DNA of 64,000 bases from Tichowtungia aerotolerans (GTDB lineage: Bacteria; Verrucomicrobiota; Kiritimatiellia; Kiritimatiellales; Tichowtungiaceae), in NCBI RefSeq assembly GCF_009905215.1, contig NZ_CP047593.1, positions 1,740,900 to 1,804,899 of the forward strand, read 5' to 3'. Position numbers and translations under genes: made by a program. The notes under the pieces were generated by a model that was not told the DNA's origin, searched no databases, and saw nothing but the letters and a program-made list of their open reading frames with translations. The stretch's first letter is position 1; every line of letters starts with the position of its first letter. Positions 1 through 64,000 of this stretch are shown here, one piece after another.

Positions 1-157
1 GGACAAAATCCGGCAGATCCGTCAGCAGGATCGGCTGCCAGTTCATCGCTTTCAGCTGTTCGGCAGTCTGTTCAATCGCAGTGACTTCGGCGTCAGGGGG
101 AAGGTCCTGAATCTGCTGCAGAACCTGTTGGGTATATTCGGGAGTGAGCGCTTTCAT
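1..157 (-). CDS. Hypothetical protein, N-terminal part only (runs off the window)
   Basis: An open frame on the minus strand begins with ATG at 157 and continues past the left edge, giving 52 visible residues that start MKALTPEYTQQVLQQIQDL. A good ribosome binding site (AGGAGA) lies just upstream of the ATG. The visible part is acidic and glutamine-rich with no signal peptide or membrane segment, so a soluble cytoplasmic protein is likely. I do not recognise the family. It is divergent from the HAD hydrolase at 329. Confidence 0.6.
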   Translation of the reverse strand, partial: MKALTPEYTQQVLQQIQDLPPDAEVTAIEQTAEQLKAMNWQPILLTDLPDFV

Positions 158-328
158 AATGACTGTCTCCTTTCCTGCTTTTGTTATATGCTCATTTGCA
201 TTGTTTTTCAATGGCGATAATGATGCAGGAAAAGGCTGTTTTTGATTGCCCAATCAGAGTCGGCAGGTATGTTTTCACTTCTGCCGGACGGACGGCGGTT
301 CTCATGATTTGATTTGAAAGGGCGAGGC

Positions 329-1279
329 ATGAAATTTAGTGATTTGATTGCGCTGGAGAAAACCTGTGACGGTGCATTTGTTGTCGGGGCGGCCGGTGTA
401 ACGGCTGTTGAAACCACTGCAGATCGCAAAGTCGAGTTTGTTGAGTTTGAAAACGGCACGGTTCAGGCACTGGTTAAATCGGCTATGGGCTATCCCGCTT
501 ATTATCCGGTCCATGATGTAAAAATCGAAAAACCGCTCAAAGCCGTGCTGATGGACCTCGATGGCACCACGGTTCACAGCGAGCATTTCTGGATCTGGAT
601 TATTGAAAAAACCACAGCCAGTCTGCTGGGCGATCCGAACTTCAAGCTCGAAGCCTGCGACGAACCGCACGTTTCCGGCCATTCGGTTTCTGAGCACCTT
701 CAGTATTGTGTAAACAAATACTGCCCGGAAAAATCTGTGGAAGAAGCTCGCACCTGGTACTTCAAGCACACCAACTTTGAAATGAATGAAATCATGGAAG
801 GTCGCGGCAAAAAAGGAGCCTTCACTCCGTCGCCCGGAATCAAAGAGTTCCTCTGCGAACTGAAAGATCTCGGCGTGAAAATCGGACTCGTCACTTCCGG
901 ACTTTACGAAAAAGCCTGGCCGGAAATTCTCGATGCATTCAAAACGCTCGATATGGGCGATCCGAAAGAATTTTACGACGCCATCATCACTGCCGGCCAC
1001 GCGATCCGTCCCGGCGAACCGGGCACGCTCGGTGAACTTTCGCCGAAGCCGCATCCGTGGCTCTACGCCGAAACCGCCCGCGTCGGACTCGGCATTTCGT
1101 TTGAAGACCGTCACAGTGTGGTCGGCATCGAAGACAGCGGCGCCGGAATCGTTTCCATTCTGCTGGCTGGCTTTGCACCGATCGGTATCGGCGGCGGAAA
1201 CATTATCGACAGCGGAACCAAAGGGCTCTGTACGCACTACGAAGAAAACTTCGAGCAGATTCTCTCATTGCTGAAGTAA
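329..1279 (+). CDS. HAD-superfamily hydrolase (phosphatase/phosphoglucomutase-like)
   Basis: A 316-residue protein with the HAD signature. Motif I is LMDLDGTTVHSEHFW, with the nucleophile and acid/base aspartates in DLDGT. Motif II is the serine or threonine in GLVTSG. The lysine of KPHP is motif III, and GIEDSGAGI is motif IV. A roughly 75-residue N-terminal stretch before motif I is an extra part not found in minimal HAD enzymes. A helical cap lies between motifs I and II. I chose ATG 329 because GAAAGGGCGAGG precedes it; an in-frame TTG at 314 is less likely. The substrate cannot be told from sequence; sugar phosphates are typical for this subgroup. The gene converges on the Crp/Fnr gene with a 3-base gap. 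Confidence 0.85.
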   Translation: MKFSDLIALEKTCDGAFVVGAAGVTAVETTADRKVEFVEFENGTVQALVKSAMGYPAYYPVHDVKIEKPLKAVLMDLDGTTVHSEHFWIWIIEKTTASLLGDPNFKLEACDEPHVSGHSVSEHLQYCVNKYCPEKSVEEARTWYFKHTNFEMNEIMEGRGKKGAFTPSPGIKEFLCELKDLGVKIGLVTSGLYEKAWPEILDAFKTLDMGDPKEFYDAIITAGHAIRPGEPGTLGELSPKPHPWLYAETARVGLGISFEDRHSVVGIEDSGAGIVSILLAGFAPIGIGGGNIIDSGTKGLCTHYEENFEQILSLLK

Positions 1280-1282
1280 CGG

Positions 1283-1936
1283 TCAGAAAAGATCCCAGAA
1301 CGCGGCTTCGGTGTGGATGGTTTTGCCGTCCCATTGGAAGCCGCCTCGTTTTTCCAGCTTCTGCAAGAGGCGGCTGAACGTTTCCGGTGTCGCGCCGATG
1401 GCGGACGCGATATCCTTTTTGGACAGGCCGGGCGTGATGCTCTCCTGTTCGCCGTAGTGCTCGCGCAGAAATTCCGTAAAGCGCTCTTCAACGTCCATGG
1501 ATGTCAGCTGCTGAATTCGCTCGGTGAGATAACGCTGCTTGGCCATCAGCATCGCCATGAAATCATTGCGGAACTCCGGTTCGTCGAGCAGGTTCAAAAA
1601 CCCTGTGCGGGGGAGCTCGATCACTTCCGCTTCTGTGCGGGCAATTGCTGTGACCGGGTAGCGCGGCTTTTCGAACAGGATTACTTCCGCAAACAGTTCC
1701 CCGCACTTAACGGTTTTTATGACCGTTTCCCTGCCGTCCATGTTGGTTTTCACCAGCTGGATATCTCCGGAAACGAGCAGATACACCGCATCGCCTTTGG
1801 ATTCCTCCATAAACAGGATGTCGCGTTTCTTGACCGTTTTCCGGTGACTCAGCGCCGCCAGCTTTTCGCACGCCGCCTCCGACAGTCCTCCGAAAAATTT
1901 TGCGTTGCATATCAGTTGGATGGGGTTTGTAGACAT
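1283..1936 (-). CDS. Crp/Fnr-family transcriptional regulator
   Basis: A 217-residue protein with an N-terminal cyclic-nucleotide-binding-type beta barrel (about residues 15-120, with VYLLVSGDIQLVK and CGELFAE) and a C-terminal winged helix (about 150-217, SKKDIASAIGATPETFSRLL as recognition region). The length is normal for the family. The FNR-type N-terminal cysteine cluster is absent, so an oxygen-sensing Fe-S cluster is unlikely. A small-molecule or unliganded effector is possible. Targets are not evident from the window. It shares no operon partner: the HAD gene converges on it and the helicase upstream is separated by a hairpin element. Confidence 0.9.
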   Translation of the reverse strand: MSTNPIQLICNAKFFGGLSEAACEKLAALSHRKTVKKRDILFMEESKGDAVYLLVSGDIQLVKTNMDGRETVIKTVKCGELFAEVILFEKPRYPVTAIARTEAEVIELPRTGFLNLLDEPEFRNDFMAMLMAKQRYLTERIQQLTSMDVEERFTEFLREHYGEQESITPGLSKKDIASAIGATPETFSRLLQKLEKRGGFQWDGKTIHTEAAFWDLF

Positions 1937-1956
1937 GCGGGCATCCTAGGTTCTTT

Positions 1957-2010
1957 TTCCAAACCCTGGAAGCAGGCACTGCCTGCTTCCGATTTATTTT
2001 CAGGGTTTGG
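1957..2010. repeat. Composite hairpin built on the dispersed TTCCA-N5-TGGAA palindrome
   Basis: Three nested inverted repeats are visible. TTCCAAACCCTGGAA (1957-1971) is a palindrome by itself. GGAAGCAGGCA (1968-1978) pairs perfectly with TGCCTGCTTCC (1980-1990). CCAAACCCTG (1959-1968) is also the reverse complement of CAGGGTTTGG (2001-2010), so the whole block can fold into one long stem. It sits between the 3' end of the helicase gene and the 5' end of the Crp/Fnr gene, where it may terminate transcription or be a REP/BIME-like unit. A related arrangement occurs at 40609-40642. Confidence 0.7.
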
Positions 2011-2026
2011 ATAGGTTCAGAGCAGG

Positions 2027-3568
2027 CTATTTTTTCGGGCCGCTGTTGCGACGGGGCGGGCGGCTGCCGTCTCCGCCGGAACGACGGCGCGGTCCGCGGT
2101 TTCCGCCGCTGCGGCCGCCGGGTCCGGCGGGCTTGCGCGGGCGCGGTTTGCGAACGGGTTCGGGCAGTTCGAGCATTCCTTCTTCCGGCTGGATGCAGGA
2201 AAGGCGCTCGCCGAGCAGTTCTTCAATGGCGGGCAGTTCGAATGATTCCTTTTCGCAGGCAAAGGTAACGGAGATGCCTTTTTTGCCGGCGCGCCCGGTG
2301 CGGCCGATACGGTGGACGTAATCGTCGGGCCGCTCGGGAATGTTGAAGTTGACAACGTGGGTGATGTCGTCGACGTGGATGCCGCGTCCGGCGACGTCGG
2401 TGGCGACGACGAGTTTGCACTTGCCGGATTTGAAGTCGGCCAGAATGCGCTGCCGCCGGTTCTGGTTGACGGCGCCGGAGAGGATTTCGCAATCGATGCC
2501 GTGGCGATAGAGGGCGTCGGCCAGGCGTTCCGTCTGGTCGCGACGGTTGGTGAAGATGATGGCGGAAGAGTCCGATGCTTCTTTTGTGAGGATGTTGTAG
2601 AGCAGCGCAAATTTCTGGTCGTCGGTGACGAGGTAGACGCGCTGTTCGACGAGATCGGTGGCGGCGTGGTCGGGCTCAATTTCAATTCTGCCGGGATCGG
2701 TCATCCAGGCAGCGGCCAGGCGCATGACTTCGTCATCGAGTGTGGCGCTGAACAACAGGGTCTGCCGTTTTTCTTTCGGCGGGGTTTTATAAACGATGCG
2801 GCGGACGTCGGGGATGAAGCCCATGTCGAGCATGCGGTCGGCTTCGTCGATGATGAGCGTTTTGACGCCGCGGAGGTTGAGGACGTTCTGCTGGGCAAAG
2901 TCGATCAGACGGCCGGGCGTGGCAACGACAATGTCGACGGGTGCGTCGAAGAGACGGCGCTGTTTGTCGTAGTCGATGCCTCCGTAGACGGCGACCGTTT
3001 TGAACGGCGTATATTTGCTGAGCTTTTCGGCATCATCGCGGATTTGCATGGCCAGTTCGCGGGTCGGAGCGAGGATCAGTGCGCGCGGGCAGCCGGGTTT
3101 CGGTTTGCCTTTCGGGTTGCGCAGGAATTCGGTGAAGATGCCGAGCAGGAAGGCGGCGGTCTTGCCGGTTCCGGTTTGAGCCTTGCCTGCCATATCCTTT
3201 CCCGCCATGGTCAGCGGCAGGATTTCGGCCTGAATCGGCGTGCAGTATTTAAAGTTCAGGTCGGCAATGGCATGCATGATCTCCTGCGGAAGGTCGAGAT
3301 CGTGGAAACGGGTTTTTCCTTCTTCCGGCTCGACCTGAAAGCTGGCTGGATCCCACGGCTTGGCCGGCTTTTTAGGTGCCCGCTGTTTTTGCTGCTGCGG
3401 GCGGTTTTTCTGTGCCTGCGGCTTGCGGCGGCGAGGTGCGTCGCCCTGTTTCGGTTCCTGTTTCGGCTGAGATTTGCTTTTCTTTGCGCCGGTCTTTTTG
3501 GATTGTGACGGCTTGTAGGTTTCCTGTTTTCTAAACAGTTTTCCGATTTTTGTGATGAATGAAGGCAT
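2027..3568 (-). CDS. DEAD-box ATP-dependent RNA helicase (RhlE-like)
   Basis: A 513-residue helicase. Residues 1-80 are a basic, low-complexity extension rich in K, Q, R and P. The core has the Q motif (FHDLDLPQEIMHA, then TPIQ), Walker A AQTGTGKT, PTRELA, DEAD in IDEADRMLDMGF, the SAT motif in LFSATL, and HRIGRTGRAG near the end of domain 2. The last 40 residues are an Arg/Gly/Pro-rich tail, as in RhlE-type helicases that use it to grip RNA. Likely roles are ribosome assembly and RNA turnover. Start 3568 was chosen as the first Met of the basic extension. Upstream, 3569-3700 holds a hairpin (GCTCGCA/TGCGAGC, 3608-3623) in the presumed 5' leader. Confidence 0.95.
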   Translation of the reverse strand: MPSFITKIGKLFRKQETYKPSQSKKTGAKKSKSQPKQEPKQGDAPRRRKPQAQKNRPQQQKQRAPKKPAKPWDPASFQVEPEEGKTRFHDLDLPQEIMHAIADLNFKYCTPIQAEILPLTMAGKDMAGKAQTGTGKTAAFLLGIFTEFLRNPKGKPKPGCPRALILAPTRELAMQIRDDAEKLSKYTPFKTVAVYGGIDYDKQRRLFDAPVDIVVATPGRLIDFAQQNVLNLRGVKTLIIDEADRMLDMGFIPDVRRIVYKTPPKEKRQTLLFSATLDDEVMRLAAAWMTDPGRIEIEPDHAATDLVEQRVYLVTDDQKFALLYNILTKEASDSSAIIFTNRRDQTERLADALYRHGIDCEILSGAVNQNRRQRILADFKSGKCKLVVATDVAGRGIHVDDITHVVNFNIPERPDDYVHRIGRTGRAGKKGISVTFACEKESFELPAIEELLGERLSCIQPEEGMLELPEPVRKPRPRKPAGPGGRSGGNRGPRRRSGGDGSRPPRRNSGPKK

Positions 3569-3842
3569 ACTTTTATCTTCCGGTTTAATGTGTTCCGCTC
3601 GAGGCGGGCTCGCATTTGCGAGCGGGTATCCGGCGGTCGTTTCTTAAGCCGGATGACTGTCAAACCGCGAATTAAAGGGATTTCCTCTTCAGATAGCCAT
3701 AAAGAAATACGAATTAAAAAGGAGGATTTGTTGAACGGTTCCGTTTCCGTGGAAGTCTCAGAAAAATAAACGTCGCCTGTTTTGTTTGCCAACGGGGCAC
3801 AGGAATTTAAAATGGGGAGCTTTCAGGGTCGAAAGGATATAC

Positions 3843-4451
3843 ATGCAAATTGCCTGCTTGGATTTAGAAGGAGTGCTGGTTCCGGAAATTTGGATTAACG
3901 TTGCGGAGCTCACCGGAATTGATGAACTACGCGCGACCACGCGTGATATACCGGATTATGATGTGCTGATGCGTCAGCGCCTGAAGATCCTTGATGAGCA
4001 CAATTTGAAACTGGCGGATATTCAGAAGGTCATTGCCGGGATGGGGCCTCTCGAAGGCGCCAAAGAATTTCTCGACGAACTTCGGCATCACTTCCAGGTG
4101 ATCATCCTTTCCGACACATTCTACGATTTCGCCGCTCCGCTGATGAAACAGCTCGGACACCCGACGCTGTTCTGCCATCGATTGGGAATTGATGATGCGG
4201 GGCGGGTGGCGGATTATCATCTGCGGATGCCGGACCAGAAGCGCGAAGCCGTGATTTCTCTGCACCGGTTGCGCTTTCAGGTTATTGCCGCGGGCGATTC
4301 CTACAACGACACCTCCATGCTCAGCGAGGCGGATGCCGGGATTCTCTTCTGCCCGCCGCAGAATGTAATCGACGAATTTCCTCAGTTCCCGGTTGCCGTG
4401 ACCTACGAGGAACTGATGGCTGCCTTCAAAAAGGCATCTACTGAAATTTAA
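3843..4451 (+). CDS. thrH: ThrH-type bifunctional phosphoserine phosphatase/homoserine phosphotransferase
   Basis: A 202-residue HAD enzyme. The N-terminal catalytic motif is CLDLEGVLVPE, where DLEG replaces the usual DxDG; this is characteristic of ThrH. SDTFYDF is motif II and GDSYNDTSML is motif IV. The family removes phosphate from phosphoserine and can pass it to homoserine, linking serine and threonine synthesis. ATG 3843 is preceded by AAGGA; the open frame extends upstream to 3786 but that part lacks family similarity. The zinc-ribbon/EIIA gene follows after 13 bases, so the two are probably cotranscribed. Confidence 0.9.
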   Translation: MQIACLDLEGVLVPEIWINVAELTGIDELRATTRDIPDYDVLMRQRLKILDEHNLKLADIQKVIAGMGPLEGAKEFLDELRHHFQVIILSDTFYDFAAPLMKQLGHPTLFCHRLGIDDAGRVADYHLRMPDQKREAVISLHRLRFQVIAAGDSYNDTSMLSEADAGILFCPPQNVIDEFPQFPVAVTYEELMAAFKKASTEI

Positions 4452-4464
4452 AAAGGAGACCATC

Positions 4465-5310
4465 ATGGTACGTAAAGAACATCATATTGTTAAGCATCTC
4501 ATTCAGCTTCAGGATTTGCTCGCTGCCCGCGCACAGCAGCAGGCCGCCCAGCCGAAAAAGAAGCTCGAACAACTCGATAAAAACATCAAAGTCCTCGCCG
4601 ATGAACTTTCACCGGACCTGCGCAGTAACTTTATGCGGCTCGTTCAGAAAAACGTCGAAGCGCTGGCTCCGGTTACCGGGGAAAACTGTTCCGGTTGCGG
4701 GTTTGCGCTTACCAAGGCGCTTGTGAACAATATTCACGGCGGTTCTGCGGAGCTGAGCCGCTGCCCGAACTGCACCCGCATTCTTTATGCGCCCGACGTG
4801 CCGCTCACCCGTCGTTCACCGCGCCGCCGGTGGGGCGACCCCGTGAAACGCGGGGTGGAACGGTTTTCGGCTCCCGAGCTGATGCTTCACAAGCTGAAAG
4901 GAACCACCGGCGAAGAAGTGCTGTGGGAAATCTGCGAAAACATGCAGTCGGAAGGCTATGTGGAAGACTGCGACGCGCTGCACGAAGCTGCATTGCATCG
5001 CGAAGCCATCATTTCCACTGCCATGGGTGGCGGGATGGCGTTCCCGCATGTTCGCGGGGTTGAAGGTGGCGGACTGACCCTGTCGATCGGTGTCAGCAAG
5101 AAAGGAATCGATTTCGGCGGTTCCACGAAGACCAAAATCTTCTTCTATATGGTGATTCCGACGGCGGCCAGTGCATTCTATCTTAAACTGCTGGCGGGCC
5201 TGACCCAGAGTTTCAGCACGGCCGCAGAACGTGAGCCGCTCCTGAAAGCGAAGTCCCAGGAAGACCTGTGGAACGCGCTTATTAAGGGCACCCGCAAGAT
5301 GGTTCGCTAG
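4465..5310 (+). CDS. Zinc-ribbon / PTS EIIA (PtsN-like) fusion protein
   Basis: A 281-residue protein with two recognisable parts. Residues 1-110 resemble the C4 zinc-ribbon domain family (zf-RING_7): a helical segment of charged heptads is followed by CSGC (Cys75, Cys78) and CPNC (Cys100, Cys103). After a basic linker (about 112-132), residues 135-281 match a PTS EIIA type-2/PtsN domain, including HREAI and the phosphorylatable histidine of MAFPHVRG (His195). PtsN proteins are regulatory phosphoacceptors for nitrogen and potassium control. The start has a strong AAAAGGAGACC site. The fusion suggests that phosphorylation state could be coupled to a nucleic-acid or protein contact made by the ribbon. 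No other PTS gene is in the window. Confidence 0.75.
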   Translation: MVRKEHHIVKHLIQLQDLLAARAQQQAAQPKKKLEQLDKNIKVLADELSPDLRSNFMRLVQKNVEALAPVTGENCSGCGFALTKALVNNIHGGSAELSRCPNCTRILYAPDVPLTRRSPRRRWGDPVKRGVERFSAPELMLHKLKGTTGEEVLWEICENMQSEGYVEDCDALHEAALHREAIISTAMGGGMAFPHVRGVEGGGLTLSIGVSKKGIDFGGSTKTKIFFYMVIPTAASAFYLKLLAGLTQSFSTAAEREPLLKAKSQEDLWNALIKGTRKMVR

Positions 5311-5618
5311 CTGTTGCTCGCAGCGATAAGTTCAGAAACTGTTTCCAGGATGGTGCCCAGGCTGCTGCGGGTGACTCCGGCGTAATGAATGCCCTGCGGA
5401 TGAAGCAGAACATTCGGACCGCTCCCGCACAGCCCCATGCATCCTGTGGTGGAAACGCGAACCTTTCCTTTCCAGCCGCGTTCGCTGATTTCCTGCTTGA
5501 TGATGGATTTCAGCTCGCCGCTGTCTTTGGTGCCGCAGCCTGGATTGTCCGGATTTTTTTCGCGGACATTTGTGCAGACAAAGATGTGGCAGAGATAAGG
5601 CGTGGTTTGCTGATTCAT
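5307..5618 (-). CDS. Thioredoxin-like [2Fe-2S] ferredoxin
   Basis: A 103-residue protein matching the thioredoxin-fold 2Fe-2S ferredoxin family (also seen as the NuoE C-terminal fold). The cluster ligands are visible as the Cys of HIFVCTN, Cys of NPGCGTK, then TTGCMGLCGSGPN. The start ATG (5616-5618) overlaps the stop of the ogt gene in an ATGA arrangement, so the two are translationally coupled. The open frame reaches further upstream but inside ogt, so I reject the longer start. It acts as a small electron carrier; the partner is unknown. Its 3' end overlaps the convergent zinc-ribbon/EIIA gene by 4 bases. Confidence 0.9.
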   Translation of the reverse strand: MNQQTTPYLCHIFVCTNVREKNPDNPGCGTKDSGELKSIIKQEISERGWKGKVRVSTTGCMGLCGSGPNVLLHPQGIHYAGVTRSSLGTILETVSELIAASNS

Positions 5619-6067
5619 AAGGCATTCTCCGATTTCAAGAGCATTTTTTTCCACGGCAGTCCGCTGCCGAATCCGCCGAGTCCGTTTTTGGCAACGACCC
5701 GGTGACACGGAATAAACAGCGGCAGCGGGTTGGCGCCGCAGGCGGTTCCGACGGCCCGAACGGCTTTTGGACGACCAATGGCTGCGGCAATTTCACTGTA
5801 AGTCCGTGTTTTTCCGCGCGGAATTTTCTGCATGGCTTTCCATACGGCCTGCTGGAAGTCCGTGCCCGGTGGTGTTTCAATGACTGGAAACTCTTTTTTC
5901 AACCCCTGGAAAAACTCATCGGCATTTTTCCAATCTTTGGAGACCCTTCCTTTGAAGGGTTTGGTCGGCGTTTTGTTCAGAGAAGGCAGGGAGCAGCCCA
6001 CGATTTTTGCGCGGTCTGTTGTCAGCGTGATAGTGCCCCATGTAGTCTGGACCTTCATCGTTTTCAT
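5615..6067 (-). CDS. ogt: Methylated-DNA--protein-cysteine S-methyltransferase
   Basis: A 150-residue O6-alkylguanine DNA alkyltransferase. The suicide-acceptor motif is PCHRVV with Cys121. The helix-turn-helix and finger residues are in RTYSEIAAAIGRPKAVRAVG. The length suits an Ogt-type protein without an Ada regulatory domain. It repairs O6-methylguanine directly by taking the alkyl group onto its cysteine. It is first in a two-gene unit with the ferredoxin. Two degenerate copies of the dispersed palindrome (near 5895-5914 and 5928-5942) lie inside the reading frame and encode parts of KNADEFFQGLKK. Confidence 0.93.
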   Translation of the reverse strand: MKTMKVQTTWGTITLTTDRAKIVGCSLPSLNKTPTKPFKGRVSKDWKNADEFFQGLKKEFPVIETPPGTDFQQAVWKAMQKIPRGKTRTYSEIAAAIGRPKAVRAVGTACGANPLPLFIPCHRVVAKNGLGGFGSGLPWKKMLLKSENAL

Positions 6068-6173
6068 GACAGAGAGTTTAGTACAGGATCGGCTGCAGGA
6101 AGATGCTGGTTTAAGAGTGTATTTCTATTGAATGTTTGAACAGGTCGATTGCGTTCGACTGTGGAATGCATCT

Positions 6174-6941
6174 CTATGGTTTTGGGATAGTGATGACCTG
6201 TCCGGCTTTCAGGTCGTTTTCATTTTCCATTTTATCCATGTTTGCGCTGTAGATATCTTTCCATTTGCTGATGTCGCCGTACACCGTGCGTGCAATTTTT
6301 GAGAGCGTGTCGCCGGGCAGTACCGTGTAGGTTTCCGGGGTTGGCGCGGGTGTCTGGATGCGCGCAGGCGGTTTTTCAGCTGGCGGGATCGGTTCTGGTT
6401 TTACTTCTTTCGGTTCAGCCACCTTTGCCAGGGCGGGGTCCGGCTTTGTCTCCGCTTCGGATGATGGAGCCGGATGGCTGGGAGCAGGAGCCTCCGCCGC
6501 GGTTTGAAGATCCTCGAGCTGCTTTCGGAGCAGATTGTTTTCACGTGTCAGCCGGATAATCTCTTCGTTGATTCCCCGGTTGCTCTGGCCGACCTGTGCC
6601 ACCAGCGAGATCTTTGCCTGTCGAATCCAGTCGGCAATCAGCGGGGCTTTGTCTGAGTCGGGCTGTTTCTCGAGATATCGTTCATAGTGATAGATGGCCT
6701 GGACGTAATCCTTTTTCTGCTGATGGTAAATCAGCGCCAGTTCAAGGTTCGGGCGGGAAAATCCGGGATGATTGTCCAGTGCCGTCTGGAATTGGCGGAT
6801 GGCGTCATCCCACCGCTTCAACTGAGCCTGCTCCAGACCTTTCTGGATGCGAGGGTTGCTTTTTTCGGCGGCGTCGCGGGTGCTGTCGCACCCGGCGATG
6901 ATTGCTGAGCATAGGAATAGGAGAAGAAGGCGCGTTGTCAT
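6174..6941 (-). CDS. Lipoprotein with TPR-like region and C-terminal LysM domain
   Basis: A 255-residue exported protein. MTTRLLLLFLCSAIIAGC is a lipoprotein signal with the lipid-bearing Cys after LLLFLCSAIIAG. Residues about 25-110 form tetratricopeptide-like helices (KGLEQAQLKRWDDAIRQFQT, then DYVQAIYHYERYLEKQP). A short coiled coil with LTRENNLLRKQLEDL and a Pro/Ala/Glu-rich linker follow. The C-terminus is a LysM domain (TYTVLPGDTLSKIARTVYG), which binds peptidoglycan. The start overlaps the stop of the upstream epimerase by one base (TAATG), so I discard the longer frame. It is probably a periplasmic scaffold held at the outer membrane and cell wall. Confidence 0.85.
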   Translation of the reverse strand: MTTRLLLLFLCSAIIAGCDSTRDAAEKSNPRIQKGLEQAQLKRWDDAIRQFQTALDNHPGFSRPNLELALIYHQQKKDYVQAIYHYERYLEKQPDSDKAPLIADWIRQAKISLVAQVGQSNRGINEEIIRLTRENNLLRKQLEDLQTAAEAPAPSHPAPSSEAETKPDPALAKVAEPKEVKPEPIPPAEKPPARIQTPAPTPETYTVLPGDTLSKIARTVYGDISKWKDIYSANMDKMENENDLKAGQVITIPKP

Positions 6942-7987
6942 TAGAAAAACAGTTTGAAGAATTTGAGGATCCCCTGGCCCCACGGAACCCGGTGCGAAAC
7001 GCCGCTTTTTTTGCCCTCAAAGGTGTGCAGGTTGTCCAGATACCACTCGTAGTTGCGGACCAGAGCCTGCTTGTTGGAAAACTTCGGGAAGAACTTCAGT
7101 TTTTCCTGAATTTTTTCGGTTGAGACGAAGGAGTCTTCGCAGGCGGTTTCATAGACCCACTTGTAAAGCGGTGAGAGTTTGAAGAATTCGAGAATGCGCA
7201 GCGCCCAGATCATGGGCGCGGCCCATGTGCCGATCACCTTTTTGCCGAAGCCGGCGCGGTCGAGCACGGCCTGATAGTCCTCACCCATGGTGGTGAACTC
7301 GGTGGCGCCGATGTTGAAAATATCATTCACCACGTCTTCGTCCTTGATCAGGCACAGATAAATGGCTTCGCAGAGGTCTTCCACATCGAGCAGCTGATAG
7401 CGGTTTTTACCGCTTCCAATCATTGGAAAATTCTTTCCGTCCTTGGCCCAGTCGTAGAACAGGGCGAAGACGCCGAGGCGTTCCGGACCGACAAATGATT
7501 TCGGGCGGATGATCGGCACGCACATGCCTTTTTCGCGGTATTCGAGACAGACTTTTTCGGCTTCGATCTTTGCATGGCCGTAAGGGCCAACGCCGATCAG
7601 CTGATCGTCTTCCACCAGCGGATGGTGATCCGGAATGCCGTATACAGCGGTTGAGGAGATATGGACAAAACGTTCGACCATTTCGTGCTGTGCCTCCTGC
7701 AGGAGCAGGCGGGTTCCTTCAATATCGGTCGAGAAGATTTCCTCTTTGGTGTAGAGCGGCAGGGCGGCGGCCGTGTGGATCACCCAGTCCATGCCTTTCA
7801 TCACTTTGCGCACATCGTCGATCTTGCGGATGTCCCCCTGCACAAAATTGATTTCGCCTTTTTCAGGATAGTTAAAATCGACCAGATCGAGCACGGTAAT
7901 GTCTTTAACTCCCTGATGGCGAAGATACCGAATCAGGTTGATCCCAAGAAATCCGCTGCCGCCTGTGACTAAAACCTTCTTGTCCAT
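6941..7987 (-). CDS. NAD(P)-dependent epimerase/dehydratase (extended SDR)
   Basis: A 348-residue extended short-chain dehydrogenase. The N-terminal Rossmann motif is VLVTGGSGFLG; the catalytic Ser and YxxxK are in ISSTAVYG and PYGHAKIEAEK. The family acts on nucleotide sugars or sterol-like substrates; a 3-beta-hydroxysteroid or GDP-sugar type cannot be separated here. ATG 7985-7987 has an AGGAG site; the longer frame to 8203 enters the divergent thiL gene and is rejected. The C-terminal 60 residues are rich in aromatic and basic residues (ILKFFKLFF at the end), which may touch the membrane. It is cotranscribed with the LysM lipoprotein. Confidence 0.88.
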   Translation of the reverse strand: MDKKVLVTGGSGFLGINLIRYLRHQGVKDITVLDLVDFNYPEKGEINFVQGDIRKIDDVRKVMKGMDWVIHTAAALPLYTKEEIFSTDIEGTRLLLQEAQHEMVERFVHISSTAVYGIPDHHPLVEDDQLIGVGPYGHAKIEAEKVCLEYREKGMCVPIIRPKSFVGPERLGVFALFYDWAKDGKNFPMIGSGKNRYQLLDVEDLCEAIYLCLIKDEDVVNDIFNIGATEFTTMGEDYQAVLDRAGFGKKVIGTWAAPMIWALRILEFFKLSPLYKWVYETACEDSFVSTEKIQEKLKFFPKFSNKQALVRNYEWYLDNLHTFEGKKSGVSHRVPWGQGILKFFKLFF

Positions 7988-8017
7988 CTGTTGCTCCTGT
8001 TCTAGTTTTTGCGCGAT

Positions 8018-8851
8018 ATGAAAACTCTGAAAGATATGGGAGAGCATAACGCCATCGCTGCATTGACTGCAAACCTGAAAGCGGTTGGCGATGACTGTGC
8101 TGTGCTGCCGCTCGATGATCAATACGACCTGATCCTCACTTCTGATCCGCTCATCGAAAATGTTCACTTTTTTTCGGAAACGCCGCCCGAGCGGATCGGA
8201 CACAAAGCGGTCTGCCGCGTGCTGAGCGACTTCGCCGCCATGGGGGCCGAACCTCAGTATTTAGTCGTCAATGTGGTTGCTTCGCCAGCACAGGATTTCC
8301 AAACCCTGGAAAGAATTTACGCTGAGTTTTCCAGCCTTTGGGAAATCTATGGCGCTGAAGTCGTCGGCGGTGACCTCGCGCAGGGGCCTGTGCTCGAACT
8401 GCACGTGTTCGGTGTCGGTCGCGTGCCGAAAGGCAAGGCGCTGCTTCGTTCCGGCGCGAAGTCCGGCGACCATATTTATGTGACCGGCCCGCTCGGCTGT
8501 TCGCAGCAGACGGGGAAACAGTTCCGTTTTGAGCCGCGCCTGGAGTGGGCAAAGGAGCTGCGCGAGTCCGGTACGGTGACGGCGATGATGGATGTCAGCG
8601 ATGGACTGGCCACCGACCTGCGCCACATCCTGAAGGCCTCCGGCGTTGGCGCCGAACTTGATTCGTCAGAAATTCCAAGGGTTGGAACGTTGGAAGAGGC
8701 GCTTTACGACGGGGAGGATTTTGAGCTGCTGTTCACCTCCCCCGCAGAGTTCGATTTTCCAAAGGTTGGAACCATTACGGGAAATACAGAAGAGCTGCTA
8801 CTGGATGGGAATCCGCTGAAAGCGAAAGCATTTGAGCATTTCAGAAAGTAG
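8018..8851 (+). CDS. thiL: Thiamine-monophosphate kinase
   Basis: A 277-residue ThiL protein, somewhat shorter than the usual 310-330. It phosphorylates thiamine monophosphate to thiamine diphosphate with ATP. Family motifs are GDDCAVLP (Mg-ATP aspartates), TSDPLIENVHF, GHKAVCRVLSDFAAMGA, VGGDLAQG, and MDVSDGLATDLRH. ATG 8018 is preferred; TTG 8009 is in frame but neither has a clear ribosome site, so translation may rely on a short leader. Three exact copies of the dispersed palindrome (8297, 8673, 8757) fall in the reading frame and encode FQTLE, IPRVG and FPKVG. A tRNA-Leu gene on the other strand abuts the stop codon. Confidence 0.93.
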   Translation: MKTLKDMGEHNAIAALTANLKAVGDDCAVLPLDDQYDLILTSDPLIENVHFFSETPPERIGHKAVCRVLSDFAAMGAEPQYLVVNVVASPAQDFQTLERIYAEFSSLWEIYGAEVVGGDLAQGPVLELHVFGVGRVPKGKALLRSGAKSGDHIYVTGPLGCSQQTGKQFRFEPRLEWAKELRESGTVTAMMDVSDGLATDLRHILKASGVGAELDSSEIPRVGTLEEALYDGEDFELLFTSPAEFDFPKVGTITGNTEELLLDGNPLKAKAFEHFRK

Positions 8852-8940
8852 TGGTGCTCGGGGCGGGACTCGAACCCGCACGGCCTAAAGCGGCCACTAG
8901 GCCCTCAACCTAGCGCGTCTACCAATTCCGCCACCCGAGC
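8852..8940 (-). tRNA. tRNA-Leu (anticodon GAG)
   Basis: Read on the minus strand it starts GCTCGGGTGGCGGAATTGG and ends with an encoded CCA (8852-8854). The acceptor stem GCTCGGG pairs with CCCGAGC. The anticodon loop is TTGAGGG on a CTAGG/CCTAG stem, giving GAG, which reads CUC and CUU. The long variable arm (GGCCGC/GCGGCC type) is typical of class II tRNA-Leu. Confidence 0.95.
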
Positions 8941-9047
8941 AAAAAGGTTCCTTTTGGGAACGGAAGGCGAAGAACATAGCTTTTGCCCCCGATCGGCGCA
9001 AGCCCGATATTTAAAAAACAGCAGAGGCCGAAAAATCGCGTCCAGAG

Positions 9048-9064
9048 TTTCCAAACTTTGGAAA
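9048..9064. repeat. Intergenic copy of the dispersed palindrome (TTTCCAAACTTTGGAAA)
   Basis: One full intergenic copy, 18 bases before the ModF-like gene and possibly overlapping its -35 region (a weak TAGAAC -10 lies at 9071). Exact TTCCA-N5-TGGAA copies I read in the window start at 1957, 7414, 8297, 8673, 8757, 9049, 12026, 12842, 19419, 20368, 22144, 26166, 26291, 26541, 27101, 31278, 31321, 34072, 35767, 37829, 38449, 40539 and 53898. One-mismatch copies start at 5928, 13019, 26636, 35393 and 40788. About two thirds are inside genes. Confidence 0.85.
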
Positions 9065-9081
9065 ATGTGTAGAACAACCGG

Positions 9082-10434
9082 ATGGCTTTTACGGAAAAAT
9101 GGAATGAGATTGTCGAGTTTGTAGACAGGCGCCTCGAGGCGTGCGCTGTACTCGGAACAAATGGCTCGGGTAAGAGTGAACTGGCTGTGCAGCTGCAGGA
9201 GGCGTCAGAAGGGTTTTCCGCACTGGTTTCGCTGGAACTGCAGTTCGCGGTGATCGAGGAGGAGCGCTACAACGATGACTCCGATTTTATGGATTGTCCC
9301 GATCCAGGCCGCACTGCGCGCGTGTTTATTGAAGAGGGCGGACCGATGACTCCGGTTTTGGAGGATCTGTTCGATTCCCTACGAATGCGGAACCTGCTGG
9401 ATCGCGGCATTAAGTATCTTTCGACCGGCGAATTCCGGAAAGTGATGATCTGCCGTGCGCTGGCTGAAAATCCGAAGCGGTTGATCCTTGATGAGCCGTT
9501 CGACGGGCTGGATGCCGCTGCGCAGGTTGAATTGACCGAGTTGCTGAACCGGCTTGCTGAGACCGGGCTTCAGCTGGTTCTGGTGCTGAATCGTCTCGAT
9601 GAGGTTGCCGACTGTGTGAAACACATCTTCTTGCTCGATGAGGCGGGCGTTGTACTGTCTGCGCCAACCGATCAGGCGTTTGCCTCGGATTGTATGGCCC
9701 GTTTTTTTCGAATGCACGATCTTCCCCAAGAACTGCCGCATCCCCCGGAGCGCGAGCGGCTGATATTGCCGGACGGTGCGCCGCTGATTGAAATGAACGA
9801 TGTGTCGGTGTCTTACAGCGGTACAGAAATTTTCAGCGGGCTTGAGTGGGCAGTGCATCCCGGCGAGCACTGGCAGATTTGCGGTCCGAACGGCTGCGGA
9901 AAGTCCACGCTGCTGGAGCTGGTGACCGGTGATCATCCGCAGGTGTTTTCGAATGATGTGTGCGTGTTCGGGATTCGTCGCGGCTCAGGAGAAACGGTGT
10001 GGGACATCAAAAAGCACATTGGGCACGTTTCGTCGGCGGTTCAGGTGAACTATCGGGTGTCGACGTCGGTGCTGAATACGGTGATTTCCGGTTTTCATGA
10101 TTCGATCGGAATGTATCGCAAACATTCCCTCGCGGAAGAGGCCTGTGCGTTGGAATGGCTCGAAATACTGCATCTGAACGATAAGGCATCCCGTCCGCTC
10201 CGTTCGCTTTCCTACGGTGAGCAGCGGCTGGTGTTGATTGCGCGTGCGATGGTGAAGCGGCCGGCTCTGCTGATTCTCGACGAACCGTGCCAGGGCCTTG
10301 ATGAAATCAACCGGCGCACCATTCTGAAGCTGATTGATCATATCGGGACGCAAAGCGACACGACGGTTTTGTATGTTTCGCATCATGTATCGGACGATAT
10401 CCCCTGTATTCGGCGGCGGCTGACGATGAATTAA
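9082..10434 (+). CDS. ModF-like tandem ABC ATPase
   Basis: A 450-residue cytoplasmic protein with two ABC ATPase domains. Domain 1 (about 1-220) has Walker [10 protein letters not shown], signature LSTGEFRKV and Walker [13 protein letters not shown]. Domain 2 (about 235-450) has [18 protein letters not shown] and [13 protein letters not shown]. There are no membrane segments. This matches the ModF/PhrA group, once linked to molybdate transport, whose function is poorly defined. No molybdate permease or binding protein is nearby, so a transport role is not supported by context. The gene stands alone between tRNA-Leu and trpB. Confidence 0.85.
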
Positions 10435-10496
10435 GCCTGCCTTTTCTCGTCCTTCTTAGTGGAAAACGAATGGGGCTTCGCCTATCTTCTATCGCT

Positions 10497-11691
<1,195 letters not shown>

Positions 11692-11708
<17 letters not shown>

Positions 11709-12465
11709 AAGCATTTCGAGTGAGCTGCTTCAGGCAGAGGTCCCCTTTGCGGTGGTTCTGCCGGAAGGAGACGGCCCGTTTCCGGTGCTCTACGACCTGC
11801 ACGGACTGCTGAGTGATGAAGGACCGTTTGATCCCAGTCCGACGGGGCGCGAATATTTTGAACGGCAGCCGTTTCGTAAGCTGCAGAGCATTGCTGATGA
11901 GTCCGGCACGGCGATTGTACGGGTGAACGGCGGACGCGGGTGGTATCTCGACAGCCCGCGTATTGAAAAGTCTCAATATCAGTCGCATATCGTTGACGAA
12001 CTGATTCCGCAGGTGGAATCGGTTTTTCCAATGGTTGGAAAAAAAGACGCACGCGGAATTTCCGGGCACAGCATGGGAGGAATGGGCGCGGTGAATTTTC
12101 TCTGCCGTTATCCGGAGCTGTTCAGTGTGGGTGCGATCCATTGCTCGTCGCTGCGCTTTATGCCGGGCGATCATGTCGGCAGCTTTATCGAAGATCTGAT
12201 GAGCGACGACGAGCTGCGCGCGGCGTTTCCCGACGATTTTCTGCAGGAACTGATCCGCAATGATTTAAAGTTGCGCATTACCGTTGGTGAGAGCGATAAA
12301 GAGCGCATTCTGCGTGAAAACCGTGAGTTGCACCGTTTTCTGCTTCAGTGCAATCAGCTCCATTATTATGAGGAAACGCCCGGCGGGCACGAATATATTC
12401 CGCACGGACTCAATGCCGTTATCTGGGCGGCACAGCAACTGGGAGATCAGGCACATGGCACTTAA
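11692..12465 (+). CDS. Alpha/beta-hydrolase, esterase D / putative esterase family
   Basis: A 257-residue alpha/beta hydrolase. The nucleophile elbow is [13 protein letters not shown] and the C-terminal catalytic histidine is in [18 protein letters not shown] near residue 30 supplies the oxyanion region. This is the layout of the esterase D/tributyrin esterase group, often S-formylglutathione hydrolases or acyl esterases. There is no signal peptide, so it is cytoplasmic. ATG 11692 has GGAAGG upstream and overlaps trpB; the longer frame from 11644 lies wholly within trpB. An exact dispersed palindrome at 12026 encodes VFPMVGK. Confidence 0.85.
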
Positions 12466-13333
12466 AAGTATGACGGGTTTTGGCGCGGACAGCGCAACGG
12501 CGGATGGCATTCAGGTTTCTGTAGAGCTCAGCAGCGTGAACCGTAAGCAGCTGGATGTGTCGGTGCGGCTGCCGTCGTCTCTGTCCGGTCAGGAAGCCGG
12601 TGTGCAGAAGATCGTGAAAGAGACGGTTTCGCGTGGGCGGTTGACCGGAGCTGTTCAGGTTGAGTCGAGCGCGGCGAATGGCAGCATTCAGCTGGATTTC
12701 CAGAACGCACAGGCGGCGGTGACTCAGCTTCGGAGTGCGGCAAAACAGCTGAAGCTGGAGGGCGATCTCCGCACAGGCGATTTGCTGCGGATTCCCAATT
12801 TATTTCAAAGTGCAGAGGCCGGGTCTGATTCAGCGGATCTTTTCCAAACTCTGGAAAAAGCGCTGCGAGCCGCCCTGAAAAAGCTCGATGCAATGCGTTT
12901 GCGCGAAGGGAAGGCGCTGGAATCTGATTTCCGCGCACGGTTGAAGACGCTGGAAGCGATCCTTGCAGAGATTCGGAAATTTGCGCCGCAGGTGGTTTCC
13001 AGATATCGGAAAAAACTTGTCCAGGGTTTGGAAAAGTGCGGCATTGAAAATCTTGAGAAAGATGAGCGGGTTCTGCGTGAGATCGCGCTGTTTGGCGAAA
13101 AGGCGGATATTTCGGAAGAGATTACGAGGCTGAAAAGCCATATCCAGCAGTTCCGGAAGATCATGCGCTCGCCGGAACCGGCGGGCCGGCCGCTTGATTT
13201 TCTTTCGCAGGAGCTTTTTCGCGAAATCAATACAATTGGTTCGAAGGCCAATGACCTGGAAATTACAGAGCAGGTGGTGGCGTTTAAAACGGAGTTGGAA
13301 CGTATTCGCGAACAGATCCAGAATGTCGAATAG
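12455..13333 (+). CDS. yicC: YicC-family endoribonuclease/stress protein
   Basis: A 292-residue YicC protein. It starts with the family hallmark [10 protein letters not shown] and ends with the conserved block that includes REIALFGEKADISEEITRL, FLSQELFREINTIGSKA and TELERIREQIQNVE. YicC proteins are broadly conserved ribonucleases. The start overlaps the esterase by 11 bases. The palindrome at 12842 encodes LFQTLEKA, and a one-mismatch copy at 13019 encodes VQGLEKC. Longer frames upstream fall within the esterase gene. Confidence 0.93.
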   Translation: MALKSMTGFGADSATADGIQVSVELSSVNRKQLDVSVRLPSSLSGQEAGVQKIVKETVSRGRLTGAVQVESSAANGSIQLDFQNAQAAVTQLRSAAKQLKLEGDLRTGDLLRIPNLFQSAEAGSDSADLFQTLEKALRAALKKLDAMRLREGKALESDFRARLKTLEAILAEIRKFAPQVVSRYRKKLVQGLEKCGIENLEKDERVLREIALFGEKADISEEITRLKSHIQQFRKIMRSPEPAGRPLDFLSQELFREINTIGSKANDLEITEQVVAFKTELERIREQIQNVE

Positions 13334-13478
13334 ATTTATATCTTTGACCCTGAAATTTTTTGATACTTATTCTTTGGTCTTGCTTGAGACTATTTTTTAA
13401 GATTCCTCCACGCCGATCAGATAATCCATGTGATTTGCCGGCGGAGATCCTGCAACCGTATTGCGGAAGAGAGGAAGT

Positions 13479-16319
13479 ATGTTTTTTGAGATCCTGCGAA
13501 ATATTGCGATCCTGCTGGCATTTTGCATGATTTACTCTCTGTTGTTTCAGTCGAGAAATCGAAGCACATTTTCGGGGCGCTGCTGGCTGGGGGTTATTTT
13601 CGGACTGGCCGGTGTACTGGCCATGCTGACTCCCACGGCGTTGTTTCCCGGCGTCTTGATTGACGGACGATCTATCTTCGTCAGTATTTCCGGGCTTTTT
13701 GGCGGTTGGGTGTCTGCGTTGATTGCTGCTGGAGTTTCAATTGTCTGCCGGATTATTCTGGGTGGCCCCGGAGCGATAGTCGGCTGCGGAATCATTCTGA
13801 GCTCTGCTTTGATTGGGACTGGATATCATTATCTTTGCCGGAGGGATTTGAGCAAGATCAGTAATTTCCAGTTCTGGCTGTTCGGGCTTTTTGTCCACTT
13901 GATCATGATTTGTATTCTGCCGGCACTTCCTTCCAATATCCGATGGGAAGTGATTCATTTGATTTCTTTTCCGGTATTATTGATTTATCCGGCCGGAACG
14001 GTGCTGGTCTGCCGATTGCTGCTGGTTCAGGATGAGCAGGCTTCTTCAAAACGAATGCTGGCTGAAAATCAGGAGAGGTTAAGCAGTATTCTGCGGGTTG
14101 TGCCGACCGGTATCGGATTGGTGAAAGATCGTGTGATTACCGATTTGAACCCTCAGGTCTGTGAAATTACCGGATATGGCTATGATGAACTGATTGGAAA
14201 AAACTCGCGAATGCTCTATCTGTCGGAGAAGGAGTATCTCAGGGTAGGCTATGAAAAACACCGGCAGATTGCAGAGCATGGAACCTGCATGCTCGAGTCT
14301 CAATGGAAACGAAAAGACGGGACTGTTTGTGATGTGTTGCTTTCAGCAACGCCGTTAAGCCCGAAGAGCCTGGTTGCTGGAATTACTTTTACAGCGCTTG
14401 ATATTACGGACCGAAAGCGGGCAGAGGATGCTCTTCGGCAATCGATACATGAACTGAAGATGCATGTAGAGCAGTCGCCTCTGGCGATTGTTCGTTGGGA
14501 CCTGAATTTTCTGGCAGTCGAGTGGAACAGGGCGGCCGAGCGGATTTTCGGGTTCAGTCGACGGGAGGCAATCGGGCAGCACGGTACTTTTATCATTCCA
14601 GAGAATGCAAGAACCCAGGTAGATGTGGTTTGGAACCAATTGCTGCTTAACAGTGGTGGAACTCGCAATACGAATGAAAATATAACGAAAGATGGGCGGG
14701 TTATTTTATGTGAATGGTACAACGTTCCGTTGCTCGATGATACCGGCAAGGTGTTCGGGGTTGCATCGCAGGTGATGGATGTGACTGAGCGCCGGAAAAT
14801 TGAGGAAGAGTGGGATCAGTTAATGTTGGCGATTGAGCAGTCGGCCGAAATGGTTGTGATTACTGATGCCGATGCGAACATACAGTATGTCAACCGGGCG
14901 TTTGAAAAAGTGACCGGTTATCGGCGTGACGAGGTGATTGGTAAAAATCCCCGCCTGCTTCAGAGTGGAAAACAGTCCGCATTGTTCTACAGAAAAATGT
15001 GGAAAATCCTGTCCTCAGGAGATCCTTGGTCCGGTCAGTTGGTGAACAGGAAGAAAAACGGGACGATTTATACCGAAGATGCAACGATTTCTGCGGTTTG
15101 TGCAGAGGACGGAACGGTCATTAATTATGTGGCAGTTAAACGGGATGTGACACATGAACTGGATCTCGAAGATCAGCTCCGCCAGGCTCAAAAAATGGAA
15201 GCGGTCGGTCAGATGGCCGGTGGTATTGCTCACGATTTCAACAATCTGCTGCAGGTGATCGGTGGATATGCCGAGCTTTCCCTGATGGGAGTGGATGAGA
15301 CCAACCCCTGCTGGACTGCTTTAAATGAAATTCAGGATGCATCTACGCGTGGTAAGTCGCTCGTCAGTCAGCTGCTGGCTTTCAGCCGCCGGCAGGTGAT
15401 TCATCCGGTTGATTTGAACCTGAATGTCGTGATTGAACGTCTGCTGCAGATGATTCGCGGGCTGATAGGCGAGCACATAAGCCTGGATTTTATTGCCGGG
15501 CATAATCTGGGCACCATTCATGCAGACCATGGGCTGATTGAACAGGTTCTGATGAACCTTTGTGTGAATGCGCGTGACGCGATGCCGGATGGCGGCAAGA
15601 TCATCGTGGAAACAGAAAATGTTCTGATTGATGGGGATTATGCCAACACTCACGCATGGGCGTCCCCCGGCCGTTACGTTCTTCTAAGCGTGACCGATAA
15701 CGGTTCCGGCATGGATTCGCGGACCGTGGAGCATATCTTTGAGCCGTTTTTTACCACAAAAGAAGTCGGCAAGGGAACCGGGCTGGGCTTATCAACGGTC
15801 TTTGGTATCGTTAAACAACACGAAGGTCATGTGACCGTGTACAGCGAACTCGAGAAGGGGACGGTTTTTAAAATATACCTGCCGATTGTCGGACGCAAGG
15901 CGACTGAAATCAGCCGTGAAGTTCCGGGTCCGGTTTTTGGCGGGACAGAAACCATATTGATTGCTGAAGACGATGAAACGGTGTTGAAGCTGGCCGAACA
16001 CTTGCTGATGGATGCTGGCTACACGGTGCTGACGGCCTGTGACGGAGAGGAAGCGATTCGGGTGTTTGAAGAGCATGCTGATGAAATTGATGCCGTGATG
16101 TTTGATGTGGTTATGCCACGTCTGGGCGGCAAGCAGGCGCTGGAGCGGATCCTGGAATTACGACCCGGCCTGCCGCATCTGTTTGCCAGCGGTTACAGCG
16201 AAAATGCAGTCCACACCAACTTCATTCAAAAACGCGGGTTGCATCTCCTCAGTAAGCCGTATCAAACCGAAACGCTTCTGCGGAAAATCCGCGAAGTGCT
16301 CGATGAGGAAAAATCCTGA
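13479..16319 (+). CDS. Hybrid sensor histidine kinase with 5TM-LYT, three PAS domains and a receiver
   Basis: A 946-residue inner-membrane protein. Residues 1-190 have five to six hydrophobic segments resembling the 5TM LytS/YhcK receptor domain, with the GGPGAIVG loop. PAS domains lie at about 205-320, 325-445 and 450-570. The dimerisation/phosphoacceptor region has His585 in GGIAHDFNNLLQVIGG. The ATPase motifs are LMNLCVNARDAMPDGG (N box), DNGSGM (G1) and GKGTGLGLSTVFG (G2). A C-terminal receiver domain (about 825-946) has its phospho-acceptor Asp876 in VMFDVVMPRLGG. GAGAGGAAG precedes ATG 13479. No output regulator is adjacent, so signalling must run through distant partners. Confidence 0.92.
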   Translation: MFFEILRNIAILLAFCMIYSLLFQSRNRSTFSGRCWLGVIFGLAGVLAMLTPTALFPGVLIDGRSIFVSISGLFGGWVSALIAAGVSIVCRIILGGPGAIVGCGIILSSALIGTGYHYLCRRDLSKISNFQFWLFGLFVHLIMICILPALPSNIRWEVIHLISFPVLLIYPAGTVLVCRLLLVQDEQASSKRMLAENQERLSSILRVVPTGIGLVKDRVITDLNPQVCEITGYGYDELIGKNSRMLYLSEKEYLRVGYEKHRQIAEHGTCMLESQWKRKDGTVCDVLLSATPLSPKSLVAGITFTALDITDRKRAEDALRQSIHELKMHVEQSPLAIVRWDLNFLAVEWNRAAERIFGFSRREAIGQHGTFIIPENARTQVDVVWNQLLLNSGGTRNTNENITKDGRVILCEWYNVPLLDDTGKVFGVASQVMDVTERRKIEEEWDQLMLAIEQSAEMVVITDADANIQYVNRAFEKVTGYRRDEVIGKNPRLLQSGKQSALFYRKMWKILSSGDPWSGQLVNRKKNGTIYTEDATISAVCAEDGTVINYVAVKRDVTHELDLEDQLRQAQKMEAVGQMAGGIAHDFNNLLQVIGGYAELSLMGVDETNPCWTALNEIQDASTRGKSLVSQLLAFSRRQVIHPVDLNLNVVIERLLQMIRGLIGEHISLDFIAGHNLGTIHADHGLIEQVLMNLCVNARDAMPDGGKIIVETENVLIDGDYANTHAWASPGRYVLLSVTDNGSGMDSRTVEHIFEPFFTTKEVGKGTGLGLSTVFGIVKQHEGHVTVYSELEKGTVFKIYLPIVGRKATEISREVPGPVFGGTETILIAEDDETVLKLAEHLLMDAGYTVLTACDGEEAIRVFEEHADEIDAVMFDVVMPRLGGKQALERILELRPGLPHLFASGYSENAVHTNFIQKRGLHLLSKPYQTETLLRKIREVLDEEKS

Positions 16320-16329
16320 CCTGCTTCCG

Positions 16330-16911
16330 TCACCCGAAATAGCCAGGTTCGTTGCCGGGCTTCCATTTAATATTGCATCCGGTCGCGGGAAGCTGATCTT
16401 CTGTAACCGGTTGTCCGATCAGGACCGATTCAATTGCCGCTCGCAGGTTTTTTCCGGTCACCGGTTTGTCGTTGCCGGGGCGGGCGTCGTCGATTTGTCC
16501 GCGATAAACCAGTTTGCGTTCAGCATCGAACAGGTAGATGTCCGGAGTGCACGCGGCGCGGTAGGCTTTGGCTGTCTCCTGAGATTCGTCATAGAGGTAC
16601 GGGAACGTGAAGCCGAGTCGCTCTGCCTGTTCCTGAAGAAAAGCGGGTGCGTCATCCGGGTAGTGCTCCGCATCATTGGCGCTGATGGCCACCATGCCAA
16701 GTCCCCGTCCCTGAAATTCGCGACCGATCGCTGACAGCTCTGACTCAACCAGTTTGACGAACGGACAGTGTGCGCACATAAAAACCACAAGCATGGCTTT
16801 TTTTTCTGAAAACTCATGAAGGGATACGGTTTGACCGGAACCGACATCCGGCAGCGCAAAGTCAGGAGCGCTTGTTCCCAGTTCCATCATGGTGGATGGT
16901 GTCAGGCTCAT
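16330..16911 (-). CDS. Thioredoxin-fold redoxin (AhpC/TSA-like)
   Basis: A 193-residue cytoplasmic thioredoxin-fold protein. The active-site region is FMCAHCPFVK, a CxxC motif (CAHC) at the end of the first strand. TPDIYLFD holds the cis-proline. The group is annotated as thioredoxin family or alkyl hydroperoxide reductase/thiol antioxidant-like; peroxidase activity is not certain. An AGGAGAATCC site precedes ATG 16911. It converges on the histidine kinase, and the LysM lipoprotein lies 56 bases upstream on the same strand. Confidence 0.87.
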   Translation of the reverse strand: MSLTPSTMMELGTSAPDFALPDVGSGQTVSLHEFSEKKAMLVVFMCAHCPFVKLVESELSAIGREFQGRGLGMVAISANDAEHYPDDAPAFLQEQAERLGFTFPYLYDESQETAKAYRAACTPDIYLFDAERKLVYRGQIDDARPGNDKPVTGKNLRAAIESVLIGQPVTEDQLPATGCNIKWKPGNEPGYFG

Positions 16912-16967
16912 TGGATTCTCCTATATGTTTAATAAGTGGGTCGTCGCGATCGGTGATGAGGCGGCTG

Positions 16968-17465
16968 TTATTCCGGAATAAACAGCTTCTGGCCGACCGA
17001 CAGGCGGTTGGGGTTTTTGATTTTGTTCGCCTCAATAATGGCTTTTGCCGTCACGTTGTACGCTTTGGCAATTGCGGAAAGAGTCTCGCCTCGCTGAACA
17101 ACATGTTCATATCCGGTTGCTCCGGCAGCACCGCCGGAATAGGACGGGGCAGCCGGCGCGGCCTGTTTAATCAGCTTTTCCATTTGTGAGGAGAGCCGGG
17201 TAATCATTTCACGTTTATCTGCTTCTGTTTTGCGCTCCAGGGTCGCGTATCGGCTGTCAACATGCCGGCGCAGAGCATCCAGTTCGCTGCTGATGCGGTT
17301 GATTTCCATCTCAAGGGTTTCAATTCGTCCGGCTATGCGACGCTGGTTTTCCTGCTGAATCAGCTGATCCTCAGTCTGCTGGGTGCGCACTGCTGGAGAC
17401 TGATAGGTCACGCATCCACTGAAAAGAAGGGTGGATGCCAGGGCGAAAAAAGCGGCTTTATACAT
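16968..17465 (-). CDS. Small LysM-domain lipoprotein with coiled coil
   Basis: A 165-residue exported protein. MYKAAFFALASTLLFSGC is a lipoprotein signal. Residues about 35-95 form a coiled coil with heptads of Leu, Ile and Glu. The C-terminal LysM domain has YEHVVQRGETLSAIAKAYN and ends QKLFIPE. It probably links the outer membrane to peptidoglycan. ATG 17465 has AAGGAGAT upstream; the open frame to 17564 has no such site. It resembles the lipoprotein at 6174-6941 in build. Confidence 0.87.
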   Translation of the reverse strand: MYKAAFFALASTLLFSGCVTYQSPAVRTQQTEDQLIQQENQRRIAGRIETLEMEINRISSELDALRRHVDSRYATLERKTEADKREMITRLSSQMEKLIKQAAPAAPSYSGGAAGATGYEHVVQRGETLSAIAKAYNVTAKAIIEANKIKNPNRLSVGQKLFIPE

Positions 17466-17536
17466 TCTGAAATCTCCTTGGTTTTCGAGGTATTCTAAGG
17501 ACGTCAGATCTGAAATCCAGTTTTTACCAAAATCAT

Positions 17537-17565
17537 TTGACCTGCCGGACGGCTTTCGATACAAC
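17537..17565 (+). promoter_or_regulatory. Sigma-70-like promoter, possibly giving a leaderless mRNA
   Basis: TTGACC and TACAAC are separated by 17 bases, and the ATG of the 31-residue basic protein lies 10 bases after the -10 box. Transcription would then start at or very near the start codon, and no Shine-Dalgarno sequence is visible. Confidence 0.5.
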
Positions 17566-17575
17566 CTTCCGCACT

Positions 17576-17671
17576 ATGGGACAACAACTAAGACAACGTA
17601 AAAAGCAGCGCCGCCGTGTTCTTCGCAAAAAACGTATTGCAGAACGCAACCGCGAAGCCGCTAAAAAATAA
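17576..17671 (+). CDS. 31-residue highly basic protein
   Basis: ATG to TAA encodes 31 residues beginning MGQQLRQRKKQRRRVLRKKR, with about half the residues Lys or Arg and no acidic cluster. It has a good promoter and is closely followed by terminator-like hairpins, so it is a complete transcription unit rather than a chance frame. Its size and composition are like those of small ribosomal or ribosome-associated proteins (bTHX or the AURKAIP1/COX24 type); the family is not certain. It lies just upstream of ruvA but has its own terminator. Confidence 0.6.
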   Translation: MGQQLRQRKKQRRRVLRKKRIAERNREAAKK

Positions 17672-17740
17672 AAACGAAACCCTGTTTTCGTTTCTATCGG
17701 AACCACCTCATGAAATCCGTTTCATGGGGCTTTTCTGTTT
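17672..17740 (+). terminator. Two hairpins after the 31-residue protein gene
   Basis: AAACGAAA pairs with TTTTCGTTT (17672-17693), and CCTCATGAAA pairs with TTTCATGGGG (17706-17729) followed by CTTTTCTGTTT. The second has the shape of an intrinsic terminator. Confidence 0.65.
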
Positions 17741-17765
17741 ACACACGCTTTGCTAGGCTCATCCA

Positions 17766-18356
17766 ATGATTACTTTTTTAGACGGCATCCTTGAAGAAAA
17801 GCAGCCCGGCCGCGTCGTGGTGAACGTCGGCGGCGTCGGTTACGAAGTGGCTGTGCCGCTCAGCAGTTTCGACCGCCTGCCGCCGGAAGGTGAAAAAGCA
17901 CGGGTTTTGATCTATCATCACATCACCGATGCTTCGCAGGCGTTGTTTGGATTTTCTTCCGACGAAGAGCGCCGAATGTTCACGCTGCTGCTGGGGGTGA
18001 ACGGGATCGGGCCGAAAATCGCGGTTAGCGCACTTTCCGGCCTTTCAGTGCGTGAACTGAAAACGGCACTGGTCGAAAGCGACGTAAAACGCATCTCCTC
18101 CATCTCCGGGATCGGCAAAAAAACGGCCGAGCGGGTTATTGTGGAGCTGCGCGATAAATTCAGTGCCGGAGAAACACTCGAGGCACTTTCCGGAGCGGAT
18201 GATGAACCGGGCGACAGCCGCCTGCGCGACGCCGCACTCGCGCTTGTATCCCTTGGTTATAAACAGGACGATGCCCGAAAAATGATTAAAAAGGTCGCTG
18301 GCGATGCAAACGCTTCTGTAGAAGATTTAATTCGCATGGCTCTAACAGGGAAGTGA
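17766..18356 (+). CDS. ruvA: Holliday junction DNA helicase subunit RuvA
   Basis: A 196-residue RuvA. Domain I is the OB fold at the N-terminus ([23 protein letters not shown]). Domain II has helix-hairpin-helix motifs [12 protein letters not shown] and [15 protein letters not shown]. Domain III at the C-terminus ([16 protein letters not shown]) contacts RuvB. RuvA tetramers hold the four-way junction for RuvB-driven branch migration. The stop codon overlaps the ruvB start. A TAGGCT box 6 bases before the ATG suggests a very short leader. ruvC is not in the window. Confidence 0.96.
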
Positions 18357-19366
18357 TGGAACACACAGTTACAACATTAAACAGGCCCGATCAGGACTTC
18401 GACATCAGGTTGCGTCCGTCGCGGTTTTCTGATTTTACCGGACAGGAAAAAATCAAGGAGCGGCTCGAGCTGTTTGTCGAGGCAGCCAAAGCGCGCGGCG
18501 ATGTGCTCGATCATGCGCTGCTTTCCGGTCCGCCGGGCCTTGGTAAAACCACGCTGGCCTACATTATTGCCGATTCCATGGAGTCGAACATTAAATGCAC
18601 TTCCGGTCCCGTTATCGACAAGCCGGGCGATCTGGCCGGATTGCTGACCAGCCTCGAGCGGGGCGATGTGCTGTTTATCGACGAAATCCATCGCATGCAG
18701 AAAACAGTCGAGGAATATCTTTATTCCGCGATGGAGGATTTCGTAATCGATATTGTCATCGACCAGGGTCCCAATGCCCGCTCCGTGCGGCTCAACATTG
18801 AACCGTTCACGCTGATCGGCGCAACCACCCGCAGCGGATTGCTCTCTGCGCCGATGCGGTCTCGTTTCGGGCTGCTCAACCGGCTCGATTATTATGATGC
18901 GGAAACTCTCAAAAAAATTGTAGAGCGTTCCGCCCGCATCCTGAACGTCGATATTGAACCGGATGGGGCTTTGGAGATTGCCCGTCGTTCGCGCGGCACG
19001 CCGCGTATTGCCAATAATCTGCTGCGCCGTTCCCGCGATTATGCGCAGGTCAAAGCGGATAACATCATTACTGAAGACGTCGCTTCCAGAGCGCTGGCTC
19101 TGCTGGACATTGACGACAGCGGCCTCGACGAAATGGATAAGCGAATCCTTCAAACGATGATCGAGAAATTCGGCGGCGGTCCGGTCGGCATCAGCTCGAT
19201 GGCGGTCTCGGTTGGTGAAGAACCCGGCACCATTGAGGAGGTGTACGAACCGTACCTTATTCAGGAGGGATTTCTTCAGCGCACGCCGCAGGGCCGCGTC
19301 GTCCTTCCGCGCGGATTTGGTCTTTTCGGCCTCAAACCCGGAAACACTCAGCAGGAGCTTTTGTAA
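18356..19366 (+). CDS. ruvB: Holliday junction DNA helicase subunit RuvB
   Basis: A 336-residue AAA+ ATPase. Walker A is GPPGLGKTT and Walker B is LFIDEIHRM; sensor 1 is in [20 protein letters not shown], and sensor 2 arginine is in [13 protein letters not shown]. The C-terminal winged helix ([22 protein letters not shown]) binds DNA. ATG 18356 overlaps the ruvA stop (TGATG); an in-frame GTG at 18353 is an alternative. It forms one operon with ruvA and the DUF1573 gene. Confidence 0.97.
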
Positions 19367-19762
19367 GTGGGTTTCAAAATTCGATATTCAATATTGGTTG
19401 TTTTGCTTTTCGCCGTTTTTCCAAACATTGGAAAAGCGGTGGATGGATACAGGCTGGTTTGTGATAAGCCGGTTTTTGATTTCGGCACAGTGGGCCAGAG
19501 TGCGGTGATCACCAATGTTTTCACGATTCGCAACGAAGGCGACCTGACTTTTCCGGTCAAATACGTTCGGACTTCCTGCGGGTGCACGAAAGGTCAGGTC
19601 GATAAGCGGATGATCGGTCCCGGGGAAACCGCCCGGGTGTCGGTGGTCTATACCGCGGCACGCCGCAAGGGTCCCCAGAAAAAGAATATCTGGATTATGG
19701 CAATGAATTCTCCCGAACCCGCCCTGGTGCTGACCATAACGGGGCTTGTGAAAGTCCCCTGA
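19367..19762 (+). CDS. Exported DUF1573 protein
   Basis: A 131-residue protein starting with GTG directly after the ruvB stop, with AGGAG inside the ruvB end as ribosome site. Residues 1-25 are a signal peptide. The rest is a DUF1573 domain, an Ig-like beta sandwich, with FDFGTVGQSAVITNVFTIRN and the conserved RTSCGCTKG cysteines. DUF1573 proteins are common in Bacteroidetes and PVC bacteria but have no proven role. The palindrome at 19419 encodes AVFPNIGKA inside the signal peptide. Confidence 0.85.
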   Translation: MGFKIRYSILVVLLFAVFPNIGKAVDGYRLVCDKPVFDFGTVGQSAVITNVFTIRNEGDLTFPVKYVRTSCGCTKGQVDKRMIGPGETARVSVVYTAARRKGPQKKNIWIMAMNSPEPALVLTITGLVKVP

Positions 19763-19766
19763 TTTT

Positions 19767-20768
19767 ATGATGCTGTCACCGGTCCAGTTTGGGAATGTCA
19801 CCATTGACTTTCCGGTTGTTCTCGCGCCGATGGCGGGCTACACCGATGCTGCGTTCCGCTCCATCTGCAAGGACCACGGTGCGGGAGCCTGCTACACCGA
19901 AGTTACCAGTGCCGAAGGCATTCGCCGCGACTCTCAGAAAACGTTTCAGCTTCTGGAGGTATCCGGAATCGATCATCCGATTGCCGGACATATTTTTGGA
20001 AAATCAGTTGAGGCGATGGTCGCCGCCGCACGGTATATCGAACAGCTCGGCTGTTTCGACTGGATCGATATCAACTGCGGTTGTCCCGTGCGCAAAGTGG
20101 TTCGGCGCGGCGCGGGCGCCGCGCTGATGAAGGAGCCGCAAGAAATCGGTCAGATTGTGCGCGCCGTTAAAAAAGCAGTATCGCTCCCGGTATCCGTGAA
20201 AACCCGCATCGGATTCAGTCCGGCATTTCCGGATCATTTAACGATTGCCAAAATCATTGAGGACGCCGGAGCGGATATGATCGCCGTCCATGGGCGCCTT
20301 GCCTGCAATTTCCATAAAGGCGATGCCGATCTGGAAAAGCTGGGCGAGATCAAACAGGCTGTGAAGGTTCCAATGTTTGGAAACGGCGGCGTTTTTGCGC
20401 CGGAAGATGCTGCGGAAATGGTCCGTGTGTCAGGGGTTGACGGCGTTATGATCGGCCGCGGCGCGGTCGGCAACCCGTGGCTGTTTGAGCAGATCAAAGA
20501 TCCGGCGATGCTGGGGCCGACGCTTGGCGATCGGCGGAATGTGATTGAGCAGCATTTGCAACGATTGGTTGAACTGAACATTGCGGCCGCGCCCCGCCGT
20601 AAAAACAAGTATGAGCCGGAGCAGGCGGCCTGTCTGACATTCCGTCCTCATCTGGCGCAGTATCTGAAAGGTCTTCGCGGACGGCGCGAGCTGATGCAGC
20701 ATTTGAATGCAATGCATGAGGTGACAACAATTATGAATGCGGTGGATGCCGTACTGGAGCAGAATTAA
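19767..20768 (+). CDS. dus: tRNA-dihydrouridine synthase (DusB-like)
   Basis: A 333-residue FMN enzyme that reduces uridines in the D loop of tRNA. The N-terminal TIM barrel has APMAGYTDAAFR (FMN site), IDINCGCPVRKVV with the catalytic Cys, and MIAVHGR and VMIGRGAVGNPW near the phosphate. The C-terminal helical domain binds tRNA. Two Met codons (19767, 19770) are equally possible starts. The stop overlaps the start of the small HTH gene (TAATG). The palindrome at 20368 encodes VPMFGNGG in a conserved strand, so this copy may be partly fixed by protein sequence. Confidence 0.93.
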   Translation: MMLSPVQFGNVTIDFPVVLAPMAGYTDAAFRSICKDHGAGACYTEVTSAEGIRRDSQKTFQLLEVSGIDHPIAGHIFGKSVEAMVAAARYIEQLGCFDWIDINCGCPVRKVVRRGAGAALMKEPQEIGQIVRAVKKAVSLPVSVKTRIGFSPAFPDHLTIAKIIEDAGADMIAVHGRLACNFHKGDADLEKLGEIKQAVKVPMFGNGGVFAPEDAAEMVRVSGVDGVMIGRGAVGNPWLFEQIKDPAMLGPTLGDRRNVIEQHLQRLVELNIAAAPRRKNKYEPEQAACLTFRPHLAQYLKGLRGRRELMQHLNAMHEVTTIMNAVDAVLEQN

Positions 20769-21001
20769 TGAGCGACAAAGAACGCGAGCTGGGTCCGCAG
20801 CCTCTCGATGCGATTATGGAAGAACAGGGCCTGAAAAATCATGATCTGGTGGCCGCTTCAACCGATGGGCTGACACATAAGCAGGTGAATAAAGGTCGTA
20901 AAGGCCGCCGTTTGACTCGTAATATTCAGGAGAAAATTGTTGCATCTATTTCTGTTGCAACAGGTAGCAGTTATTCGATATCCGATCTGTTCACCTACTA
21001 A
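20768..21001 (+). CDS. Small helix-turn-helix-like protein
   Basis: A 77-residue protein whose ATG overlaps the dus stop codon. The segment MEEQGLKNHDLVAASTDGLT followed by HKQVNKGRKGRRLTRNIQEKI resembles an XRE/lambda-repressor-like DNA-binding fold that is unusually basic in the recognition region. It could be a regulator or an RNA-binding protein working with Dus. I do not recognise a named family. Confidence 0.65.
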   Translation: MSDKERELGPQPLDAIMEEQGLKNHDLVAASTDGLTHKQVNKGRKGRRLTRNIQEKIVASISVATGSSYSISDLFTY

Positions 21002-21094
21002 ATAGACTGGGTTCAAATAAAGCATAGATGCTCTCTTGGCTGTTATTGTGTGGGGGATTTCCCTATACTGATCCTCCGAGCTGGAGGTGCATCT

Positions 21095-21253
21095 ATGCGA
21101 CTGAGGGTCTATTTGGAAGATAATAAATGCCCGGAATGCGGGCGGATTGAGACGACCGAACGGATTAAACGAAATCGTTGGATTCGGTTGTTTTTTCCAA
21201 AAACGAAGCTGATGAGGTGTCGTCTTTGCCTTACGGCGTTTCTTGTTCGTTAG
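21095..21253 (+). CDS. 52-residue zinc-ribbon-like protein
   Basis: ATG 21095 follows a strong GGAGGTG site. The product has CPECG and CRLC, four cysteines spaced for a zinc ribbon, within a strongly basic sequence (RIKRNRWIRLFFPKTKLMR). It may bind nucleic acid. The open frame further upstream to 21050 lacks a ribosome site. A GGGGGATTTCCC motif lies at 21052-21063, in the presumed promoter. The stop overlaps pdxB by 4 bases, in convergent orientation. Confidence 0.7.
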   Translation: MRLRVYLEDNKCPECGRIETTERIKRNRWIRLFFPKTKLMRCRLCLTAFLVR

Positions 21254-22377
21254 TCTGCTGAAACGCTGAACCCGGCCTGTCGAATTCTGTTTGTAAGTTC
21301 GTCCCGCTCTTCGGTCAGGTGGATTCGGGTATTTTTAAATTCGCGGCGAACGCCGTAATTTGCGCGCAGCCGATCAAAATGGGGGATATCCTCTTCGCTC
21401 AGCTGATCCTGTGAGATGTCGTACACTGCGGCAGCGGCTTCGGCCAGTACCTCATTGTCGGTTTTGCCGCTCGAATTAATTTTCAGTTCCGGCACGTCAA
21501 CGGCAGGCAGCAGCGGTGAGGGGTCCCATACTGGCTCTTTGTGGAAGAATCGGCACGCATTTTGATAGACCTGAACAGTTCCGTTCAGTTTCCCTTCCAG
21601 CGAGTGCCCGGCAATGTGCGGTGTTGCGATATCTGCAGCGGCCAATACGTCGGCGCGGATCTGCGGTTCCGGGTCCCATACGTCGAGCACTGTGCTGGAA
21701 ATCTGCCCCTTGGCTTTGGCGAGAAGCAGGGCATCGGAGTCGAGCACTTTTCCGCGCGCGGCGTTGATAAATACCGAGCCGGGCCTCATCTGTTCAAAAA
21801 AGAGGTCATCGGCCATTTTCAGTGTCGGCCACGGCTGTTCTGTGATCAGTGGAACGTGCAGTGTAATCACATCGGCCTCTGCCAGAACATGTTTCAGTGG
21901 TTGAAATCCGTTTTTGCCTTCCCGGGCCGCGCGAGGCGGGTCGTTGAGCAGTACGCGCAGCCCGAGCGCTTCCGCCCGTTTGGCAACGCGCGAGCCGACC
22001 TGTCCGACGCCGATGATTCCGATGGCTTTGTTTTTAAGTTCCAGTCCTTGACGGCTGTGCAGGTGGAGCAGGGCGGTCGTGATGTAGTCGGCGACGCTGT
22101 CGGCGTTGCAGCCGGGAGAAGCGCACCAGCCGATTTTTTGTGTTTCCAGGGTTTGGAAATCGATGTGTTCGAAGCCGGCTGTGGCGGTCCCGATAAATTG
22201 CACGGAGGAACCTGTAATCAGTTCCGGGGTGACTTTGGTTTTAGAGCGGATGATCAGTGCGTCGGCATCGATCAGATGCTGCGGGCCGATCTCTCGGTCG
22301 GGGATGACTTCGACTTCGCCCAGTGTTTCAAACGCTTCGCGTCCCAGTAAGACTGTTTCTGCAACAATGGTTTTCAT
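21250..22377 (-). CDS. pdxB: 4-phosphoerythronate dehydrogenase
   Basis: A 375-residue D-2-hydroxyacid dehydrogenase of PdxB type, second step of the DXP-dependent vitamin B6 pathway. Features are GTATAGFEHID, SPGCNADSVADYI (PdxB-specific), the NAD loop IGIIGVGQVGSRVA, NAARGKVLD, and the catalytic His in TPHIAGHSLEGK. The C-terminal 80 residues are the PdxB dimerisation extension. The palindrome at 22144 encodes IDFQTLETQK. No other pdx gene is nearby. Confidence 0.92.
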   Translation of the reverse strand: MKTIVAETVLLGREAFETLGEVEVIPDREIGPQHLIDADALIIRSKTKVTPELITGSSVQFIGTATAGFEHIDFQTLETQKIGWCASPGCNADSVADYITTALLHLHSRQGLELKNKAIGIIGVGQVGSRVAKRAEALGLRVLLNDPPRAAREGKNGFQPLKHVLAEADVITLHVPLITEQPWPTLKMADDLFFEQMRPGSVFINAARGKVLDSDALLLAKAKGQISSTVLDVWDPEPQIRADVLAAADIATPHIAGHSLEGKLNGTVQVYQNACRFFHKEPVWDPSPLLPAVDVPELKINSSGKTDNEVLAEAAAAVYDISQDQLSEEDIPHFDRLRANYGVRREFKNTRIHLTEERDELTNRIRQAGFSVSAD

Positions 22378-22467
22378 TACGTCACGCTAGTTGATTTTTG
22401 AACGTTTTGAACCTCTATTTTGCAGGAATCAGGCGGTTTGCAGAAATTGGGTCGATATTCGGCATGG

Positions 22468-22499
22468 AAAATGAAAACGCCCCGCGTCTGCAGGGCGTT
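22468..22499 (-). terminator. Rho-independent terminator for the small exported protein gene
   Basis: AACGCCC (22476-22482) pairs with GGGCGTT (22493-22499). Read on the minus strand the stem is followed by TTTTCATTTT. Confidence 0.75.
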
Positions 22500-22512
22500 G
22501 ACCTGATTATTT

Positions 22513-22845
22513 TTATAAGATAATCGGTGGAACGGTTGGGTCCGGCTCTTCTATTGGAGGATCGGTGGGGTCCGGCTCTTCTGTCGGAGGATCGGTGGGG
22601 TCCGGATTATCTGTCGGCGGTTCTTCTTCCATTGCTTCCAGGAAGATCCACCATTTCTGCCGGTTTTGGCGGGCAAACTGTCCCTGTTCGGAGCCTCGGT
22701 CCAGTTCATTCTGGAACTGATCCTGCTTTTTACCCTTCAGTTTGTCGAGGGTGGCATCCGATGGATCTGCCTGTGTTGCCGGGATTGCGATGAATAATCC
22801 GATCATTGTCATGATCAGCAATTTGAGTGAATTTTCACTCTTCAT
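22513..22845 (-). CDS. Small secreted protein with a Pro/Asp/Glu repeat tail
   Basis: A 110-residue exported protein. Residues 1-26 are a signal peptide ending IAIPATQA. The middle is hydrophilic and Gln-rich. The tail repeats a ten-residue unit about three times (EEPDPTDPPT, EEPDPTDPPI), encoded by a 30-base direct repeat near 22526-22616. Such tails act as flexible, surface-exposed spacers. AAAGGAGAT precedes ATG 22845. A pair of palindromes at 22870-22904 sits just upstream and probably controls it. I do not recognise a family. Confidence 0.75.
   Translation of the reverse strand: MKSENSLKLLIMTMIGLFIAIPATQADPSDATLDKLKGKKQDQFQNELDRGSEQGQFARQNRQKWWIFLEAMEEEPPTDNPDPTDPPTEEPDPTDPPIEEPDPTVPPIIL
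22526..22616. repeat. 30-base tandem repeat encoding the proline-rich tail
   Basis: The unit GGATCGGTGGGGTCCGG plus 13 further bases recurs two to three times with small changes, in frame, so copy number can vary without breaking the gene. Confidence 0.7.
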
Positions 22846-22869
22846 GGTGTATCTCCTTTCCGGGTTAGG

Positions 22870-22904
22870 TCTCATTGGTGAGAAGGTTATTCTCATTAGT
22901 GAGA
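22870..22904. promoter_or_regulatory. Tandem operator-like palindromes TCTCATTGGTGAGA and TCTCATTAGTGAGA
   Basis: Two 14-bp palindromes with TCTCA/TGAGA arms are centred 21 bp apart, two turns of the helix. They lie 25-59 bases upstream of the start codon of the small secreted protein. This is the geometry expected for cooperative binding of a dimeric regulator. Confidence 0.65.
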
Positions 22905-23490
22905 TAAATCTACCCAAAAAGTGATGTTTTTTAGGGGGTTGCTCTTCCTGGGTGGGTTTTGTTTTGTAAAAACAGAATAAATGACGGCGTAAGACGTTGG
23001 GAGGGCATCTTTTTGTTAGGGCTGTTTTCTGAAGAGTTTGGGTCCTGCTCCCCGATCTTTGAAAACCCTGTGAGAGTGGAGAGATGACGGATTGTAAGAG
23101 GTCAAGGCTGCCGCTTTTTTTTGAGTGGGTGGTTAATTTCGTCGGTTTTTAAAGCTTATAGGCGTTTTTTTCTGTATCAGCATTCTCGGTTTGTCTGGGG
23201 TTGCGCATAATTCGCTGATTTTTTATGCGTTCAGGGCGGTGCTTGCTTGTTTTAAGGTGTGGATTGAGGTGCTTTGCCAGGCTCCGGTTCGGGCTCTTTT
23301 TTTCTGTCTACTATTCTCAAGGCGCCGGCCTTTTGATCGATTGTGTTGAGCGTTCTCATTTAGATACAAAATTGATTTTTATACTAAAAAACATACACAA
23401 TCGTATCTATTGTATTTTTTATAATTAAAATGTAGTTATCATATTTTGTTGTATCACGTTTATAGTAATCAGCTTACGGTTTCGGTCGTC
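22905..23490. other. Intergenic region upstream of amtB
   Basis: No gene with a ribosome site or family match is visible. The left half is T/G-rich. The right half (23350-23455) is very AT-rich, with repeated GTATC/GATAC and ATTTTGT/ACAAAAT segments facing each other, which could be bound by a regulator of the amtB promoter. A 67-codon frame at 23225-23428 has no support. Confidence 0.5.
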
Positions 23491-23495
23491 CTTTT

Positions 23496-23512
23496 GGGCA
23501 CAATCTGTGCTT
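23496..23512 (+). promoter_or_regulatory. Sigma-54 (RpoN)-type promoter for amtB
   Basis: TTGGGCAC-N7-GC has GG at 23497-23498 and GC at 23509-23510, exactly 10 bases apart, matching the -24/-12 pattern. It lies about 90 bases before the amtB start codon. amtB-glnK units are classic NtrC/sigma-54 targets, so the context agrees. Confidence 0.6.
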
Positions 23513-23602
23513 TTAGGCGAGATGAGTTTTTTGAAGAGAGGATCAGCAAGTGAATGGGAGAAAAAACTCGCTGAGGTAAAGAAGAGAGGAAAGAGAGGTA
23601 CT

Positions 23603-24919
23603 ATGAAAAAGATAACACGTTTACTCGGTGTGCTCGCGATGCTGGCCTGTATGGCCGTCCCAGTGCATGCCGAAGAAGTGACCGCAGATGCAGTGTCTGC
23701 CGAAAGCGGATACGCGATCGACAACCTGTTTCTGTTTATTGGCGCAGTTCTGGTGATTTTTATGCAGCCGGGATTTGCGATGGTGGAGTCCGGGTTTAAT
23801 GCGGCTAAAAATGCAGTCAACATTCTGTTTAAGAATGTGATGGACCTGTGTATCGGAGTGATCCTGTACTTCCTGTTTGGGTACGGTATTATGTATGGCG
23901 ATCCGGTGCTCGGAGGATTCATGGGTTGGGGCGGTATGGGAATTGGTGGCATCGGTTCTGATGTAGCAGCTGGTTCGTTGACTCCGCAGTGTGACTTCCT
24001 TTTTCAGGTGGCTTTCGCCGCGACAGCCGCGACGATCGTTTCCGGCGCTGTTGCCGGGCGCCTGAAATTCTCTGCTTACCTGATTTACAGTGCTGTTCTG
24101 ACCGGCCTGGTATATCCGATCAGCGGTTTCTGGAAATGGGGCGGGGGATGGCTTGACGCCATGGGCTTCTATGACTTCGCTGGTTCTCTGGTCGTGCACT
24201 CTGTCGGTGGTTTCGCCGGTCTGGCGGGTGCTATCGTTCTCGGCCCGCGCATTGGTAAGTTCGGCGCGAATGGAAAAGCGAAGGGAATGCCGGGGCATAA
24301 CCTTCCGCTGGCGGCCTTGGGTGTTTTCATCCTGTGGGTGGGTTGGTACGGATTTAACCCCGGCTCTCAGCTGGCGATTGTGGGCGCTGCCAATACGGAT
24401 GCTGTGATGCTGATTGCTGTGAACACGACGCTGGCCGCTGCTGCCGGTGGTATTCTCGCCATGCTGACGACTTGGTTCATCCACAAAAAACCGGATCTCA
24501 CAATGGCCCTTAACGGTATCCTTGCCGGGTTGGTCGGGATTACTGCCAACTGTGATTCTGTTACCAATGTGGAGGCGATTGTGGTCGGAGTCGTTGCCGG
24601 TGTCCTCGTGACTCTCGGTGTCAAAATGCTCGATGCCCTTAAAATCGATGATCCGGTCGGGGCCTTTCCGGTTCATGGCCTCTGTGGAGTCTGGGGTGGT
24701 CTGGCCACCTGGATCTTCGGTGGACATCCGATGATCGCGCAGATTATCGGGTCGGTCGTGATTCCTGTATGGGCATTTGTCTGCATGTTCGTCCTGTTCA
24801 GTATTCTGAAGAAACTCAACGCGCTGCGCGTTTCTCCGGAAGAGGAGATGCGCGGACTGGATATCGGTGAGCATGGGGAAGAAGCCTACAGCGGCTTCCA
24901 GCTCTGGACTGTTCAGTAG
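23603..24919 (+). CDS. amtB: Ammonium transporter AmtB
   Basis: A 438-residue membrane protein with a signal peptide (cleavage after VPVHA) and about 11 transmembrane helices. Family motifs include MVESGF, the first pore histidine in VVHSVGGFAGLAGA, FNPGS and the second pore histidine in FPVHGLCGVWGG. It forms trimers that pass ammonium and are blocked by PII. GAGAGGTACT precedes ATG 23603. The PII gene follows after 33 bases and the TorF-type porin after that, so the three are one nitrogen-response unit behind a sigma-54-like promoter. Confidence 0.96.
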   Translation: MKKITRLLGVLAMLACMAVPVHAEEVTADAVSAESGYAIDNLFLFIGAVLVIFMQPGFAMVESGFNAAKNAVNILFKNVMDLCIGVILYFLFGYGIMYGDPVLGGFMGWGGMGIGGIGSDVAAGSLTPQCDFLFQVAFAATAATIVSGAVAGRLKFSAYLIYSAVLTGLVYPISGFWKWGGGWLDAMGFYDFAGSLVVHSVGGFAGLAGAIVLGPRIGKFGANGKAKGMPGHNLPLAALGVFILWVGWYGFNPGSQLAIVGAANTDAVMLIAVNTTLAAAAGGILAMLTTWFIHKKPDLTMALNGILAGLVGITANCDSVTNVEAIVVGVVAGVLVTLGVKMLDALKIDDPVGAFPVHGLCGVWGGLATWIFGGHPMIAQIIGSVVIPVWAFVCMFVLFSILKKLNALRVSPEEEMRGLDIGEHGEEAYSGFQLWTVQ

Positions 24920-24952
24920 GTCGATCCATTAGTAATTCAAAGGAGATAAAAA

Positions 24953-25294
24953 ATGAAACTGATCATTGCATACCTTCAGCCCGACAGGCTCACTGCGGTG
25001 AAGCAGGCCCTGTATGAAAAGGAAGTATTCAAAATGTCTGTAACCAATGCCCTGGGCTGCGGTCAGCAGAAGGGCTACCACGAAACATATCGTGGAGCCG
25101 ATATCGAAGTGAACCTGCTCAAAAAGGTGCGTGTCGAGATCGCTGTCAATGATGAATATCTTGACTGCACCATTGAGGCGGTTATTGCCGGAGCCCGCTC
25201 CGGCAACATTGGGGACGGCAAAATCTTCGTGCAGAATCTCGAGGAGTGTATCCGCATTCGAACTGGAGAAAAAGGTACCGACGCGATCGGCTGA
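24953..25294 (+). CDS. glnK: PII signal protein (GlnK/GlnB type) lacking Tyr51
   Basis: A 113-residue PII protein. It aligns without gaps to E. coli GlnK from MKL onward, keeps [11 protein letters not shown] in the T loop, and ends with GDGKIFV and IRIRTGEKG (ATP site). The uridylylation tyrosine 51 is replaced by Ile (RGADIEVN, Ile51), while Tyr46 remains. Control by GlnD-type uridylylation at the usual residue is therefore not possible; direct ATP/ADP/2-oxoglutarate sensing is more likely. AAAGGAGAT precedes the start. It should bind and gate AmtB. Confidence 0.93.
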
Positions 25295-25384
25295 GAACAT
25301 TAAACAGGGTGCGTCCGCACGGTCTGGATGGGGGAGAGGGCCGGCGGTCGCACCCGATATGAACCGCAACAAGGAGAAATGAGT

Positions 25385-26110
25385 ATGAGAAAAATAATGG
25401 TAATGATGACGATGGCCGTGGCCGCCGCGGTGTCCGCTCCGGCTGCTGACGTCAGCGCGTATGTTGACTTTGCCAGCGCGTATGTATTCCGCGGTGTTAC
25501 GCTGAATAACGGCTTTGTGATGCAGCCGGGTCTGGAAGCCGCCGGTTTTGCAGTGCCGGAAGAATACGGGTCGGTTGCTGTTGGCATCTGGGGAAACTAT
25601 GACATTGATGACGAGGACGGAGCCGGCTCTGACTTTTCTGAAATCGACTACTATGTTTCCTACAGCCTTCCGGTGGAAGCCGTGGACGTGAGTGTTGGTT
25701 ACATTGAATATACGTACCCGAACGGCGGAACGGCTGATAAAGAGCTGAACCTGACCCTCGGTTCCGCACTGGGCACCAACGGCCTTTATGCTTCTTTCGG
25801 CATCAATTACGGTGTCGGCGGAGCGATTGATGACGTTTGGTACCTCCAGCCTTCCCTGGACTACGAAACAGACATCTCTGACGCACTGTCCGCTTCTGTC
25901 GGCGTAAGCGTTGGGTACGTCATTGCTGATGGCGACACCACAGGTTTCAACGATGCGACCGCTTCAGTCAGCGTGGGCTATGCTCTGAATGACAGCTGGT
26001 CTGTCAGCGCCGGCCTGACCTACATCGCTCAGCTCGACGAGGCTGTTCTCAGCGACGACGATTACGACGTTGCCGTTGTCGGTACCGTTGGGGTCGGCTG
26101 CGACTTCTAA
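25385..26110 (+). CDS. TorF-type putative porin, outer membrane
   Basis: A 241-residue exported beta-barrel protein. It has a signal peptide (MRKIMVMMTMAVAAAVSAPA) and alternating strands such as SAYVDFASAYVFRGVTLNNG, WYLQPSLDYE and SVGYALNDSWSVSAGLTYI, ending in Phe as barrels do (VGCDF). This matches the TorF/TIGR02001 group often found next to amtB-glnK. It probably helps small nitrogen compounds cross the outer membrane. Two Met codons are possible (25379 and 25385); spacing from AAGGAG favours the second. Confidence 0.82.
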   Translation: MRKIMVMMTMAVAAAVSAPAADVSAYVDFASAYVFRGVTLNNGFVMQPGLEAAGFAVPEEYGSVAVGIWGNYDIDDEDGAGSDFSEIDYYVSYSLPVEAVDVSVGYIEYTYPNGGTADKELNLTLGSALGTNGLYASFGINYGVGGAIDDVWYLQPSLDYETDISDALSASVGVSVGYVIADGDTTGFNDATASVSVGYALNDSWSVSAGLTYIAQLDEAVLSDDDYDVAVVGTVGVGCDF

Positions 26111-26133
26111 TCGAGGCGTCGGCCGAACCCGGA

Positions 26134-26162
26134 AGCGTCCCGCAGCGCGGGGCGCTTTTTTT
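26134..26162 (+). terminator. Rho-independent terminator of the amtB unit
   Basis: AGCGTCCCGC pairs with GCGGGGCGCT around an AGC loop and is followed by a run of seven T. Confidence 0.85.
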
Positions 26163-26210
26163 GTTTTCCAAGGTTTGGAAAAGCGGTCGCGGTTCCGGTA
26201 TCTTTTTTTC

Positions 26211-26990
26211 ATGTTTTTCGATACACACGTTCATTTTGATGATTTTGCAGAAGATGGTTCGCTTGAAGCCGTTCTGGAACGCGCTGAAGTTTCCAAGGTT
26301 TGGAAAATGCTGGCCGTCGGAGGTTCCCCTGAAGCCAACGAGCTGTCCCTGAAGCTGGTCGGAGAATATCCCGGCCGTATTTTCGGATCGGCCGGTTACG
26401 ACCGCCATCTGGCCGGAAGCTCCTGCGATTTCCAGAAGCTGCGCGAACAGGCCGCGCGGCCCGAAGTTGTCGCCATTGGCGAAACCGGCCTCGATTATTT
26501 TTACGAGGCTGAAAAAGCTGCTGAGCAGAAAGACTTGTTTTTCCAATGTCTGGAAACCGCGAACACCGTACGCAAGCCGGTGATTGTTCACACTCGTGAT
26601 GCGGACGACGATACGCTGGGTATGCTGACCGATTTTTCCAGGGTTTGGAGAGGGGAGTCGGATCGTATCGGCGTAATTCACTGCTTTACGCGTGATGAGA
26701 AGCTGGCCAAAGCGCTGCTCGATCTCGGGTTCTGCATCAGTTTCAGCGGGATTGTCACTTTCCGCAATGCTGACCCGTTGCGCGAAGTGGCCAAAATGAT
26801 TCCGCCTGACCGAATGCTGATCGAAACCGATTCGCCGTATCTGGCGCCGGTTCCGCATCGCGGCAAACGCTGCGAGCCTGCCTTTGTTGCTGATACTGCG
26901 GCGCTTTTGGCGGAATTGCGCGGTGTGTCTATTGAGGATTTGGCGATGCAGGCTGTTCAGAATGCCGTCAATTTATTTGGTGTAAATTAG
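26211..26990 (+). CDS. tatD: TatD-family metal-dependent hydrolase
   Basis: A 259-residue TIM-barrel deoxyribonuclease of the TatD group. Metal ligands are in FFDTHVHFDD, GETGLDYFY, VIVHTRDADD, VIHCFTRD and ETDSPYLAP, and PHRGKRCEP is also conserved. The family degrades DNA and acts in repair or RNA turnover. ATG 26211 directly follows the previous terminator and a palindrome copy; there is no clear ribosome site. Palindromes at 26291 and 26541 encode SKVWKM and FQCLET, and a one-mismatch copy at 26636 encodes SRVWRG. Confidence 0.92.
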   Translation: MFFDTHVHFDDFAEDGSLEAVLERAEVSKVWKMLAVGGSPEANELSLKLVGEYPGRIFGSAGYDRHLAGSSCDFQKLREQAARPEVVAIGETGLDYFYEAEKAAEQKDLFFQCLETANTVRKPVIVHTRDADDDTLGMLTDFSRVWRGESDRIGVIHCFTRDEKLAKALLDLGFCISFSGIVTFRNADPLREVAKMIPPDRMLIETDSPYLAPVPHRGKRCEPAFVADTAALLAELRGVSIEDLAMQAVQNAVNLFGVN

Positions 26991-27027
26991 CTTCAAGTGT
27001 CTGTCTGTTAAGTATTTGCATATAAAT

Positions 27028-27057
27028 TTATCCCATACATTTAAATGTATGGGATAA
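27028..27057. repeat. 30-bp perfect palindrome
   Basis: TTATCCCATACATTT is followed at once by its exact reverse complement, with no loop. It sits 38 bases after the tatD stop and before a bidirectional terminator. It could be a regulator site, a recombination or resolution site, or half of a cruciform terminator. Confidence 0.7.
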
Positions 27058-27065
27058 TCAGATAT

Positions 27066-27094
27066 AAAAAAACCGCCCGGTGAAGGGCGGTTTT
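27066..27094. terminator. Bidirectional terminator between tatD and rpsT
   Basis: AACCGCCC (27071-27078) pairs with GGGCGGTT (27085-27092) around a GGTGAA loop. A-rich sequence on the left and TTTT on the right allow it to work for both strands. A palindrome copy (27099-27117) separates it from rpsT. Confidence 0.85.
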
Positions 27095-27118
27095 CGTATT
27101 TTCCAAGGTTTGGAAAAC

Positions 27119-27385
27119 TTACGCTTCGAGCTTGCGAAGCGCTTCAGTCGCACGTTTTTTGCGGCGAATAGCGGTGTTCTTTGTGACAACACCGCGCTTT
27201 ACGGCCTTATCCAGCACCGAGCTGTATTCGCGCACCGCAACGCCGGCGGTTTCGGCAACGCCGGCTTCCAGCGCTTCACGCGCTTTGCGCCGGGCAGATC
27301 TCACGCGGGTTTTGACCGCGAGATTGCCGATGCGACGGCCCTCGGAAGAGCGCATTCTTTTCTTAGCACTTTTAATGTTCGGCAT
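27119..27385 (-). CDS. rpsT: 30S ribosomal protein S20
   Basis: An 88-residue basic protein starting MPNIKSAKKRMRSSEGRR, the usual S20 N-terminus, with AVKTRVRSARRKA and VTKNTAIRRKKR downstream. Length is normal. S20 binds 16S rRNA early in 30S assembly. It lies 25 bases after rpsU, so the two form a small ribosomal operon on the minus strand ending at the terminator near 27080. Confidence 0.97.
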   Translation of the reverse strand: MPNIKSAKKRMRSSEGRRIGNLAVKTRVRSARRKAREALEAGVAETAGVAVREYSSVLDKAVKRGVVTKNTAIRRKKRATEALRKLEA

Positions 27386-27410
27386 AATTTAAACCTCAAG
27401 TTGATTTGTT

Positions 27411-27617
27411 TTAACGGGACATGCGGCGTTCGCGCGCTGCGCGGGAACGGGCACGAGCCTGCTTCATACGGCGTTTGTCGCCCGGTTTTTCGTAATACCG
27501 GCGTCCACGCATTTCTTTCAGAATCCCCTCGCGGTCGAGGAGCTTTTTCAGGCGACGGAGTCCTTTTTCTACGGGTTCGCCGCGGCGGAGTTTTACTTCA
27601 CAAGTTGTACTGGCCAT
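27411..27617 (-). CDS. rpsU: 30S ribosomal protein S21
   Basis: A 68-residue basic protein starting MASTTCEVKLRRGEPVEKGL, the S21 pattern, with LKEMRGRRYYEKPGDKRR and an Arg-rich tail. S21 contacts the Shine-Dalgarno interaction region of the 30S platform. ATG 27617 is chosen over 27629 because family members begin near this residue and GAGGGGG lies upstream. Confidence 0.96.
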   Translation of the reverse strand: MASTTCEVKLRRGEPVEKGLRRLKKLLDREGILKEMRGRRYYEKPGDKRRMKQARARSRAARERRMSR

Positions 27618-27701
27618 TAATGTATTCACCCCCTCGATCTGTTCGAGGTTGATTTTTCAAAAGAGCGGAGAAATTAGGGTACTGCTGTGTGTTTGTCAAC
27701 A

Positions 27702-29243
27702 TCAGGTCAGTAGATTCTCGTCTTCCGGGTGATGTTTGGTTTTGAGCTTTTCAGGCCTCCACGGAACATGGCTGAGAATGAAAGAGAGCAGTCGGGTGAC
27801 GAACAGGATGCCGCCGCCGAAGAGAAGCAGGGCTTTGATTGGATAAGCGCCGTATGCCCGGGTGAAGTCCTCGAGCAGGGCGCCGACGAGCATGATCAGA
27901 AGGACGGCTGGGGTGATGACGCGAATGCAGATGTCCCAGACCGGCCAGAGGCGGATGCCGCCGGAGTTGTTGACGTGGCGACGCATGACCTGCGATTTGA
28001 GCAGCCAGCCGATCAGGATGCATTCGAGTATGCCACCGATGATCAGGGCGTAGTTGTTAATGAAGTGATCAGCAATGTCGAGAATCAGCAACCCGGCGCG
28101 GGTCGTGAACGGGATGGAGCCGATCAGTCCGAGAGAGCAGATGATGGTGGTGGCCTTTTGGCGGCTGATGACGAATTTATCGCAGATGGAGCAGCTGAAG
28201 GCTTCGGTTAGGGAAATCATGGATGAAATTCCGGCAACGATAAGGACGAGAAAGAAGAGAGCGCCGAAGAGCTGGTTGAGTATCGGGAGCTGGTTAATGG
28301 CTTCCGGATAGACCACGAAGGCGAGGCCGGGGCCGCTGGTGATGGCTTCGTCGAACGGAACTCCTTTGGCGTTTGCCATAAATCCGATGGTTCCGAAGAC
28401 GGCAAAGCCGGCGATGATGGAGTAGAGGCAGTTGAGTATACAGGTGGTCAGTGCGTTGCCGGTGATGTCGGTTTTTTTCGGCAGATAACTGGCGTAGGTA
28501 ATCATGATGCCGAAGCCGAGCGACAGGGTGAAGAAGATCTGTCCGAAGGCGGCGACCCAGACTTTGCGACCTTCGGCGGTGTTGAGGGCGATTTTTGAGA
28601 GATCTGCTTTGAGGTAAAACTCCCGGATGGCTTCCCGCGCACCGTCGAGTCTCAGGGACCAGCCGACGAGGATGAGCGTCAGAATGACCAGCAGCGGCAT
28701 GAAAATCATGCTGGCTTTTTCAATGCCGCGGCTGACTTCGCGGTAGCAGATGGTCCAGCAGATGGCCCAGGCCCCGGCGGTTGCGGCCAGAACGGGCCAC
28801 CGGATCCCGCCGAGGGTAAACGGGCTGTCACTGAGCTGGAGGAATTCACCAAAGAAGAAGCTTTGGGTGTCTGTTCCCCATCCCAGGGTCAGAGAGAGCC
28901 CGAAATAGTTGATGCACCAGCCGATGACGGCGGCATAAAAGAGGTTGATGCCGAAAAAGGCGACAACGGGCATCCACCAGCCCAGCGGCTCCCAGAGAGG
29001 GTTGATGCGCGCAAAGGCCAGCGGAGGGGAGGCTTTTTCGCGATGTCCCAGCGAATATTCGAGAATCATCAGCGGAACGCCGGCGCAGAGCAGGGCGACC
29101 AGATACGGAATCAGGAAAGCGCCGCCGCCGTTTTCATAGGCCATGTAGCTGAAGCGCCAGATGTTGCCCAGTCCAACCGCCGAACCGATCGCGGCCAGCA
29201 GAAAACCGATTTTGCTTCCCCACAAGCTTCGTTTTTCTGCCAT
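27702..29243 (-). CDS. Sodium-dependent transporter, NSS/SNF family
   Basis: A 513-residue membrane protein with about 12 transmembrane helices. TM1 carries the family motif GSAVGLGNIWRFSYMAYENG with sodium-site residues, and TM6 has SLGFGIMITYASYL. NSS proteins import amino acids or osmolytes with sodium; substrate cannot be set from sequence. The gene lies directly downstream of infA (9-base gap) on the same strand, so the two share transcription. Confidence 0.92.
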   Translation of the reverse strand: MAEKRSLWGSKIGFLLAAIGSAVGLGNIWRFSYMAYENGGGAFLIPYLVALLCAGVPLMILEYSLGHREKASPPLAFARINPLWEPLGWWMPVVAFFGINLFYAAVIGWCINYFGLSLTLGWGTDTQSFFFGEFLQLSDSPFTLGGIRWPVLAATAGAWAICWTICYREVSRGIEKASMIFMPLLVILTLILVGWSLRLDGAREAIREFYLKADLSKIALNTAEGRKVWVAAFGQIFFTLSLGFGIMITYASYLPKKTDITGNALTTCILNCLYSIIAGFAVFGTIGFMANAKGVPFDEAITSGPGLAFVVYPEAINQLPILNQLFGALFFLVLIVAGISSMISLTEAFSCSICDKFVISRQKATTIICSLGLIGSIPFTTRAGLLILDIADHFINNYALIIGGILECILIGWLLKSQVMRRHVNNSGGIRLWPVWDICIRVITPAVLLIMLVGALLEDFTRAYGAYPIKALLLFGGGILFVTRLLSFILSHVPWRPEKLKTKHHPEDENLLT

Positions 29244-29252
29244 GACTGCCTC

Positions 29253-29474
29253 TTAGTTGCGGTGTCGGAAGGTGATGCGTCCTTTGGTCAGGTCGTACGG
29301 AGACATTTCCACGGTAACGCGGTCTCCGACAGCAATGCGGATGAAGTATTTACGCATCTTTCCGGAAATGTGAGCCAGGATCACGTGTCCGTTTTCCAGT
29401 TTGACGTTATACATGGTGGCAGGAAGCACTTTTTCCACAACTCCCTCGAATTCGAGTACATCTTCTTTAGCCAT
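29253..29474 (-). CDS. infA: Translation initiation factor IF-1
   Basis: A 73-residue S1-like OB-fold protein. [38 protein letters not shown] and [19 protein letters not shown] match IF-1 throughout. It binds the A site of the 30S subunit during initiation. It is first in a unit with the NSS transporter and divergent from gpmI. Confidence 0.97.
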
Positions 29475-29630
29475 AGAGCCTTTTCCTTGGTTTGTTTCAG
29501 AAATATCAGGCCGATGCTACACGCCGATGTTTTCAATGCAAGTTTTTGGCACTTTGAACTTTAAGGCACTACCGGAGGGCGGTACCTTTCCAGCCCACGA
29601 AAGAAACTGCCTTTAATAAGGAATACTGTT

Positions 29631-31277
29631 ATGGAAGAGCTTAAAAAATCGACTGTTTTTGAAGGTCCGGAAGGCCCGGTAGTGCTTGTCATTATGGACG
29701 GGGTCGGAATCGGGAAAAATCCGGAAAGTGATTATGTGAAGATTGCCAGCACGCCCAATTTGGACTGGTTGCGCGAGAATGCAGTTTATACCGAAGTAAA
29801 AGCGCACGGCAAAGCTGTCGGCCTGCCGGATGACGGCGATATGGGGAATTCAGAAGTCGGCCACAACGCGATTGGATGCGGGCGCGTGTTCTCTCAAGGT
29901 GCGGCGCTGGTCGGCGATGCAATTAAAAGCGGATCAATGTTTGATGGTGCTGTCTGGAAAGAGCTGGTTGCCAATGCGGTTGAAAAAGATTCCGCATTGC
30001 ATTTTATCGGGCTGTTTTCCGATGGAAACGTTCATTCGAACCTGAACCATCTGGAAGCCATGCTGAAGAAAGCCAAAGAAGAGGGTGTCAAGAAAGCCCG
30101 TATTCATGCGCTGATTGATGGCCGCGATGTTCCGCCGACCTCTGCACTGGAGTATGTCGACCGCTTTGACGCGTTTCTGGCAGAGGTCAATGACGGCACC
30201 GTTGACTACTGCATCGCCTCCGGCGGCGGCCGTATGAACATCACCATGGACCGCTACGATGCGGACTGGAGCATGGTCGAGCGCGGCTGGAATGCTCATC
30301 TGAAGGCCGAAGGCCGCACGTTTGCCTCTATGCGCGAAGCGATCGAGACCTTCCGTGCTGAAAAACCCGGCATTCTGGACCAGGACCTGCCCGCCTTTGT
30401 CATCGAACGCGACGGTGCCCCGGTTGGTCCGATTATTGACGGCGACTCGGTCATTTTCTTCAACTTCCGCGGCGACCGCTCGCTGGAGATCACCAAAGCA
30501 TTTGAAGCGGACGAGCTGACCGAGTTTGATCGCGGTCCTAAACCGGATGTGATTTATGCGGGGATGATGCAGTATGACGGCGACCTCGATGTTCCGAAAA
30601 AATATCTGGTTTCCCCGCCGGCGATTGACCGCACCATGAGCGAGTACCTTTCCGCATCCGGCGTAAAACAGTTTGCCGTTTCGGAAACGCAGAAATACGG
30701 TCACGTGACCTACTTCTTCAACGGCAACAACTCCGGTAAATTTGAAACCGAAACGTGGAAAGAAATTCCTTCCGACGTCTGCCCGTTTGAAGATGCGCCG
30801 CGCATGAAAGCCGATGAAATTACGGAAGAGGTGGTTGCTGCTATTAAAAGCGGTGAATACAAATTTATTCGCCTCAACTACCCCAACGGTGACATGGTTG
30901 GGCATACCGGCGTTGTTTCCGCAGTCAGAGTTGCTGTGGAAGCTGTGGACGAAGGTGTTGGCAAAATCATGGAAGCGTTGAAGGAAGCCAACGGCATCAT
31001 GGTTTGCTCTGCGGACCATGGTAACTCCGACGATATGTGCGAACTGGATAAGAAAACCTTTGAACTGAAGCTGGACGACGAAGGAAAGTGCAAGCCCAAA
31101 ACCGCGCACTCCCTCAATCCGGTTCCGGCGATTGTTTTTGACCCGTCCGGAGTTTCCAACGCTCGGAAAGCGGATGTTGAGGATGCGGGAATTGCCAATC
31201 TGGCCGCGACCTGCATTACGCTCCTCGGCTACGAGCCCCCTGCGGATTACACCCCGTCGCTGGTAACCGTCGGTTAA
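29631..31277 (+). CDS. gpmI: 2,3-bisphosphoglycerate-independent phosphoglycerate mutase
   Basis: A 548-residue iPGAM of the alkaline phosphatase superfamily, converting 3- to 2-phosphoglycerate in glycolysis. The metal aspartate is in VLVIMDGVGIG and the phosphate-carrying Ser74 in GDMGNSEVGHNAIG; later metal ligands appear in RGDRS, CSADHGNSDDM and KTAHSLNPVP. AAGGAATACTGTT precedes the ATG. Codon use is typical of the highly expressed genes here. It is a single gene, with two palindrome copies after the stop. Confidence 0.96.
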   Translation: MEELKKSTVFEGPEGPVVLVIMDGVGIGKNPESDYVKIASTPNLDWLRENAVYTEVKAHGKAVGLPDDGDMGNSEVGHNAIGCGRVFSQGAALVGDAIKSGSMFDGAVWKELVANAVEKDSALHFIGLFSDGNVHSNLNHLEAMLKKAKEEGVKKARIHALIDGRDVPPTSALEYVDRFDAFLAEVNDGTVDYCIASGGGRMNITMDRYDADWSMVERGWNAHLKAEGRTFASMREAIETFRAEKPGILDQDLPAFVIERDGAPVGPIIDGDSVIFFNFRGDRSLEITKAFEADELTEFDRGPKPDVIYAGMMQYDGDLDVPKKYLVSPPAIDRTMSEYLSASGVKQFAVSETQKYGHVTYFFNGNNSGKFETETWKEIPSDVCPFEDAPRMKADEITEEVVAAIKSGEYKFIRLNYPNGDMVGHTGVVSAVRVAVEAVDEGVGKIMEALKEANGIMVCSADHGNSDDMCELDKKTFELKLDDEGKCKPKTAHSLNPVPAIVFDPSGVSNARKADVEDAGIANLAATCITLLGYEPPADYTPSLVTVG

Positions 31278-31337
31278 TTCCAGACTCTGGAAAAAAACCG
31301 CCGGCTTCAGCGAGAGCTGTTTCCAAACCTTGGAAAG
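31278..31337. repeat. Two copies of the dispersed palindrome downstream of gpmI
   Basis: TTCCAGACTCTGGAA (31278-31292) begins right at the gpmI stop and TTCCAAACCTTGGAA lies at 31321-31335. No ordinary terminator with a T run is visible here, so the pair may serve the 3' end of the transcript. Confidence 0.75.
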
Positions 31338-31472
31338 CAGCGTTCTTCAGGCCGGTTCTTCGGGGGCAAATTTCCTGAATATTGCGGTTTACAAGGGAGG
31401 GGGCGCTCTGTATATTGCGGCGCTCAAATAGAGACAGACAAAAAAGTAAGAGTTTTATAGAAGGAGCCTACA

Positions 31473-31736
31473 GTGGATCAGGCAGCTACAGCGGAAATCA
31501 AAAAAGAGTACCAGAAAAATGATCGCGACACCGGTTCGGTGGAAGTGCAGGTTGCACTGCTGTCCAGCCGTATCGCAGAATTGACCGAGCACCTCAAGGT
31601 GCACAAGAAAGACCACAGCTCGCGCCGTGGCCTGATTACAATGGTCAATAAACGCCGCAAATTACTTAGTTATCTGACGAAAAAAGATGCCGCGCGCTAT
31701 CAGGAATTGATCAAGCGCCTTGGCCTCCGTCGCTAA
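31473..31736 (+). CDS. rpsO: 30S ribosomal protein S15
   Basis: An 87-residue S15, with [39 protein letters not shown] and [11 protein letters not shown]. It starts with GTG after AAGGAGCC. S15 organises the 16S central domain. It precedes pnp as in most bacteria, separated by 160 bases with several hairpins. Confidence 0.97.
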
Positions 31737-31750
31737 GTACACGCCACGCC

Positions 31751-31830
31751 AGCCCCGCACTTCTGCGGGGCTGTCTTGTTTAACGCCTGTTTCACAGGCG
31801 AGAACCGCCCCGGTTTGGGGTTTTTCCACG
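31751..31830 (+). terminator. Hairpins between rpsO and pnp
   Basis: AGCCCCGCA pairs with TGCGGGGCT (31751-31772) and is followed by GTCTTGTTT, a likely partial terminator. GCCTGTTTCACAGGC (31786-31800) and CCCCGGTTTGGGG then TTTTT (31808-31825) follow. In other bacteria this interval holds RNase III sites for PNPase autoregulation. Confidence 0.65.
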
Positions 31831-31895
31831 TTACAGAGGTTTATGCATCCGGCCTCGCTGGCTCCCGGAAGTAATGGATGCAGAAGGTAAAAGAA

Positions 31896-34016
31896 ATGAA
31901 AGATACAGTAAAAGTAGAGTTCGAAGTCGGCGGCATGCCGATGAGCTTTGAATCCGGAGTTCTCGCCCAGCAGGCTGCTGGCGCCGTCTCCTGCCAGTTC
32001 GGCGGCAACGTCGTCTTCTCGGCGGTCACTGCCGCCAAAGAGCCGCGCGAAGGATGCGACTTCTTCCCGCTTCAGGTTGAGTACCGCGAAAAATTCTATG
32101 CCGCGGGTCGTTTCCCCGGTGGATACTTCAAACGTGAGTCCCGTCCTTCCGAACAGGAAATCCTGACCGCCCGCGTAACCGACCGTCCGATTCGTACACT
32201 TTTCCCGGAAGGGTTCTACTGCGAAGTGCAGATCAATAACATGCTGATGGCCTCTGACTGCACCCGCGAGTGCGACTTCCTCAGCATTAACGCCTCCAGT
32301 GCCGCGCTTATGCTCACCGACCTGCCGTTCGGCGGCCCGATCGGCGGCGTGCGCATCGCCCGCATCAACGGCGAATTCGTTGTCAACCCGACGCACGATG
32401 ACATGCTGAAGAGTGATCTCGACCTCACTTACGTCGGTACCGCCGACAAAACCATGATGATCGAAGGCTCTGCCGAAGAAATCAGCGAAGCAGACTTCAT
32501 TGCTGCGATGAAAACCGCGCACGAAGCCATTCAGCCGATTATCGCCGCTCAGTTCGAACTGCGCAAACAGCTTGGCCTGCCGGAATGGAAAGTTGAACTT
32601 CCCGCCAAAGACACTACGCTGCTCGACAAAGCACGCGAAATCGGTGCCGACAAGCTCAGCGATATCCTGATCGAAGGCGATAAGCTGAAACGTCAGAACG
32701 CAGTCAACGGCCTTAAAGCTGAAATCAAAGAACAGATGGTTGAACTCTTCCCGGAAATGACCGAGGACGAATACTTCCATGCTTTCCACGAGCTCGAAAT
32801 TGAAGTGACCCGCGAAAACGTGCTCACCAAGAAGATGCGCATCGGCAAACGCGGTTTCGATAAAATTCGCGAGCTGAAAGCTCAGGTTGGCATCCTGCCG
32901 CGCGTTCATGGCTCCGCCATTTTCAACCGCGGCGAAACTCAGGCGCTTGCAACCGTCACCCTCGGCCCGAAAAAAGATTCGCAGTCGATGGACGCTGTGA
33001 CCGGCGGACCGAACGAAAAAAGCTTCATGCTGCATTACAACTTCCCGCCCTACAGTGTCGGTGAGTGTGGACGCCTTGGGTTTACCGGTCGCCGCGAAAT
33101 CGGTCATGGTAACCTGGCTGAACGCAGTCTCGTTCCGATCCTGCCGAAAGACTATCCCTACGCAGTGCGCGTTGTGTCCGAAATCATGGGATCCAACGGG
33201 TCTTCCTCCATGGCCTCCGCCTGTGTTGGTACGCTCGCTCTCATGGACGCGGGTGTTCCGATCAAAGCGCCGGTTGCCGGAATCTCTGTCGGCCTTTTCA
33301 CTAAAGGGGAGCAGTCTGACCTCGTGATCGATATTCTCGGAACTGAAGACCACTGCGGCGACATGGATTTTAAGGTTGTTGGAACCCGCGAAGGAATTAC
33401 TTCCTTCCAGGTCGACCTCAAAATTCCGGGTCTCAACTGGGACCAGGTCACCGGCGCTTTCGAAATGGCCCGCAAAGGTCGCCTCGAAATTCTCGACTTC
33501 ATGCAGACCGTTATCGACGCTCCGCGCTCAGAGATGAGCGAACATGCTCCGCGCGTTGAAATGATCAAAATCGATCCGGAAAAGATCGGTGCCCTGATCG
33601 GTCCAGGCGGCAAAGTCATCCGCGGCATTACAGAAACCTACGGCGTGCAGATTGACGTTGAAGAGGACGGAACCGTCAGCATCTTCAGCAACGACGGCAT
33701 TGCCATGAAAGGCGCTCTCAAAGAAGTCAACGGCATCACTGCCGAAGCTGAAATCGGTAAGCTCTACGAAGGAACCGTCAAAACCATCCGCGACTTCGGT
33801 GCCTTTGTTGAAGTGCTGCCGGGTAAAGACGGCCTCGTGCACATTTCCGAACTCGCTGACTTCCGCGTCGGTAAAGTGGAAGACATCTGCAAAGAGGGCG
33901 ACACCATGTGGGTCAAGGTTCTCGATGTGGACCGCGACGGTAAAATCCGCCTCAGCCGCAAAGCGGCCATGGCAGAGATGGACGCCGAAGCCAATGAAGA
34001 AGAGACGGGCGAATAA
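31896..34016 (+). CDS. pnp: Polyribonucleotide nucleotidyltransferase (PNPase)
   Basis: A 706-residue 3'-5' phosphorolytic exoribonuclease. Two RNase PH domains flank a helical region; the first includes [21 protein letters not shown] and the second [18 protein letters not shown] and the catalytic DxxGxxD-type aspartates near [13 protein letters not shown] domain ([14 protein letters not shown]) and an S1 domain ([17 protein letters not shown]) close the protein. ATG 31896 follows AAGGT; an in-frame ATG at 31878 is an alternative. It acts in mRNA decay, likely with the helicase at 2027. Confidence 0.97.
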
Positions 34017-34038
34017 GCTTTTTCTTTTCTCATGCAAA

Positions 34039-34068
34039 AGCCCTTCCGCACGCGGGAGGGCTTTTTTT
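34039..34068 (+). terminator. Rho-independent terminator of pnp
   Basis: AGCCCTTCCGC pairs with GCGGGAGGGCT around AC and is followed by seven T. A palindrome copy (34071-34087) sits immediately after. Confidence 0.88.
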
Positions 34069-34110
34069 GTTTTCCAAGGGATGGAAACTGCTGGAACAGG
34101 CTGAGCCCGC

Positions 34111-37100
34111 TTATTCTGTGAGGCTGACTTTGATCTGATAAAAACCGGATTCTCCGGTGGTGTGAAGAGTGTCGGTCCAGCTGTTGGCCGGCGCGTCTAC
34201 GACGGAGATCGGCAGAAAGTCGTCATCCAGAGATGCGGCCCAAAGAATGGTGTAGGTGCGTCCGGAAACCGCGTTCCAGTTCAGCACATAGTGTCCGTTA
34301 CCGTCGATTTGTGTCTCGGTGATCATAAAAAAGATATTTTTATCGGTCATGTCGGTTCCCGCGATAATTTCTGCGGCATTGATGATCCGGTCTCCGTCAT
34401 CATCGGCGTCGGGGTTCACGACTTCGCAGGTTCCGACGGTACGATCTCTGGACGTGCGCGCAAGCAGGTGGGTGTCGCCAGATTCGGTCCAGAGCATGAC
34501 AATGGGCGTATCGGCGTCTGAACGGATGTTTTCGAAGCTGATCTGCATCCAGCGACTGCCGTTGGACAGCTCATACAGGTTGGCGTAGTGCAGGCCGGGA
34601 AAGTTATTGGTGATACTGCTTTCCGTAGCTACGGAAAGCTGTTCCGCGGTGATGGTTCTGCCTTCATCCGGCATTTCGATTTTCCATGTGCTGTCTTCCT
34701 CCCACAGGAGAATTTCCGGGTTTGAGCGGATGGAGGCGGAGCTGTTGTACGATGTCTGCCGCCACCATTCCCCGTTTTGAAGATGCAGGAATTCGCCGGT
34801 TCCGAAACCGTAAAATTTACCGTTGATGGAGGTGCGGATGACGTCTGCGAGCTGCTGCACCTCCACGTATCCGGGGGCGCCGGAACCTTCAATGTACATG
34901 CGCCATGTTCCGGTCTGCAGATAGTTGGTGAGTGTGACGGTCGGGCGGTAGAGGGTTTCGATGGAACTGTCGGCAGTGGTCTGTTGCCAGAACTCGCCGT
35001 TGGCTAAGGCAAAGACTTGACCCTTGTTCCAGCCGCGGAAGTAGCCGTCAATTTCTGTAGGAGTCATGCCGGCGTTTCTGACAACCGTTTTGGAGACTTC
35101 GCAGGTGCCGATGAGGGCATTATAGCGGTCAAGAAAGCGTATGAACGTAGTTCCGTTTTCCGTCCATCGCCATGCGGTGACCGGAGCGGCGGAAGAGTTG
35201 ACGTTTTCATAGTTAATCTGTTCCCAAACGGTTCCGTCTTCGAGTTGATAGATATTACCGTTGTGCAATCCGGAGAAGGTGCTGATAAGCATGCTCTCTG
35301 TCACGTTGATCTGTTCAACGGTAGTGTAACTGGCGACATCTTCAATAAACATCCGGTCTTTGCCCAGGACATTGGTGACCGTGACTTCCGGTTTCCAAAG
35401 TCTGGAGCTGAGTGTTTCTCCTGCCCCTCCGGTATTGCGCCAGAACTGCCCGTTGCCCAGTTTGACAATGGTGTCCGGTTGCCATCCGTAGAAATATCCG
35501 TCTATATTGGCGCTTCTGGAAACGGTCAGGTCAATCAGCTTTGTGGTTGTTCCGGCATCCCCGGATGCGAAAAAGCTGATTGTGTAGACTCCGGATGCCG
35601 GATTGTTCCAGCTGAAGACGCTGGACACGCTGTTGGTCCCTGTGGCCGGATTAAAAGATGCACTCACCGGTAGATTGGTTGCCGAAATGGTAATTTCATC
35701 TGTACGTACGGTGTTGACTGCGGTGACGATCAGGCTGAGTTCTGTGCCGGGGAAAATAAACGTATCTTCCAAGCCTTGGAACTGCGGTTTCGGACCGTGT
35801 TCTCCCGGGGTCATGCTGTTGGTGCTTGCGCCGGTGGTAATGGACCATTCCGAGGCGGTCCAAGTGGGGTTCGGTTCCAGTATATCGTTGTTTCGTACGG
35901 CCCGGCTGTCTTCATAGTCCCACTCGGTATCGGTTCCGTCGATGTCGAGTTCCCCATAGATATCCACGAGCGTTCCGGAATCATGATCCCCACCGATATA
36001 TAGGAAATATACATCATCGCCGTTTCCGCTTACTGAGCTGCTTTCCTGATCCGGCGTAGTGCCGTAGGCCGCTTCAAAATCAGCAGCACTGTTGGCAATG
36101 ACCCAGGTGGAAGCTGGAGCAATGGAGCCGGTCAGAGATAGGTCGCCCCAGGAGCTTCCTCCATTAACCTGTTTGCTGAGAACCCATTCATCAGCACTCA
36201 GGTCGATGGTGTTGGTCCCTGCGTTGTAGAGTTCAACAAAGCGGTATGCGTCGCCACCGTCATCGCCGGGGTCCGCAATTTCTGAAAACATGAGCCGGGG
36301 TTTTTCAAGGACGGTGATGGTAACGGTTTCGCTGTCTGATCCGTCTTTGTCTGTCGCGAAAAACGTTACCAGATATTGACCGGCCGGAGCTGCAGTGCTC
36401 CATGTGAATGTGTTGTTTGTGAAAACGGCTCCGAGCGGCAGATTTAGTGCGCTGTATGAGATGGCATCTCCATCTGAAAGATCGGACGCAGAGATGGGGA
36501 AGGAGATGGTCCCGCCTTCCATTCCTCCCTGGTTTCCGATGACACTGAGCACCGGCGGCACATGATAGGCTGCGCCGGGATCCATATCGTTTGTTGTTGC
36601 TCCGCCGACAATCGTCCACTCGGAGGCGATCCATGTTGCGGCCGGTCCTGTTGCCGAATGGTTACGGACGGCTCGGCTGTCGGTGTATTCCCATTGGGTG
36701 TCAGTTCCGTCGGTGTCGAACTCACCGTAAATATCCATGAGTGTTCCGGACGAATGATCTCCGCCGGAATAAAGGAAATAGGCATCATCCCCGGTTCCGC
36801 TGATATCGTTGTCGGACTGGTCCGGCGCAACTCCGTATGCTTCCTGGAATTTGGAAGAGCTGTATGCAACCACCCATGTTCCGCCGGCAGGGAGGGTTCC
36901 CGAGAGCGCCACATCGTTCCACGAATCTCCGTTTACCTGTTTGCTCAGAGTCCATCTGCCGGCATTCAGATCGACCGTTTCATTTCCTGCATTATAGATT
37001 TCCACAAAGCGGTAATCGCCGCCGCCGGTTCCGGCAGGGTCGGCCACCTCGGTGATCATCAGTATGGGTCGTTCTGAGACCGTAATGGAAATGGTTTTGC

Positions 37101-37824
37101 TGTCTGATCCGTCTTTGTCGGTTGCAAAAAAGGTGACGGAATAGACTCCGGCCGGTGCGGCGACCGCCCAGTTGAAGGTATTAGAGACCGTGCCGGCGTT
37201 TGTGGCCGTGTTAAACCCCGAGCCGGGCGGCAGGTTGCTTGCGGAAAGAGTGATGAGATCATTGTCTGTATCGGTGGCCCAGACCGGGACGCTCAGTGAA
37301 TTGCTGATTGCAATTGAAATGTCTGAGAGCGAGGACAGTACCGGCGGAATGTTTGTCGGCGAAGGGCCGTTGTCTTCTGCGGAGACGTCATCAATATACA
37401 GATATCCCGAACCGCTTTTTTGAAACCTGACATAAATCGTTTCAGGGGAGGAGAGCGTGATGATGTGTTCATTCCACTGTTCGGTGTTTCCGGAAAACGG
37501 ACTGCCGGTAACAGCTGTCCACGGTCCGGAGATGCCGGGTGATGTTTCAATGATAATATCTGGATCGGCGGAGGTGGTGTATGTCCAGCAGGTCAGGACC
37601 TGTGCATTGGTGAGCGGAGGAGTGATCAGATAATCCGTGGCGGCACTCAGGTAGACGCTGTTGGTTCCCTCATGAGCATATGCGGTTTTTTGATCTGCAG
37701 AGTTCTGAGTCCATCCGGAGGGCGGAAAGGTTTCTTCAAAGGATTCCTTCAGAATTATTTCCGCCGAAACACCGCCGCCGAGAACAACAGCGATGAACAG
37801 CAGGGGGTGAAGCCTTTTCTTCAT
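34111..37824 (-). CDS. Giant exported protein with lamin-tail and Ig-like domains (paralog 1)
   Basis: A 1237-residue secreted protein. The signal peptide is [20 protein letters not shown]. Then come a jelly-roll-like segment (about 25-145), cadherin/He_PIG-type Ig repeats with [16 protein letters not shown] twice, and two lamin-tail domains beginning [20 protein letters not shown] and [21 protein letters not shown] middle region has four repeats of about 100 residues with [16 protein letters not shown] and similar. An EF-hand-like [20 protein letters not shown] and a beta domain end the protein. ATG 37824 is preferred over 37854. It is probably a surface adhesin or substrate-binding protein. 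It shares the architecture of the next gene. Confidence 0.82.
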
Positions 37825-37887
37825 ATGTTTCCAAATATTGGAACTTTTTCTCAAATGTTTTCCTGTCTTCGGAAAACCAGTTGTCGG

Positions 37888-40536
37888 TTATGGCATCGGG
37901 CCGACCTCCAGCTTATAAAAACCTTCGGTGTCTGCGGTTCGCCCTTGATCCGTGTCGGTCCAGCTGTTAGTCGGTGCGCTGACGGTGGCCAGCAACCGGA
38001 ATTCATTCGTGAGCGATTCTGTCCACCAGATGCCGTAGTTATGACCGGAAACGGCGTGCCAGTTCAGGGTATAGAATCCGTTGGTATCAATTTCCGTGCC
38101 GGAAACGTGGAAGTAGGACTCGGTGCTGTATAGGTCTGTGCCGGCAATCAGCTCATCGCCATTGATCATTCCGTCTCCGTCTGTGTCTGCTTCCAGGTCG
38201 ACCACAAGAACTTCGATGCTCGCATAAGTGGTGTCTACATCGCCGTCAGCGGTGAAGGTGACCGCATAGGTGCCTGCGGGCGGGGAGGTCCAGTTCAGCG
38301 TGCTGGAAACGGTGTTGAAGCCTGTTTGTGTTGCGAAGCTGGCTCCGTCCGGCAGTGCTGTTGCTGAGAGGGTGATGACATCGGTTCTGACGGTATTGAC
38401 GGCTGTCACAACCAGGCTCAGATCGTTACCCAGTGGAACCACCTGATTTTCCAATCCGTGGAATTCAGGCGTCGGCCCGTGGATGCCGGGGGTAAACTCG
38501 TTGGTGTATGCATTGGCAAGAATTGTCCATTCCGAGGCGGTCCAGACGGGATTCGGCGTCAGAACCGGGTTGTTACGTTCAGCTCGGTCGTTTTCGTAGT
38601 TCCATGCCGTCCCTTCTCCATCCGTATCGAGTTCGCCATAGATATCGATCAGCAGTCCGGTGGAGTGGTCACCGCTGTAGAAGAGGACGTAAGCGTCACG
38701 TCCGTTGCCGTCAATGTCTGTGTCTTCCTGATCGGGCTCAAACCCGTAGGCGGCCAGAAAATTTGTGGTGCTGCAGGCTACAATGTAGGTTCCGGTTGGT
38801 CCGACGGAACCGGTGAGCGCAATATCGTTCCATCCATCACCGTTATCCTGTCGGCTCAGGAACCAGTGGTCTGCTGCCAGATCAATGGCGTTGGTTCCTG
38901 CGTTGTAGAGTTCGACAAAGCGGTAGTTGTTGCCGCCGGTTCCTGCGGGATCGGCGATTTCCGAGAGGATCAGCATCGGTTTGTCGAGTACGGTGATCGT
39001 GATGGTTTCGTTGTTGTATCCATCCTTGTCGGATGCTGTGAACGTAACCTCATATTCTCCGGCGGGGGCGGCATTGATCCAGGTAAAGGTTCCGTTGGTG
39101 AAGACTGCACCAGACGGAAGGTCTGTTGCGCTGAGTGTGGTTAAATCGTTGTCGATTGGGTCGGAGGCGGTGACGGTGAAGCTGAGGGATTGATCTTTAA
39201 AAACTTTCCGGTTCCCGACCGGATCGAGAAGTGGGGGCTGGAAGAAGGCTGTTCCGGGGGTCATGTTACTGGTGCCGGCACCGGTGATGTCCCATTGTGA
39301 TGCAGTCCAGGTCGGGCTTGGGCTGCCGTCGATGGTGTTGCGGACCGCCTGGGAATCGGTATATTCCCAGGCGGTTCCGGTTCCGTTGGTGTTGATTTCA
39401 CCGTAGATGTCGATGAGGGTTCCTGTGGTGTGGTCTCCGCCTGAGTAGAGAACGTAAGCATCATTTCCGGTGCCGTTGATGTTGTTGTCGGTCTGATCCG
39501 GTGCAAAGCCGTAAGCGGATTCGAACAGGACAGCATTGTAGGAGACGATATAGGTATCGGAAGGGTTGACGATCCCGGTGAGAGCCACGTCATACCAGGT
39601 GCTTCCATTTGCCTGTAAGCACAGATGCCAGTTTTCGTCGGCAAGATCAATGGACGCTTTGCCGATGTTCTGCAGTTCAACAAAGCGGTAGTTGCCTCCG
39701 CTGGTGCCTGCGGGATCGGCGACTTCTGTAATGATCAGAATAGACGGGTGGACGACTGTAATGAGCACCGTCTCCGAGATGTTTGTGGTGCCGTCATCCG
39801 CATAAAAAGTGGTGCTGTAGGTCCCGACCGGTGCGGGACTGGACCATAGAAAAGTGCTGGTAACGGTTGCAGCATTGGTGACCGTATTGAAGACGGCCCC
39901 GGGAGGAAGATTGCTCGCGGAGAGAATAATATCGTCACCATTGATATCTGCGGCGCTGACTGTGAAGCTGAGTTCGTTGCTGGCAACAACCTGCTGATTT
40001 CCACTGGTGGTCAGAGAAGGAGCAATGTTTCCGTCGGGTGTATACAGTTCAACGGCAATGCTGTCCAGCGACCATCCGTTTCCAGCAAGCCCGTCTGTGC
40101 CGTCAATACGCAGGACTCCATCGGCAGGGATGTAAATGTCAAACCCATGATCTCCAGTCGAGGTAATGGTTCCTTTGCTGACATCGTCTATGTAGAGGGT
40201 CACTTGGTCTGAGCTGGCCCAGCTGGACACTCTGACGTTGGTCAGAGAGACTGCGGTGTCGAATGTAATGTCAATCCATTCGCCAACATCGAATCCGGCA
40301 GGGTCATCGAAAAAAAGAGAGGTGTTTAGGCCGAATGTGCTGGTGGTGCGGTTCATTGTCCCGTCTGTGACGGAGAATGTGGCAACCAGACCGTTGTTTG
40401 TATACGAGACTGGGCCGGTTTGATCATCCAATGCGCTGTAGAGAGAGGCATCATTAATGAAGTCGAAAAAGAATTCAGCGTGAGCGGTGCAGCAGAAGAC
40501 GGCGATGAGTATGCTGGTGGCTGTCAGTTTTTTCAT
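37888..40536 (-). CDS. Giant exported protein with lamin-tail and Ig-like domains (paralog 2)
   Basis: An 882-residue secreted protein with signal peptide MKKLTATSILIAVFCCTAHA. It has an N-terminal beta domain (FFFDFINDASLYSALDD onward), Ig-like repeats, two lamin-tail domains ([20 protein letters not shown] and [20 protein letters not shown]), a further Ig unit, then an EF-hand-like DTDGDGMINGDELIAGTD and a C-terminal beta domain (FYTLNWHAVSGHNYGIWWTE). The last 100 residues are clearly homologous to paralog 1, so the pair arose by duplication. The 63-base gap to paralog 1 carries a palindrome copy, and another overlaps the start codon region (40539). Confidence 0.82.
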   Translation of the reverse strand: MKKLTATSILIAVFCCTAHAEFFFDFINDASLYSALDDQTGPVSYTNNGLVATFSVTDGTMNRTTSTFGLNTSLFFDDPAGFDVGEWIDITFDTAVSLTNVRVSSWASSDQVTLYIDDVSKGTITSTGDHGFDIYIPADGVLRIDGTDGLAGNGWSLDSIAVELYTPDGNIAPSLTTSGNQQVVASNELSFTVSAADINGDDIILSASNLPPGAVFNTVTNAATVTSTFLWSSPAPVGTYSTTFYADDGTTNISETVLITVVHPSILIITEVADPAGTSGGNYRFVELQNIGKASIDLADENWHLCLQANGSTWYDVALTGIVNPSDTYIVSYNAVLFESAYGFAPDQTDNNINGTGNDAYVLYSGGDHTTGTLIDIYGEINTNGTGTAWEYTDSQAVRNTIDGSPSPTWTASQWDITGAGTSNMTPGTAFFQPPLLDPVGNRKVFKDQSLSFTVTASDPIDNDLTTLSATDLPSGAVFTNGTFTWINAAPAGEYEVTFTASDKDGYNNETITITVLDKPMLILSEIADPAGTGGNNYRFVELYNAGTNAIDLAADHWFLSRQDNGDGWNDIALTGSVGPTGTYIVACSTTNFLAAYGFEPDQEDTDIDGNGRDAYVLFYSGDHSTGLLIDIYGELDTDGEGTAWNYENDRAERNNPVLTPNPVWTASEWTILANAYTNEFTPGIHGPTPEFHGLENQVVPLGNDLSLVVTAVNTVRTDVITLSATALPDGASFATQTGFNTVSSTLNWTSPPAGTYAVTFTADGDVDTTYASIEVLVVDLEADTDGDGMINGDELIAGTDLYSTESYFHVSGTEIDTNGFYTLNWHAVSGHNYGIWWTESLTNEFRLLATVSAPTNSWTDTDQGRTADTEGFYKLEVGPMP

Positions 40537-40665
40537 TTTTCCAATCCTTGGAACATTTTGTTCTGTTTTTTCAAAATTTGAAAATTCCGACTTTTCTGCC
40601 GGATCTATTTTCAATCCTTGGAAGCCGGTGCCTTACGGCTTTGTCTGCCTTTTGACTAGCATAGA

Positions 40666-42717
40666 TTATTCCAGATTCTTTCTGTAACCGGATGAATTTA
40701 CCTGATTGGCGGTGACAAAAATAAGAAGATTTCGTTTCACGCTGCGTTCCCCTTCGGAGCGGAAAAGGCGTCCGAGCAGTGGGATTTTTCCCAGGATTGG
40801 AACGCTGTCTTTGAAGGACTCCATTTGTTCCTTGATCAAGCCGCCCATAGCGATGGTGCTGCCGTCTTCGATGGTGACAGACGTTTCGACTTTGCGGGTT
40901 TTAAAAATCGGCTGGTATGCGATCAGCCGGTCCGCGTTTTCGGTTCTGCTTTCTTCGCGGGTGGTTAGGAAGGACAGCAGTTCAGAACCCTCGGATGAGG
41001 CGTCCATATCCAGTGATTCATCTCCGTATTCCGGCCAGATAGTTCCAACGTGCTGCTCATCAAAGCCGGTCAGTTCGCGAATCTCCGGTGCGAGTTCGAG
41101 ATCGATGGTTCCGTTTTCCACATCGACTTCGGGAGTTACTTCGAGCAGGACGCCGGTTTGGTATTGCTCGTAGTCGAGCGGGAGCAGGCTGGGTTGGGCG
41201 TAGCGCTCGATGATGACGTCGTAGGCGGTGGGGAAGGAGCGGATTTCGCCGATATGAATGGTGGCGGTTTCGCCGCTTTTTGTGAGAATTTTCGGCGCAG
41301 AGAGCAGGTCGGAGCCCTGCTGGCGTTCCAGGGCGCGAATGAGCAGGTCGAACGGGATGTCGCCTTTTATTTTCTGAACGAGCAGTTCTCCTGCGGATGC
41401 CGTGAGGCTGTCGGCCAGAGCGGAGCCGGTGTTGGCGTTGAAGGCTTCTCCGCCGGTGCGCAGTGTGTCGGTGAACAGTTTCTGTCCGCCGGGAATGGTG
41501 ATGGTATCCTCGTTGAGGTAGCTGCCGTTTTCGCCGACGGTCCATTCAAAACCGAGTTCATCAAGAGTGCCTTGGGCGATCTCGATAAACTTGGTTTCAA
41601 TTTCCACCTGCCGGGCGCGTTCTTCGAGAGCTTTCTGGTTGTAGCGTTTCAGCAAGGCTTCGATTTCAGGCATATACTTGGATGCGTTGTGCACCAGCAG
41701 AATGTTGAACTCGGGATTGAACTGGGCGCTGGAGCCTTGCGGGAAGGGAGCGGAGCTGAAAAAACTGCGCACGTCAAGGAGTCCGGAGGGGGCTGCGTCG
41801 CCGCCGGTCATGAGGACCATTTTTGCACCGACAGTCGGCATCACATCAAATTCAGCGGAGACCATCTGCTGGGGCGGTTCATAGTTGACGGGGGTCAGTA
41901 TGACCATGTTGGAACCGATTTCATATTTCATACCGGACATCTGGGTGATGACGTCCAGTGTTTCCTGAACAGACAGATCGGTGCTGGAGAACGTGACAGG
42001 CGGCAAGAGTGTTTTTGAGGTGCCAAACACAACCAGATTCACGCCTTTTCCTTCGTCATCCAGTTCGCGGCAGAGCGCTGCGAGTTCGAGGACCACCTGT
42101 TGAATATCTGCATTCTGGAATGCGATCGATGGAATCTGGATGGATTCGAGCTTTCTGCGCAGTTCCTGCTGACGAAGATCTTCAGCGGTTGGTTTGCCCG
42201 ACGAAGTCGGGCAGCCGATGATTTTCCCTTTCGCCTTCGGGGTGTTCCACGCTTCCTGAACGGTCTCGAGCATGCGGGTTCGGGTTGTTATGTAGCTTTG
42301 CTTTTCGCGTGCGGTTTGTTGTCCCGCAATTCGGCGCAGCCAGCGGATGGCGGTCGAATTCTGAGGGTCGTCATACAATACAGCCTCAAAGTAGGTTTTG
42401 GCTTCTTCCAGATTTCCGCCGCTGAATGCGTCCTTTCCGTGTTTGATCGCTCTTTCTATATCGAGAGGAGGGAGGTCCAGGGGTGTTTTTTCGGCGGATG
42501 ACATAGATACGTTGGGTTGGTCGAACGCCGGTGTGCTTTGTAGAGGAGGCTGGCTCGTGTTTTCTGCAGGTGTTTGAGTCGGTACGGTTCCCGGTTTGGA
42601 TAGTGTGGCCATCTCAAAAGATTCGAGGTCATCAAAAATTCCGGAGATGTTGTCTTCTGCATTAAGGGGCAAGCAAAGGAAAGGCGCCGATAATACGAAA
42701 AATGTACAGGCTTTCAT
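40666..42717 (-). CDS. Secretin, Amuc_1098-like type IV pilus/type II secretion outer-membrane protein
   Basis: A 683-residue exported secretin. After the signal peptide (ending LPLNA) come a Pro/Thr-rich linker, a TPR-like segment (AKTYFEAVLYDDPQNSTAIRWL) and N-type ring domains (IPSIAFQNADIQQVVLELAA, then VTFSSTDLSVQETLDVITQM, then NILLVHNASKYMPEIEALL). The C-terminal secretin barrel has VEIETKFIEIAQ, SDLLSAPKILTKSGETATI, GVLLEVTPEVD and VPILGKIPLLGRLF. It resembles the Amuc_1098 family of Verrucomicrobiota. Other pilus genes are not adjacent. It could also export the giant lamin-tail proteins next door, but this is only inferred from position. Confidence 0.87.
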   Translation of the reverse strand: MKACTFFVLSAPFLCLPLNAEDNISGIFDDLESFEMATLSKPGTVPTQTPAENTSQPPLQSTPAFDQPNVSMSSAEKTPLDLPPLDIERAIKHGKDAFSGGNLEEAKTYFEAVLYDDPQNSTAIRWLRRIAGQQTAREKQSYITTRTRMLETVQEAWNTPKAKGKIIGCPTSSGKPTAEDLRQQELRRKLESIQIPSIAFQNADIQQVVLELAALCRELDDEGKGVNLVVFGTSKTLLPPVTFSSTDLSVQETLDVITQMSGMKYEIGSNMVILTPVNYEPPQQMVSAEFDVMPTVGAKMVLMTGGDAAPSGLLDVRSFFSSAPFPQGSSAQFNPEFNILLVHNASKYMPEIEALLKRYNQKALEERARQVEIETKFIEIAQGTLDELGFEWTVGENGSYLNEDTITIPGGQKLFTDTLRTGGEAFNANTGSALADSLTASAGELLVQKIKGDIPFDLLIRALERQQGSDLLSAPKILTKSGETATIHIGEIRSFPTAYDVIIERYAQPSLLPLDYEQYQTGVLLEVTPEVDVENGTIDLELAPEIRELTGFDEQHVGTIWPEYGDESLDMDASSEGSELLSFLTTREESRTENADRLIAYQPIFKTRKVETSVTIEDGSTIAMGGLIKEQMESFKDSVPILGKIPLLGRLFRSEGERSVKRNLLIFVTANQVNSSGYRKNLE

Positions 42718-42882
42718 GATGCCGTTTCTCCGGTTCGTAGCATGGGATGTATGAATGTTTTTAAGATAGTAATATAGTATTTGCGTATCTTCAATGAGTT
42801 ATTTAATCTTGGCTTTAAATTAATAGAATCATCCGGTTGATTTTTATAATTAGGCCTGCTACTTTTTCGCGCTCAACTTTGC

Positions 42883-42974
42883 GGAGAGGTGGCGGAGTGG
42901 TTGAACGCGCACGCTTGGAAAGCGTGTTTACCCTGAAAGGGGTAACGAGGGTTCGAATCCCTCTCTCTCCGCCA
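42883..42974 (+). tRNA. tRNA-Ser (anticodon GGA)
   Basis: Starts GGAGAGGTGGCGGAGTGG and ends CTCTCCGCCA with encoded CCA. The anticodon stem CACGC/GCGTG closes loop TTGGAAA, giving GGA (UCC/UCU). The long variable arm (TACCC/GGGTA) is typical of tRNA-Ser. Confidence 0.95.
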
Positions 42975-43177
42975 TTTCTTCTTTCTTTTCATGCTCAATG
43001 ATTTTAAGCATGCCCTTTTGTTTCTGAAAAACCGGGCGGCCTTGTCACGGCAGTTTTTGAGCGCATGCTTCCTGTTCTGTTCCCGAATGGGGTTGAGGGG
43101 TTGTCTTGCGGCGTTGAGACCTCTGAGGCCTCTGATGCTCTGCGGGGGTGAAGAGTTTTCTCAGATCGGGAAGGCAC

Positions 43178-43200
43178 AAAAAAAACGCGCAGTCTGCGCG
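43178..43200 (-). terminator. Terminator after tRNA-Asp
   Basis: On the minus strand CGCGCAGACTGCGCG forms a perfect stem-loop followed by eight T. Confidence 0.85.
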
Positions 43201-43213
43201 GTTCTGAAAAAGG

Positions 43214-43290
43214 TGGCGAGGATGACGAGACTCGAACTCGCAACCCCCAGCGTGACAGGCTGGTGCTCTAACCAATTGAGCTACACCCCC
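43214..43290 (-). tRNA. tRNA-Asp (anticodon GTC)
   Basis: On the minus strand it begins GGGGGTGTAGCTCAATTGG and ends with CCA. The anticodon stem CCAGC/GCTGG closes loop CTGTCAC, giving GTC. The T arm is GCGAGTTCGAGTCTCGT. Confidence 0.94.
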
Positions 43291-43432
43291 ACCGAAAGAG
43301 CGAACAGAATAGTCAGACCGTTTTTTATTTCAAGCGGAAATTGCATAAAAAATACCATGAATTTATTTTTCTTCGAAAATGCGGGCTTTTTAGAAGATAT
43401 CAGGGGAGATTGACCCGTTTGATAAAAATAAA

Positions 43433-43457
43433 AAAGCCCCGGAATATCCGGGGCTTT
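43433..43457. terminator. Terminator downstream of the small lipoprotein gene
   Basis: AAAGCCCCGG pairs with CCGGGGCTTT. The A-rich left flank makes it work on the minus strand for the gene at 43480. Confidence 0.8.
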
Positions 43458-43479
43458 GCCGATGATGCGGGATAAAAAA

Positions 43480-43824
43480 CTACAGATCGTTGTAGTAAAC
43501 CACCTCATCGTTGATGGCAAAAATCTTGGCTTTTGTGAACACATTGTGTTTTTTGCGGGCCTTGTCGCATTTGATTGCGGCATTTTCAGCGGCTTCGCGA
43601 AGGGTGCCGCGATCATGATCGTAAGCACACGCCCAGCGTCCGCCTGGGTCTACAGCAACAACCAGCACTTTTTGGCCTGGTAATTCTTTGTATTTGAGGA
43701 AATAAGGGTTGAATTCTTCCGGCGGTCTCAGCCGGACTTCAAATTTTTCACCGTCAGATGTAGCACATCCAAAGATGGTTGAAAGAATGACGGCCAGTAC
43801 GGCGAATTTAACAAACAGCTTCAT
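43480..43824 (-). CDS. Small lipoprotein of unknown function
   Basis: A 114-residue exported protein. MKLFVKFAVLAVILSTIFGC is a lipoprotein signal. The mature part has GQKVLVVAVDPGGRWACAYD and REAAENAAIKCDKARKK, with two cysteines that may pair, and ends YYNDL. This looks like a small DUF4189-type periplasmic domain, but I am not certain. GGAGGTTTT precedes the start. It has its own terminator at 43433. Confidence 0.75.
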   Translation of the reverse strand: MKLFVKFAVLAVILSTIFGCATSDGEKFEVRLRPPEEFNPYFLKYKELPGQKVLVVAVDPGGRWACAYDHDRGTLREAAENAAIKCDKARKKHNVFTKAKIFAINDEVVYYNDL

Positions 43825-44109
43825 GAAAACCTCCGGTTGGATTAATTGTCAGCATAAAAGCTGAAAACTCTGAAAGAGTCAATGTCAAAGCCGTTGGCTG
43901 GGATATTGAGAATGCAATAAATACAGCAAATCAGGCCTTGATTCTTATTGGTGAGAAAGCAACTTCTGATCAGAGAAGATGCTTGAGATGAAAATGATCG
44001 GCTTTCAGCGGAGATTCTGGATAAAGCATTAAAAGCTGTTTTTTAAGGAATAGTTTTTGCTAATGAAACGGGTAAGTTTTATTAATAAAGTATATTTAAG
44101 GATCAAAAT

Positions 44110-44373
44110 ATGGCGGTAATGGGTGACAGAGTTCCGATGTTTAAGTTGCGACCGTATCACAGCCTGCTGATTGCGGCTTTGTTTTTTGCAATCGTTGGTG
44201 GGCTGCTTTCTGCGTATTTTATGGTGGAAGATGCTTATGAGTCGGAAGCCCGTCGCGGTCTGTTTTCTCTGATTGTAACTGGAATTCTTGTGCTGATTTT
44301 AGTCATCGCAGCTTTTTCCAGATACCGATTCAGTCACCTCAAGCATCACCGTCCGGGATATAAACGCGGTTAG
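44110..44373 (+). CDS. Small protein with two transmembrane helices
   Basis: An 87-residue inner-membrane protein. Hydrophobic segments at about residues 17-37 (SLLIAALFFAIVGGLLSAYF) and 50-69 (LFSLIVTGILVLILVIAAF) are joined by an acidic loop (EDAYESEARR), and a basic C-terminal tail follows (SRYRFSHLKHHRPGYKRG). AAGGATCAAA precedes the ATG. The family is not recognised. It is the last core-like gene before tRNA-Thr. Confidence 0.7.
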   Translation: MAVMGDRVPMFKLRPYHSLLIAALFFAIVGGLLSAYFMVEDAYESEARRGLFSLIVTGILVLILVIAAFSRYRFSHLKHHRPGYKRG

Positions 44374-44430
44374 GCATTTTCCACGTTGACATTCTTTCTG
44401 AATTTCGCATAATCCCGCCTCTTTTTTCGA

Positions 44431-44505
44431 GCCAGTGTAGCTCAGTGGCAGAGCAATTGATTTGTAATCAATTGGTCGGGGGTTCGACTCCCTCCACTGG
44501 CTCCA
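44431..44505 (+). tRNA. tRNA-Thr (anticodon TGT), integration target
   Basis: Starts GCCAGTGTAGCTCAGTGG and ends CACTGGCTCCA. The anticodon stem ATTGA/TCAAT closes loop TTTGTAA, giving TGT. The 3' 45 bases plus five flanking bases are duplicated at 45347-45396, showing that an element has integrated here. Confidence 0.95.
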
Positions 44506-44510
44506 ATCTT
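44461..44510 (+). repeat. Attachment-site repeat at tRNA-Thr (attL-like)
   Basis: The 50 bases from the anticodon loop to five bases past CCA match 45347-45396 with one difference (G at 44481 is T at 45367). It keeps the tRNA functional, as expected for tRNA-targeting integrases. Confidence 0.85.
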
Positions 44511-44608
44511 TACCCCTGTTTCGGTTAACGCTGACAGGGGTTTTGTTGTTTTTGGTGTGTTTTGCGCCTGTTGCTTTACTTCCTGACCTTTGGCTTTATT
44601 TCAGGATG

Positions 44609-44635
44609 TTTGACCAAAGTTTGACCAAAGTTTTG
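44609..44635 (+). repeat. TTTGACCAAAG direct repeats near attL
   Basis: TTTGACCAAAG occurs twice in tandem (44609-44619, 44620-44630), then TTTTG. The 22 bases 44614-44635 are repeated exactly at 45268-45289, near the other attachment copy. These look like integrase arm-type binding sites. Confidence 0.6.
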
Positions 44636-44672
44636 TGAAGTTACTGGTGATCTGTCTGTCCTCTGCCGCCGT

Positions 44673-44710
44673 GGGAGGGGTAAGGGGGTAGGGGGTAGGG
44701 GGAGGAGGGG
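44673..44710 (+). other. G-quadruplex-prone tract
   Basis: Five runs of four or five G (GGGG, GGGGG, GGGGG, GGGGG, GGGG) are separated by TAA, TA, TA and AGGA, after a GGG. This fits the G3+N1-7 rule for an intramolecular quadruplex on the plus strand. It lies inside the mini-element between the two attachment copies. Confidence 0.7.
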
Positions 44711-44830
44711 TCAAAACTACTTATATAATATATAAATAGTCTCGGAAAAATATTTTCAAAATTTTGGCTTAACGGTCAGGGACTCTGCTTTTCCCTTTTC
44801 GGTCCTATCCGAGTCTTATAGGATGTAGCC

Positions 44831-45133
44831 ATGAAGGCAATTCTACGGGATGTGGCTATTGTTGCTCTGGTGGTCGTCGCAGCAGGAGGATTCTCACTCT
44901 ACGAAACCGCAGAGGTAAAGATCCTGTTTGACGAATACAACGAGCCCCAACGCGATGAACTGTTTATGGTTCACAAAACATATTGGGGGCTTAAAACTGC
45001 CACCTACAAAATGCGGCTTTCTACCGGTGGTGAATGGCAATATCAAAACGAGGACAGCAGTTGGTCAGGGTTCATCTACAGCCATTTTCACCAACTTATT
45101 GGTTTTGATTTGGACAAGTATCCACGTCCCTAG
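44831..45133 (+). CDS. Small membrane-anchored protein in the tRNA-Thr mini-element
   Basis: A 100-residue protein with an N-terminal signal or anchor (ILRDVAIVALVVVAAGGFSLYET) and a soluble remainder with WGLKTATYKMRLSTGGEWQY. AGGATGTAGCC precedes the ATG. It is the only supported frame between the two attachment copies, so it is cargo of the element. No family recognised. Confidence 0.55.
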   Translation: MKAILRDVAIVALVVVAAGGFSLYETAEVKILFDEYNEPQRDELFMVHKTYWGLKTATYKMRLSTGGEWQYQNEDSSWSGFIYSHFHQLIGFDLDKYPRP

Positions 45134-45267
45134 ACGGATATGTGTTTGATAGCGGCAGTGTGGCTACTCTGGCTGATGAAGTATGGCTGGCTCAACGGGT
45201 CATAGAATCTCTTGCAGGAGCTTATTTATAACTAAAGACCACAACGGCGGGAAAAACAAGCATTTTT

Positions 45268-45289
45268 CCAAAGTTTGACCAAAGTTTTG
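45268..45289 (+). repeat. Second copy of the 22-base arm-type repeat
   Basis: Exact repeat of 44614-44635, in the same direction, 58 bases before the second attachment copy. Confidence 0.6.
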
Positions 45290-45346
45290 CTATTTTTATT
45301 TCTAAAAACCTTAATAAATTGGCATTTTTTAATTTCGGCAACTTGC

Positions 45347-45396
45347 TTTGTAATCAATTGGTCGGGTGTTCGACTCCCTCCACTGGCTCCAATCTT
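45347..45396 (+). repeat. Second attachment copy (tRNA-Thr 3' end)
   Basis: Matches 44461-44510 at 49 of 50 positions. It has the T arm and acceptor 3' strand of tRNA-Thr but no 5' half, so it is a remnant or attR, not a working tRNA. Confidence 0.85.
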
Positions 45397-45492
45397 ATCT
45401 TGTAACATGTTGTTGATTAGCTTGTTACAAAATATGTGAACCTTCAAGAATCGTATTTTCTGTCCAGATCTTCCCGGAAGAAAAGCAGCAAA

Positions 45493-46281
45493 ATGAAGGT
45501 TCAAGTCCGCTACGTTCAACAACGTGGTCAGTCGTATTTTTTTCGTATGGCTATTCCTCAGCCGCTTCAAGCGCACTACGAAAATCGTTCTGAGATCTCT
45601 CATGCACTTCGATCAACGAGTCTGATGGAGGCTCATACACTGGCTCTGGCCCTTGCTACAGTCTACCGGAAGCAGTTCCGTGATTTGAAGGCCGGCAAGC
45701 TGGTGTGTGGGATACAGGCAGGTGAAGGATATTTGGATTCCCTGCAATTGAGAGCTGCCAATGAGCTACCCTTGGTTGAGCAGGTTGCTTCGTCTGAGCA
45801 AAATGCTGAAAAGCAGATGACCTTGATGGAGGTGTATCAGGAGGTTCGTGGTCTTGGGAAACGTAGTGCGGTTGTTGAGGATGAGCGATTGGCTGCGGTG
45901 AAACTGCTGGTTGACTGGTTTGGAGATCGGCCTATCGCTGAGTTTATGATCTGGGTGCGTGAAACAGTATTGGCATTGCTGCAGACAGGGGTACCTTTGG
46001 AGCCCATGACAACGCAGCAGTTGCTTGAAATGCTGGAGGATCACGACCTTGTCGAATTGATCCCCGGTTTGAAGGAGGGCGAAGGTATTGACGACAGTCG
46101 GCACCTCAAAAAAGCCTTGCGGACGACTGGGCGTAGGTTTGGCGACTTGTTCAAGAACAAAGATCAGATCAGCATTGAAGATATGGTGATCCGCAAGGAC
46201 ACCGAACGTGTTAAGCGTGATGACGGCAAAGGTTATCGAAACCATTCGGTTTACACTTTTGCCAAGGCTGAAGCTGCCTAA
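45493..46281 (+). CDS. Truncated tyrosine-integrase-like protein with a replaced C-terminus
   Basis: A 262-residue protein. Residues 1-60 (VQVRYVQQRGQSYFFRMAIP, then SEISHALRSTSLMEAHTLAL) match the N-terminal domain of phage-type integrases (DUF6538-like). Residues about 115-160 look like a core-binding domain (LTLMEVYQEV-type start and LVDWFGDRPIAEF). The catalytic domain with R, HxxR and Tyr is missing. In its place are 100 residues with a helical part and GRRFGDLFKNKDQISIED, a winged-helix-like end. ATG 45493 is chosen; GTG 45436 is in frame. It lies just inside the second attachment copy, where an integrase gene is expected. Confidence 0.65.
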   Translation: MKVQVRYVQQRGQSYFFRMAIPQPLQAHYENRSEISHALRSTSLMEAHTLALALATVYRKQFRDLKAGKLVCGIQAGEGYLDSLQLRAANELPLVEQVASSEQNAEKQMTLMEVYQEVRGLGKRSAVVEDERLAAVKLLVDWFGDRPIAEFMIWVRETVLALLQTGVPLEPMTTQQLLEMLEDHDLVELIPGLKEGEGIDDSRHLKKALRTTGRRFGDLFKNKDQISIEDMVIRKDTERVKRDDGKGYRNHSVYTFAKAEAA

Positions 46282-46301
46282 CTGCCCTTTCTAGGGTTTT
46301 T

Positions 46302-46336
46302 GCCCCTCTGGGATTCGTCCTGGAGGGGCTTTTTTT
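46302..46336 (+). terminator. Terminator of the integrase-like gene
   Basis: GCCCCTCTGG pairs with the CCTGGAGGGGC region and is followed by seven T. Confidence 0.8.
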
Positions 46337-46616
46337 GTGTAAACAATGTTGGGTTCTCAAAATCAATAGTTTTTGCTTATTCTGTAAAGGTTTGTGGGGG
46401 AATTCCCTACAACAGAATTTCTTTACATTGAATTTGAACTACGTACGATCAGTACGTATTTTGATGTTTGGATAAAATTGATTGAAAGTTGCTGTCCAAA
46501 TGCATCGGACTCTTGGGGCTCATCAGTTTTTCTAAAAAAGTCGGGAAGGTTTCGGCCTCAGCTCCGACTAATCAGGGGCAAATGTATTTTTGAGTAACAG
46601 AAGACTGAGAGTTGAG
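46337..46616. other. Intergenic region with a GGGGGA-TTCCC promoter element
   Basis: The element at 46392-46438 matches 61032-61078 at 39 of 47 positions. It comprises TTGTGGGGGAATTCCC, a spacer, and CTTTACATTG, where TTTACA lies 16 bases before TACGAT and could be a -35/-10 pair. No supported gene lies between the terminator and 46617; a 67-codon frame at 46394 overlaps the element and is rejected. Confidence 0.5.
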
Positions 46617-47813
46617 ATGAAAAAATGGATATGGATTTTTCTGGGAGTGGTTCTGCTTTCAGTCGCAGCGGTTGAGCTGACTGAGCAACTGCTTGTTGCC
46701 CCCAAGACAGTGTCTTCGTGGAGTGAGCTGACAGACTGTTATTATGCAGCCCGAACTGGAATTCCTCCGATCCCTTCACCCGTTGCTTACACAGATATTC
46801 TGGAAATGATGTCCAGCAATGAGTGGGACTTTTTGAGCCATGATATGTGGTCGTTTTATCACAGCGGAGGCACCCTGTATGTGGCTGAGGAGTCCGAGCT
46901 GGCTCAGTCTTTGCAGCTTCCCATTCAGGTCATGGTGTACGAAGACCTGATGCGGGGAGAAGTGGTAATTTTGGGCTCTACCAACGGTGTTGATTACGAG
47001 GGGCTGGCTCTGTTTGATGCACCGGAATGGATGGACTATCAGGCAAACGACCCGCTTGAAAAATACCTGATGGATGAGCTGGGGCCACGACGTATAGTCT
47101 GGTCTGCAACTCTGAAGTCCGAAGCGGAGGGCTGGAACGATCTGTTGAGTACGCAGGAGGCGATGGTTGCAGAGCCCATGTCTGTGATGACGTTGTCGGT
47201 ACCGGAGACAATTACGGATTTCCGAATCGTGCAGGATTCCACCAATCTGTCCGTGAATCTTCCTGCTGAATTTGCCGGGGCTACAATCTCGCTTTACCGA
47301 AGCACCAATCTGGTCGAAGGGGGTTGGAGTATGGTTTTGCAAACCAACGCAAGTGGTAGCGGAATGATGGAGCTTGGCTCTGCGAACATTCCCAATTTAA
47401 TCTATGAAACAAAGGTTTCAACAAATTGGGTGAACTGCGAAAACCACACGATGCCGGGCGAAACCTGCACCAATCAAACCTTGGTTGTCTCTACGAACTT
47501 GTCCCAAATTGGTGGAGGGGTGGTGTACTACCGCACCTCGGCCATAAGCACGAATGATGCTGATAGTGACGGACTCGATAATGTGACCGAATACGATATC
47601 GGCACGGATTTTCAAGATCCAGACAGCGATAACGACACATTGTCTGATGGAGCCGAAATTGAAATGTATGGCTTGAATCCGTTGAGTGCCGATACAGATG
47701 AGGACGGAAGTGAGGATAATGTGGAACTCCTACTGGGAAGAGACCCTTTAGCGTCCGGAGCGGTATCTGGGGACACGGGACTGACTGTATTTGCTCCGCT
47801 ACAGAACAATTAG
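46617..47813 (+). CDS. Exported calcium-binding (TSP3-like) protein
   Basis: A 398-residue protein with an N-terminal signal or anchor (MKKWIWIFLGVVLLSVAAVE). The middle is beta-rich (TNLSVNLPAEFAGATISLYR resembles an Ig-like or discoidin-type fold). The C-terminus has thrombospondin-3-like aspartate repeats: DADSDGLDNVTEYDIGTD, DPDSDNDTLSDGAEIEMYG and DTDEDGSEDNVELLLGRDP. These bind calcium and stiffen surface proteins. It is 20 bases upstream of the RHS gene and likely cotranscribed, so it may help export, anchor or fold the RHS product. Confidence 0.75.
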   Translation: MKKWIWIFLGVVLLSVAAVELTEQLLVAPKTVSSWSELTDCYYAARTGIPPIPSPVAYTDILEMMSSNEWDFLSHDMWSFYHSGGTLYVAEESELAQSLQLPIQVMVYEDLMRGEVVILGSTNGVDYEGLALFDAPEWMDYQANDPLEKYLMDELGPRRIVWSATLKSEAEGWNDLLSTQEAMVAEPMSVMTLSVPETITDFRIVQDSTNLSVNLPAEFAGATISLYRSTNLVEGGWSMVLQTNASGSGMMELGSANIPNLIYETKVSTNWVNCENHTMPGETCTNQTLVVSTNLSQIGGGVVYYRTSAISTNDADSDGLDNVTEYDIGTDFQDPDSDNDTLSDGAEIEMYGLNPLSADTDEDGSEDNVELLLGRDPLASGAVSGDTGLTVFAPLQNN

Positions 47814-47833
47814 CCCCAAGAGAGAAATAATCG

Positions 47834-50800
47834 ATGAAGAAAAGTAGGCCAATCAACGCATGCACTATATTTGCAATCTTTCTGTGGGGCTGTGTTGCCG
47901 CAATGGGAAACACTTTGCCAGAGCGCGTTTTGACAGATATGAGCACCGTAGATGTTCTCTATAAATCAGTAAGTGAATATAAGACAAAAACCGGATTTTC
48001 AGAAGATGATTACGTAGATCCACCACCATATTCTGGCAGGCGTTATCTGGGTCTCAGCACTATAATAACCAGTTCCTTTAGCGATTTCATTTCTGGGGGA
48101 GCTTGTTTTGCGGGGCCTGTTTATTGGAATACACAGGCGTCATGTACATGGGTTACTGAAGAAAGTATTGATTTGTCCAAACACCCGACATGGACATCAA
48201 CGCCAGGTGACTATCTACAAGTGATATACAGCGGCACGTATCACAAACAAAGGGATACCGCGACTTTAGAGTTTAACTCGCTTGATAATCCCGGCGTGTA
48301 TAAATACATCGTTAAGAATATAACCGAAAATGCGACACGAAATGCAGAGCTGTCGTGGTCTGGAAAAAAAACCACAAGAACGCAAACAGATTCATATACG
48401 TTTGATGAAACTTTTTACAGCTCATCATCTGATGAACACACTGATACCTTTTCGGTCAATGACCCTTGGCTCTATATATCTCCTGAAGTAACGAACTATG
48501 TGTTTTTCAATGAGTTTACAACCGCCGCGTTCTGTGCAAAAACGAGGGCCTTGTTGAACACGAAGAGCTATTCTGGGGACTGGGCAGTCGATAATGGCTT
48601 TGATCTTGCTTTGCGTAATTTGTGGTACGAAGAGAGTTTGCAGTTAAAGAAATCTATTTATAAAATTCGGGTGCAAACCGATTCGCTTGACCAGGGAGTA
48701 AGATACAAGGTGCAGTGGACAGAGATGTTCCTCCCGGAGTGGTATCCCTATGAGGGTGATGTTCAAGTATTACAACATCGGACTTTTAGTTTTGTTGCAA
48801 CAGGCGGGACAGTCGAATCCCCCGAGTATGAACTGGTTCCTCCAAAACAAAACGGATATGTTCACGTGGTTGTTGATGAGCCTGATTTTGTAATTGATCC
48901 GATTCTCTTTGAGGAAAGTTGGCTTCCTCCAGATGAAAAATCAACAACACAGGTTTTCGCCGGAATCAAGAACCCTAAGGATCCGGGCCAGAAAGCTAGC
49001 TATTTAAGCCGGATCAGATGGAAAATCCTTCCCGTTAAAGATGGGAAGTTGCTAAGCACATCGATAAGCGGTCAGGGCACGACCGTTGACCTTGCAAAAG
49101 CATTGCTGAGAGCTGGAGATGAGACTGGAAGCATTTATGTGATGGCTTACGACAGCGAGAAGCCGGGCGTTTATGCTGTTGAAAAGTTTTATATCGCCTG
49201 TGGCCCTTGTTCGGACGGAATCTGTGGAAAAGTAGAAAATGAATGCGTTTCTTTGGAAATTGGGCTGGGCAAAGCCGCAGACGGATCGTCGGCTGGAAGC
49301 CTGTCGGTTTTAGAAAAAGAGCCGAATCCTTATATTTACTCTCCGGTTTCACTCCACTACCCAATTGATGAGACTGGGCTGTCCGATGTGATTCGTGATG
49401 AGCACGGAACTGTCCGGCAGGTAAAAACCGCCAGCTTGATCGCCGATGTCGTTGTGCCGGAAAATCTGGTGGTGATCACAACAAACGCGAGCTATACGAC
49501 CACAAATTATGCAGGCTATGAGGTACGCTTGTATGTTCCTTCTGCTGTTGCGGGAACCAGTAATGGGTTGTTCCAGATTGCTGCCGGCGTCGATCCTTAC
49601 AGAGTGTGGCGAATCGAAGATCCGGAACTGCTGGCCGGCGATGGGGATCAGGTTCGGGTTCGTGAGATTTTAAATGGAATCTCCGGCTCAAAAACAAACA
49701 GCAGTTTGTTTGTCTGGGATTCAAGTTTGAATGGATGGGAGCTTCAGAAAGGGGATGGAGCCCAGATTATTAAACGGGGTTCTGTTGTCGCTGGCGACAC
49801 AGACACACGAACCCTGCTGATAACGGATGCTTTTGGCAATGACGCTACCGAAACCCATAGAGTCTATCGGGACTACTCCTGGGGAACCGTGTTAATTCAG
49901 GAAATCCAAGATCCAAATGGCTCGGCCCTGACAACAGATTATACGTATTACAATGACGAAACAGACCCTGCCCGCATGGGAAAACTGGAGTCGGTAAAAT
50001 ATCCCGACGGATCGTGGATAAAATATTTCTATGATGATGAGGGGCGGGAAAGCTCGGTTTGGTCACCGTGGCTTAATGTGACGTTGGAGCAGGCAGCAGC
50101 ATCAAACTGCAAGCGGGTAGACACCGGCTACGAACCGATAGATTCTGCCGACGTTGCGCAGACAAACAGCTATGTACTTCTAAAGCCGCGAGTGGTGACA
50201 GAATACATCGAAGATACGCCGGTGAAAAAAACCGCATATGCCTATTACACCAACGCCACTGAGCGAATTGAAAAAACAGTTGTTTATGATGATCCTGTCT
50301 CCGGTAGTTATGCAGATACCAACAATCAGATTTCTACGGCTGTTTATTATCTGGAAGATGATGCGAATGCTGACTTAGCTGACAAAATCAAGCGGACGGT
50401 TTCCGCTGAAGGTTTAACCGCGAACTATGGCTACCTCCGAGGAAACTTTTCATGGATTGATCGTACGGCAGGATCGTTTGCTTTCACCGCGAATACCAAC
50501 GGTGCATGGCTGTGTGAAACCGTAACCAACGGCATTGTTTCGAGTCCGGCTGGAGTGGCAAACAAGACGACCATGGAAGTTTCGTATCGCAACGAATATG
50601 GCGGAGTGGAGCTTTCAGAAACACATGTTTACACTGGAAGTTCATATGAACGCATCAGCTGGACGGCCAGCGAATACGATTACAACCTAAGCTACCCGGA
50701 TGCGGTCGGGCATGTGATCAACCGGTACTTTTCTGACGGAACAATGGAAGAAAACGACTGGAGTTCCTGTTGCGGGCTGGAGGGAATCATTAATCGGCAG

Positions 50801-53800
50801 GGACAGCAGGAGCTTTACAACTATGATGCATTGGAACGGCGAGACGATGTGACCCGTCTTGGCGAAGGCACTCAACCGGACATCGGTATCATTTATGGGT
50901 TTGATGCGGCCGGGCGACAGGTCTCTATGACGGAGGCAGGGGGCGGATTGACCCGAACGACGGCAAGCACCTATGACTTGGCTGGCCGTCTGCAATCTTC
51001 GACGAACGAAGCGGGACTAGCCACATCCTACATCTATGAAAATGGCGGCCGCATCAGCTCGGTGACTCTGCCCGGAGGCGCAACACAGGTTACAGAAAAC
51101 TATATTGACGGTCGCACCAAGCGGGTTTCCGGATCGGCTGTTATCGAACAAACCTATGAATACGGCTTTGACGGAACCAATCTGTGGACAAAGGTTTATT
51201 CCGGCCCGCTGGGCCCCGGCTCGCCCCGATGGGAAAAGACGGTCAGCGATGCCGACGGAAAACCACTGCGCACAGAACGTCCCGGCTTTGGCGGAGTTTT
51301 GTTAACCACGAAATACACGAACAACACAAAAGGACAGCTGGTCAAAATTGAGGAATTTGAAGGGACGGCTTTAAAACGTGTCACAATCAATGAATACGAT
51401 GATCTGGGCAACGTTGTTCGCTCCGGCCTGGATGAAGATCAGGATGGAGTTCTGGAATTGGCGTCCATGGATCGCATCACCGATACGGATTTCAGCTATT
51501 GGAATGACTGGACAAACTGGTGGCAACGCTCCACGTCGGTTTCCTACCCCAAGGGCAATAACGCTTTTGCCCTCACCAATTCCGTTACCAAAACCCGGCT
51601 GACCGGCCTGGGCTCAGCCGGAACGAATGGAATCCTGACAGGTGAAAGCGTGAGCAAAGACGTATTTGGCAGCGAAACCGTATCCGAGTCGTGGGTGAGC
51701 AGGACGAACAAGACCATCACACAGGTTGTCGATATTCCGACATCTACAGATGATCAAATCAGCATCACGGTCAACGGCCTGCTCCAGTCTGTTCAATCTG
51801 CGTCGGGTGGCGGAACGGTTCAGTACGGCTACGATGGTCTCGGCCGCCAAACCACGGTGGTTGATCCCAGAATTGGAACAGCCACTACGCATTACAATTC
51901 CAAAGGCCAGGTTGATTGGACGGAAGATACGCACGGAGTAAAAACCGGATATGCCTATGATTCTGAAACAGGGCAACGTTTTTCCAGTTCCATTACTAAC
52001 GGCTCTGAAATCATCACGACCTATACCGAGTTTGATGATTTAGGCAATTTGGTTCATCAGTGGGGATCTGCCGCTTATCCTGTAGCTTATGATTATGACG
52101 ATTTCGGGCAGAAAACCCATCTGCACACCTATAGGGGCGGAAGCAACTGGATTGCCTCGGTTTGGGCCGGAGACAGCGAACAAGCCGACACCACAGAATG
52201 GCTCTACGACCAGACCACCGGACTTGTCACAAACAAACTTTACGCTGACGGCAAAGGCCCGTCCTATACCTACTGGCCGGACGGAAAACTCAAAACCCGG
52301 ACGTGGGCCCGGTCCGACGGCGGACAGCCACTAAGCACCACCTACACCTATGCGGATACCGGGGAGCTGCTGTCTACAGATTACTCAGATGACACAGATG
52401 ATATTTCCTGCACCTATTACCGAACTGGACAGCAGAAAACCGTAACGGATGCCCAGGGCGTACATTCATTCGAATACACGGATGAGGGATTACTGGATGT
52501 TGAAAAACTCGACGGCGTTGAAGTCATTGATCGCAAGCATGACTCTTTTGGCCACAATGCCGGTTATGATGTAGACGATGCTTCCAGCTTCGTCAGCTAT
52601 GGCTACGATTCTTACGGCCGTTTTTCAGTTATTACTTCAACTGTTGACTCTGCGAGCTCAGTGATTGATTACTCATACGTTCCTGATACGGGACTGATTT
52701 CAGGTTATACAGCCCATACCGAGGGATCTGCTGCTTCACTTTTTGTTACAAAAGGTTATGAGTCTGATCGCAATATAATTTCCGGGATTACAAACCAGGT
52801 TGTCGGGGGAACGAATGCGGGGGTAATTTCCTCATTTACGTATACAAACGATGATCTCGGAAGAAGAACTCGAAGGGATGATGTTCGAGGCGGGTTGCAT
52901 GCTCAAGATTCCGCGCTTTATTCCACGTATTGGAATTTTGGATACAACAGCCGGTCAGAAATGACCAATGCAGTGCGTCGTTTTTCTGATTCTACTCCCG
53001 TTGTCGGGCAGTCGAAATCTTATCAATATGACAGTATAGGAAATCGAAAAAATGTAGACGCGACGTCCCCGTCGCGTTCCGAAGTCTACACGGCAAACGA
53101 GTTAAACCAGTACACGTCCCGAATGATCCCCGGCTTCGTAGACGTAAGTGGCATCGCCGCAACCAATGCAACCGTTACCGTGCGTGACGCCGCTCATGCT
53201 GAGCTGCCGGTCCCTGTTACGCGACAGGACGATTATTTCTACACCGCGTACTCTGTGAGCAACTCGACCGCTGCATTCACCAACTCGCTGGAAATCAATG
53301 CCGTCATCAATCCTCCGGGCACAAACGACCCTGACATTGTGGAAACCGCAGTGCGACCAGCCTTCGTCCCGCAAACACCGGAACAGCTCCAATACGATGA
53401 TGACGGAAACCTGACCACAGACGGCAAAAATATTTATGTGTACAATGCCGAGAACCGCTTGGTTCTAGTTTCAAATTTCCAGTATCAAGTTTCTTATTCT
53501 TACGATTACCAAGGCCGAATGTTCAAGCGCACAGTCAACGGCGTTCAACATGATTACCAGTGGGATGGTTGGAACATCATTCGCGAGACATCGCACAGTG
53601 CAACCAACGTATTCACTTGGGGGCTGGATTTGAGCGGATCGCTTCAGGGAGCAGGTGGTGTTGGCGGCTTGATGTCTGCCAGCCTTGGTGGAACAAACGT
53701 CTTCTATGGCTTTGATGCCAACGGTAACGTAACGGATCTAGTCAGGTCCGATGGCTCGGTTGCAGCCCAATATGACTACGATTCTTTCGGCAATCTGCTG

Positions 53801-54670
53801 ATTGATAGCGCAACCATTTCTGGCAATCCGTTTAAGTTCAGCACCAAATTCTGGGAACCAGAGACGGGACTCCTACACTATGAGCTTCGCCCATATCTTC
53901 CAAAGATTGGAAGGTGGCTCAGCCGTGACCCGATAGAGGAAGATGGGGGGCTAAATCTTTATGTGTTTACTAAAAACGCAGTTGTTAACTCTTTTGATCT
54001 TCTTGGGGCGGCTGAGTTTGTGGAAAGCCCCACGCCAATTCCAAAAATATCCTACTCATTAATACACCGAGATGATGGTTTGTTACGCAAGGCTACTCAG
54101 TCTGAATATTTGTTTTATTCTGTAGGGGTCGGGTTGTTCAATCAATCTTCAGTAGCGAAGACGTTGCTTAAGCAATTTATGTTAAAAGAAGGTGAAGGTT
54201 TATTGCTGAGCGCACAACAACTGAGGTTGGCGAAACCAGAAATCAGAACAGTTTTGCTGGATCAAATCATCAAAAGTAAGCGCAGAGATTCTGATTTATT
54301 TATTCTTAAGGCAACATGGATACCTGCCGCTGCAAATGAAAATGGAACGTTTGGTCGGGCTTGGGCTCGAATTGGTGGTGAGGTTTGTTTGTCTAATGAT
54401 GACGAGTCTTGGTCTTTCGATGGCGAAGTGTTTTTTCATGACTTATATGATTTTGATTCCGCACCGCCCTCTTGGAGTGATGCTCATTTGCCAGCTCCAT
54501 CCTGGCCCTTCCCGTACCCCTATAAGCGAAGCGGAGGAACCGGCGGTGCTGGCGATAAGGTAAAATGGGCGGAGAAACATATCCCCGGTGTACCATTTTA
54601 TGTGCGTAGTGTGGTCGTCAGAGTCCGTGGAGAAAGTTCCACCGGCTTCTTAAATCTGAATTCCGATTAG
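47834..54670 (+). CDS. RHS/YD-repeat protein with unique C-terminal domain
   Basis: A 2278-residue secreted protein. The signal peptide is near INACTIFAIFLWGCVAAMG. Residues about 30-640 are a beta-rich N-terminal part. Residues about 640-1980 hold many YD-type repeats (YDYDDFGQKTHLH, YGYDGLGRQTTVVDP, YNYDALERRDDVTRL). The RHS core-associated end is at about 1990-2058: YDYDSFGNLL, FSTKFWEPETGLLHYELRPY, GRWLSRDPIEEDGGLNLYVF, then SFDLLGAAE. After it come 218 residues unlike the rest (LLKQFMLKEGEGLLLSAQQL; WSFDGEVFFHDLYDFD), the place where polymorphic toxins carry their effector. No known nuclease or protease motif is visible there. The putative partner gene follows after 19 bases. Confidence 0.9.
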   Translation: MKKSRPINACTIFAIFLWGCVAAMGNTLPERVLTDMSTVDVLYKSVSEYKTKTGFSEDDYVDPPPYSGRRYLGLSTIITSSFSDFISGGACFAGPVYWNTQASCTWVTEESIDLSKHPTWTSTPGDYLQVIYSGTYHKQRDTATLEFNSLDNPGVYKYIVKNITENATRNAELSWSGKKTTRTQTDSYTFDETFYSSSSDEHTDTFSVNDPWLYISPEVTNYVFFNEFTTAAFCAKTRALLNTKSYSGDWAVDNGFDLALRNLWYEESLQLKKSIYKIRVQTDSLDQGVRYKVQWTEMFLPEWYPYEGDVQVLQHRTFSFVATGGTVESPEYELVPPKQNGYVHVVVDEPDFVIDPILFEESWLPPDEKSTTQVFAGIKNPKDPGQKASYLSRIRWKILPVKDGKLLSTSISGQGTTVDLAKALLRAGDETGSIYVMAYDSEKPGVYAVEKFYIACGPCSDGICGKVENECVSLEIGLGKAADGSSAGSLSVLEKEPNPYIYSPVSLHYPIDETGLSDVIRDEHGTVRQVKTASLIADVVVPENLVVITTNASYTTTNYAGYEVRLYVPSAVAGTSNGLFQIAAGVDPYRVWRIEDPELLAGDGDQVRVREILNGISGSKTNSSLFVWDSSLNGWELQKGDGAQIIKRGSVVAGDTDTRTLLITDAFGNDATETHRVYRDYSWGTVLIQEIQDPNGSALTTDYTYYNDETDPARMGKLESVKYPDGSWIKYFYDDEGRESSVWSPWLNVTLEQAAASNCKRVDTGYEPIDSADVAQTNSYVLLKPRVVTEYIEDTPVKKTAYAYYTNATERIEKTVVYDDPVSGSYADTNNQISTAVYYLEDDANADLADKIKRTVSAEGLTANYGYLRGNFSWIDRTAGSFAFTANTNGAWLCETVTNGIVSSPAGVANKTTMEVSYRNEYGGVELSETHVYTGSSYERISWTASEYDYNLSYPDAVGHVINRYFSDGTMEENDWSSCCGLEGIINRQGQQELYNYDALERRDDVTRLGEGTQPDIGIIYGFDAAGRQVSMTEAGGGLTRTTASTYDLAGRLQSSTNEAGLATSYIYENGGRISSVTLPGGATQVTENYIDGRTKRVSGSAVIEQTYEYGFDGTNLWTKVYSGPLGPGSPRWEKTVSDADGKPLRTERPGFGGVLLTTKYTNNTKGQLVKIEEFEGTALKRVTINEYDDLGNVVRSGLDEDQDGVLELASMDRITDTDFSYWNDWTNWWQRSTSVSYPKGNNAFALTNSVTKTRLTGLGSAGTNGILTGESVSKDVFGSETVSESWVSRTNKTITQVVDIPTSTDDQISITVNGLLQSVQSASGGGTVQYGYDGLGRQTTVVDPRIGTATTHYNSKGQVDWTEDTHGVKTGYAYDSETGQRFSSSITNGSEIITTYTEFDDLGNLVHQWGSAAYPVAYDYDDFGQKTHLHTYRGGSNWIASVWAGDSEQADTTEWLYDQTTGLVTNKLYADGKGPSYTYWPDGKLKTRTWARSDGGQPLSTTYTYADTGELLSTDYSDDTDDISCTYYRTGQQKTVTDAQGVHSFEYTDEGLLDVEKLDGVEVIDRKHDSFGHNAGYDVDDASSFVSYGYDSYGRFSVITSTVDSASSVIDYSYVPDTGLISGYTAHTEGSAASLFVTKGYESDRNIISGITNQVVGGTNAGVISSFTYTNDDLGRRTRRDDVRGGLHAQDSALYSTYWNFGYNSRSEMTNAVRRFSDSTPVVGQSKSYQYDSIGNRKNVDATSPSRSEVYTANELNQYTSRMIPGFVDVSGIAATNATVTVRDAAHAELPVPVTRQDDYFYTAYSVSNSTAAFTNSLEINAVINPPGTNDPDIVETAVRPAFVPQTPEQLQYDDDGNLTTDGKNIYVYNAENRLVLVSNFQYQVSYSYDYQGRMFKRTVNGVQHDYQWDGWNIIRETSHSATNVFTWGLDLSGSLQGAGGVGGLMSASLGGTNVFYGFDANGNVTDLVRSDGSVAAQYDYDSFGNLLIDSATISGNPFKFSTKFWEPETGLLHYELRPYLPKIGRWLSRDPIEEDGGLNLYVFTKNAVVNSFDLLGAAEFVESPTPIPKISYSLIHRDDGLLRKATQSEYLFYSVGVGLFNQSSVAKTLLKQFMLKEGEGLLLSAQQLRLAKPEIRTVLLDQIIKSKRRDSDLFILKATWIPAAANENGTFGRAWARIGGEVCLSNDDESWSFDGEVFFHDLYDFDSAPPSWSDAHLPAPSWPFPYPYKRSGGTGGAGDKVKWAEKHIPGVPFYVRSVVVRVRGESSTGFLNLNSD

Positions 54671-54689
54671 AGTTCGCAAGGAGAGTATA

Positions 54690-55112
54690 ATGAAGATGAA
54701 GGTAACTGTAACTGTAGTCATTCTGTTTTGCATTGGCTGCCTAATCTGGAGGTACACAACTCACAACGAAAATTCCATAGCGCGAGTTTTGAAAATTCTA
54801 CAGATTAACGATGTTCATGGAGTGCCAGAAAACGAAGCATTTCAAGTTAATATTGTTGATCGCGAAAACATCAGTGATTTTTATGCAGTTTTCGAACTCG
54901 CAGATGGTGCTGGTGAAGAATTCATCCGAGCAAATGGCTTCAAGTCTGATGGGTATAGTGCTTTTCCAAATCGAAATGGCTGGAACGCATTGCCGCGCTG
55001 GTGGGATTTTGACCAAGTACCTGACGGCCCCATCTTTAATAAGAATAATGTGTTGGTATTCTTGAGAGATAATGAGTTGTATCTTTATGTATTTGGTGAT
55101 GACGAAGAATAG
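54690..55112 (+). CDS. Small membrane-anchored protein, candidate RHS partner/immunity
   Basis: A 140-residue protein with an N-terminal anchor (MKMKVTVTVVILFCIGCLIW) and an acidic soluble domain that ends YLYVFGDDEE. Aromatic and acidic residues cluster in NGWNALPRWWDFDQVPDGP. GCAAGGAGAG precedes the ATG. Small, acidic and directly downstream of an RHS tip is the usual place for an immunity protein, but the periplasm-facing anchor and lack of family match keep this an inference. Confidence 0.7.
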   Translation: MKMKVTVTVVILFCIGCLIWRYTTHNENSIARVLKILQINDVHGVPENEAFQVNIVDRENISDFYAVFELADGAGEEFIRANGFKSDGYSAFPNRNGWNALPRWWDFDQVPDGPIFNKNNVLVFLRDNELYLYVFGDDEE

Positions 55113-55590
55113 CAAGTTGGGTCGCCGCACCCGTCGGGACGATCTCCGTACCGCAGACATCTCATCTGCCCAGTCATATTGGGACTTCGGCTACAATACT
55201 TGCTCAGAATTGACGAATGCGGTGAGGAATTTGCCCGGCGGTATTCCTGTCGTTGGGTTGAGAATGCCGTATCATGCTCCGGAAAATGGTTATCAGACAA
55301 ACTGGATTTCCCATGCTGGGGAAAGGCAGGACACTGGGTATTTCGGAACTATTGTTTCAGATGAAACAAAAAACTATTTTTGCCGAATACGAACCGTTTT
55401 GGATGAAAATGAGAAAATTGAGGCAGCGTTCTATGGAAAAATTTATGGGGCTTTTTATGTGCGGTCTGCATTGCGGGAAAATCCAAAAATTATTTTTAAC
55501 TACTATTTAAATCCGACTCAAAATGATCGGAACCTTGAGTTTGATCCCAAACAAAATCTGTTTGGTGGACGTAGCCGTTTTGCACCATAG
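55099..55590 (+). pseudogene. Orphan RHS tip (displaced RHS C-terminal cassette)
   Basis: An open frame overlaps the end of the partner gene. Its first 50 residues (LGRRTRRDDLRTADISSAQS, then YWDFGYNTCSELTNAVRN and VVGLRM) are homologous to the main RHS protein (LGRRTRRDDV, YWNFGYNSRSEMTNAVRRFS, TPVVGQ). The remaining 110 residues differ: QTNWISHAGERQDTGYFG, EAAFYGKIYGAFYV and LNPTQNDRNLEFDPKQNLF. There is no signal peptide or ribosome site of its own; ATG 55099 is only the first in-frame Met near the join. It could be swapped into the main gene by recombination, or be a remnant. Confidence 0.7.
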
Positions 55591-55762
55591 CACGGAAGTC
55601 TATTAATGAACCCACAAGCCAACCAACCGTATTGACCACGTCGAATAAACCTTCCAGATCACAGTCTCCAAACCCCAACCAATCCACTCCTGATTACTAC
55701 TTGAGGGGGGTGTGTTACTGAGTTGCACCCCCGGCGCGTTGCGTAGGAGTTTGTCCGGCAGT

Positions 55763-56085
55763 TTCACTCAGAGTTTTTCAAAACTTCCCCACATATGGAG
55801 GGGATAGAGGGGGTGTAGCCAGTTTCTAAGTTGTAACCCGCTGCCGTCACAGGAGTTATGGTTTCCCCTCTATGGAAAACCTGTCAGAGGGGGACGCATA
55901 GTGGCCCCCGCTATTGTCAACGGGTATGGAAATTTATAGAGGGGGATGTGTAACCCAGGCAACCACCGGCACTTACGTAAGATGATTCCGGGATTCCCCC
56001 TCCATCCCCGCTGAAACTCGGGAAACTTTTGAAAAAGATTCGTGTCAGGGTTGTAAACCCCCGCAGCCTCCGGCTGATCCGGCCC
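55763..56085. repeat. 325-bp fold-back repeat, copy 1
   Basis: This 323-base block is repeated at 57905-58230 with few differences. Its ends are inverted repeats: GAGTTTTTCAAAACTTCCCC near the left, CGGGAAACTTTTGAAAAAG near the right, extended by GGGGATAGAGGGGG against CCCCCTCCATCCCC. Inside are further G-run/C-run pairs and two GTAACCC boxes. It codes for nothing supportable. It lies 197 bases downstream of the stop of the minus-strand gene 56282-57652. Confidence 0.85.
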
Positions 56086-56281
56086 TGCGAAGCACTTGGG
56101 TGGGGAGAGCGTTGATGCGGGATCGTGACAGAAGTGCCTGTTCGTTGACCTTGATTCTATGGGCTAAAAAAGAGGGGGGGGCATTTTGCGTTGCTTTCGA
56201 TTTTAGGATCAGAAACAGAACTCCACCACCGCCTACAATGTCTGGATAGGCTTCTGGCCGATTCCGATTGAAAGCTGGGAA

Positions 56282-57652
56282 TCAGTCCTTCCGGTAGTAG
56301 TATAGGCCGTTGTCCTGCTTTATTGTGTCCGACCTGGCGATAGTGCTGTATTCCGCATCTGAAAGTACCCACAGTAAATTTTCAAACGAAAGAAGAAGGC
56401 TTTTGTCCTTAGACCAGTAACTAACGCCTGCAATTTCCCAGTCAGAGCCATTGGATGATGTACAAATCAGATCTGTGTCACCATTGATAAAATAAATTTG
56501 GTCATCAACAACGCAAGCGCTGTTATCATTACCGAAGAGGTAGTGATAGAACGGGATGCGGCCTGCGGAATTCCATGTAATGCCGTTTGTTGACCACCAG
56601 ACAGTCGAATATGTGTCGATTACCCACAACTTGTCTTGGAATTCGAATGCGACAACAGATCCCGCCAGCCAGTTGGCGCTGGCTGTAGCTTGTGTCCAGT
56701 TAGTTCCGTTTGTTGTCCACCAGACATCCTTAAATTTTGAAGAGCCTTTTTCGCCTCCCATCAGCCACAACTTGTTCTGAAATTCTACTGCAGCGGCGTT
56801 GTGTCTGCCTGCCCAGTCAGCGTTGGCTGTGGCCTGTGTCCATTGCGTTCCGTTTCCCGAACACCAGACCTGGTTATAATAATAAGATGCGTCTTTGCCT
56901 CCCATCACCCACATTTTCCCGTCGAAAGTGGCAACTGAACGGTTATAGAGCCCCATGTTGGGTGAATTGCCGGAATAGGACCAAGCGGCTCCATCAGATG
57001 AGGAATAAATTGAGCTATAACCGATACACCACATCTTTCCGGAAAAATTAAGGTAGGAGCTTCCATAATTACCCGACCTTGGTGTAATTCCGGTAAATAT
57101 CCAGCGTTGACCTGGGATTAGCTCAAGAATCGAATATCCCTGTGCTTCGAGTTCTGAGTTGGGGTAGGTTGCCGAGAGGATGATGTTTCCGGATGGTGTG
57201 GGGCCGGTCAGTGCATCTATCTCTTCCCGCAAATCACCTGTGGCGGTTCCCGCTTCATCTGCATAACCTGCGTGGAGTGAAAAAGGTACAGTTAATATTT
57301 TTTCCCGTGGCGATTGGGCAATTCCATTTAGCGAGAGTTCCAGCCAATGCGAGCTGGCATCCTGCAAGGCTCCTGTCAATGCCGGCTCATTCTCATTTGC
57401 AACGCTTTGGCCTGTCGACCCGAACTGGAAACTGTAGATACCGTTTACATCTAGGGTGACGGTGCCGATGTCTTCAGAGTAAAGCTCATTACCGTTTTCT
57501 GCAGAGTCGTAAATGCGGACGGCCATCGAAACATCACCTGTGACGGCATTGCCACCTGAGTCGGTCAGGCGACCTTGATAGTTAATTTCGGAAGGAACGC
57601 CTGCGAAGCAACAGGGTGCCAATAATATTAATATACATACGATTCTTTTCAT
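56282..57652 (-). CDS. Exported protein with Kelch-like beta-propeller repeats
   Basis: A 456-residue protein with signal peptide MKRIVCILILLAPCCFA. Residues about 20-140 form an N-terminal domain (INYQGRLTDSGGNAVTGDVS) often seen at the start of bacterial surface proteins. Residues about 175-455 hold five to six repeats of about 50 residues with W-x-x-TNGTNWTQAT, FQNKLWLMGG and FDGKMWVMGGKD, the look of a Kelch/galactose-oxidase-like propeller. It is probably surface exposed and carbohydrate or protein binding. It lies between two copies of the 325-bp fold-back repeat. Confidence 0.75.
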   Translation of the reverse strand: MKRIVCILILLAPCCFAGVPSEINYQGRLTDSGGNAVTGDVSMAVRIYDSAENGNELYSEDIGTVTLDVNGIYSFQFGSTGQSVANENEPALTGALQDASSHWLELSLNGIAQSPREKILTVPFSLHAGYADEAGTATGDLREEIDALTGPTPSGNIILSATYPNSELEAQGYSILELIPGQRWIFTGITPRSGNYGSSYLNFSGKMWCIGYSSIYSSSDGAAWSYSGNSPNMGLYNRSVATFDGKMWVMGGKDASYYYNQVWCSGNGTQWTQATANADWAGRHNAAAVEFQNKLWLMGGEKGSSKFKDVWWTTNGTNWTQATASANWLAGSVVAFEFQDKLWVIDTYSTVWWSTNGITWNSAGRIPFYHYLFGNDNSACVVDDQIYFINGDTDLICTSSNGSDWEIAGVSYWSKDKSLLLSFENLLWVLSDAEYSTIARSDTIKQDNGLYYYRKD

Positions 57653-57904
57653 TCTGCCTTTCGCTGATGGTTGTTTTTTGCTTCCACGGAATTAAATCAG
57701 CACCTCGTTCCGCTGAAATCCCCATATCTGTTGCCGACCAAATTGATGTCGTAGAGCATTCTCACATTAAAACAGGTTGCTGTTTCCCGATTTTCAAGCT
57801 TTGAGTGTATAATTGTTCCTATTGCGGTCGTATGGATTTTTACGATGTCTGTGGTCGAACGAAAAAGACTGCCCCGCTCGCCGGACTGGAGCGGGAGTAA
57901 TTTG
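57653..57904. other. Intergenic gap upstream of the propeller gene
   Basis: It contains the presumed promoter for the minus-strand gene 56282-57652. No other supported gene is seen. Confidence 0.4.
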
Positions 57905-58230
57905 TTCACACAGAGTTTTTCAAAAACTTCCCCTCTTATGGGGGGGGGACAGAGGGGGCTTGCCGGTTTTTAAGTTGTAACCCGCTGCCGTCACCGGAGT
58001 TATGGTTTTCCCTCTATGGAAAATCTGTCAGAGGGGGACGCATAGTGGCCCCCGCTATTGTGAACGGGTCTGGAAATCTATAGAGGGGGATGTGTAACCC
58101 GGTCAACCACCGGCACTTACGAAATCTGAACCTGCATTTCCCCCTCCATCCCCGCTGAAACTCGGGAAACTTTTGAAAAAAGATTCGTGTCAGGGTTGTA
58201 AACCCCCGCAGCCTCCGGCTGATCCAGCCC
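57905..58230. repeat. 325-bp fold-back repeat, copy 2
   Basis: Homologous over its full length to 55763-56085, including both end inverted repeats and the GTAACCC boxes. It starts 18 bases after the stop of the minus-strand frame at 58248. Confidence 0.85.
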
Positions 58231-58247
58231 CATGCTTGCCTGTAATT

Positions 58248-58742
58248 CTACTGCCAGCGTCTGAGTTCGGCAGTCTCGACAACGGGTATTGTTCGATCAC
58301 CCAGCCATTCTGCCCACATTGCATCCTTTTCAGCTCGGGTGAAATGGGAGGTGCTTTGATGATTTTCCTTTTCGGTAAACCACACCCAGACCGGCCAGTC
58401 ATTTGTTCGTACAGGGATAAGGGCTGTGCCGTTTAACTCGTACCGGTCATGAACCCAGTAGTTGTGTTTTGATGCACGGCTGTAGAGATCTGTGATGATG
58501 ACTTCAGCGGAGCCGTCGTGGTCCAGATCAACGAAGGTGTCTTTGATGTTTGCGTAGGTCCAGAAGGAGTGAATGGTTGGGTCACCTTCGTTTTGAGGGA
58601 GAATAATCAAAACCTGTGTCAGTCCCGCATTAAGTCCACCGAATCCTCCGTTCTCCAGCTCCACGACATAATCGGTTAAATGGTCATTGTTGAGGTCTTT
58701 GGCGTATACAGCGATAACGACAAGGCCTTGTCGGTATTCTTT
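58248..58742 (-). pseudogene. FG-GAP/VCBS-like domain fragment without its own start
   Basis: The frame is open from 58742 to a stop at 58248. It encodes YAKDLNNDHLTDYVVELENG and FVDLDHDGSAEVIITDLYSR, the calcium-binding D-x-N-x-D pattern of FG-GAP/VCBS repeats, then a Trp-rich end. There is no ATG with a ribosome site at its beginning; the only start is an internal GTG (58664) within the domain. It overlaps the last 66 bases of the Sel1 gene in another frame. The domain was probably fused to a longer exported protein that has been lost by deletion. Confidence 0.6.
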
Positions 58743-59334
58743 TCAACGAGAGCTCCTCCGTAATACAGCAATGCCAGGCAGCATTGGGCATGGGGATGAC
58801 CTTTGTTGGATGCCAGTTCAAGTAGTTCAACTCCTTTGGCCACATCCCTAGGCACATCCTCACCAATGCAAAGCATGGACCCCAGGAATGCTTGACCAAT
58901 CGCGTTATCCTGCTCTGCTGAGAGTGTCAGCAGTTTGCAGGCCCTGCGAGGGTCGCGAGGGAAGTTTGGTCCAGAGGGAGGGAACACTCCTTGAGAACAC
59001 ATCATTCCCAGGTTTCCCTGAGCAAATGCATTGCCTTGATCCACTGACTTCTCTAGCAACGCAACACCTTGTTTGAGGTTTAGTTGAACATATTCGTTCG
59101 GGCTGCATGCCATCATAAAGCCCAGTAAGGCTTGAGCGTCGGCATTGCCTTTGGCAACTCCCTTCCTGCAAAGCCTCGCAGACTCCTCCGGATCAGATGA
59201 AACCATTTTTGCCAGAGTCAGATAGTCGTATTTAAACGAACTGTTTGAACATCCAATCTGGATGAACATAAACAGGATTAGAGCAAGCGAGAGAGTTGGG
59301 GGGGGAGGGCTCCCTTAATGACTGGATTTTTCAT
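58676..59334 (-). pseudogene. Sel1-repeat lipoprotein, frameshifted at a C8 tract (broken or phase-variable)
   Basis: The frame 58676-59269 encodes Sel1-like repeats (ARLCRKGVAKGNADAQALLG, GVALLEKSVDQGNAFAQGNL, GVELLELASNKGHPHAQCCL) but starts inside a signal peptide. Upstream, ATG 59334 with a GGAG site begins MKNPVIKGALPP and then runs into eight C (G8 at 59298-59305 on the plus strand). With nine C the reading would continue PTLSLALILFMFIQIGC, a perfect lipoprotein signal. So one base decides whether the protein is made. The last dozen residues (LYTPKTSTMTI) are out of frame with the VCBS fragment and look foreign. Sel1 proteins mediate protein contacts in the envelope. Confidence 0.65.
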
Positions 59335-59352
59335 GCTGAGTTTCTCCGATAA

Positions 59353-59937
59353 TCAAAGTGAAACTCCTTCGAGTTTCATGACTTGTGTAATCGCGGGTAA
59401 CATCTCCATCGCCCAGTCATTACCTTGGTGTGCTGCCTTTGACACCCATGTATAGGTCTGAATAATAAGCTCTGGGTTGCCTTTGTCTTCAATGAGGAGT
59501 TCCATGTAGTGTTTGGCCAAAGCAACTTGAGAGGCTTCGAAGCCTTGTTCCGCAGCCTTTTTATGCCAATCCACACCTTTTTCTATATCGATCTCGCAAG
59601 GAAGTGTTTCTCCTTCATAGGTAACTCCCATGTATGCTGACCCCATCGCAAACTGAGCAAAAGGAACTCCGAGTTCGGCAGCTTCCCGGATGTACTGCAT
59701 GCCCTGTTCCAGATTCTTGTCTACCCCTTCACCAATGAGAAGTAAGCTTCCGAGGCGGCATATTGCCTCCGCATCTCCAGCGTCAACTTTCTGTTGTAGT
59801 ATTTCTGCCTCGGATAGTTCAGCGGGCTTCTCTTGAGCGGGTGTGTCTGGTTTTGCTGTGCTATTTTTTTCGCATCCCGATGTGAGAGCCAGCATGGTGG
59901 CCATGCAGGCTATCGCTAATGATTTTATACGCTTCAT
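59353..59937 (-). CDS. Sel1-repeat lipoprotein
   Basis: A 194-residue exported protein. MKRIKSLAIACMATMLALTS leads to the lipid-bearing Cys in SGCEKN. A Lys/Pro/Glu-rich linker precedes three to four Sel1 repeats (AICRLGSLLLIGEGVDKNLE, QYIREAAELGVPFAQFAMGS, VDWHKKAAEQGFEASQVAL). The next Sel1 gene is 18 bases downstream on the same strand, so they are a tandem pair. AAAGGAAAAA precedes the start. Sel1 lipoproteins often act as immunity or adaptor proteins near secreted effectors. Confidence 0.8.
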   Translation of the reverse strand: MKRIKSLAIACMATMLALTSGCEKNSTAKPDTPAQEKPAELSEAEILQQKVDAGDAEAICRLGSLLLIGEGVDKNLEQGMQYIREAAELGVPFAQFAMGSAYMGVTYEGETLPCEIDIEKGVDWHKKAAEQGFEASQVALAKHYMELLIEDKGNPELIIQTYTWVSKAAHQGNDWAMEMLPAITQVMKLEGVSL

Positions 59938-59989
59938 TCTTTTTTCCTTTCTATTTAAACACAGCCGCTCTTCAGGTGGCCTTTTTGAC

Positions 59990-60064
59990 TGTCCCCACTT
60001 AGGGACAAAAACCTATCATATACACCATTTTAGTGTGTAGAGTAATTTGCACTATTTTGGTGGT
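59990..60064. promoter_or_regulatory. Operator region between the Sel1 genes and the XRE regulator
   Basis: TGTCCC-CACTTA-GGGACA (59990-60007) is a palindrome. TACAC-N9-GTGTA (60021-60039) is another, and GCACTATTTTGGTGG (60049-60063) resembles its ACACCATTTTAGTGT core. This is the kind of tandem site an XRE repressor uses on its own promoter. Confidence 0.5.
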
Positions 60065-60073
60065 CTTCTTGGC

Positions 60074-60307
60074 GTGAAAGCACACCGGAAAAGATCACCA
60101 CAGAAAATGCTCGGAGAGGCCGTCCGTGCCAGACGGCTGGAGCTGGATGTCAGTCAGGAAAAACTGGCTGAAATGGTGAATGTCCACAGGAACTATGTGG
60201 GCAAAATCGAAAGAGGGGAGCAAAACCTCACCATTGAAACGCTGGTGAGGTTTGCTGAGACCTTCAAATGCAGGCCGAGTGATCTGCTTTCAGAAGCGGG
60301 ACTCTAG
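60074..60307 (+). CDS. XRE-family transcriptional regulator
   Basis: A 77-residue one-domain regulator. RARRLELDVSQEKLAEMVNV and HRNYVGKIERGEQNLTIETL form the helix-turn-helix, followed by the usual CRPSDLLSEAGL. The exact start is uncertain: GTG 60074 gives 77 residues, ATG 60107 gives 66, and TTG 60047 gives 86. Candidate operators lie at once upstream. It resembles the C-type controller proteins of restriction-modification systems, but no restriction genes are here. It converges on the small-protein operon with a 4-base overlap. Confidence 0.85.
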   Translation: MKAHRKRSPQKMLGEAVRARRLELDVSQEKLAEMVNVHRNYVGKIERGEQNLTIETLVRFAETFKCRPSDLLSEAGL

Positions 60308-60501
60308 ACCAGAAGAAAGCTCTGCCCTGCGAACCCATCCTCCAATGCCTGTTCATTCGCATACAGGCAGATTGATTCATCCGTAATTCCGATGATCTGA
60401 CCCAGTGAGTTGCGGACCAGGACAATGTAGATGCCTCCACCCGAGTTCCATGCCTCCCCGTTGAGGAGTTCGGCCAGTTGATTTGCTTTTTCTTCATCCA
60501 T
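60304..60501 (-). CDS. 65-residue protein, third gene of a small operon
   Basis: ATG 60501 follows AGGAGGGCTGAC. The product starts MDEEKANQLAELLNGEAWNS and has a beta-rich middle (GIYIVLVRNSLGQIIGITD). No family recognised. It lies one base after the stop of the 72-residue gene, so translation is coupled. Confidence 0.65.
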   Translation of the reverse strand: MDEEKANQLAELLNGEAWNSGGGIYIVLVRNSLGQIIGITDESICLYANEQALEDGFAGQSFLLV

Positions 60502-60502
60502 G

Positions 60503-60721
60503 TCAGCCCTCCTGTATGTCTAAAAAGCCGGGTCCATTTCCCTCGGGGTCGCACAGCACAAAGACTACCTTTTTGATGGTCTTTCTGTTCTGTCTGCCTT
60601 CGGCAGTGAAGCCCCAGTATTCGCCTGTATCGTCCACGGCTCCTCCGGTGATGGTTAGACCTGTCAGATCGGGGATTAAGCGATCCAGGCAGGCCTGAGC
60701 GTACTTGTTTGGTTTACTCAT
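60503..60721 (-). CDS. 72-residue protein, second gene of the small operon
   Basis: ATG 60721 lies within the last codons of the preceding gene (8-base overlap). The product (MSKPNKYAQACLDRLIPDLT, then GGAVDDTGEYWGFTAEG and KVVFVLCDPEGNGPGFLDI) looks like a compact globular domain. Similar short proteins occur in integrative elements; function unknown. Confidence 0.65.
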   Translation of the reverse strand: MSKPNKYAQACLDRLIPDLTGLTITGGAVDDTGEYWGFTAEGRQNRKTIKKVVFVLCDPEGNGPGFLDIQEG

Positions 60722-60905
60722 TGGGTGTGCCTTCCTTAATGGTTTCGATTTCACCCATGAACAGCTCATATTCATGGGATTCGCTTCCTCCGTCCTCGAT
60801 CTCGTCCATTGCCAGCTGGTAGAGATCAGTGATTTTGGAACGCTGTTCCGGGGTTTCAGCAATGGCCTTTTGGGCTTCGCTGAGCATTTCGCGTTGGTAA
60901 TTCAT
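60714..60905 (-). CDS. 63-residue acidic protein, first gene of the small operon
   Basis: ATG 60905 follows GAAAGGAAACCC. The product is acidic and helical (MNYQREMLSEAQKAIAETPE, then DEIEDGGSESHEYELFMGEI). No family recognised. It heads a three-gene unit that ends against the XRE regulator. Confidence 0.65.
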   Translation of the reverse strand: MNYQREMLSEAQKAIAETPEQRSKITDLYQLAMDEIEDGGSESHEYELFMGEIETIKEGTPNE

Positions 60906-61143
60906 GGGTTTCCTTTCGTTGGGGTACAAAAAAGTCCATTTGGGGTGGGGGGGGCGGTCTTCTCAAATACGGAGATGGGTTGAGGTGTAGAGATTCTCAA
61001 TTATGAAAGTTTTGTGTTGGGATGCATGGTCTTGTGGGGGATTTCCCCGCAAAAGAATTTCTTTACGTTGTGTTTAAATGGAGTACCTTTTAAATGATGA
61101 GGTTTTAATGCCTGATCTCATATTTCAGACAAAAGGGAGTGTT
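60906..61143. other. Intergenic region with a G8 tract and the second GGGGGA-TTCCC element
   Basis: The tract GGGGTGGGGGGGGCGG lies at 60938-60953. The element at 61032-61078 matches 46392-46438; TTTACG-N16-TACCTT is its possible promoter. Confidence 0.5.
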
Positions 61144-61160
61144 ATGAATGTCACTGACCT
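61144..61160 (+). pseudogene. Start of an open frame interrupted by the IS3-family element
   Basis: ATG 61144 follows AAAAGGGAGTGTT and encodes only MNVTD before the IS end; the frame then stops within the IS (TAA, 61168). The promoter-like element at 61032 and good ribosome site suggest a real gene start. The sequence past the other IS end does not restore a long frame, so the gene has been damaged further or was very short. Confidence 0.45.
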
Positions 61161-61239
61161 GATCCCATAAAACTGGACGGTTTGTAGTGAGAGTTCTCCG
61201 TGATAATGACCTGCCCCCGTCGATTGGACCACTGAGCCT

Positions 61240-62145
61240 CTAAAATACGGCTTCTAATAGTTGCTGTGTTCTTTGGGTTCCCTCCCTCCTCCGGAGGAGG
61301 GAGGGAAGCGCGGACGCCTCCATCCACGCACCTATATATTCCGTCGGAGTCTTGTTATCAAGCGACTTATGCGGTCGCTGCTCATTGTAATCTTTTTTCC
61401 ATGCTGCGAGTTTATCACGGGCATCGTCCACTCCGAAGAAAAGCTCCACATTCAAACATTCATCCCTCAACTTTCCGTTGAAGCTTTCGATGTATCCATT
61501 TTCGGTCGGCTTACCCGGTCGGATAAACTCCATGGCGACCTCATGATGATATGTCCAGGCATCCATCGACCTGGAGTAAAACTCGCTTCCGTTGTCCACA
61601 CGAATGCTTTTGGGATAACCGCGTTGATTAGCCACTCCGTTCAGACAAGACGCGACCTTTTCACCGGTGATGGATCGGTCAGCATATAGCGCCAGGCATT
61701 CCCGACTAAAGTTATCGACTACCGTCAGTATCCTGAAGTGACGCCCGTCCTCGGTGCGATCCATCACAAAGTCCATACTCCATTGCTCGTTGGGCCCGGC
61801 AGCCTGCTCAAGAGGAACACGAGGCCGGTTCGCCAACTTTTTACGGGGTTTCGTGCGAACGGCAAGGTTTTCCTCCATGTAGACCCGATAGACTCTTTTG
61901 TGATTAATCTCCCATCCTTCCCGGCGCAACAGAACATGAATGCGCCGGTAACCGAACCGGACACGTTTAGCGGCCAGTTCCTTAATCCGCAGACGAAGCG
62001 CCTCATCGTCCCGAGGCTTCGCTTTGTAGAAAAAGGTGGTCCGGCTTAACTCAAAAAGCCCGCACGCCCGGCGGCCCGAGAGTCCGTATGCATCACATGC
62101 CCCCTCGGCCAGTTCGCGCTTCCGTGCAGGCTTCAGAGCTTTTTT
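61240..62145 (-). CDS. IS3-family transposase OrfB (made by -1 frameshift)
   Basis: A DDE integrase-core protein. After the A6G slip the frame reads [20 protein letters not shown], then [20 protein letters not shown] and [18 protein letters not shown]. The catalytic residues are D in WSMDFVMD, D in IRVDNGSEF and E in [14 protein letters not shown], followed by [10 protein letters not shown]. It is full length and appears intact. It is expressed as an OrfAB fusion at A_AAA_AAG (62145-62139), the standard IS3 mechanism. Confidence 0.88.
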
Positions 62146-62399
62146 GCAATGACCTCCTGCAAGATGTGCTTGTCCAGACTCAGGTCGGCTACGAGCTGCT
62201 TCAACTTGCGGTTTTCATCACGTAACATGCGTAACTCCCGCACCTCGCTTACTCCAAGCCCCTTGTACTTCTTGCGCCAGTTGTAAAACGTGGCCTCACT
62301 GACTCCCATCGACCGGCATAGTTCGGCTATCTTCTCGCCGTTCTCCGCCTGCTTCAGGGCATATACGATCTGTTCCTCTGTGTATCTCTTCCGCTTCAT
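62133..62399 (-). CDS. IS3-family transposase OrfA
   Basis: An 88-residue helix-turn-helix protein: [20 protein letters not shown], then [20 protein letters not shown] and a leucine zipper ([19 protein letters not shown]). It binds the IS ends and limits transposition. AAGGAGGACGA precedes the start. Its end overlaps OrfB, with the slippery A6G just before the stop. Confidence 0.92.
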
Positions 62400-62638
62400 T
62401 CGTCCTCCTTATCATGAGGTTAAACGAAGCCGAATCCTAAAGTATCAACTGGTCCAGTTTTCGGGGTGAACGTCAGGGCTTGTCCGGTGAGGGATGGGCT
62501 TTGAGAGCAGTTTGCCGATATTTTAATCGGAATTGTTTAGGTTAAAAGCATTATGGAAAATAGTAAACAATCGTAGCTTGAGCAGGGGCGTGTATGATTA
62601 TTTCTGTTTTATTTCGAATTTTAGAAACAGGAATATTT

Positions 62639-63913
62639 ATGCGGAAGAAGTCGAGATTGGCGGCGATTGGGTGTGGCGGACGGACGCAGACATATATGTC
62701 GATTGCTGCAACGCTGCCGGAGCATTATGAGAATGTGGCCGTGGCCGATCCGGTGGCTGTGCGTCGCGAGGCGATGCGCACAATTTCCGGGAATGCAGAT
62801 ATTGCCCTTTATCACGACGATAAGGATATTCTTTCCGTCCCGAAGCTGGCTGACGTCATGATTATCGGCACGCAGGATGATTATCATGTTGAGCCCTGCC
62901 TGCGGGCGATGGAGGCGGGCTATGACATTCTGCTGGAAAAGCCGATTGCTCCCACCATGGCCGAGGTGCGGGAACTGGCGGACGCTGCAAAGTGTCTGGA
63001 TCGGCGTGTGCTGGTTTGCCATGTGCTGCGCTACACGCCGTTCTATAAAAAGGTAAAGGAAATCATCGACTCCGGTGCGCTGGGAGCAGTGGAGTCGGTT
63101 AATGCCCGCGAGGGAGTGGGTGCCTGGCACCAGGCGCATTCCTATGTGCGGGGACATTGGGCGGTGACCGATAAGTGTTCGCCGATGATTATCGCGAAGA
63201 GCTGCCATGATCTCGACATCCTTTATTGGCTGATCGGCCGTCCCTGCAAGTCGGTTGCGAGCTATGGCGGGTTGAGCCATTTTACGGAAAACAACAAGCC
63301 GGAGGGATCACCGCTGCGCTGCACGGACGGCTGCCCGCTTGGGCTGGACTGCATGTATAACGCGCTGCACTACATGGATCGGAACCGCGAGCTGCTTCAT
63401 CTCGTCATGGATGGCGGGGCTGCGGCTGCCCCGGATGAGATCGAGGCCTGGCTGAGGCAGAGTCCGTGGGGGCGTTGCGTCTATTCCTGCGATAATACCG
63501 CGGTTGACCATCAGGTGGTTGCTATGGAATTTGAGGGCGGTGTGACGGCGACGTTTACGATGACGGCATTTGACGAAGGTCGCAGCATTGAAATCTTCGG
63601 CACGAAGGCACGACTGGTGGGCGGTGCGGCCTATAAGGAAACCTGCGGCGATGATATTGTGGTGACGGATCATGCTGACGGTCGGCAGGTGCGCCATAAC
63701 GTTGAGTTCGATGACCTTGGTTACAGCGGGCACGGAGGCGGGGATTTCGGTTTGATGCAGGCGCTGCACGAGGAAATGAGGTGTAGTGCTCCCGAGCAAA
63801 TGCTGTCTTCAATTCATACGTCTGTAATGAGCCATGCCATGGGTTTTGCCGCGGAAAAAGCGCGACTCACAGGAACCACTGTGCGGGTAGAGGATTTTGA
63901 GTGTAAAGAATGA
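62639..63913 (+). CDS. Gfo/Idh/MocA-family oxidoreductase
   Basis: A 424-residue NAD(P)-dependent sugar or inositol dehydrogenase. The N-terminal Rossmann fold has LAAIGCGGRTQTYM, IIGTQDDYHVEPCLRAMEAG and the family motif LLEKPIAP (lysine of EKP). SCHDLDILYWLIG supplies the active-site DxxxH-like histidine region. A cysteine-rich insert (RCTDGCPLGLDCMYNALHY) could hold a metal. AAACAGGAATATTT precedes ATG 62639; the longer frame to 62594 lacks a ribosome site. No signal peptide. Such enzymes often belong to polysaccharide-use gene sets; the next gene starts 68 bases on. Confidence 0.9.
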   Translation: MRKKSRLAAIGCGGRTQTYMSIAATLPEHYENVAVADPVAVRREAMRTISGNADIALYHDDKDILSVPKLADVMIIGTQDDYHVEPCLRAMEAGYDILLEKPIAPTMAEVRELADAAKCLDRRVLVCHVLRYTPFYKKVKEIIDSGALGAVESVNAREGVGAWHQAHSYVRGHWAVTDKCSPMIIAKSCHDLDILYWLIGRPCKSVASYGGLSHFTENNKPEGSPLRCTDGCPLGLDCMYNALHYMDRNRELLHLVMDGGAAAAPDEIEAWLRQSPWGRCVYSCDNTAVDHQVVAMEFEGGVTATFTMTAFDEGRSIEIFGTKARLVGGAAYKETCGDDIVVTDHADGRQVRHNVEFDDLGYSGHGGGDFGLMQALHEEMRCSAPEQMLSSIHTSVMSHAMGFAAEKARLTGTTVRVEDFECKE

Positions 63914-63981
63914 GTGGGGAGTGACGAAATCAGATGTGGTTTTAAAATTTTCGTGAGGGTTAACAAAAGGAAGGAGCATAA

Positions 63982-64000
63982 ATGAGAAAACACCAGTACA
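63982..64000 (+). CDS. Start of a further gene (runs off the window)
   Basis: ATG 63982 follows GGAAGGAGCATAA, a strong ribosome site, and gives MRKHQY before the window ends. It is probably in one operon with the Gfo/Idh/MocA gene. Confidence 0.6.

Follow-up and report, generated by a model that had tools for sequence, protein, structure and literature searches.

Two copies of a fold-back repeat flank a kelch-repeat gene in the 64,000-nucleotide stretch of Tichowtungia aerotolerans DNA analysed here (the window, positions 1740900-1804899 of a single contig of 3,882,676 bases), and we give a probability of about 0.5 to the reading that they are copies of a rare MITE-like fold-back element that was duplicated locally. 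The repeat is probably a relict of mobile type, ordinary in kind and rare in occurrence, and the mechanism that brought it to its present arrangement is one that we infer. The analysis puts on record a very rare fold-back repeat family in the Kiritimatiellae, apparently undescribed, and removes as wrong the tempting view of the locus as an integron with giant attC sites.

Structure and surroundings of the two copies

Copy 1 (55763..56085, 323 nt) and copy 2 (57905..58230, 326 nt) lie 2.1 kb apart in the same orientation, taken as that of the neighbouring genes (minus strand), and, aligned over 326 columns, differ by 30 substitutions and 3 gap columns. This confirms the first-pass annotation, which had described two closely similar copies of these lengths. 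Outside this stretch they have no similarity to each other. The same annotation had the repeat terminate in inverted repeats. These inverted ends exist, with a perfect 10-mer (TTTTTCAAAA/TTTTGAAAAA) inside a longer imperfect end of ~41-44 nt, the match extending to GGGGATRGAGGGGG/CCCCCTCYATCCCC, but they enclose an inner core only, and the sequence common to both copies extends past it by 11 nt to the left and by ~50 nt to the right. In copy 1 the core is a 263-nt imperfect palindrome (55774..56036) running from the left inverted end (55774..55813, plus strand, TTTTTCAAAACTTCCCC...GGGGATAGAGGGGG) to the right one (55996..56036, TTTTTCAAAAGTTTCCC...GGGGATGGAGGGGG when read on the minus strand), and in copy 2 it spans 266 nt (57916..58181). 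The right-hand tail beyond the inverted end (56037..56085 in copy 1 and 58182..58230 in copy 2) differs between the copies by 1 change.

Both copies fold back on themselves well beyond chance, since no other long palindrome of the window is as strong and both match their own reverse complement. They ranked first and second for palindromy across the 64 kb, with scores of 26 and 23 against a mean of 9.5 (sd 1.8) for the window and a maximum of 16 for shuffled copies, and the core profile matched its own reverse complement over the full length with E values of ~2e-15 and 8e-15 (52.5 and 50.7 bits). The motif ATRGAGGGG/CCCCTCYAT is repeated within the copies in both orientations, and such short motifs alternating in orientation within a palindromic unit recall REP/BIME sequences; unlike these, the repeat is not dispersed and forms no high-copy unit.

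Along the minus strand genes and repeat copies alternate (gene, repeat, gene, repeat), as had been noted at the outset, although the gaps behind the genes are unequal. A 138-aa ORF (58248..58664, minus strand, no Pfam match) lies just upstream of copy 2, which begins ~17 nt past its stop codon, and copy 1 begins ~196 nt past the kelch-repeat gene (56282..57652, minus strand, 456 aa). The relatives of the kelch gene in the order are weak ones only, and no close relative with these surroundings was found. A same-strand gene precedes each of the three known copies, the two in the window and a diverged relative in a genome of a sister family (G016, described below), which with three cases is weak evidence. 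A small XRE helix-turn-helix gene (60047..60307, plus strand), 1.8 kb from the repeat in the window, shares 78% identity with a gene that lies 3.6 kb from the relative in G016, and in both genomes the XRE gene is on the strand opposite to that of the genes preceding the repeat. Beyond the XRE gene, G016 carries small conserved ORFs and a gene that appears to encode ArdC, judging by eye from its similarity to a protein of a second locus in that genome (L046) that Pfam names. In the window ArdC was not found, and an IS3-type element comes after the XRE gene. Other loci carrying this XRE gene were without the repeat in a profile search, so the repeat is no constant component of the XRE module and sits in a variable region.

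It had also been stated that the window contains no transposase that would serve the repeat. A transposase pair is present, OrfA and OrfB of the IS3-type insertion sequence (~61155-62476, with OrfB spread over two frames, at 61240-61929 and at 61764-62006), but the inverted ends of this element (TGACCTGATCCC.../...GGGGTGAACGTCA) do not match those of the repeat.

Some further features of these loci are worth recording. Long palindromes unrelated in sequence occur near the same XRE gene at 7847-8034 of L046 and, in genome G042, from 8346 and from 10675 of locus L048. In the window, the start of an ORF at 55072-55590 is 50% alike over 60 aa to a large Rhs-type protein at 47834-54670, and this ORF looks like an Rhs C-terminal fragment that has been displaced. 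At 58248-59269 a Sel1-repeat ORF (197 aa) is followed directly by the 138-aa ORF in another frame; the two may be separate genes or the parts of a single gene broken by a frameshift.

A diverged relative in a sister family

The search for more copies by BLAST covered the source genome, its family, its order and its class. BLAST, the end pattern and the end profile all give exactly two copies in the source genome, and allowing two mismatches in the end pattern added nothing convincing there; BLAST found no copy in 13 congeners. In 43 genomes of the order the end profile gave 33-42 bits for the six ends already known and at most 16 bits for everything else, and among 346 genomes of the class the paired-end pattern matched at the correct distance in the source genome and G016 only, whereas the control, the same pattern read backwards, gave 0 matches. 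Together with the BLASTN survey that had been proposed, these searches give two copies in the source genome and one diverged relative among the 346. Phages and plasmids yielded no further element, and neither did scanning public genomes and viral contigs for the pattern. Five loci from the public scans carried the short pattern and lacked the element, and matches in G019 and G099 were short chance matches; all were set aside.

The relative in G016 lies at C1:532819-533164 (minus strand). In a BLAST comparison with a window copy both ends match, at 89-91% identity (E values of 8.7e-6 and 1.6e-5), and a profile built from the two window copies alone finds it with E values of 1.1e-8 and 9.8e-5. 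The profile alignment covers positions 13-53 and 173-273 of 326, starting and stopping at the inverted ends, so that the homology ends approximately at the limits of the core; the interior is mostly changed, and the right-hand tail of the window copies was not found in it by their profile. Where inverted ends define a unit, as they do in MITEs, kept ends and a diverged interior are expected (PMC10969869), and a likeness limited to the stretch between these ends is what a MITE-like element would show. The palindromy of the relative is weaker, with a match of 22.7 bits to its own reverse complement and a simple palindrome score of 15, no higher than the maximum of the shuffles.

Origin of the repeat

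The 263-266-nt core is shorter than 500 bp, non-coding and bounded by terminal inverted repeats, and like bacterial MITEs and palindromic intergenic repeats (Correia, ERIC, RUP, Chunjie, QMITE) the repeat is intergenic, forms a long hairpin and has ends that are better kept than the interior between distant copies. It differs from these families in several respects. The copies of the source genome are two only and close together, not dispersed, and with the one distant relative they make a very low number, which counts against a MITE; the imperfect inverted ends are longer than those of bacterial MITEs, which measure ~4-30 bp (PMC10969869); and neither a target-site duplication nor a parent insertion sequence was found. 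The longest common words flanking either window copy were 3-4 nt with either choice of ends, and since target-site duplications fade in old MITE copies (PMC10969869) their absence is not decisive. No autonomous element with matching ends was found in the 43 genomes of the order, so the suggested search for a matching DDE transposase yielded nothing beyond the IS3-type element with its different ends. The insertion of a MITE-like unit, one of the readings first offered, is thus favoured by the relative in G016, which keeps the inverted ends and is alike only between them, and disfavoured by the lack of a target-site duplication, a helper transposase and a third copy in the genome. A purely selfish element would not predict the same-strand gene upstream of all three copies, nor the XRE gene nearby in both hosts.

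Under the MITE-like reading, the fold-back element would have entered the accessory region long ago, and its inverted ends would once have served a transposase supplied in trans. A local duplication would then have taken the element together with 11 nt of sequence to its left and ~50 nt to its right, leaving two direct copies around the kelch-repeat gene. Because the window copies share flanks that are absent from the relative in G016, the second copy most likely arose by such a local segmental duplication, presumably not by transposition, and with two direct copies around the kelch gene the cassette-like order becomes a by-product for which no cassette mechanism is needed. The first-pass annotation had held that its proposal would fall if the genome contained only these two copies as a simple segmental duplication, and the source genome comes close to this, with two copies whose common flanks suggest local duplication.

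The main rival to the MITE-like reading holds that the repeat is intergenic sequence proper to the accessory region, not mobile itself and simply duplicated as a segment; it could be, for instance, a binding site or a replication or transfer site of a decayed ArdC/XRE-linked mobile element, in which the palindromic G-run/C-run motifs would be putative protein-binding sites. We regard this as possible, if tentative: the neighbourhoods are alike in two families, with the shared XRE gene and the ArdC gene beyond it in G016, the recurrent motif occurs in both orientations inside the copies, and changes are scarce in the right end and tail (2/33 in 91/326 columns, p ~0.002 for a region picked after the fact), but ArdC was not found in the window and the sequence is absent from the other loci that carry this XRE gene. 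A bolder form of the idea, in which an undescribed recombinase or transfer system belonging to an ArdC/XRE-linked mobile element of the Kiritimatiellae recognises the palindromic unit of 263-326 nt and genes are added successively between copies, seems to us very improbable. A structured RNA transcribed from the minus strand, lying behind each gene or acting as its leader, is an unlikely explanation. It would account for the same-strand upstream gene at all three copies, and long hairpins form on both strands, with minus-strand z-scores of -2.7 and -1.8 for the window copies. The G016 copy folds about as well as its shuffles (z -0.55), however, so that folding overall (-2.7 to -0.55) is little better than that of shuffled sequence, and Rfam gave no match even at E 1. 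Between the window copies there are 0 compensatory changes and kept pairs are no commoner than with randomly placed changes; on the plus strand the placement of changes relative to structure has a weak effect, in energy only (9/150). The covariation check that had been proposed therefore found nothing between the two copies, and the weak signal from three sequences rests on the poorly aligned interior.

The reading of the locus as an integron-like system whose gene cassettes carry outsized attC-type sites, also put forward at first, can be rejected with little hesitation, even though the repeat resembles attC in being an imperfect palindrome behind a gene with the same orientation in each unit, and although the genome encodes three integron integrases. 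These are located at 536355, 1059791 and 2638673 (536 kb, 1.06 Mb and 2.64 Mb), all scoring above the curated cut-off, and none adjoins the repeat (the window covers 1.74-1.80 Mb). A covariance model built from six attC sites of the genome's own array at 1.06 Mb recovers the sites of that array and additional ones near the other integrases, and in the window it finds no site, the best score with filters off being 8.4 bits (E 0.87) around the repeats. In this genome the attC sites have a length of ~65 nt, lie near the integrases and are far from the window, and attC sites measure 55-141 nt (PMC7370490), which makes the repeat ~2-5 times too long at 323-326 nt, or 263-266 nt for the core. Moreover, it comprises two units only.

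Integrons elsewhere in the genome

The genuine integrons of this genome are a more useful place to seek cassettes. The one at 1041001-1061000 (L028) has an IntI gene at 1059791-1060741, which scores 441 bits against TIGR02249. Upstream of this gene lie six or more attC sites of ~65 nt, and in the cassette array a 299-nt stretch is repeated exactly, which is possibly a duplicated cassette. The other two integrase genes lie in a 1470-bp block that occurs twice, at 2638156-2639625 and 536338-537807 (L030 and L031), with 99.86% identity, in opposite orientations and 2.1 Mb apart, each with 1-2 attC-like sites within ~5 kb. The two integrases are identical across the 312 aa compared, and the integrase gene of this block appears to have itself moved.
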